Part shown: piece after piece, positions 1 through 12,163 of the stretch
How the letters are laid out: each line of letters starts with the position of its first letter
Position numbering within the stretch: position 1 is the first letter of the stretch
From: an uncultured Propionibacteriaceae bacterium
GTDB lineage: Bacteria > Actinomycetota > Actinomycetes > Propionibacteriales > Propionibacteriaceae
DNA: 12,163 nucleotides
Assembly (NCBI GenBank): GCA_937859105.1
Contig: CALMAD010000097.1
Coordinates: 1-12,163, forward strand
Reading direction: 5' to 3'
Notes under the pieces: model-generated
Databases searched by the model: none
The model's input: only the letters and a program-made list of their open reading frames with translations
What the model was told of the DNA's origin: nothing
Made by a program: the position numbers and the translations under genes

Positions 1-64
1 GCTTTTCGGGCGGACCCCGCGTCGCTCGGGCGGTTACCCCGCGCTTTTCCGGACGGTTGCCCGC
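1..64. repeat. Three imperfect direct repeats upstream of the lactonase gene
   Basis: Three related blocks follow each other: CGGGCGGACCCCGCG (7-21), CGGGCGGTTACCCCGCG (27-43) and CCGGACGGTTGCCCGC (49-64), spaced about 20-22 bp. GCTTTTC occurs at 1-7 and again at 43-49, so there is also a 42-bp repeat. The block ends just before the start region of the lactonase gene and could be an operator array, or the tail of something that begins left of the window. The repeats are imperfect and G+C-rich, so chance similarity is possible. Confidence 0.35.
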
Positions 65-80
65 TGTCTAGGGTGGGGAC

Positions 81-1127
81 ATGACTAGCACCCTCGTCCT
101 GATCGCCAATGCGGGCGACGCGACCGTCTCCGCGTTCGAGTTGGACGCCGCGGCCAGCCCCGCGTCCCTGCGCTACCTCGCGTCCAACGCCCTGCCCGCG
201 CCGAGCAGCACGTTCGCGGTGGACGCCGAAGCCCTCCGCGTCTACGCGGGCGTGAAGGCCACCGAGGAGGAGCCGAACCGCATCCTCACGCTCGCGCTCG
301 ACCCGTCGACGGGCGAGCTGACGCAGGAGTCCGAGGTGGAGGTGGACGCCTCCGTCACCTACCTCGCGCTCTCGCCCGACCGGAAGTCGCTGCTCGGCGC
401 CAGCTACGGCGGCGGCGTGGGCCACGTGTGGCCGGTCACGGACGGTGTCGTGGGGACGCCGACGGCGTCCGTCGAATTCCCGAACCTGCACTGCGTGGTC
501 ACGTCCTCGGACGGCTGCGCCTACTTCGTCTCCCTGGGGGCCGACCTGGTGGCGCAGTACCGCCTCGGCGGCGGCCTGCTGACGCCGCTCGACCCGCCGA
601 CCGTCGAGCTGCCGCAGGGCAGCGGGCCGCGGCACCTGATTCTCAACGCCGCGGAGGACGCGGCCTACCTGATGACCGAGTTCACGGGGAAGGCGTTCCG
701 GCTGGCGCGGGCGTCCGACGGCACGCTCACCGTGGAGGAGGAGGTGGCGGCCTACGACACCGACGCCGGGCTGCGGCAGAGCGTGTTCGGGGCCGACCCG
801 GTCGAGGGGCACCTCGTCTGGGGCGCCGACCTGCACCTCGCGCGCGACGAGCGGTTCCTGGTCTGCTCCGAGCGCACCGAGTCGACGCTGGCCACGGTGG
901 CGCTGGGGGAGGACGGGTCGTTCCGCGGCGTCCTGGCGCTCGCCGAGACCGAGAAGCAGCCGCGTGGGTTCGGCGTGGCGCCCGACGGCGTCCATCTGGT
1001 GGCGGTCGGCGAGGAGTCGACGCAGGCGAGCCTGTACGCGGTCGGTGACGACGGCGTCCTGGAGCAGGAGGGCCGCGTCCGGACGGGCGCGGGCGCCAAC
1101 TGGGTGCGCTTCGTCGAGGTGGGCTGA
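81..1127 (+). CDS. Lactonase-family beta-propeller protein (6-phosphogluconolactonase-like)
   Basis: The 348-residue product reads as a seven-bladed propeller of the Lactonase family (PF10282), whose characterised members include cycloisomerase-type 6-phosphogluconolactonases (YbhE/Pgl). Family hallmarks seen are the N-terminal strand LVLIANAGDATVSAFELD, repeated blade strands with S-x-DG turns, a central G-PRHL motif near residue 180, a blade with LARDERFLVCSERT near 255-268, and the C-terminal PRGFGVAPDG near 295 that precedes the last blades. There is no signal peptide, so it is probably cytoplasmic. The ATG at 81 follows a modest GGTGGGGAC ribosome site and is the first start that keeps the first propeller strand. 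The gene stands alone and converges on otsA, 25 bp away. Its length matches the family. Catalysis on 6-phosphogluconolactone is not proven by sequence, because many homologues have unknown substrates. Confidence 0.85.
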   Translation: MTSTLVLIANAGDATVSAFELDAAASPASLRYLASNALPAPSSTFAVDAEALRVYAGVKATEEEPNRILTLALDPSTGELTQESEVEVDASVTYLALSPDRKSLLGASYGGGVGHVWPVTDGVVGTPTASVEFPNLHCVVTSSDGCAYFVSLGADLVAQYRLGGGLLTPLDPPTVELPQGSGPRHLILNAAEDAAYLMTEFTGKAFRLARASDGTLTVEEEVAAYDTDAGLRQSVFGADPVEGHLVWGADLHLARDERFLVCSERTESTLATVALGEDGSFRGVLALAETEKQPRGFGVAPDGVHLVAVGEESTQASLYAVGDDGVLEQEGRVRTGAGANWVRFVEVG

Positions 1128-1156
1128 CCCGAGTGGCCGGGCGCCGCGCGGGTCAG
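1124..1156. terminator. Bidirectional hairpin between convergent lactonase and otsA genes
   Basis: CTGACCCG (1124-1131) and CGGGTCAG (1149-1156) are perfect 8-bp inverted arms around a 17-nt G+C-rich loop. The lactonase TGA (1125-1127) lies in the left arm and the otsA stop (read as TCA at 1153-1155 on the plus strand) lies in the right arm, so one hairpin can serve both convergent transcripts. No U-tract follows, as is common for actinobacterial terminators. Confidence 0.6.
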
Positions 1157-2592
1157 TCGGCGTCCGGCTCGTCGGGGTCGTGGACGGCCAGGTCGTGCAG
1201 GAAGGTCTCCGCCCAGCGGTTGATGTCGTGGGTGAAGACCTGCCGGCGCAGCGCGCGCATGCGCCGGCGCTTGCGGTCGGGCGAATCGTTCATCGCCTGC
1301 AGGATCGTCTCTTTCATGCCGTTGATGTCGTATGGGTTCACCTGGTAGCTGCGCTTCAGTTCGAGCGCGGCGCCGGCGAACTCGCTGAGCACGAGCGCGC
1401 CCGTGTTCCCGGGGCGGCAGGCGAGGTACTCCTTCGCGACCAGGTTCATGCCGTCGCGCAGGGGCGTCACCACCATCACGTCGGCGATCCGGTACATCGC
1501 GGCCATCTCGGCTCGCGGCAGCGAGGTGTGCAGGTAGGTGATGGGGGCGCGTCCGACACGACCCATGTCGCCGTTGATGCGCCCGACCAGCAGTTCGATG
1601 TCGTCGCGGAGCCGCTTGTACTCCTCGACGCGTTCGCGGGACGGCGTCGCCACCTGCACGAACACCGCCTCGTCGGGGTCGAGCTCGCCGTCCTTGAAGA
1701 GCTCGCCGAACGCGCGGATTCGCTGCCGCAGGCCCTTCGTGTAGTCGAGGCGGTCGACGCCGAAGAAGACGGTCTTGGCGTCCAACTCCTGGCGGAGCTC
1801 CTTGGCCCGGGCGACGACCTCGGGCGAGTTCGACAGCGACTCGAACGCTTCGGAGTCGATGGAGATCGGGTAGGCGGCCGCGCGGGCGTGGCGTCCGTCG
1901 GGGGTGGAGAACCCGTCGCGCTTCGTCGCGTAGCCGAGCGCGGTGCGCAGGAGGCGGAGGTAGTTGTGGGCGGCGCTCGGCGTCTGGAATCCGACGAGGT
2001 CGGAGCCGGCCAGGCCCTCCAGGATCTGCCGGCGCCACGGCAGCTGCTGGAACAGCTCGGCCGGTGGGAACGGGATGTGGAGGAAGAACCCGATCTTCAG
2101 ATCCGGGCGCTGGTCGCGGAGCATCTGGGGGACGAGCTGCAACTGGTAGTCCTGCACCCAGACGGTGGCGTCCGGCTCCGCGGTCTGGGCCGCGGCGTCC
2201 GCGAAGCGACGATTGATGGCGACGTACGCGTCCCACCACTCGCGGTGGAACTCGGGGAACGCGACCGAGTCGTGGTACAGCGGCCAGAGCGTCGCGTTCG
2301 ACATGCCCTCGTAGTACTCCTCGACCTCGCCCGCCGAAAGCGGCACGGGGACGAGCTTGATGCCGTCGGCCTCGAACGGGCTGAGCGTCTCGTCGGGGGC
2401 GCCGTGCCACCCGATCCACGCGCCCTCGTTCGCCTTCATGACCGGTTCGAGGGCCGTGACGAGCCCGCCGGGCGCGGTTCGCCAGGAGGTTTCGCCGTCG
2501 TTCTGCACCCGCTCGACCGGCAGGCGGTTCGCCACGACGACGAACGATGCTGTGTAGCTTTCAGGGGACCCGTTGGAAGAATTGCCGTTCAC
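1153..2592 (-). CDS. otsA: Alpha,alpha-trehalose-phosphate synthase (UDP-forming), OtsA
   Basis: A GT20 retaining glycosyltransferase that transfers glucose from UDP-glucose to glucose-6-phosphate, giving trehalose-6-phosphate in the cytoplasm. Visible signatures, numbered from the chosen start: ANRLPVE (21-27), WIGWHG (59-64), WPLYH (103-107), VQDYQL with the active-site Asp (146-151), FFLHIPFP (169-176), DRLDYTKG with the sugar-nucleotide Arg and Lys (280-287), [13 protein letters not shown] (377-389) and LSEFAGAA. The length, 479 residues, suits the family. The GTG at 2592 is chosen because GGAGGTGG stands 6 nt upstream; an in-frame TTG at 2634 would add 14 residues and bury that ribosome site in the coding sequence. 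otsB lies divergently 69 bp away and supplies the next step, so the pair forms a complete trehalose pathway. The catalytic residues are intact. Confidence 0.96.
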
Positions 2593-2661
2593 TTCGCCCA
2601 CCTCCACCCCTAACTTAGGAACTGCAAGGCTCAACCGCTACCCACTTTGAGGGGGACGCCC
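2593..2661. promoter_or_regulatory. Divergent otsA/otsB control region with palindrome CCTAACTTAGG
   Basis: This 69-bp gap must hold the start signals of both trehalose genes unless they are read from elsewhere. It contains the palindrome CCTAACTTAGG at 2609-2619 (arms CCTAA/TTAGG with one central base). On the plus strand TAACTT (2611-2616) fits a TAnnnT -10 element for otsB, with TTCACT (2589-2594) 16 bp upstream as a poor -35. The palindrome gives TAAGTT on the other strand, but that would start otsA mRNA at its ribosome site, so it is less convincing there. Promoter assignment is tentative. Confidence 0.35.
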
Positions 2662-3483
2662 GTGTCCATCGTCACCGAAGAGGGACGCCGCGCCTGGCAG
2701 TCCATCGTCGCGAACCCGGGCGGGACGCTGCTCTGCAGCGACTTCGACGGGGTGCTGTCGCCGATCGTCCTGAACCCCGACGAGGCGTACGCCGACCCGG
2801 CGACCATCGCCGCGCTGAGCCGGCTGGGCGGCGTCCTGGGGAAGATCGCGATCGTCACCGGACGCGTCGCGCGCAAAGCCGTGCAGCTCGGCCGGCTCGA
2901 CGGGGACGCCGGGCTGCGGGGCATGTCGGTGCTCGGGTTGTACGGGCAGGAGCGGTGGGACGCCGCGTCCGGGGAGTATCTGGAGCCCGAGCCGCCCGCG
3001 GGGCTGGAGGACGTGAAGGCCGAGCTGCCGGGGGTGCTGCGTGCGGCCGGCGTCGAGGCGGCGCGGGTGGAGGACAAGCGGCTGTCGATCGGCGTCCACA
3101 CGCGCGCGCTGCCCGACCCGGCTGGGGCGTTCGCCGCCCTGGAGGGGCCTGTGTACGAGCTGGCCGCGCGGCACGGGCTCGTCGTCGAGCCGGGGAAGAA
3201 CGTGCTGGAGATCCGTGGGGAGGGCGTCGACAAGGGGGACGCCGTCCGGGCGCTCGTGGGGGAGGTGCGCCCGGCGGTGGTGATCTTCGCCGGCGACGAC
3301 CTGGGCGACGTGGCCGCCTTCCGGGCGGTGAGGGAACTGCGTCGTGAGGGCCTGAAGGGGCTGCTGATCTGCTCCGGATCCGACGAGCAGGACGCCCTGG
3401 TCGAGCTGGCCGACGTCGTCGTCGACGGTCCGGCGGGGGTGGCGAGGTTGTTTGCCGAACTCGCCGACGCGTTGGGTGTGTGA
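2662..3483 (+). CDS. otsB: Trehalose-6-phosphate phosphatase, OtsB
   Basis: A HAD-superfamily phosphatase (type IIB cap) that removes phosphate from trehalose-6-phosphate to give trehalose, the second step after OtsA. With the start chosen here (273 residues) the motifs are: motif I CSDFDGVLSPI with nucleophile Asp27 and acid/base Asp29, motif II IVTGR (64-68), a GLYGQER stretch (92-98) typical of OtsB, motif III Lys in GVDKG (188-192) and motif IV AGDDLGD (210-216). The GTG at 2662 has GAGGGGG about 7 nt upstream. An in-frame TTG at 2647 overlaps that ribosome site and is rejected. The DGT of canonical motif I is DGV here, which keeps the essential Asp residues. It is divergent from otsA and convergent with the PaaX-type gene. 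Confidence 0.95.
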   Translation: MSIVTEEGRRAWQSIVANPGGTLLCSDFDGVLSPIVLNPDEAYADPATIAALSRLGGVLGKIAIVTGRVARKAVQLGRLDGDAGLRGMSVLGLYGQERWDAASGEYLEPEPPAGLEDVKAELPGVLRAAGVEAARVEDKRLSIGVHTRALPDPAGAFAALEGPVYELAARHGLVVEPGKNVLEIRGEGVDKGDAVRALVGEVRPAVVIFAGDDLGDVAAFRAVRELRREGLKGLLICSGSDEQDALVELADVVVDGPAGVARLFAELADALGV

Positions 3484-3489
3484 GGTGGG

Positions 3490-3527
3490 GTGAGGCGTCC
3501 TGCCGTTGAAGGGCAGAATTGCCTCAC
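3490..3527. terminator. Bidirectional hairpin between otsB and the paaX-like gene
   Basis: GTGAGGC (3490-3496) pairs with GCCTCAC (3521-3527), and inside it CTGCC (3500-3504) pairs with GGCAG (3512-3516) around a GTTGAAG loop. The otsB stop ends 7 nt before the stem. The stop codon of the convergent gene (TCA at 3524-3526 on the plus strand) lies within the right arm. The position and two-part stem support a shared terminator. Confidence 0.65.
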
Positions 3528-4456
3528 TGGAGCGTGCTCGGGGGGCGGCCGAGGAGGCCGCCGACGCGGAGGCGTCCGCTGAGGTGGGGGGCCTCCTCGG
3601 CGATCAGATCGTCCAGGGCCGACTGAGCGCCCGGCAGGGTGGCGCGGAAGAGCCGCTGGAAGAGTTCGGACGCCGCCAGGGCTCCGTGACCGGGCGGAAG
3701 CAATTCGTCGGGGAGGTCCGGGTCTTGCCACGGGGACGCCCGCCAGGCGTCCACCACCCGGATGTTCGCCGCGAACGCGTCCGCCGGTGCCAGTGACCCG
3801 CTTTCGGCGTCCCGGGCGAGCGAGCCGAAGGCGTCCAGGAAGGGCTCGTAGACGCGCGCGAGTTCGTCGAGATCCCAGGCGGTGAGCGGATCGACGCCGA
3901 CGAGTTCGTCGGCGTCCACGCGCACCGCCAGGTAGTCGCTCACGGCGTTCTCGGCGAAGAGCCGGCGTACCTCCTCGAGGCCGACGCGTGCCGAGACCCA
4001 CATGCCGGCCGGTAGGTGGCCGAAGCCGCGCCACTTCAGACCGTGACGGAGGCGGTCGCGGCGCGCGCGGTCGCCCTCGGGGACGCTGAAGCAGACGCAG
4101 GTCCACCGCCGATCCCACGCCCGTGCGGCCCGGAAGTCGGCGACTTGACGCATGCCGCGCACCATCCGCTGCTCGGCCTCGGGGGTGAGGCGGTACTCGG
4201 AACGCGTCCCCTGCTGACGCTGCGCGAGAAGCCCGCGCGTGGTCAGACGGCTCAGGCCGCTCTGCGCCGAACTGGGCGTCACCCCCAGGAGCCGGGCGCA
4301 GCGTGCCAGGAGACGCGACGGCAGCCACGTTGCGCCCCACAGCTCGCTGACAAGGGTGAACAGTAAGTGCTGGGTGCCGGAGCCGCGGCGTCCGGGACGC
4401 GGGAAGTCCAGTTCGGCGCCCGAGATGGTCGCGGGTGCACCGTCGGGACTCGTCAC
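3524..4456 (-). CDS. PaaX-family transcriptional repressor
   Basis: The 310-residue product has the PaaX layout. There is an N-terminal winged helix-turn-helix (about 29-95, with LGVTPSSAQSGLSRLTTRGLL as the likely reading helix and wing), then the family-typical central block starting WDRRWTCVCFSVPEG (114-128) and reaching GFGHLPAGMWVSAR (144-157). A C-terminal region follows with WDLDELARVYEPFL (194-207) and LPDELLPPGHG (248-258). PaaX itself represses phenylacetate catabolism and is released by phenylacetyl-CoA. No paa catabolic genes are present here, so this paralogue probably answers to another acid or acyl-CoA. It is divergent from the MHS transporter/hydrolase operon, which is its most likely target. 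GTG at 4456 is the only usable start because an in-frame TAG lies at 4468-4466. The strong ribosome site is 18 nt away, an odd spacing treated separately. Confidence 0.88.
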   Translation of the reverse strand: MTSPDGAPATISGAELDFPRPGRRGSGTQHLLFTLVSELWGATWLPSRLLARCARLLGVTPSSAQSGLSRLTTRGLLAQRQQGTRSEYRLTPEAEQRMVRGMRQVADFRAARAWDRRWTCVCFSVPEGDRARRDRLRHGLKWRGFGHLPAGMWVSARVGLEEVRRLFAENAVSDYLAVRVDADELVGVDPLTAWDLDELARVYEPFLDAFGSLARDAESGSLAPADAFAANIRVVDAWRASPWQDPDLPDELLPPGHGALAASELFQRLFRATLPGAQSALDDLIAEEAPHLSGRLRVGGLLGRPPSTLQ

Positions 4457-4464
4457 GGGCGCAT
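4453..4464 (-). other. Three-codon upstream ORF overlapping the paaX-like start
   Basis: On the minus strand GGGAGGTG stands about 9 nt before ATG CGC CCG TGA (4464-4453). Its stop overlaps the GTG start of the repressor gene as CCGTGA. The good ribosome site is well placed for this ATG and badly placed (about 18 nt) for the GTG. The repressor may therefore be translated by coupling to this minimal ORF. A sequencing frameshift or tolerance of long spacing are the alternatives. Confidence 0.35.
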
Positions 4465-4487
4465 GCTAGCGCACCTCCCGCTACGTC

Positions 4488-4542
4488 ATGCAGAAACATT
4501 GACGGTCGTGAAAATAACTGCATAGACTCCGTCCGACGGACG
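4488..4542 (+). promoter_or_regulatory. Promoter and candidate operators for the MHS transporter operon
   Basis: TTGACG (4499-4504) and TAGACT (4523-4528) are separated by 18 bp and form a good actinobacterial -35/-10 pair, with the ATG about 60 nt downstream. ATGCAG (4488-4493) and CTGCAT (4518-4523) form an inverted pair that brackets the -35 and touches the -10. CGTCCGACGGACG (4530-4542), with 6-bp arms around one base, lies over the expected transcription start. Either is a plausible operator for the divergently encoded PaaX-family protein. The region is A/T-richer than its surroundings, as expected for a divergent promoter. Confidence 0.5.
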
Positions 4543-4587
4543 CGTCCCGGCGTCCTCACCGTCCGCCGTTGTCACGAAGGAGTGATC

Positions 4588-5964
4588 ATGAGCACAGAGT
4601 CCCCCTCGGAGTTGGCCTCGCACGAACCCGTCGCGCCGGGCCCGGACGCCGACCACGCATCCTCCGCGCGACGCGCGGCCGTGGCCGCCTTCGTCGGCGG
4701 CACGCTGGAGTACTACGACTTCTTCCTGTACGTGTCGGCGTCCGCGCTGGTCTTCAACGAACTGTTCTTCCCACAGGTCGACGGACGCCTCGGGCAGGTG
4801 CTCTCGATGGCGACGATCGGCATCGGGTACGTCGTCCGGCCGCTGGCGGCCGTCGTGATCGGCCACCTGGGCGACCGGGTGAGCCGCAAGAAGATGCTGC
4901 TCTTCACGCTCCTGTTGATGGGCATCTCGACCACCGCGATCGGTCTGTTGCCGACCGCGCAGCAGATCGGCCCGGCCGCGGCGGTGCTGCTGGTCCTGCT
5001 GCGGGTGTGCCAGGGGATCTCGGCCGCCGGCGAGTCGGCCGGCGCCGCGACGATGGCGCTCGAGCACGCCCCCGAGGGTAAGCGCGGTTTCTACACGAGC
5101 TTCGTCAACACCGGGACGGTGTTCGGCGTCATGCTGTCGTCGCTCGCGTTCCTTCTCGTGTCGCTGCTGCCGCGCGAGCAGTTCCTGGCCTGGGGGTGGC
5201 GACTGCCGTTCCTTCTCAGCATCGTCGTCGCGTTCATCGGATTGTGGATCCGACGGACGCTGCCCGAGCCGGAGGTCTTCGAGCAGGTCCTCGAAGAGGA
5301 GGAGCAGACGAAGACGACCTGGCGCGAGTGGCCGCTGGTCGTCGTCTTCCGGCAGCACTGGCGCCGCGTGCTGGTCGGCATCGGCATCTACCTCGTGTCG
5401 GTCGTGTCGTCGATCTTCAGCGCGTTCGTGCTCTCGTACGGCGTCCGGTCCCTGCACATCGCCCAGCCCATCATGCTGGGCATGAACATCCTGACCGCCT
5501 TCCTCGGCATGTGCTTCCAGCCCATCGCCGGGCGCATCGCGGATCGCTTCGGCAGGAAACCGGTGTTCATGCTCGGATCGGTACTGAGCGCGGGCAGCAT
5601 CTTCTTCTTGCTGTGGTCCATGGGGACGGGCAGCATCGTCCTCATGTATCTCGGAGGCATCAGCCTGATGTCCATCTCGTACGGGCTGGTCAACGCCCTG
5701 TTCCCGCTGCTGCTGGGTGAGCTGTTCGAGACCGAGGTGCGGTTCTCCGGGGCGGCCATCACCAGCCAGCTCGCGCTCATCGTGACCGGATTCGCGCCGG
5801 CGATCGCGGCGTCCATTCAGGGCAGCGGACCGCAGGGCTGGCTGCCGGTCGCCACGGCGACGGCGGGCGCCTGCCTGGTGTCCGCCATGGTGACGGGCCT
5901 GTTCCTCAAGGAGACCTACCGCACGGACACCGCGCGACTGGGTCGGGAGGTGGCGGCCCGATGA
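4588..5964 (+). CDS. MFS transporter, metabolite:H+ symporter (MHS) family
   Basis: A 458-residue, roughly 12-helix inner-membrane symporter. The first helix region GTLEYYDFFLYVSASALVFNE (from residue 38) is the hallmark of the MHS family, whose characterised members carry organic acids and osmolytes such as shikimate, citrate, alpha-ketoglutarate and proline/betaine. Other signatures are GHLGDRVSRKK (92-102) in the 2-3 loop, RVCQGISAAGESAGA (139-153), GWRLPFLLS (203-211), a charged central loop at 226-258, the second-half repeat GRIADRFGRKP (315-325) and ELFETEVRFSGAA (378-390). The ATG at 4588 has AAGGAG 5 nt upstream, whereas upstream in-frame GTG codons lack support. The stop overlaps the following hydrolase start (ATGA), so the two are translationally coupled. 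The substrate cannot be read from sequence; the partner enzyme suggests an acid or ester. Confidence 0.92.
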   Translation: MSTESPSELASHEPVAPGPDADHASSARRAAVAAFVGGTLEYYDFFLYVSASALVFNELFFPQVDGRLGQVLSMATIGIGYVVRPLAAVVIGHLGDRVSRKKMLLFTLLLMGISTTAIGLLPTAQQIGPAAAVLLVLLRVCQGISAAGESAGAATMALEHAPEGKRGFYTSFVNTGTVFGVMLSSLAFLLVSLLPREQFLAWGWRLPFLLSIVVAFIGLWIRRTLPEPEVFEQVLEEEEQTKTTWREWPLVVVFRQHWRRVLVGIGIYLVSVVSSIFSAFVLSYGVRSLHIAQPIMLGMNILTAFLGMCFQPIAGRIADRFGRKPVFMLGSVLSAGSIFFLLWSMGTGSIVLMYLGGISLMSISYGLVNALFPLLLGELFETEVRFSGAAITSQLALIVTGFAPAIAASIQGSGPQGWLPVATATAGACLVSAMVTGLFLKETYRTDTARLGREVAAR

Positions 5965-7754
5965 CGGACGTCCGCCCAGGATCTCGACGCATCGTCGTCG
6001 AGTACGACGTCGAGACGCCGCTGCGGGACGGGACGATCCTGCGCAGCACGGTCTACCGTCCGGACGCCGCCGACCCGCACCCCGCCCTCCTCACCCGGAC
6101 GCCGTACGGCCGCGACCTCGCCGTCGCGTCGGCCTACTTCAACCCGACGACCGTCGCCGCGGCCGGCTTCGCGGTGGTCGCGCAGGACGTCCGCGGGCGG
6201 TTCGGCTCCGACGGGGACTTCGAGCCGTCGGTGAACGAGGCCGACGACGGCGAGGACACGATCGCCTGGCTCGCCGCGCAGCCGTGGTGCGACGGCACGG
6301 TCGGCATGTGGGGGCGGTCCTACTTCTCCGAGACCCAGTGGCGGGCCGCACTGAGGCGTCCCCCGGCGCTCAAGGCGACCGCCACCGGATTCTCGGCCGG
6401 CGGGAACGCCGACAACGGGGCGGTCATCCGGGGTGGGGCCATCGAGTTCGGGAGCCGGTTCGGCTGGGGGCACGCGTCGGCGGTGCTCGCCCAGATCGCC
6501 CGGCGGCACGCGGGCGACCAGGCCGGGCTCGCGGCGTCCCTGGACGCCTACGACGAGGAGGATCGCCGGCAGCGCTCGGGCGAACTCCTCCGGGTTCTGC
6601 CGCTTGCTGCCCTCGCCGACGAGGTGGACCCGTGGATCGCGGAGCGCATCGTCCCGTCGTTCGGGGCGACGCCCGGCGACGCGAGCTCGCGCCTGTGGGA
6701 CGAGCCGACCGCCGGCGGCCCGTTCGACCTCGCGACGCTCCACATCGGCGGGTGGTACGACATTTTCCTCGTCACGACCCTGCAGCAGTACCGGGCCCAG
6801 TTGGACGCCGCCCGCGCAGGCCGCTGCCCGCGGCCCCGGCTCGTCATCGGTCCCTGGACGCACATCGATCAGACCGGACGCCACCCCGACCGGAGCTTCG
6901 GCATGGCCGCGGGGGCGGCGTCCGTGGGGGGTTATGGGGACCTGTCGTCGCTGCACGCGCGCTGGTTCGGCGACGTGCTGCGCGACCGCGATCCCGACGA
7001 GGGGTCGCTCGCGGGCGTCCCTGCGGTGCTTCTGTTCGTCATGGGCGAGGACGCCTGGCGCGGCTACGACGAGCTGCCCGACTTCGGTTGGCAACGGGTT
7101 TTGCTCGGGCCCGGGCTGACGCTGATCGCGGATGAGGACGCCGCGGCGGCGTCCGGTGGGGGCGCCGAGTCGTTCGTCTCCGACCCCGCCGACCCCGTGC
7201 CGACGGTGGGCGGCTCGACGATGATGGCGTCCGGATTCCCCGCGGGCGCGGCGGACCAGCGCGGCATCGAGGCGCGCGACGACGTGCTGTGCTTCACGTC
7301 CGGGCCGCTGCGGGAGCCGTTGGAGATGATCGGAGGCGTCCGGGCACACCTCGCGCTGGAGGCGGAGGCGCCGGATGTCGACGTGGTCGTCCGGGTGACG
7401 CGGGTCACCCCCGACGGCGCGAGCATCACCCTGTGCGACGGGATCACCCGCGCCAGCTGGCGCGACAGCTACGCCGGGGACGGGCTCTTCGAGCCGGGGC
7501 ACGAGCGGAGGCTCGTCGAGCCAGGGGAGCCGTTCACGGTCGACGTGACCCTGTGGGCGACCGCGTGCGTGTTCGCGCCCGGCGACCGCCTGCGCGTGCA
7601 TGTGGCCGGCAGCTCCTTCCCGCGGTGGGACCGGAACCCGCAGACCGGGGGGACGACGTACGACTCGGCGGACGTCCGCGCGGCGAGGGTGACCGTGCGC
7701 ACCGGTGGGGAGAGTTGGATCGAGTTCCAGGCGCCCGAGGGGTTGCGCGGCTGA
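5961..7754 (+). CDS. CocE/NonD-family S15 serine hydrolase
   Basis: A 597-residue alpha/beta hydrolase of the X-Pro dipeptidyl-peptidase (S15)/CocE group, which cleaves ester or amide bonds of small molecules. Features in order: RDGTILRSTVYRP (22-34), RTPYGRD with the oxyanion-type Tyr (46-52), AQDVRGRFGSDGDF (74-87), nucleophile Ser120 in GRSY, HIGGWYD with Asp267 (261-267), and GPWTH with His301 (297-301). The PF08530-type jelly-roll domain starts near 440 (VLCFTSGPL, residues 442-450) and ends with AGSSFPRWDRNP (549-560). The triad is complete. No signal peptide is seen, so the enzyme is probably intracellular and acts after uptake by the co-transcribed symporter. The ATG sits in an ATGA overlap with the transporter stop. 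The alpha-helical cap between 150 and 255 determines substrate and is not recognisable by eye. Cocaine esterase, glutaryl-7-ACA acylase and nonactin hydrolase belong to this superfamily, so assigning one activity is not justified. Confidence 0.9.
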   Translation: MTDVRPGSRRIVVEYDVETPLRDGTILRSTVYRPDAADPHPALLTRTPYGRDLAVASAYFNPTTVAAAGFAVVAQDVRGRFGSDGDFEPSVNEADDGEDTIAWLAAQPWCDGTVGMWGRSYFSETQWRAALRRPPALKATATGFSAGGNADNGAVIRGGAIEFGSRFGWGHASAVLAQIARRHAGDQAGLAASLDAYDEEDRRQRSGELLRVLPLAALADEVDPWIAERIVPSFGATPGDASSRLWDEPTAGGPFDLATLHIGGWYDIFLVTTLQQYRAQLDAARAGRCPRPRLVIGPWTHIDQTGRHPDRSFGMAAGAASVGGYGDLSSLHARWFGDVLRDRDPDEGSLAGVPAVLLFVMGEDAWRGYDELPDFGWQRVLLGPGLTLIADEDAAAASGGGAESFVSDPADPVPTVGGSTMMASGFPAGAADQRGIEARDDVLCFTSGPLREPLEMIGGVRAHLALEAEAPDVDVVVRVTRVTPDGASITLCDGITRASWRDSYAGDGLFEPGHERRLVEPGEPFTVDVTLWATACVFAPGDRLRVHVAGSSFPRWDRNPQTGGTTYDSADVRAARVTVRTGGESWIEFQAPEGLRG

Positions 7755-8015
7755 CGGGTGTGGGTGTGCGGACGTGAAGCGTGGGGCTGTGCGGCGGGCG
7801 CCGTGGGCGTGTGGCTCGCCCCGGGGGTGAAACGCCTGCAGCGTTTGCGGAACACCTGCAGTAAGTCGCGAAACGCCTGCAGCGTGTGCGGAACGCCTGC
7901 AGTAAACTGCGAAACGCCTGCAGCGTTTCCACAAACGCCTGCAGCGTTCCGGCGGGTCCGGGGTGGGGCCCTCGCTCGCCTCCCGGTCGGGTCGTCCCGC
8001 CCGCCACACCGGCGG
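7755..8015. other. Convergent intergenic region holding the repeat array
   Basis: The hydrolase and ABC-F genes converge on this 261-bp gap. Apart from the CTGCAG-centred array (7829-7950) it has no convincing gene. The stretch 7755-7828 is G/T-rich on the plus strand with no strong hairpin. CCGCC (8001-8005) and GGCGG (8011-8015) form a short 5-bp hairpin just past the ABC-F stop and may end that transcript. Several frames stay open through the gap, but this is expected at such base composition. Confidence 0.6.
7829..7950. repeat. Six CTGCAG-centred repeats at 20-21 bp spacing (41-bp double units)
   Basis: CTGCAG occurs at 7836, 7856, 7877, 7897, 7918 and 7939, a spacing of 20, 21, 20, 21 and 21 bp, or two helical turns. 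Units alternate: type A is GAAACGCCTGCAGCGT with variable tail (at 7829, 7870, 7911) and type B is GAACRCCTGCAGTAA (at 7850, 7891). The full repeat is therefore 41 bp, with the sixth unit returning to the A form. Unit A is a near-palindrome, AAACG-C-CTGCAG-CGTTT. This looks like an array of protein-binding sites on one DNA face, or a stacked hairpin array. It is too short-spaced for a CRISPR. The function is unknown. Confidence 0.9.
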
Positions 8016-9665
8016 CTAAGCGTCCAGCAGCCTCAGTCCGCGGTCGGCGTCCGGGGCGAGCACCAACCGACGATCGAGGCCGAGGCGTCCGAAGACGTGC
8101 TCGTCGTGGCTCACGACCAGCAGCCCACCGCGGTAGGCGGCGAGGGCGTCCACGAGTTGGTCGACGCTGGCGAGGTCGAGGTTGTTGGTGGGCTCGTCCA
8201 GCACGAGCAACTGCGGGGGCGGGTCGGCCAGCAGGAGCCGCGCCAGGCATACCCGGAACCGCTCGCCGCCGGAGAGCCCTCCGACCAGGCGTTCCACCTC
8301 GTCCCCGCGGAACAGGAACCGCGCCAGCCGGGCCCGCACCTCTCCCGGCGGGACGCCCGGCGCCGCCGTCCGGACGTTGTCCAGCACGCTCGCACCGTCG
8401 TCGAGGGCGTCCAGCCGCTGCGGCAGGTAGCCGATGCGTTCGGTGTGCGCACGGGCCGTCGGCCGGCGCAGTCGCCCGTCCGCGGCGTCCGTCGGGTGGT
8501 CGCCCGGGAGGATGGGCGCCGGCTCGGGCGCCGTGCCCGTGACCAGCTCGGTGAGCAGCAGGGTCTTCCCGACGCCGTTGGCGCCGGTCAGGGCCCACCG
8601 CTCGGGCCCGGCCAGGACGAACGTCGTGTCGGCGTCCGCCAACTCGGCCAGCCGGCGTCCGGACGCCACCCCGGGGTCGGGCAGGTCCACCCGGATCCGC
8701 ACGTCGTCGCGCACCGCCTCTTCCGCGGCCGCCACCGCCTCGCGCGCCTCCGCCTCCCGGGACGCCGCGGTGGCCCGCTCGACGGCGCCCGCCTTCTCCG
8801 CCCGGTTGCGGAAGTAGTCCACCCCGCCCTTGCCGAGGCCCGAGCTCGCCTGCGTGGTGGCGGCGTACCGCTGCCGCTTCGCCTGCCGTGCCTGCAGCTC
8901 GATGCGCTGACGCTTCTCGGCGGCGAGCCGGCGCTCGGCGTCCGCGAGGTCGCGGCGGGCGGCGTCCTGCTGCCGGGCGAGATGCTCGCGGAACGCCGAG
9001 TACCCGCCGCCGAAGACGGTCAGCGACCCGCCGCGCACCTCGACCGTCGCGTCCAGCCGGTCGAGCAGCGCGACGTCGTGGCTGACCACGAGCAGGTTGC
9101 CGCGCCAGGCGTCCACGAGGGTGTACAGGCGCTCGCGGGCGGCGGCGTCCAGGTTGTTGGTGGGTTCGTCCAGGCAGACGACGTCGTCGCCGGCCAGTTG
9201 GAGGCCGGCGACGGCGGCCAGCATGGCCTCGCCGCCCGAGAGCGTCCCGACGCGGCGGTCGAGCGCCAGGTGCCCCAACCCGGCGACGGCCAGCACGGCG
9301 GAGGTGCGCGCCTCGACGTCCCAGTCGTCGGCGAGCTCGTCGAAGCGGTCGGGGGAGGCGTCGCCGGCCTCGATCGCGCGGAGCGCGTCGAGCTTCGTCC
9401 GGACGCCGAGCAGGTCGGCCAGAGTGGCGTCCTTCTCGAGCGTCAGCCGTTGCGTCAGGACGCCGACCGTGCCGGCGACGTCCACCACCCCCGACGTGGG
9501 GGAGACGTCGCCGCTGACCAGGCGCACCAGCGTGGTCTTGCCGGAGCCGTTGTCGCCGACGATGCCGGTGCGTCCGGACGAGAACGACGCCGTGACGGCG
9601 TCCAGAATGGTCGAGCCGTCGGGCCAGGTGAGCGTGACGTCGTGGAGCGTGACGGGGTGCTGCAT
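8016..9665 (-). CDS. ABC-F family ATP-binding protein (ribosome-protection type)
   Basis: A 549-residue protein with two ABC domains and no membrane segments. Domain 1 has Walker A GDNGSGKTT (37-45), signature LSGGE (142-146) and Walker B VVCLDEPTNNLD (162-173). Domain 2 has GANGVGKTLL (361-370), LSGGERFR (464-471) and LLVLDEPTNNLD (487-498). The charged, Arg/Lys-rich linker at about 228-320 (for example KRQRIELQARQAKRQR) is the interdomain arm that in ABC-F proteins reaches the ribosomal P/E site. Members act on the ribosome, either as translation factors or by displacing macrolides, lincosamides, pleuromutilins and related drugs. ATG at 9665 has CAGGAG 6 nt upstream; an in-frame reading upstream to 9836 lacks such support and crosses the leader region. 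The leader peptide and RNA structures upstream favour an antibiotic-inducible resistance role over a housekeeping one. The drug class cannot be told from sequence. Confidence 0.92.
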   Translation of the reverse strand: MQHPVTLHDVTLTWPDGSTILDAVTASFSSGRTGIVGDNGSGKTTLVRLVSGDVSPTSGVVDVAGTVGVLTQRLTLEKDATLADLLGVRTKLDALRAIEAGDASPDRFDELADDWDVEARTSAVLAVAGLGHLALDRRVGTLSGGEAMLAAVAGLQLAGDDVVCLDEPTNNLDAAARERLYTLVDAWRGNLLVVSHDVALLDRLDATVEVRGGSLTVFGGGYSAFREHLARQQDAARRDLADAERRLAAEKRQRIELQARQAKRQRYAATTQASSGLGKGGVDYFRNRAEKAGAVERATAASREAEAREAVAAAEEAVRDDVRIRVDLPDPGVASGRRLAELADADTTFVLAGPERWALTGANGVGKTLLLTELVTGTAPEPAPILPGDHPTDAADGRLRRPTARAHTERIGYLPQRLDALDDGASVLDNVRTAAPGVPPGEVRARLARFLFRGDEVERLVGGLSGGERFRVCLARLLLADPPPQLLVLDEPTNNLDLASVDQLVDALAAYRGGLLVVSHDEHVFGRLGLDRRLVLAPDADRGLRLLDA

Positions 9666-9780
9666 GAGGGTCTCCTGAGGTCGGGTGCGCCGACCGGAGC
9701 CCTGCGGGCAGCGTCGGTTCAGCGCGGGATGAGCGGGCGAACCAGGAGATCGGTCACGGCGAGGATCCTCCTCGGGAGGC
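9666..9780 (-). promoter_or_regulatory. Attenuator-like mRNA leader of the ABC-F gene
   Basis: Reading the minus strand: the leader ORF's ribosome site GAGGAGG (9773-9767) lies in a small hairpin (CGAGGA/TCCTCG, 9774-9760). TCTCCTG inside the leader ORF (9749-9743) is an exact complement of CAGGAGA (9677-9671), the ABC-F ribosome site. Between them, GGTCGG (9695-9690) can pair either upstream with CCGAC (9717-9713, inner stem GCCC/GGGC) or downstream with CCGACC (9684-9679), and these two choices exclude each other. That is the layout of a ribosome-stalling switch. No folding energies were calculated. Confidence 0.55.
9719..9757 (-). CDS. Leader peptide MTDLLVRPLIPR upstream of the ABC-F gene
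   Basis: A 12-codon ORF starts at GTG 9757, 9 nt after a near-perfect GAGGAGG ribosome site, and ends at TGA 9719, 53 nt before the ABC-F ATG. The product MTDLLVRPLIPR is rich in Leu, Arg and Pro, residues often found in drug-dependent stalling peptides. Codons 3-5 contain the exact complement of the ABC-F ribosome site. Ribosomes stalled there by a drug would prevent that pairing. ABC-F and erm-type resistance genes are commonly controlled by such uORFs. The small size means chance cannot be excluded, but the ribosome site, position and pairing agree. Confidence 0.6.
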   Translation of the reverse strand: MTDLLVRPLIPR

Positions 9781-9896
9781 AATACGACCCACCCAGTGTC
9801 ACTCATCCATCCGCGTTTGCCCAACTCGGCGGTCACGCGCCGGCCGCATATTTCCGCAAAGTGGACGTGTGGTAATTCCCGGCGGGAGGCGCTAAC

Positions 9897-9915
9897 TTAG
9901 GTGCGCCTTACCTAA
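9897..9915. promoter_or_regulatory. DtxR/IdeR-type iron box upstream of efeU
   Basis: TTAGGTGCGCCTTACCTAA matches the actinobacterial iron-box consensus TTAGGTTAGSCTAACCTAA at 16 of 19 positions, with both outer arms intact. It lies 29 nt before the efeU ATG. TAACTT (9893-9898) could be the -10 element and overlaps the box by two bases, so binding of the Fe(II)-loaded repressor would block RNA polymerase. This predicts expression of the operon under iron limitation. No good -35 is seen at the matching distance. Confidence 0.85.
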
Positions 9916-9944
9916 CAAGGCGCATCCAGCAGAAAGACGAACCC

Positions 9945-10814
9945 ATGCTCGGCAACTTCCTGATCGGCCTCCGCGAGGGGCTGGAGGCGGCGCTCGTCGT
10001 CAGCATCCTCGTGGCGTACCTCGTCAAGAGCGGCCGCCGCGGCCTCCTGCCGCGCGTGTGGCTGGGCGTGGGCATCGCGGTGGCCGTGTCGCTCGCGTTC
10101 GGGGCGGTCCTGACGTTCGGCCCCAAGGGCCTCACGTTCGAGGCGCAGGAGATCATCGGCGGGACGCTATCGATCGTCGCCGTCGGCCTCGTCACGTGGA
10201 TGATCTTCTGGATGGCCCGCAGCGCCCGGACGCTCTCCGGCGAGCTCCGCGCCCAGGTGGACGCCGCCGCCGACGCCCGCCCGTGGTCGCTCACCCTCAT
10301 CGCGTTGCTCGCGGTCGGTCGCGAGGGGCTGGAGACCGCCCTGTTCCTCTGGGCCGCGACCCAGGCGGCCACGCGCACGGGCGGTTCGGCGACGAACCCC
10401 CTGCTCGGAGCCCTGTTGGGGCTCGCGGTCGCGGTCGTGCTGGGCTACCTGTTCTACCGCGGCGCGATCCGCATCAACCTGTCGCGGTTCTTCGCCTGGA
10501 CCGGCGGGTTCCTCGTGCTGGTCGCCGCCGGGGTGCTGGCGTACGGCGTCCACGACCTGCAGGAGGCCCGCGTCCTGCCCGGTCTGAACGACCTCGCGTT
10601 CGACGTCAGCCACGTCATCGCGCCCGGCTCGCTGGTCGGCGCGCTGCTCAAGGGCGTCTTCAACTTCTCCCCGGCCACGACCAAGGTCGAGGCCGTCGTC
10701 TGGGTGCTGTACGTGGTGCCCACCCTGTACTTCTTCGTCCGGGCGATGCGGCGCAAGCCGGACGCCCCGGCGCGGCCGGCGTCCGAACCGGCCGTCGCAG
10801 CGACCGGCCGCTGA
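9945..10814 (+). CDS. efeU: Iron permease EfeU (FTR1/OFeT family)
   Basis: A 289-residue integral membrane protein with about seven helices. It carries both iron-permeation motifs of the family: R-E-G-L-E at residues 10-14 in the first helix and again at 126-130 in the fourth, whose Glu residues bind iron in FTR1/EfeU. Helices are visible at about 5-27, 38-58, 70-92, 115-140, 152-172, 183-203 and 248-266, and the C-terminal tail is short and cytosolic. EfeU takes up iron across the plasma membrane together with EfeO and the DyP peroxidase EfeB. The ATG at 9945 has only a weak ribosome site (AGAAAGA), but it places LREGLE at the usual distance from the N-terminus. It is the first gene of the iron-box operon; efeO follows after 67 bp. 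Confidence 0.95.
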
Positions 10815-10881
10815 CTCCCGCCGTTCGTCAACCCGCGATCCCCACCGATTCAGCTCGTCACACCCAGAAAAGGACCAGCCC

Positions 10882-12060
10882 ATGACCGCACGCGCCCTCG
10901 CGCGCCCCGCCGCGTCCGCCCTCGCCCTCGTGCTCGCCGGCGGCGCGCTCGCCGGCTGCACCGACAACCGCCCCGCGGCGTCCGCCGGCGCGAACCCGCG
11001 CAGCCTGGCCGTGACGGCGACCGACACCGAGTGCCCGGGGTCCGCCACGCAGGCCCCCGCGGGGCCGCTGACGTTCACCGTGACCAACGGGGGCGCGCAG
11101 GTGACCGAGTTCTACCTGCTCGGCTCCGACGGGCTGCGCATCCTCGGCGAGGTGGAGAACATCGGCCCCGGACTCACCCGCGACCTCGTGGTCGCCGCGC
11201 AGCCCGGCCAGTACTTCACGGCGTGCAAGCCGGGCATGGTCGGCGAGGGCATCCGGGCGGCGTTCACCGTGGACGCCGCGGCCGACGCCCCGACGACGTC
11301 CGCGGAGGACTCGCAGCTCGTCGAGCAGGCCAACCGCGAGTACCAGCTCTACGTGAAGGACCAGACCGAGCAGCTGCTCGCCAAGACGAAGAAGTTCGCC
11401 GCGCTCTACACGGCGAAGAAGGACGCCGAAGCCCGGGCCCTCTACGCCGACGCGCGCACCCACTGGGAGCGCATCGAGCCGGTCGCCGAGTCGTTCGGCG
11501 ACCTCGACCCGAAGATGGACGCCCGCGAGGCCGACCTGCAGCAGGGCGAGACGTGGACCGGCTGGCACCTCATCGAGAAGGACCTCTGGCCCCAACGAGC
11601 CAAGGGGTACAAGCCCTTGTCGGACGCCCAACGGAAGGCGGCGGCGTCCGATCTGGTCGCGAACACGCAGACCCTGTACGACCGGACGCGGACGATCTCG
11701 TTCACCGTCGACCAGATCGCGAACGGCGCGAAGGCGCTGCTCGACGAGGTCGCGACCGGCAAGGTGACCGGCGAGGAGGAGTACTGGTCGCGGACCGACC
11801 TGTACGACTTCGCCGCCAACGTCGACGGGGCGCGCGTGGCGTGGCAGGGGCTGCGTCCGATTCTCACCAAGCGCGACAAGACCCTGGACGCCGAGCTGGA
11901 GACCCGCTTCGCCGCGCTCGACCGCCTGCTCGCGCAGCACAGGTCCGGGTCGGGGTACGTGGGGTACGACCAGCTCAGCGACGCCCAGGTCAAGCAGCTC
12001 TCGGACGCGGTGAACGCCTTGTCGGAGCCGCTGTCGAAGCTCACCGCGGCGGTGATCTGA
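10882..12060 (+). CDS. efeO: Iron uptake protein EfeO (cupredoxin + M75 imelysin-type domain), lipoprotein
   Basis: A 392-residue extracytoplasmic protein. The signal peptide (1-25) ends in a lipobox, LAG-Cys26, so it is predicted to be lipidated and anchored on the outer face of the membrane beside EfeU. Residues about 40-132 form an EfeO-type cupredoxin domain with Cys51 and Cys115. Residues about 142-390 form the M75/imelysin-like helical domain with the HxxxxE stretch HWERIEPVAESFGDLDP (194-210) and GWHLIEKDLW (227-236). EfeO is thought to bind iron and pass it to the permease. The start is supported by AAAAGGA 7 nt upstream. Its stop overlaps the efeB start (TGATG). Confidence 0.94.
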   Translation: MTARALARPAASALALVLAGGALAGCTDNRPAASAGANPRSLAVTATDTECPGSATQAPAGPLTFTVTNGGAQVTEFYLLGSDGLRILGEVENIGPGLTRDLVVAAQPGQYFTACKPGMVGEGIRAAFTVDAAADAPTTSAEDSQLVEQANREYQLYVKDQTEQLLAKTKKFAALYTAKKDAEARALYADARTHWERIEPVAESFGDLDPKMDAREADLQQGETWTGWHLIEKDLWPQRAKGYKPLSDAQRKAAASDLVANTQTLYDRTRTISFTVDQIANGAKALLDEVATGKVTGEEEYWSRTDLYDFAANVDGARVAWQGLRPILTKRDKTLDAELETRFAALDRLLAQHRSGSGYVGYDQLSDAQVKQLSDAVNALSEPLSKLTAAVI

Positions 12061-12163
12061 TGCCGTCCGGCGTGAGCCGGCGCGGGCTCCTGTGGGGTGC
12101 CGGGGGCACGCTCGCTGTCGCCGGGGCCGGCGTCGGCGGGTTCGCCGCCGGCCGCTCCGGGGC
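12060..12163 (+). CDS. efeB: EfeB, deferrochelatase/DyP-type peroxidase (5' part only)
   Basis: Only the first 34 codons lie in the window. The ATG overlaps the efeO stop (TGATG), implying coupled translation. The N-terminus has a twin-arginine motif SRRGLL (6-11) followed by an Ala/Gly-rich hydrophobic stretch, so the product is predicted to be exported by Tat, as known EfeB proteins are, carrying haem. No catalytic part is visible. The assignment rests on the Tat signal and on conserved efeUOB order. Another Tat substrate is possible but unlikely here. Confidence 0.8.
   Translation, partial: MPSGVSRRGLLWGAGGTLAVAGAGVGGFAAGRSG

Follow-up and report, generated by a model that had tools for sequence, protein, structure and literature searches.

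A probable translational attenuator upstream of an actinobacterial ABC-F gene, with a conserved RNA layout and a variable leader peptide

The region at positions 9666–9788 on the minus strand of the DNA analysed here (12,163 nucleotides from an uncultured Propionibacteriaceae bacterium, hereafter the window) is probably a translational attenuator of the adjoining ABC-F gene, one that responds when a ribosome is halted over the first codons of its short leader; we put the probability of this reading at roughly three in four. In the proposed mechanism four RNA segments compete. Segments A (the first leader codons) and C (in the spacer) are each complementary to segment D, which carries the Shine–Dalgarno (SD) sequence of the ABC-F gene, and segment B (the leader end) can pair with either A or C. 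Because the partners overlap, these pairings exclude one another. In free mRNA the SD would be closed, either as C:D together with A:B or as A:D around B:C. A ribosome reaching the leader stop would cover B, and C (and A) would then close the SD; only one held on about codons 1–5 would cover A and still leave B free to take C, and the SD would open. The scheme supposes that the leader is translated and that B:C is captured during transcription, and its inducers would be drugs that arrest ribosomes on the start codon, namely lincosamides, streptogramin A and pleuromutilins. The recurrent position of the leader, the four predicted pairings and the linkage to ABC-F genes were established by comparing the sequences of related loci.

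The ABC-F gene, its leader and the likely transcript start

The ABC-F ATPase gene lies on the minus strand at 8016–9665 (ATG 9665–9663) and encodes 549 amino acids. The chain has two ABC domains (PF00005 in two stretches) and matched no membrane-domain family, and ABC-F proteins are its top matches in the PDB. It scored 274.2 bits against NF000355 (ribosomal protection-like ABC-F), under the cut-off of 380. A 115-protein tree places the window's protein in a 65-row clade (support 99) beside clades with MLV and DDISG leaders, the joining branch having a support of 27, and the window groups with five genes with MTD-starting leaders at support 99. The gene is probably an antibiotic-resistance gene, and its protein a candidate member of ARE5. 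Within the family, 103 of the 197 genomes contain a homologue at E ≤ 1e-60, a repeat of the family search at larger n adding one genome, and the best named relatives are in Propionicimonas, Propionibacterium, Ancrocorticia, Isoptericola and Microbacterium. The source contig (C97) belongs to an incomplete genome (73.85% complete, 486 contigs).

Elsewhere in the window we noted a glycosyltransferase family 20 gene of the OtsA type (1153–2634, minus strand), a trehalose-phosphatase gene (2647–3483, plus strand), a PaaX-like regulator gene (3524–4456, minus strand) and an MFS transporter gene on the plus strand that ends at 5964. Beyond the attenuator region, efeU and efeO begin at 9945 on the opposite strand, and just upstream of them a near-perfect palindrome (TTAGGTGCGCCTTACCTAA, 9897–9915) resembles an iron-regulator (DtxR/IdeR) box.

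Upstream of the ABC-F gene the window carries the leader ORF MTDLLVRPLIPR, 12 codons on the minus strand at 9719–9757 (GTG 9757–9755 to TGA 9721–9719), with the ribosome site GAGGAGG (9773–9767) 9 nt before the GTG, just as the preliminary description had reported. An attenuator of this kind is expected to have just such a short ORF, preceded by a ribosome site of its own, ahead of the gene it regulates. Farther upstream on the same strand are a −35-like TTGGGC (9819–9824), which together with its next bases (TTGGGCAAACGC) is also present in the related locus L002, and, at a spacing of 18 nt, a −10-like GACACT (9795–9800) that starts at −43 from the leader start and is not itself TANNNT. A sigma-70 consensus scan returned no site under its rule. 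Across the 95 nt upstream of 37 leaders of related loci, 18 of 23 TANNNT hits lie at −45 to −36 from the leader start. This recurrence of a −10-like site suggests that the transcript starts before the leader, near 9788 in the window, and so contains it; a start inside or beyond the leader, which the preliminary description had named as telling against an attenuator, is not where the sequence comparison points.

Conserved RNA and variable peptides among related loci

Upstream regions were taken from 90 loci (30 plus 60 fetched), and the gene start could be placed in 89. From these 89 family regions and the named loci, 40 leaders were set by hand at a time when the B and C motifs were already in view and A:D had not yet been examined. 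The leader rule gave none in 16 of the 89 regions; for seven of these a leader was set by eye (L009, L011, L021, L115, L117, L125 and L167, with L011 later dropped), and in L004, L005, L111 and L153 a start differing from that of the rule was used. Tests on 37 rows leave out L011, L033 and L036 (tandem or long spacer). A second set comprises 29 loci with 3–4-codon leaders, and 14 loci with other rule-given leaders are in neither set. A mechanical scan for SD-preceded short ORFs recovered the published MLV and (M)xGDDDISG leaders in relatives 40–46% identical to the window's protein, which gives the scan a positive control.

Several loci differ in spacer or leader length. In L011 (genome G129) the leader lies 137 nt upstream of the ABC-F gene and the spacer resembles the C–D hairpin duplicated in tandem, with two CTCCGG/TTCCGG..TCAGCGC..CTGA..GGAG units. 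The Microbacterium-type loci L033, L035, L041, L087, L207, L208, L211 and L212 have a CGCGCTGA..CGTCGA element; in most of them the spacer before the ABC-F gene is longer (roughly 80–160 nt by eye), and their layout may differ. In L121, L128, L134, L137, L149, L156 and 23 other loci, an ABC-F gene of the same family is preceded by a 3–4-codon leader (MTD, MKL, MDL or MSL).

The leaders of the 37 loci have 6–16 codons, and their stop codons begin 51–77 nt before the ABC-F gene. The peptides themselves vary widely (among them MTDLIGTAPLR, MTDRSSR, MLIYDRLAASITR, MIDISAPVHR and MYADSSSAATQR); ten of the 37 start with MTD, eight with MLI, and 30 have Arg before the stop, beyond which we found no further motif shared among them. 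By comparison, 34 of 88 family upstream regions contain GCGCTGA between −130 and −40, whereas after shuffling it is found in 1.34 on average and in 4 at most. Of the 37 loci, 23 have it overlapping the leader stop, seven have it 10–11 nt past the stop, one has it inside the leader in another frame, and six have no exact copy. Since GCGCTGA is mostly kept, even past the leader stop, the Arg-stop ending of the peptides is best read as a coding shadow of an RNA element, GCGCUGA; at the level of sequence comparison the RNA is conserved and the peptide is not. The element also bears on the leader as an ORF: where an ATG or GTG with an SD match of at least 5 lies upstream of GCGCTGA, the start is in frame with its TGA and the ORF stops there in 17 of 20 locus-and-frame classes (p = 2.8e-6 if independent), which suggests that the leader ORF is real.

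These observations bear on the idea that the nascent MTDLLVRPLIPR peptide itself stalls the ribosome with one drug, a macrolide or similar, in the manner of ErmCL or MsrDL. Twelve codons would be long enough for an arrest peptide, judged by the known ones, and MsrDL and ErmCL are established cases (PMC10314930). Against this, the homologous leaders have no motif in common apart from the frequent MTD or MLI starts and the Arg-stop, the macrolide motif +x+ ([RK]x[RK]) is absent from the window's leader and present in one of the 37, and with the ribosome near the leader end the SD is predicted to be closed rather than opened (below). The LLVRP-like conservation that the preliminary description had anticipated was not found among homologues; with LLVRP not conserved and no common arrest motif, peptide-specific stalling is unlikely, and the amino-acid sequence of the leader probably matters little. 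For want of a common motif, macrolide-type or LLVRP-specific arrest was ruled out as the main reading. What the homologues do keep, on present comparison, is the position of the leader and the pairings.

Four RNA segments and their predicted pairings

In the window all four segments lie on the minus strand. Segment A (9738–9753), the first leader codons, is complementary to D and B. Segment B (9706–9725) consists of the leader-end GCGCTGA (9725–9719) and the following ACCGACGCTGCCC and is complementary to A and C. Segment C (9687–9702; GGGCTCCGGTCGGCGC) holds an anti-SD stretch and GGTCGG/TCGGCGC, and is supported by the window's hairpin in folding and by the C:D swap test. Segment D (9668–9684; CCGACCTCAGGAGACCC) contains the ABC-F SD, AGGAG (9676–9672), and is paired with C in the lowest-energy fold and with A in an alternative one. 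At base level, TCTCCTG in the leader (nucleotides 9–15, 9749–9743) is the exact complement of CAGGAGA (9677–9671), so the 7-nt complementarity between leader codons and ABC-F SD reported earlier holds, and GGTTC (9743–9739) in segment A is complementary to GAACC (9720–9716). The two partners proposed for GGTCGG were likewise recovered: GGTCGG (9695–9690) pairs downstream with CCGACC (9684–9679) in 6 bp closed by a 5-nt loop, and the overlapping TCGGCGC (9693–9687) pairs upstream with GCGCTGA (9725–9719) in 7 bp with one U-G.

Folding and covariation place the ABC-F SD in a predicted hairpin. In the window's lowest-energy fold it is held by C, and also by part of the leader when the RNA ends at the ATG. 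The full A:D arrangement comes to −43.6 against −44.1 kcal/mol for the best fold of the RNA to the ATG, and is 6 to 10 kcal/mol worse than the best fold with ABC-F codons included. Before D exists, the leader tail folds as B:C (−22.0).

We compared cognate partners with partners swapped between loci (n = 37, 5000 permutations). A:D scored −13.08 against −10.05 for swapped partners and C:D −21.76 against −17.79, neither equalled in 5000 permutations; A:B scored −12.65 against −11.49 (3/5000) and B:C −18.59 against −17.42 (8/5000). In the same 37 loci the non-partners A:C and B:D were null (3328 and 4751 of 5000), as were coding-sequence controls (1005, 3545, 4738, 4490 and 3949 of 5000) and controls from upstream of the leader (890 and 394 of 5000). 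One control was low too: the leader's own SD region gave 118/5000 against D, and against A it was worse than swapped (5000). Exact complementary runs of at least 7 between the first 20 leader nucleotides and the last 20 nt before the ABC-F gene are commoner than expected by chance: 8 of the 37 loci have one between cognate partners, compared with 4.0% of pairs after swapping. A:D and C:D are, on this comparison of sequences, the two best supported pairings. The match of leader codons to the SD in the earlier proposal is one of these two; in the lowest-energy fold the SD is held by C as well. In the 29 short-leader loci the first 20 nt of the leader also pair with the gene's SD (−14.54 against −11.60 swapped, 0/5000; controls, mid spacer 1193/5000, coding 190 and 4980).

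A structure-blind alignment lines up B as GCGCTGA(CCGTCGA), C as GGCTCCGG..TCAGCGC and D as CGCTGA..GGAG. In it, 84.8% of C:D cells are paired and 13 cells are changed on both sides, each reached in 0/500 shuffles, with 22–54% paired when the strands are slid; the numbers of C:D pairs and of pair types changed do not exceed those in shuffles (176 and 381 of 500). At one position of C:D the pair is A-U in 24 rows and G-C in ten, the window having the G-C kind, and segment B keeps a U able to face both A and G. With no structure supplied, RNAalifold returned only four pairs over the whole alignment, all of them B:C. B:C has 92.8% of its cells paired against 18–44% when slid and does not rise above column shuffles, because B is nearly invariant.

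Eight held-out loci (from other families or set aside) offered a further comparison. TC[AG]G[CT]G[CT] lies downstream in all eight and GCGCTGA at the leader end in seven; the ranks out of 38 were 8, 15, 7, 20, 10, 20, 2 and 9 for A:D and 20, 8, 14, 35, 9, 17, 1 and 1 for C:D. The held-out result is modest, and these loci back C:D only in part. Of seven later loci taken from covariance-model matches, six had a rule-given leader, with A:D ranks of 9, 1, 1, 6, 8 and 33 of 38; L269 had no leader by the rule and was left unranked. The leader of L265, MKLLVLR, repeats the window's CTCCTGG, there facing CCAGGAG.

An exact motif pattern proved unspecific (matched in 31 of 198 genomes, with 13 of the 35 matches listed adjoining an ABC-F gene, and its reversed form matched in nine genomes), and we therefore used in its place a covariance model built from the 37 loci and run on 198 genomes. 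At E < 1e-4 the model gives 39 matches, each immediately preceding an ABC-F gene; training loci account for 33 of them and six come from outside the alignment, and the window scores 55.6 bits. Down to E = 0.01 there are 57 matches, and of the 18 weaker ones three adjoin an ABC-F gene (in genomes G132, G098 and G036). The other 15 (E 4e-4 to 0.01; for example G080:C16:90659, G087:C380:272 and G194:C331:7511) are not beside ABC-F genes and are probably chance. The linkage of strong matches to ABC-F genes, the swap tests, the covariation and the GCGCTGA enrichment together disfavour a chance reading, in which the spacer would simply be GC-rich, its hairpins unremarkable and the short ORF spurious. 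The 151-nt region as a whole does not fold with unusual energy (z −1.22, with 21 of 200 shuffles equally good), and an Rfam scan of the window at the gathering threshold returned no family; we consider chance very improbable all the same.

Ribosome position and predicted opening of the SD

A ribosome footprint was moved codon by codon along the leader, on RNA ending at the ATG, and the cost of opening the SD was computed. For the 25 leaders of 10–13 codons the cost is 4.69–5.62 kcal/mol with the ribosome on codons 1–5, 6.59–7.69 on codons 6–10 and 7.84 on the last, with a mean of 7.38 kcal/mol in free RNA of all 37 loci. In the window it is 4.0–5.2 for codons 1–6, and 10.3 and 8.4 for the last two. 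The group difference, stop minus start, is 2.98 against −0.13 in shuffles (the largest of 40 shuffle group means being 0.45), and in a second group comparison, at the footprint setting, 2.25 against 0.08. With the ribosome at the leader stop, the window's cost of 8.51 kcal/mol was reached by none of 40 shuffles. In this model the releasing ribosome is predicted to sit on about the first five codons.

The effect depends on the length of RNA considered. Across loci it falls from 2.25 to 0.91 with longer RNA (footprint setting), and depending on setting, 2 to 9 of the 37 loci go in the opposite direction by more than 0.5. For the window's own RNA, SD release by alternative pairing is predicted only when the RNA ends at the ATG: early and late costs are 8.39 and 9.32 with 12 nt from the ABC-F start and 9.00 and 9.14 with 30 nt, and at equilibrium with ABC-F codons the SD is closed under a start-bound ribosome (9.26 against 8.51 kcal/mol at the stop). 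With these codons included, GCTGC in the spacer pairs with GCAGC of the first ABC-F codons, and B:C with an open SD is 11–13 kcal/mol worse than the best fold, compared with 2.6 kcal/mol for RNA ending at the ATG. We infer from the closed equilibrium state that the switch would have to act during transcription, or that the 30S subunit would break the extra pairing. The earlier proposal that a ribosome stalled on the leader frees the SD is supported, as far as sequence goes, by a leader position and pairings conserved with compensatory change, but not by equilibrium folding of the window's own RNA with ABC-F codons, in which the SD stays closed.

The hairpin might instead act on transcription: C:D (or another hairpin) would end it except when a ribosome has stalled on the leader, the arrangement found in lmrC and are5sc. 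Control of this kind is common among ABC-F genes (PMC8546547, PMC12421871). The predicted hairpin holds the SD itself, which fits translational control, and a terminator scan of 9600–9960 on both strands found no hairpin with U run between leader and gene, its sole site being 9951–9938, far upstream. An intrinsic terminator was therefore rejected, none satisfying the rule of the scan on the minus strand between leader and ABC-F gene, and transcriptional attenuation seems to us improbable.

A different possibility is that the leader responds to any slowing of early translation, whether from amino-acid shortage or another early block, and that the ABC-F protein is a translation factor and not a drug-resistance protein. 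The predicted opening follows ribosome position rather than peptide, and the NCBIfam cut-off for ribosomal protection is not reached, both as this would have it. Distant relatives with the published leader types, matched by leader sequence, are nevertheless ARE5 genes with drug-stalled leaders, and early codons vary among the 37 loci (position 2: T in 11, L in 10; position 3: D in 14, I in nine); we rate general sensing as unlikely. Under the preferred reading, an attenuator responding to drugs, the predicted release position coincides with the point where drugs act on related leaders: on the first codons of the are5sc and tiaA leaders, ribosomes are halted by lincosamides, streptogramin A and pleuromutilins but not by erythromycin (PMC12421871). 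The first three classes are hence the predicted inducers, and the modelled release position fits such start-stalling drugs rather than macrolides.

Relation to known attenuators and significance

The ermC attenuator is described with four numbered segments, and the action of ermCL depends on its peptide. As in the present proposal, stalling on the ermC leader refolds the mRNA and exposes the SD, but ermCL acts with erythromycin (PMC10219788), whereas in our loci the peptide varies freely and release would occur on the first codons. The Streptomyces coelicolor ARE5 leaders tiaA (MVGDDDISG) and are5sc (MLV) are likewise short, SD-preceded and placed before actinobacterial ABC-F genes; their peptides differ from the window's, are5sc acts by transcription, tiaA seems to be regulated at translation as proposed here, and the excerpted text describes for neither a four-segment A–D layout with GCGCUGA (PMC12421871). 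The cplR leader of Clostridioides difficile (uORF MRI) also has an anti-SD element and an SD in a hairpin, and translational attenuation has been shown there alongside transcriptional attenuation; cplR combines a leader of 3 codons with a poly-U terminator hairpin, whereas the window has 12 codons and no U run was found. In this respect the 3–4-codon leaders of our second set look closer to cplR than the window's leader does. The lmrC attenuator of Streptomyces lincolnensis, also before an actinobacterial ABC-F gene, senses a lincosamide, streptogramin A and a pleuromutilin, but differs in its premature terminator and in that disruption of uORF2 leads to constitutive expression. In the model, then, the window's attenuator would share with ermC, cplR and tiaA that leader translation decides SD opening, and would be set apart by the lack of a conserved peptide sequence, by its two anti-SD strands (A and C) and by the GCGCUGA element. 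We found no published description of this leader class in the open-access literature; some of its members may be among the ARE5 leaders tabulated in the PMC12421871 supplement.

A more specific version of the proposal, to which we give even chances, is a peptide-blind, double-locked sensor of start-codon stalls, in which leader codons and spacer are both anti-SD and both compete with the leader end, the SD becomes accessible solely with a ribosome on the first few codons, the amino acids are free, and GCGCUGA is kept before ABC-F genes across several actinobacterial families.

The covariance model could aid annotation. If the proposal is true, drug-inducible control of ABC-F genes would extend to a large actinobacterial group, the constraint on the RNA would account for the apparent lack of conservation among such leader peptides, and the anatomy of the leader would let the inducing drugs be predicted as those that stop ribosomes at its first codons.
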